From Ramlibacter sp. (lineage in GTDB: Bacteria > Pseudomonadota > Gammaproteobacteria > Burkholderiales > Burkholderiaceae_C): a DNA stretch of 8,375 bases. Below are positions 1-8,375 of the stretch, piece by piece. Position 1 is the stretch's first letter. Every line of letters starts with the position of its first letter. The position numbers were made by a program, and so were the translations under genes. The notes beneath the pieces were generated by a model that was not told the origin of the DNA, searched no databases, and saw only the letters and a list, made by a program, of their open reading frames with translations. The stretch covers positions 1-8,375 of the forward strand of contig JANXVP010000086.1 in assembly GCA_025351615.1 (NCBI GenBank). Reading direction: 5' to 3'.

Positions 1-506
1 TGTGCCACGGTTTGGCTTGTGGGGTTATCGGCAACTTCCCTCGCGCGCCTGGCGGCTTCTTCGGCCTCCTGCTTTTCTTCCTCATCGAACAGACCCAGGA
101 ATTTGGCGCTGGCCAGCTGACGCAGCATGTTTTTGGGGATCGGGTCCGGCTGCGAATAATCGTCGATGTAGGTGTCGAGCCGGTCCATCACGTTGAAATG
201 CGGATCGCTGAACAGCTTCTTCATGGCTGCGTTCTTCACCTCGGGCGCCACGCCGCGAGCGGCGAATGGGCGGAAGTCGGATTCGGCGGTAAGCGCCTGC
301 GCGTCTTCAAGGGTGAGGGGGGGCGGTTCGGCGGTAACACGCTCCACGTCGACGGGCGGCGCGGTCGACGTCTGGATTGCGGCGTTCGCGGCAAGCACAG
401 CTTCCGGGACAACCGGGTGCTGCGGCAGCTGCTCCGGCGCTGCCGGCTGGCCATCCTTCGCATCCAGCTTGCGCTTTGACCAGCGGCCCAAAAAACCGTC
501 AGCCAT
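1..506 (-). CDS. DUF3306 domain protein, formate dehydrogenase-cluster accessory (partial, 3' end outside window)
   Basis: Translated from the complement, the frame stays open from the ATG at 506 to the left edge (about 168 residues), so the C-terminus is missing. The protein starts MADGFLGRWSKRKLDAKDG, the usual start of DUF3306 proteins. An Ala/Pro-rich linker follows, then a conserved-looking core around residues 75-140 with FRPFAARGV, KNAAMKKLFSDPHFNVMDRLD and YIDDYSQPDPIP, and a Glu/Ala-rich charged tail (EEEKQEAEEAARRAREVAD). No signal peptide or membrane segment is seen, so it is probably cytoplasmic. Its start codon overlaps the 3' end of the DUF3305 gene by 8 nt, which implies translational coupling. 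DUF3305/DUF3306 pairs are known next to TorD-like chaperone, ferredoxin and formate dehydrogenase genes in Burkholderiales. The molecular function is unknown. The family call is by recognition of motifs, not by a search. Confidence 0.85.
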   Translation of the reverse strand, partial: MADGFLGRWSKRKLDAKDGQPAAPEQLPQHPVVPEAVLAANAAIQTSTAPPVDVERVTAEPPPLTLEDAQALTAESDFRPFAARGVAPEVKNAAMKKLFSDPHFNVMDRLDTYIDDYSQPDPIPKNMLRQLASAKFLGLFDEEEKQEAEEAARRAREVADNPTSQTVA

Positions 507-1044
507 TGCCGCCGCCGAATTTCTTTTCTGTGCTCACCGCGGCCGGATTGCCGAAGCGATCCTGCAGCGATTTAAAGCTATCGGGCCGCTTGCGCCTTTT
601 GGGCTCCAGGACATGGTGCTCGTCGATGAAGGCGCGCATCCACTCCACCACGTCGGGGGGCGCCGGAACCTGCTCGACGGTTTCCTGGGCATCGAGCCAG
701 CGGCCGGCGTCGTGGTAGCTGAGGGACACCATGGTCGGACGGGCCAGCGGCTCGTCAGAAAGGGTCGGCTCGTCCTCCATTCGCCACAGCACGAACCAGC
801 CAGGCGCCGCGGTGGTCGCATTGAGGTAATAGCCTTCGGCGTCGTCCCGGAACAGTTCGACCACAAACCCCGGGTGCAGCCAAAGCTCCTCCTGGTCGTT
901 CTTGCGCATCAGGCGCGGCTGTCCGCCGAATCCCGGTTCCTGCGCAATCACCTCCGAGAGCATCCAGCGCCACGGCTGCCACGGGTTGTCGATGTGCTCG
1001 CGGCGCATGACGACCGCGACGCCGATGGACGGACGTTCAGCCAT
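499..1044 (-). CDS. DUF3305 domain protein, formate dehydrogenase-cluster accessory
   Basis: A 181-residue protein beginning MAERPSIGVAVVMRREHIDNP. The early VAVVM-R and WQPWRW region (about residues 9-29) matches the family pattern. The middle contains LWLHPGFVVELFRDDAEGYYLN and a Trp-rich PGWFVLWRM segment (about 82-91). Near the C-terminus, PPDVVEWMRAFIDEHH is followed by a basic patch (LEPKRRKRPDSFKS). No signal peptide or TM segment is visible, and the length is normal for the family. It is the first gene of a minus-strand unit, with DUF3306 directly after it (8-nt overlap). Known family context is the assembly or function of a molybdenum/tungsten formate dehydrogenase; the biochemical role is not established. 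No strong Shine-Dalgarno or promoter was found upstream. The ATG was chosen because it gives the conserved N-terminus and lies just inside the divergent intergenic region. Confidence 0.85.
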   Translation of the reverse strand: MAERPSIGVAVVMRREHIDNPWQPWRWMLSEVIAQEPGFGGQPRLMRKNDQEELWLHPGFVVELFRDDAEGYYLNATTAAPGWFVLWRMEDEPTLSDEPLARPTMVSLSYHDAGRWLDAQETVEQVPAPPDVVEWMRAFIDEHHVLEPKRRKRPDSFKSLQDRFGNPAAVSTEKKFGGGNG

Positions 1045-1122
1045 TCAACACTTCGCGCGAGAGCGTCGGCGCCCGGTAAAAATCGCAAGGTGGCTCGGTA
1101 TGACAGACATCGGAAAATGCTA

Positions 1123-1156
1123 ACAGGTTGCGGCGGCTCCAAGGGTAAACACCTGT
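1123..1156. repeat. Short inverted repeat ACAGGT...ACCTGT in the divergent intergenic region
   Basis: ACAGGT at 1123-1128 and ACCTGT at 1151-1156 are exact inverted copies separated by 22 nt. They sit between the divergent DUF3305 and YVTN-protein genes. Such an arrangement could be an operator for a dimeric regulator, but six-base arms can arise by chance. No function is claimed. Confidence 0.25.
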
Positions 1157-1218
1157 CAGCCGACGCCGACAAGGCTGAGCTTGCGCGCGTGTCGGCCGGG
1201 GTCTGCCGGCACGGGGTG

Positions 1219-1233
1219 GCAAAAATTTTTTGC
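1219..1233. promoter_or_regulatory. A/T-rich palindrome upstream of the candidate ECF promoter
   Basis: GCAAAAA and TTTTTGC form a perfect 7-bp inverted repeat around a single T. It is a sharp AT island in otherwise GC-rich DNA. It ends 18 nt before the GGAAT element of the candidate promoter, so it could act as an UP-like A/T tract or a protein-binding site. It is unlikely to be a terminator, because the arms have no loop and no gene ends just before it on either strand. Confidence 0.4.
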
Positions 1234-1251
1234 GTCCCGGGTCGTCCCTGT

Positions 1252-1280
1252 GGAATGAAACCGCTTCGCGCCGCCTCTTA
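1252..1280 (+). promoter_or_regulatory. Candidate ECF sigma-factor promoter for the YVTN-to-sorB operon
   Basis: GGAATGA at 1252-1258 resembles the ECF/RpoE-type -35 element (GGAACTT-like). It is followed, after 17 nt, by TCTTA at 1276-1280, which resembles the -10 element (TCTGA-like). Transcription would start near 1287, leaving a leader of about 22 nt before the ATG at 1309. The spacing is what ECF promoters require, and the downstream operon encodes its own ECF sigma factor, which fits autoregulation. This is a match by eye; no transcript data are available. Confidence 0.5.
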
Positions 1281-1308
1281 CCCTTTCAACATCCATTCCA
1301 GGGCTCCC

Positions 1309-2703
1309 ATGAACGAACTGAACAACGACAGGCGCGGCTTCCTGAAACTCGCCGCTGCCCTCCCGGCAACGGCCGCAAGCTCGTGGGCCATGGCGCAGGC
1401 GCCCGCAGCGGCGCCAGCAGTTGCTGCTTCCAGCGACATCGCGCCGCAGGACCGGGTCTTCATCACCAACGAAGACTCCAACACCATCAGCGTCATCAAC
1501 CCGGCGAGCAACACGGTCGATACGACGATCAACCTGACGAGCTTCGACGAGGATGCGCGCCCGCCTTTCCGTTACGTCACCGGCGGGGTCATGCCGGCGC
1601 ATTCCGCGATGATCCACAAGCCGCTTTACCACGGCTGCATCGACGCCCACGGCGCAGTGCCCAATCCGGATGGGACCCTGCTGGCCACATCCGGGCGCGG
1701 CAGCAGCAACATCTACCTGATCGACGCAGTCAATCGCAAGGTGCTCGGCAACCTGCCCAATCCGCAGGCTGGCCCGACCACCAACCCCGAGCGGCTGTCG
1801 AGCGGCATCCTGCTGGGCCGCGAACCGCACGAACCCACCTTCACCCGCAACGGCCTGGAACTGTGGGTCACCATCCGTGGCGAAGACCGGATCGCGATCC
1901 TCGACGTGGAGCTCGCGCGCAAGCAGGTCACGGGCACGCCTTCCAACGCGGTGCGCGGCTACCTGCCCACTCTGAACGGGCCGGCCCAGGTCTGGTTCTC
2001 CAGGGACGGAGCGCTGGCCTTCGTCGTCAGCCAGAAGGTGGCGATGTTGGAGATCTTCAAGGTCAATGCCGACGCACAAGGCTATTCCCGTCCCGAGCGC
2101 CTGCGCCTGGTCGACATCAGCATGCACGACAAGCCGGCCTTCACACCGTTCCAGAAACTGTCGCCCGACGGCAGCCAGATGTGGCTATCGCACAAGCTGG
2201 CCGACGCCGTGTCGATTGTGTCGGTGCGCGATCCGGGCCAGGTGCTGGCGACGATTGCGCTGGGCGAGATGGCCAGGCCCAACCACCTGGAGTTCGTCGA
2301 CAACGCGCGCGGCCAGGTGACCTACATGAGCCTGGCGCGGGTCGACGATGGCGGCCCCAACGGCGCCGCATCGAGCCGGCTCGCCATCATCGACCGCTCC
2401 GTGCCGCCAGCCCAGCAGAAGGTGGTGGGCATGGTCTATACCGGTGGCCGCGAGTCGCACGGCATCTGGACCAACCCGGCCAACAACCTGCTGTACGTTG
2501 CGCACGAACAGGACGAGCTGCCGGGTACCGCCAACGCCGGCCAGACCGTGTGCTCGGCCTTCGATGTGTCCAATCCGCTGCAGCCGAAGATGATCACGCA
2601 GATTCCGCTGGGCGCGCTCAAGCTGCCTTCGGGCGAGCTGCGCAACAAGAAGAGCATCAACCTGGTGTACGTGCGGCCCGGCACCCGGGGCCAGACGGCA
2701 TGA
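1309..2703 (+). CDS. Tat-exported YVTN-family beta-propeller protein
   Basis: A 464-residue protein. The N-terminus [12 protein letters not shown] (R8, R9) is a twin-arginine signal, followed by a hydrophobic stretch and a likely cleavage site after AMA (residue 29), so the folded protein should reach the periplasm. The mature part is a series of propeller-blade strands: [16 protein letters not shown] (50-65), [33 protein letters not shown] (183-200), [17 protein letters not shown] (290-306) and [10 protein letters not shown] (394-403). Histidines recur near blade starts (H98, H103, H108, H114, H174, H273, H295, H326, H384, H399), and C110 lies in [12 protein letters not shown]/lactonase-like propellers have varied roles, so the activity cannot be named. 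It is the first gene behind the candidate ECF promoter and overlaps the DUF305 gene by 4 nt (ATGA). The open frame extends far upstream, but the ATG at 1309 is required for the Tat signal. Confidence 0.85.
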
Positions 2704-3071
2704 CGGACCACTCTGCCCAACATGCGGCTGGCGCCAAGGCAGCCGGCGCCGCGCCCCGCAACAAATTCGAAGCCGACATGGACGTCGGCATGGCCCGCAT
2801 GATGCAGGACATGCACAGCCCGGGTTACACCGGCAATGCCGACCGCGACTTCCTGGCAATGATGATCCCGCACCACGAAGGCGCCGTCGACATGGCCCGG
2901 CTGGTCCTGATCCACGGCCGCGATCCGCTGGTGCGGCAGCTCGCCGAGGAAATCATCGCCAGCCAGACCGTGGAGATCGCCGGTATGCGGGCGCGGATGG
3001 CGGTGCTCCAGAAAGGCCCGAACCCCGAACCGGGCGGCTATCCGGCGCTCGGTTCGGTGCGTGGCGGTTGA
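2700..3071 (+). CDS. DUF305 family protein without an evident signal peptide
   Basis: A 123-residue protein with the DUF305 signature. D50-F51 leads into [18 protein letters not shown] (51-68, with H58 and H59), followed by the downstream pattern [19 protein letters not shown] and M-R-A-R-M. The segment before the core is Met-rich (M27, M31, M34, M35, M38, then M54, M55, M65). DUF305 proteins have a four-helix, ferritin-like fold, and some (cyanobacterial CopM) bind copper. Most are exported, but this one starts [16 protein letters not shown] with no hydrophobic leader. The start is fixed by the ATGA overlap with the preceding stop codon, and no better in-frame start offers a leader. It lies 9 nt before the sigma-factor gene. 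It is inferred to be part of the same operon, acting in the cytoplasm or exported together with the propeller protein. The substrate is unknown. Confidence 0.85.
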
Positions 3072-3080
3072 AGTCAGGCC

Positions 3081-3632
3081 ATGTTCCAGAGCGCCGAATC
3101 ACGCTACAACCAATGGGTGAGTGACCACTATCGCTTCCTGTTGCGCAGCGCGTGGGCCATGACTGGCTCACGAGCGGTGGCCGAGGACGTGGTGCAAGAC
3201 TGCTTCACCAGCGCCTGGAAGCACCGCAGCCAGCTGCGCAAGGCCGAGCTGGCGCGGGCCTGGCTGTTCCAGATCATGCGGCGCAGTGCGCTGCGCCACA
3301 TGGCGCCGCCGCCGCTCTCGCTGGACGAGAACGAAGAGGCCTTCAACGTCGCTGCGCCTGCGTCGGGCGCCGACGACCGGCTAGACGTCGTCAAAGCCCT
3401 GACCCGCATCGCGCCCATTCACCGCGAGGTGTTAGTGCTGTTTTATTTCGACGACATGCCGACAGCCCGCATGGCCGAGGCGCTGGAGGTGGCGCCCGGC
3501 ACCGTGCTGTCACGGCTGTCACGTGCGCGCGAGGCGCTGAAGGCGGCCATGGCGCCGCCAGCCTTGCCAGCAGCAGCGTCGCCGCGGGAGCCGGCGTCCG
3601 GGGGCAAGGTCACCGCACTGCGCAAGAGCTGA
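3081..3632 (+). CDS. ECF-family RNA polymerase sigma-70 factor
   Basis: A 183-residue protein with the two ECF domains. Region 2 covers about residues 9-75: YRFLLRSAWAMTGSRAVAEDVVQDCFTSAW shows the core-binding/-10 recognition helix (AEDVVQDCF at 34-42), followed by ARAWLFQIMRRSALRH. Region 4 covers about 105-158: IAPIHREVLVLFYFDDM, then the helix-turn-helix TARMAEALEVAPGTVLSRLSRAREALK that contacts the -35 element. The two are joined by an acidic linker. An Ala/Pro-rich tail of about 24 residues extends past region 4. One nucleotide separates its stop from the putative anti-sigma gene, the standard arrangement for such pairs. It probably directs transcription from the GGAATGA-N17-TCTTA site upstream of the operon. 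The ECF group was not determined. Only a weak AGG is seen before the start codon, so translation may be coupled to DUF305. Confidence 0.93.
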   Translation: MFQSAESRYNQWVSDHYRFLLRSAWAMTGSRAVAEDVVQDCFTSAWKHRSQLRKAELARAWLFQIMRRSALRHMAPPPLSLDENEEAFNVAAPASGADDRLDVVKALTRIAPIHREVLVLFYFDDMPTARMAEALEVAPGTVLSRLSRAREALKAAMAPPALPAAASPREPASGGKVTALRKS

Positions 3633-3633
3633 C

Positions 3634-4218
3634 ATGGAAAACAACGAATTTGCTATGAGCCCTGACGAGACCGAGTTCGACTTGCGCTCGCGCGCCGAAC
3701 TGGCGCTGGCCTGCGACCCCGGCCAGCCGCCCGCCAGCCTGTTTCGCCGCACGCCCGTGCTGCGGCGCATGAGCGTCCAGCGCGTTCTCGCGGCGGTGCT
3801 GCTGCTTGGAAGCGGGGGCGGCGGCGTGCTCGCCATGCGTCCGCCAGAACTTGTGCGCGGTGCAATCGATCACGAATCGCACGAGCGAATGCTGCGCGGC
3901 AGTTTCGTGGACACCAGTGCGCTGTTGCGCCATCTGGGCCTGGCGTCGCGCCAAACCGTTCCCGGCTCGGTGCAACTGATGCGCCGATGCGATCTCGGCG
4001 GCCAGTGGGTCTACCATCTCACCACCTATTTCGACAAGGCCGGCATGGTCACCGTGTTCGCCTTCGACCGGCCGGTCACGCTGTCCGAGGGCAGTGGCTG
4101 GTGGGGCAGTGCGTACTGGCAGGTGGTCACCTCCCATGACGGCCATCCGCTGGTGCTGGTGGCCGACACGAAAGCCGCCCTGACAGCGGCCCGGGCGCAG
4201 TTCGACCGGTCTGCCTGA
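3634..4218 (+). CDS. Putative anti-sigma factor, single-pass membrane protein (DUF3379-like)
   Basis: A 194-residue protein that starts one nucleotide after the sigma-factor stop. Residues 1-47 are a short cytoplasmic part with acidic residues (SPDETEFD), and RSRAELALACDP resembles the start of membrane anti-sigma proteins. Residues 48-67 are one hydrophobic, Gly-rich TM helix preceded by Arg residues (RR at 44-45, R50), giving N-in topology. Residues 70-194 form a periplasmic domain with ALLRHLGL, a cysteine at 119 (RRCDLGGQWVYHL) and GMVTVFAFDRPV. This C-terminal pattern (Cys, HL, G-x-VTVF) recalls DUF3379 proteins. There is no HxxxCxxC zinc motif. The role is inferred: it would hold the ECF sigma factor at the membrane until a periplasmic signal arrives. 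A second possible start is M8 (position 3655). The family match is moderate; the position is the strongest argument. Confidence 0.75.
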   Translation: MENNEFAMSPDETEFDLRSRAELALACDPGQPPASLFRRTPVLRRMSVQRVLAAVLLLGSGGGGVLAMRPPELVRGAIDHESHERMLRGSFVDTSALLRHLGLASRQTVPGSVQLMRRCDLGGQWVYHLTTYFDKAGMVTVFAFDRPVTLSEGSGWWGSAYWQVVTSHDGHPLVLVADTKAALTAARAQFDRSA

Positions 4219-4245
4219 GCCCCCACCCGTTTGCTGGACAACATC

Positions 4246-4251
4246 CAAGGA
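4246..4251 (+). promoter_or_regulatory. Strong Shine-Dalgarno site of the sulfite oxidase gene
   Basis: A near-consensus AAGGAG-type site (CAAGGAGATC) lies about 6 nt before the ATG at 4258. It decides the start: an in-frame TTG at 4231 lies upstream of this site and would put non-signal residues before the Tat leader. It is the best ribosome binding site in the operon, suggesting that the enzyme is made in larger amounts than the regulators before it. Confidence 0.8.
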
Positions 4252-4257
4252 GATCCC

Positions 4258-5481
4258 ATGGCCGACATCGACACCCACCAACGGCTTCGCCGCAGGCTGC
4301 TCGCGGGCGGCGCGGGCGCTCTCGCAGCAGGCATGGCAGGCCGCAGCTTCGCGCAGGCCGCCACGGTCGAATTGCCGTTCGCCAACGGCAGGCGCGAACT
4401 GGTGGCCTTTCCGGAAAAGCGGCCCCTGATCGTGCTGACGACGCGCCCGCCGCAACTGGAAACGCCGTTCGAGGTGTTCAACCAGGGCATCGTCACGCCC
4501 AACGACGCGTTCTTCGTGCGGTACCACAACTCGGGCGTGCCGCGCTCGGTCGATGGCGACAAGCACGTGATCAAGATCGGCGGCAATGCCGCGGGCAAGC
4601 CCTACGAGCTGACGATGGCGCAGTTGCGCACGCAGTTCAAGCCAGTCGAAATCCTGGCGGTCAACCAGTGTTCGGGCAACGGCCGCGCGTTGTTCAATCC
4701 GCGCGTGACGGGCGGCCAGCTCGGCAACGGAGCAATGGGCAATGCCCGCTGGGTTGGCGTGCCGCTCAAGGACGTGCTGGCGGCAGCTGAAGTCAGGAGC
4801 AGCGCCCGGCAAGTGACGTTCGACGGGCTCGACGTCGCCGTTTTCGGAGGCGGCGATTTCGTCAAGGCGCTGGACGTGAACCATGCAATGGACGGAGAGG
4901 TCATGCTGGCCTGGCAGATGAACGGAGCCGACCTGCCGATGCTCAATGGCTATCCGGTCCGGCTGGTGGTGCCCGGTTACTACGGCACCTACTGGATCAA
5001 GCACCTGTCGGAGATCGCGGTGGTGGACCGGGAATTCGACGGCTTCTGGATGAAGCCCGCCTACCGCGTTCCCGACAACGCCTGCGCCTGCGTTGAACCC
5101 GGGACGGCGCCGACGTCCACCCGCCCGATCGGCCGCTTCAACGTCCGCTCGTTCATCACCTCGCTGGCCGATGGCGCCCGGGTGCGGGCCGGGGACCAGG
5201 TGGTGGTGCGAGGCATCGCTTTCGATGGCGGCCAGGGCGTGCGGGAAGTCGCCTTTTCCTCCGACGGCGGCCAGAGCTGGCGCGGCGCCCGGCTGGGTGC
5301 CGACATGGGTCGCTATTCGTTCCGCGAATTCAGCTTCGGGTTGACGCCGGCCAAGGGCGGGCACGACCTGCGGGTGCGGGCCTGGAACCGGTCCGGCGAC
5401 AGCCAGCCGGTGGAGGCGCTCTGGCAGCCCGCCGGCTACATGCGCAACGTGGTCGAGTCGGTCAAGGTCGTGGCGGTGTGA
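4258..5481 (+). CDS. sorA: Tat-exported sulfite oxidase-family molybdoenzyme (SorA-like sulfite dehydrogenase)
   Basis: A 407-residue protein, the length of SorA-type enzymes. The N-terminus has RLRRRLLAGG (R11-R13), a hydrophobic segment and FAQA near 31-34, a Tat leader fitting export of a cofactor-loaded protein. The molybdopterin domain (about 50-265) shows FFVRYHNSGVP (R88, H90), NQCSGNGRALF with the Mo-ligating Cys138, GQLGNGAMGNARW (154-165), KALDVNHAMDGEVML and GYYGTYWIKHL (240-250). An Ig-like dimerisation domain follows (about 290-407; SSDGGQSW, LRVRAWNRSGD). No heme b domain is present, so electrons must pass to a separate carrier, which suits the cytochrome gene that follows. The known reaction is sulfite + H2O to sulfate + 2 electrons. 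Sulfite as the substrate here is inferred; related family members act on other compounds. It starts 39 nt after the putative anti-sigma gene. Confidence 0.88.
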   Translation: MADIDTHQRLRRRLLAGGAGALAAGMAGRSFAQAATVELPFANGRRELVAFPEKRPLIVLTTRPPQLETPFEVFNQGIVTPNDAFFVRYHNSGVPRSVDGDKHVIKIGGNAAGKPYELTMAQLRTQFKPVEILAVNQCSGNGRALFNPRVTGGQLGNGAMGNARWVGVPLKDVLAAAEVRSSARQVTFDGLDVAVFGGGDFVKALDVNHAMDGEVMLAWQMNGADLPMLNGYPVRLVVPGYYGTYWIKHLSEIAVVDREFDGFWMKPAYRVPDNACACVEPGTAPTSTRPIGRFNVRSFITSLADGARVRAGDQVVVRGIAFDGGQGVREVAFSSDGGQSWRGARLGADMGRYSFREFSFGLTPAKGGHDLRVRAWNRSGDSQPVEALWQPAGYMRNVVESVKVVAV

Positions 5482-5486
5482 GGACT

Positions 5487-5834
5487 ATGCAGATGACATC
5501 CACTCCCCATCTCGCCGCCGCCGTTGTTGCCGTGGCGCTTACCTTCGCCAGCTCTGCGCAGGCCGTTCCCAAGACCATCGAACTGCCGCCCGACCCGGTC
5601 CAGCTTACGCCGAGCGCCCTGCCCGGCTACGCCCGGGCGCAGGCAAACTGCGTTGCTTGCCATTCCGCCGAGTACATGCTGTACCAGCCGGCGACAGCGC
5701 CCAGGACCTACTGGGACGCCATGGTCAAGCGCATGAAAGCCGTGTTCAACGCTCCCATCCCGGACGCCGATATCCCGGTCATCGTCGACTACCTCGCGAG
5801 GACCTACGGCGCAGAGCAGGATCAAAAACCCTGA
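5487..5834 (+). CDS. sorB: Small exported mono-heme cytochrome c (SorB-like sulfite dehydrogenase subunit)
   Basis: A 115-residue protein from the ATG at 5487. A Sec signal peptide covers residues 1-26 (hydrophobic LAAAVVAVALTFA, then SSAQA before VPK). The mature part of about 90 residues has one heme c motif, CVACH (C55, C58, H59), followed by SAEYMLYQP. The distal Met ligand is probably in WDAMVKRMKAVFNAPI (M79 or M83), and the C-terminus VIVDYLARTYG is the closing helix typical of small class I cytochromes. It starts 5 nt after the sorA stop, so the two are co-translated. In SorAB enzymes the small cytochrome takes electrons from the Mo subunit. The start is uncertain: GAGG at 5480-5483 lies 3 nt from the ATG at 5487 but 9 nt from the one at 5493, so translation from 5493 is quite possible (two residues shorter). 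Confidence 0.87.
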   Translation: MQMTSTPHLAAAVVAVALTFASSAQAVPKTIELPPDPVQLTPSALPGYARAQANCVACHSAEYMLYQPATAPRTYWDAMVKRMKAVFNAPIPDADIPVIVDYLARTYGAEQDQKP

Positions 5835-5984
5835 AAAGTAACCAGCCAGGCCGCCATCGCCGCCAGGCGACCTCAAGATTCGAGACCAACTCGAGCTGGC
5901 GCGCAATGACTACTCAGCCGTTTTTCCGCTCTGCGCTTCGGCGGTCGGCAAGTTCGTCGGGAAATTCTGAAGCCCCGCTGGCCG
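5835..5984. other. Convergent intergenic spacer between sorB and apbC
   Basis: This 150-nt spacer separates two genes that point at each other. The only hairpin noted is TCGCC/GGCGA (5857-5870, 4-nt loop), which is not followed by a T tract. A CGTTTTTCC stretch near 5920 has no convincing stem before it. No gene, repeat or clear intrinsic terminator could be supported, so termination here may be Rho-dependent. Confidence 0.5.
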
Positions 5985-7073
5985 TCAGGTGTCCTTGGAA
6001 ATCTTGATCGACGGAAACTTCGACGAGAAGTCCTTGGCCTTGGCCGCGATCTTGATCGCCACCTGGCGCGCGACGGCCTTGTAGATGCCTGCCACTTCGC
6101 CGTCCGGGTCCGCGACCACGGTCGGCTTGCCGCTGTCGGCCTGCAGACGGATCCTGATGTCGAGCGGCAAGGCGCCGAGATAATCCATCGCGTAGTCGGC
6201 AGCCATCTTCTTGCCGCCGCCCTCGCCGAAGATATGTTCGACATGGCCGCAGTTGGTGCAGATGTGGACCGCCATGTTCTCGACGATGCCAAGGATGGGC
6301 ACGCCCACCTTTTCGAACATCTTGATGCCCTTGCGGGCGTCGAGCAGCGCGATGTCCTGGGGCGTCGTGACAATTACGGCGCCGGTCATGGGCACGCGCT
6401 GCGACAGCGTCAGCTGGATGTCGCCGGTGCCAGGCGGCAGGTCGACGATCAGGTAATCCAGGTCCTTCCAGTTGGTCTGGCGCAGCAGTTGCTCCAGCGC
6501 CTGCGTCGCCATCGGGCCGCGCCAGATCATGGCTTCGTCCTGGTTCACCAGGAAGCCGATCGACATCACCTGCACGCCGTAATTTTCCAGCGGTTCCATG
6601 GTCTTGCCGTCAGGGCTCTCGGGCCGCCCGTCGATGCCCATCATCATCGGCTGGCTCGGGCCATAGATGTCCGCGTCCAGCAGGCCGACAGACGCACCTT
6701 CGGCGGCCAGGGCCAGCGCCAGGTTGACGGCCGTCGTGCTCTTGCCGACGCCGCCCTTGCCCGAAGCCACGGCGACGATATTCTTGACGCTCGGCAGCAA
6801 GGCCACGCCACGCTGCGCCGCATGGGCGACGATGTTCATGCTGATGTTGGCGGACACATTGCCGACGCCGGAAACCCGTTTGGCGGCAGCCACCAGCGCA
6901 GCGCGCATGGCCGGAATCTGGCTCTTCGCCGGGTAGCCGAGTTCGACGTCGAAGGAGACGTCCGACCCGTTGATCTGGAGGTTTTTCAGGGCCTTGGTGC
7001 TGACGAAGTCCTTGCCGGTGTTCGGGTCGGTGACTGACTGCAGCGCTTCGAGTAGTTGTTCCGGAGTTGCCAT
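5985..7073 (-). CDS. apbC: Iron-sulfur cluster carrier protein ApbC (Mrp/NBP35 family P-loop ATPase)
   Basis: A 362-residue protein. Residues 4-80 are a MIP18/DUF59 domain (LLEALQSVTDPNTGKDFV). The ATPase domain starts near 97, with the deviant Walker A motif SGKGGVGKST (104-113) carrying the two lysines K106 and K111, the switch-like LLDADIYGPSQP (131-142) and the Walker B-like LIVDLPPGTGD (208-218). The cluster-binding motif CTNCG (C272, C275) is followed by HVEHIFGEGGG. All hallmarks of the cytoplasmic Fe-S carrier are present. It binds a [4Fe-4S] cluster at a dimer interface and passes it to apo-proteins. An AGGA lies 8 nt upstream of the ATG (complement of 7082-7085), which supports the start. 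It is divergent from metG, an arrangement common in Burkholderiales. It is probably a housekeeping gene, unconnected to the adjacent sulfite operon except by position. Confidence 0.96.
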   Translation of the reverse strand: MATPEQLLEALQSVTDPNTGKDFVSTKALKNLQINGSDVSFDVELGYPAKSQIPAMRAALVAAAKRVSGVGNVSANISMNIVAHAAQRGVALLPSVKNIVAVASGKGGVGKSTTAVNLALALAAEGASVGLLDADIYGPSQPMMMGIDGRPESPDGKTMEPLENYGVQVMSIGFLVNQDEAMIWRGPMATQALEQLLRQTNWKDLDYLIVDLPPGTGDIQLTLSQRVPMTGAVIVTTPQDIALLDARKGIKMFEKVGVPILGIVENMAVHICTNCGHVEHIFGEGGGKKMAADYAMDYLGALPLDIRIRLQADSGKPTVVADPDGEVAGIYKAVARQVAIKIAAKAKDFSSKFPSIKISKDT

Positions 7074-7088
7074 GGGTCGTGTCCTGTT

Positions 7089-7119
7089 GCGACAGCAGTG
7101 TAGCGACGTCCTTTAAAAT
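7089..7119 (+). promoter_or_regulatory. Possible sigma-70 promoter of metG
   Basis: GCGACA (7089-7094) and TTTAAA (7112-7117) are 17 nt apart and each match the sigma-70 consensus at 4 of 6 positions. The overlapping TAAAAT (7114-7119) is a better -10 but gives longer spacing. The leader would be about 20-25 nt. TTTAAAAT is the only AT-rich octamer in the 72-nt gap between apbC and metG, so a promoter here is likely even if the exact boxes are uncertain. Confidence 0.4.
7097..7102 (-). promoter_or_regulatory. Possible -10 element of the apbC promoter
   Basis: Read on the minus strand this is TACACT, 4 of 6 matches to the sigma-70 -10 consensus, placed about 24 nt before the apbC ATG. No good -35 box is seen at the right distance, so this is weak. 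It would overlap the metG promoter region. Confidence 0.25.
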
Positions 7120-7145
7120 CGACGCTTCCCTCTGGAAATCCCCCA

Positions 7146-8375
7146 ATGTCCGCACCGCGCAAGCTTTTCGTCACAACCGCCCTGCCCTACGCCAACGGCA
7201 AATTCCACATCGGCCACATCATGGAGTACATCCAGGCCGACATCTGGGTACGGCACCAGCGGATGCAGGGCAGCGACGTGAATTTCGTCGGCGCCGACGA
7301 CGCCCATGGCGCACCGATCATGATCGCGGCCGAGCAGGCCGGCATGACGCCCCAGCAGTTCGTTGCCGGGATCGCCGCCGGGCGCAAGGAATACCTCGAC
7401 GGCTTCCACATCGCGTTCGACAACTGGCACTCGACCGACAGCGCTGAGAACACGGAGCTGGCCCAGGCCATCTACCACGCGCTCAAAGGCAACGGGTTGA
7501 TCCAGACCCGGACCATCGAGCAGTTCTTCGACCCCGAGAAGCAGATGTTCCTGCCCGACCGCTTCATCAAGGGCGAGTGTCCGCGCTGCCACGCCAGGGA
7601 CCAGTACGGCGACAACTGCGAAGTGTGCGGCGCGGTCTATGCCCCGACCGACCTGATCCATCCCTATTCCGCCTTGTCTGGCGCCACGCCGGTGCTCAAG
7701 AGCTCGGAACACTTTTTCTTCCAGTTGTCAGATCCGCGCAGCGTGGCGTTTCTGGAGCGCTGGACGCAGGACGGCCGCTTGCAGCCCGAGGTCGCGAACA
7801 AGGTCAGGGAATGGTTCTCCGTGCGCACCAACGCCGACGGCACCACCAGCGAAGGCCTGGGCGACTGGGACATTTCGCGCGACGCGCCCTACTTCGGCAT
7901 CGAGATTCCCGACGCACCGGGAAAATATTTCTACGTGTGGCTGGACGCCCCCATCGGCTACCTGGCGTCGCTGAAAAACCTGCTGGACAGACGCGGCCAG
8001 GACTATGACGCCTACATGGCCGATCCAGCGCTGGAGCAGGTCCACTTCATCGGCAAGGACATCGTGACCTTCCACACGCTGTTCTGGCCGGCGATGCTCA
8101 AGTTCAGCGGCCGCAAGACGCCGGACAGCATCTTTGTCCACGGGTTCCTGACGGTGAACAACGGCGAGAAAATGAGCAAGAGCCGCGGCACCGGCCTGGA
8201 CCCGCTGAAATACCTGGCGCTGGGCATGAATCCAGAATGGCTGCGTTACTACATTGCCGCCAAGCTCAACTCGCACAACGAAGACATCGACTTCAATGCC
8301 GATGATTTCCTGGCGCGGGTCAATGCCGACCTGATCGGCAAATACGTCAACATCGCGAGCCGGACGGCGGGCTTC
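7146..8375 (+). CDS. metG: Methionyl-tRNA synthetase (partial, 3' end outside window)
   Basis: The first 410 residues of a class I aminoacyl-tRNA synthetase that attaches methionine to initiator and elongator tRNA-Met in the cytoplasm. Visible motifs are [19 protein letters not shown] (10-28) with the HIGH signature at 21-24, and [13 protein letters not shown]. The zinc-knuckle cysteines are C145, C148, C158 and C161 (CPRCH and CEVCG). [15 protein letters not shown] and [11 protein letters not shown] form the methionine-site region, and EKMSKSRG carries the KMSKS loop at 342-346. The paired-Cys zinc insert places it with the longer E. coli-type enzymes, which usually run near 670-700 residues with a C-terminal dimerisation domain, so roughly 40% lies beyond the right edge. 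The ATG at 7146 gives the expected short N-terminus before the catalytic core. The ribosome binding site is weak (GGAAA about 9 nt upstream). Confidence 0.97.

Follow-up and report, generated by a model that had tools for sequence, protein, structure and literature searches.

In the alpha-proteobacteria Starkeya novella and Sinorhizobium meliloti, sulfite induces the sulfite-oxidase genes via cognate ECF sigma factors (PMC6527743; PMC3511301). Two separate loci with two sigma factors, and promoters with GGAAT at -35 and CGTC at -10, are described for Starkeya. At sigE-ASF-sorAB the genes for a cognate ECF sigma and anti-sigma factor adjoin sorAB, and at the RpoE1 locus (Snov_0990-0993) the gene for SnRpoE1 has as neighbours Snov_0990, encoding a DUF305 protein, and Snov_0991, encoding a YVTN propeller; SnRpoE1 activates the promoters of both duf305 and sorA (Tan et al. 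2019, PMC6527743). GGAAT/CGTC promoters also serve the S. meliloti rpoE1 operon and rpoE4-sorT, and in the rpoE1 operon a lipoprotein_15 gene precedes that of an ECF26 sigma factor (PMC3511301, PMC6180224). Tan et al. 2019 further define a betaproteobacterial group 3, in which Burkholderiales have a sigma gene ahead of that for the sulfite oxidase, and call this group unstudied; they report that the alpha-proteobacterial promoter consensus is absent from the group, that no close RpoE1 homologue was seen in it, and that the mechanism of sulfite sensing is unknown (PMC6527743).

The window analysed here, a stretch of 8,375 nucleotides from Ramlibacter sp., contains six genes in a row on the forward strand (1309-5834), as the first-pass annotation had proposed. 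They encode a seven-bladed YVTN propeller (1309-2703), a DUF305 protein (2700-3071), an ECF sigma factor with sigma-70 regions 2 and 4 (sigma1, 3081-3632), its likely anti-sigma factor (anti-sigma1, 3634-4218), and the sulfite dehydrogenase subunits SorA (molybdenum catalytic subunit, 4258-5481) and SorB (c-type cytochrome, 5487-5834). The DUF305 start overlaps the propeller stop by 4 nt (ATGA), and the following gaps measure 9 nt (DUF305 to sigma1), 1 nt (sigma1 to anti-sigma1), 39 nt (anti-sigma1 to SorA) and 5 nt (SorA to SorB); an alternative SorB start, GTG at 5478, would give a 4-nt overlap with SorA. The row had been placed from 1252, but no gene starts there: this position is the -35 element of a promoter-like site, GGAAT-N18-CTCTT (1252-1279, forward strand). 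Since the in-frame ATG at 1255 falls within this site, the propeller gene most likely starts with the ATG at 1309; starts at 1252 or 1255 were rejected for this reason, and an ATG matching 1309 is present in four related loci (L010, L105, L110, L111). A search for sigma-70-type promoters between positions 1000 and 6010 found none (0.4 in shuffled sequences), and no RNA families at gathering cut-offs or tRNAs were found. Short repeats are present, without pattern.

In comparison to Starkeya, the window unites in one row, with one sigma factor and CTCTT as the -10 element, what is there divided between two loci, and its DUF305 gene follows the propeller gene and encodes a protein with no visible leader (PMC6527743). 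The first-pass annotation had held that a propeller and a DUF305 protein belong to no known sulfite system; the Starkeya RpoE1 locus is a precedent (PMC6527743). Among the literature matches listed, that paper alone joins DUF305, propeller and sulfite, and a supplementary figure of PMC6527743 or PMC3511301 may already show betaproteobacterial loci with propeller or DUF305 genes. The arrangement of group 3, with ECF sigma and anti-sigma genes beside a sulfite-oxidase gene, is found in the window; the likeness is one of gene arrangement. For this group Tan et al. 2019 give no promoter consensus and no close homologue of RpoE1. Relative to the promoters of alpha-proteobacterial groups 1 and 2, GGAAT is kept and CTCTT replaces CGTC. 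We consider it probable that the row is a single operon under its own sigma factor, directed from the site at 1252-1279 and most likely triggered by sulfite, in which oxidation by SorAB is joined to a sulfur-related propeller-DUF305 unit, and that it is the shortened form of a larger locus.

SorA scores 655 bits against NF052245 (cut-off 600) and matches PDB 2blf_A over its full length (E 2e-155). SorB, whose gene adjoins, scores 107 bits against NF052246 (cut-off 93), matches PDB 2blf_B (E 4e-21) and has a haem motif, CVACH, identified by eye. With SorA above the curated NCBIfam cut-off and a c-type cytochrome gene next to it, the two are predicted to form a two-part sulfite-oxidising enzyme. 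Anti-sigma1 was assigned by position, conservation and a topology drawn by eye, with a predicted cytoplasmic N-terminus, one membrane helix and a periplasmic part in which Cys119, His80 and His128 are invariant among the homologues compared. No family was found for it above cut-off. Assignment to a named family was rejected, as of 23 members four gave weak matches to DUF1150 and one to DUF3379, none at cut-off. In a fold search no match reached E 0.001; MucB/RseB came up at 0.14-0.65.

The propeller matches Lactonase/YVTN repeat families and carries a twin arginine, seen by eye, that predicts Tat-type export; the Pfam TAT model is below cut-off (16.6 vs 22.7 bits). Export signals had been claimed for three products: those of the propeller, SorA and SorB can be recognized by eye, and DUF305 (PF03713, 1.4e-17) has none when N-termini are compared by eye. 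The propeller is probably exported folded via Tat and would carry the leaderless DUF305 protein along as passenger. A single-sequence search found no solved relatives of the propeller; a profile search matched hydrazine synthase beta, YVTN and lactonase-type proteins. Selenium-binding or methanethiol-oxidase propellers were not among the 50 matches listed, which excludes nothing. The propeller shares its fold with nitrous oxide reductase, in which histidines ligate the copper site, and has conserved histidines of its own. The DUF305 protein shares its domain and a PHH motif with CopM, although it scores 87.7 bits against the curated CopM model, under the cut-off of 90, and lacks a visible leader. 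Because of the conserved histidines and the DUF305 score, the pair may be a unit that depends on a metal, perhaps copper, and would handle a sulfur compound close to sulfite.

Linkage was assessed in 299 genomes of the family, a sample of a larger group, with thresholds of E 1e-8 for anti-sigma1, 1e-40 for the propeller and 1e-25 for the SorA query. The propeller was found in 17 genomes and anti-sigma1 in 18; 13 are common to both, with the genes adjacent each time (p = 1e-15). The possibility that the propeller and DUF305 genes are only rarely linked to the sigma and Sor genes, raised in the first-pass annotation, is therefore not borne out, as sigma1 and anti-sigma1 lie beside the propeller in 13 of 17 genomes. 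A sulfite-oxidase gene adjoins in 12 of those 13, with partial SorT matches in the thirteenth (G532), and the anti-sigma1 family is also found in Acidovorax. The propeller-DUF305 pair is nonetheless dispensable for sulfite oxidation, judging from gene content, because, of the 74 family genomes in which a SorA/SorT-like gene occurs, 62 lack the propeller, anti-sigma1 or both, and the propeller is missing from five of the 18 genomes with anti-sigma1.

These distributions bear on what the pair does and on what the system senses. RseB acts on RseA, and by analogy propeller and DUF305 could be sensing helpers and not effectors, binding the signal in the periplasm and acting on the anti-sigma factor. 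We regard this as quite unlikely: the pair does adjoin sigma and anti-sigma genes also where the fetched flanks contain no sulfite-oxidase gene (L140, L183-L185, L187, L189), but the five anti-sigma1 genomes without a propeller work without such helpers, and propeller and DUF305 also occur with no sigma nearby (L142, L143, L180, L188). Genes co-transcribed with ECF sigma factors often regulate those factors (PMC3511301), which is in favour of the helper role. An unlikely, though reasonable, alternative concerns the signal, which might mainly be another stress (tetrathionate, copper or oxidants) with SorAB as one of several co-induced defences. Tetrathionate elicits a response of SnRpoE1, whose gene lies beside the pair in Starkeya (PMC6527743), the DUF305 protein resembles the copper chaperone CopM at a score just under the cut-off, and in L121 a di-haem peroxidase-like gene follows a distant pair of sigma1 type that likewise has the promoter-like site. 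Against this, a sulfite-oxidase gene adjoins anti-sigma1 in 17 of 18 family genomes, and two alpha-proteobacteria have sulfite-responsive cognate ECF sigma factors for their sulfite-oxidase genes (PMC6527743).

The promoter-like site was followed through 105 loci, comprising the window, the best 80 of at least 582 confirmed SorA loci, and 20 plus 4 from further scans. Exact GGAAT-N18-CTCTT is present in 27 of the 28 loci bearing sigma1 and in none of the 77 without it (that is, with no tblastn match assigned to sigma1). In total, 42 matches were observed versus about 3 expected; other spacings from 14 to 22 gave 0-2 matches and the reversed pattern 1. With distances to gene starts taken from tblastn projections, the site ends 6-29 nt upstream of sigma1 in 25 of the 28 sigma1 loci; of the 15 loci that have both propeller and sigma1, 13 also carry it no more than 150 nt from the propeller. 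All five propeller loci without sigma1 lack it (at least 3 mismatches), and no exact site directly precedes a SorT or SorA gene in the 105 loci. The sigma1 loci include near-copies: when two plasmids are added, the 30 loci group into 19 clusters, of which 7 contain the propeller. Those plasmid loci (L193-L194), scanned separately, have two exact sites each; a separate scan of L179-L192 found none. GGAAT-N16/17-CGTC gave 65 matches in 104 loci, of which only 24 precede a labelled gene by 400 nt or less. Propeller genes in loci with sigma1 carry the CTCTT site; in two loci without sigma1 they carry one of CGTC type. The co-occurrence and promoter counts exclude a chance origin of the gene row.

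Within the whole window, no site other than 1252-1279 has fewer than two mismatches. In relatives, sigma1 has its own promoter-like site between DUF305 and sigma1, and either half of the row is found without the other, as would be expected if propeller-DUF305 and sigma-anti-sigma-sorAB were unrelated as transcription units and adjacent only by chance. This is very improbable given the co-occurrence, the same sigma1-type site on both halves in relatives, and the mere 9 nt, with no such site, between DUF305 and sigma1 in the window. A single operon is preferred, and there is support for the earlier proposal that a sigma/anti-sigma module, likely self-regulated, accompanies a sulfite dehydrogenase.

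Upstream of the propeller, an RpoE1-like sigma/anti-sigma pair is present in 12 relatives from the family and in two loci of Ramlibacter, where the enzyme is SorTU or SorAB; most relatives have SorT/SorU at this position, which had been overlooked. A lipoprotein_15 gene directly precedes the sigma gene of this second circuit (PF03640 in L112), and its promoter-like sites are of the GGAAT/CGTC type, both as in S. meliloti (PMC3511301, PMC6180224). All 12 family loci that combine the two circuits gave lipoprotein_15 matches, as did L010, L016 and L018; the L040-type loci gave none. In the window itself no such pair is left: sigma2 and anti-sigma2 genes were not found in an assembly that is 91% complete, and the closest sigma2-like match is 38-39%. 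What is seen is the degraded tail of an RpoE1-type anti-sigma gene (about 1135-1212, forward strand). By tblastn L010 anti-sigma2 aligns here at 1075-1212 with 47% in 49 columns (E 1.5e-5 when the window is searched and E 0.007 for the whole genome, where it is the sole anti-sigma2 match), and the DNA is 80% identical to Polaromonas glacialis over 56 nt (1156-1211, E 3.6e-10). Neither this tail nor the promoter-like site had been noticed before. The segment is likely the relic of a deleted sigma2/anti-sigma2 pair, and its retention suggests that the window probably lost the second circuit. The operon would then be a shortened form of a larger locus with an RpoE1-like pair before the propeller, and with that pair lost one sigma factor would command both halves.

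In the mechanism that we propose, anti-sigma1 would release sigma1, most likely upon the appearance of periplasmic sulfite; Cys119, which like His80 and His128 would be periplasmic, is our guess for the residue attacked. Sigma1 would then likely transcribe all six genes as one message from 1252-1279, and SorA and SorB, by homology, would oxidize sulfite to sulfate and pass the electrons to the respiratory chain. A bolder version, which we hold to be doubtful, makes the propeller and the leaderless DUF305 protein a new copper-loaded periplasmic sulfur enzyme, assembled in the cytoplasm and exported by Tat as one complex, whose product, sulfite, would be removed by SorAB or SorTU; once the RpoE1-like circuit was lost, a single ECF sigma factor with CTCTT as its own -10 code would command the entire pathway.

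For the betaproteobacterial group, the analysis defines precisely a promoter-like site that goes with sigma1 and places, in relatives, an RpoE1-like circuit with CGTC-type sites beside the sigma1 system, so that discrimination of the two sigma factors by the -10 element is now testable. The invariant cysteine of anti-sigma1 is a candidate for sulfite sensing. A propeller-DUF305 pair of unknown function is tied to sulfur stress, and joint induction by sulfite, if true, would make this pair part of the sulfur-stress defence.

Gene calls and coordinates confirm the six-gene row proposed in the first-pass annotation, which is packed tightly on one strand: a propeller gene (1309–2703), a DUF305 gene (2700–3071), an ECF sigma factor with regions 2 and 4 present (sigma1; 3081–3632), its likely anti-sigma factor of 194 residues (anti-sigma1; 3634–4218), SorA (4258–5481) and SorB (5487–5834). 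SorA and SorB pass the curated NCBI models (655 bits, cut-off 600, and 107 bits, cut-off 93) and align with the solved sulfite:cytochrome c oxidoreductase subunits over the mature proteins. Both neighbours lie on the opposite strand, a DUF3305 gene to the left (499–1044) and an ApbC/Mrp gene to the right, beyond which the beginning of a metG-like gene was recognized by eye. Next to an operon that encodes a molybdenum enzyme, DUF3305 is unexpected; a related NCBIfam entry for MobA, a molybdenum-cofactor protein that includes a DUF3305 domain, gives a weak match below cut-off.

Anti-sigma1 has no match above cut-off to the family models, and its structure model is modest (pLDDT 75, pTM 0.60). 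Neither the window nor any of the 120 best homologues has a substitution at Cys119, His80 or His128, and given a single membrane helix, placed by eye near residues 46–67, all three would be periplasmic.

Alignment of the DNA upstream of the propeller and sigma1 genes of relatives revealed a common stretch, TGGAATGAA...GCGCTCTTG. A scan of both strands of 105 loci (1.46 Mb) gave 42 matches to the exact pattern GGAAT-N18-CTCTT, against about 3 expected under equal base frequencies; control spacings of 14–17 and 19–22 give 0–2 matches each, and the reversed pattern 1. The exact pattern is present in 27 of the 28 sigma1 loci and in none of the 77 that lack sigma1. The site ends 6–29 nt upstream of sigma1 in 25 of the 28, the others being the window, L120 (1.4 kb upstream, ahead of another gene) and L117 (one mismatch). 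An exact site also lies within 150 nt upstream of the propeller in 13 of the 15 loci with propeller and sigma1; the remaining two are L016, with one mismatch, and L104, with the site 1 kb upstream. In the window the exact match, at 1252–1279, stands before the propeller instead of directly before sigma1. No second site with fewer than two mismatches was found in the whole window, and among the 7 exact matches in the whole genome only this one has the reading GGAATGAA. Because the 9-nt gap between DUF305 and sigma1 holds no site, all six genes are predicted from the sequence to depend on this single site.

As the first-pass annotation had supposed, comparison of sigma neighbourhoods links the propeller and DUF305 genes to the sigma and Sor genes. 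In one draw of 299 genomes of the window's family, searched three times, anti-sigma1 was matched in 18, the propeller in 17 and SorA/SorT-like genes in 74. The 13 genomes that contain both propeller and anti-sigma1 (Fisher p 1e-15) all have the two side by side; DUF305 adjoins the propeller in 17 of 17, and a sulfite-oxidase gene adjoins anti-sigma1 in 17 of 18, with partial SorT and SorU matches in the eighteenth (G532, locus L109). Counting against linkage, 62 of the 74 sulfite-oxidase genomes lack the propeller, anti-sigma1 or both, and 5 of the 18 anti-sigma1 genomes are without the propeller. The family draw includes three further genomes of the window's genus, none of which has either gene, and an order-wide draw has anti-sigma1 in 7 of 300 genomes, the window's included. 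Near-copies are frequent: clustering at 90% DNA identity reduces the 28 sigma1 loci and two plasmids to 19 groups, 7 with the propeller. Among the best 80 of at least 582 SorA loci, propeller and DUF305 genes adjoin SorA in 15.

Of the 18 anti-sigma1 genomes, 12 (the 13 with both genes minus the window) carry a second ECF sigma factor and a longer anti-sigma factor (sigma2 and anti-sigma2, an RpoE1-like pair) upstream of the propeller, as do L016 and L018; in L104 the arrangement contains a 1.1-kb insertion. A lipoprotein_15 gene precedes sigma2 in all 14 loci (PF03640 in L112; one match partial) and a SnoaL-like gene does so in 13; according to the available text of PMC3511301 and PMC6180224, a lipoprotein_15 gene opens the S. 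meliloti rpoE1 operon and many rpoE1-like operons. GGAA-N16–20-CGTC or CGTT occurs upstream of the SnoaL gene in 10 of 13 regions, the exceptions being L003 and L120, neither with a sigma2 on record, and L057. The second-circuit motif GGAAT-N17-CGTC, which equals the alpha-proteobacterial consensus, has 50 matches in 104 loci, most of them not upstream of a labelled gene, against 2–15 at other spacings. In L007 (3716–5531) a SnoaL–sigma2–anti-sigma2 set lies convergent and downstream of sigma1–anti-sigma1–SorAB, with propeller and DUF305 absent from the contig.

The window site has the –35 of the alpha consensus but a different –10. In the available text of Tan et al. 2019 (PMC6527743), this consensus was not seen in the betaproteobacterial group, nor, by preliminary search, was a close RpoE1 homologue. 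The S. meliloti sorT promoter reads CGTCTCTT in the accessible part of PMC6180224 (Table 1), so that CTCTT may have drifted from a single ancestral box. In Polaromonas glacialis (L010) the second circuit is found with propeller, DUF305 and SorAB but without sigma1, and no CTCTT site was found upstream of its propeller. L142 and L143 are propeller–DUF305 loci whose fetched flanks contain no sigma; their CGTC-type sites lie 226 and 24 nt upstream of the propeller. Within the limits of these few examples, promoter type thus tracks which sigma is present.

Apart from the window's genome, the anti-sigma1 genomes of the family, 17 in number, have a neighbouring enzyme that matches SorT best. Four SorT proteins tested (three from the family, one from the order) all pass at 653–671 bits (cut-off 570), as does one SorU (119, cut-off 100). 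SorA/SorB lie downstream of sigma1 in the window, L003, L004, L005, L007, L016, L018 and L031. The SorAB locus of Ramlibacter albus (L018) and the SorTU locus L106 are 92.9% identical over 6.8 kb and diverge near the end of anti-sigma1: the enzyme pair has been exchanged beneath a constant regulatory block. Of the two SorAB loci in Ramlibacter aquaticus LMG 30558 (L016, L024), only one has the sigma pairs. In Rhizobacter sp. SG703 (L012, without sigma1) a CGTC-type site (6930–6955) lies 28 nt upstream of sorA, and sorAB is possibly directly under an RpoE1/RpoE4-type sigma. L121 (6989–9172) carries a sigma1/anti-sigma1-like pair that is only distantly related (40% and 35%) and has a GGAAT-N18-CTCTT site; a di-haem peroxidase/MauG-like gene follows the pair, and the fetched stretch has no sulfite oxidase.

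Across the phylum, a search of 349 genomes gave a related propeller in 13. Among nine propeller loci of other classes, sigma2/anti-sigma2 are nearby in 7, four of which are arranged DUF305–propeller–sigma–anti-sigma, and SorA-like genes share the fetched stretch in 4 of the 9 (L182, L186, L188, L190). Compared by content and not by sequence, these loci have the same genes as Starkeya Snov_0990–0993. The earlier operon reading is supported in part: for a likely self-regulated sigma/anti-sigma pair beside SorA/SorB, but not for the view that propeller and DUF305 belong to no known sulfite system. In the literature, as far as the available text extends, no description was found of propeller and DUF305 joined to sigma1 and SorAB behind one site.

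Among named sequences, the long form is represented by plasmids from Methylibium sp. T29 and Acidovorax sp. T1, both with both site types and with anti-sigma1 annotated as "hypothetical protein". The two-sigma locus is plasmid-borne in L193 and L194; recombinase genes lie near it on pT29A of Methylibium sp. T29, and Tn3-family transposase genes flank it on p1-T1 of Acidovorax sp. T1. Massilia phyllostachyos and Pusillimonas minor (L040/L041, 1032–9956) have 8.9 kb in common at 99.7%, and Curvibacter delicatus and Castellaniella defragrans (L057/L063, 593–9011) 8.4 kb at 99.2%; both stretches span the entire sigma2–propeller–SorAB unit, and their near-identity reflects either a recent exchange across family boundaries or contamination common to both. 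Another YVTN-like propeller, some 340 residues long and 75–82% conserved, is encoded in L103 (4474–5607) and also near L003, L004, L018, L106, L107 and L109; in L103 a sigma1-type site lies upstream of it.

Upstream of its promoter-like site the window encodes a segment whose similarity is confined to the anti-sigma2 tail (47% over 49 columns, E 1.5e-5 in a search against the window). The DNA of this relic matches that of Polaromonas glacialis at 80% over 56 nt (E 3.6e-10), unrelated places giving 0.004 or worse. A close sigma2 was not found in the window's genome (assembly 91% complete), and the relic is the sole match of the anti-sigma2 protein in a whole-genome search (E 0.007). The best reading of these alignments is that the window descends from the two-sigma locus and has been shortened.
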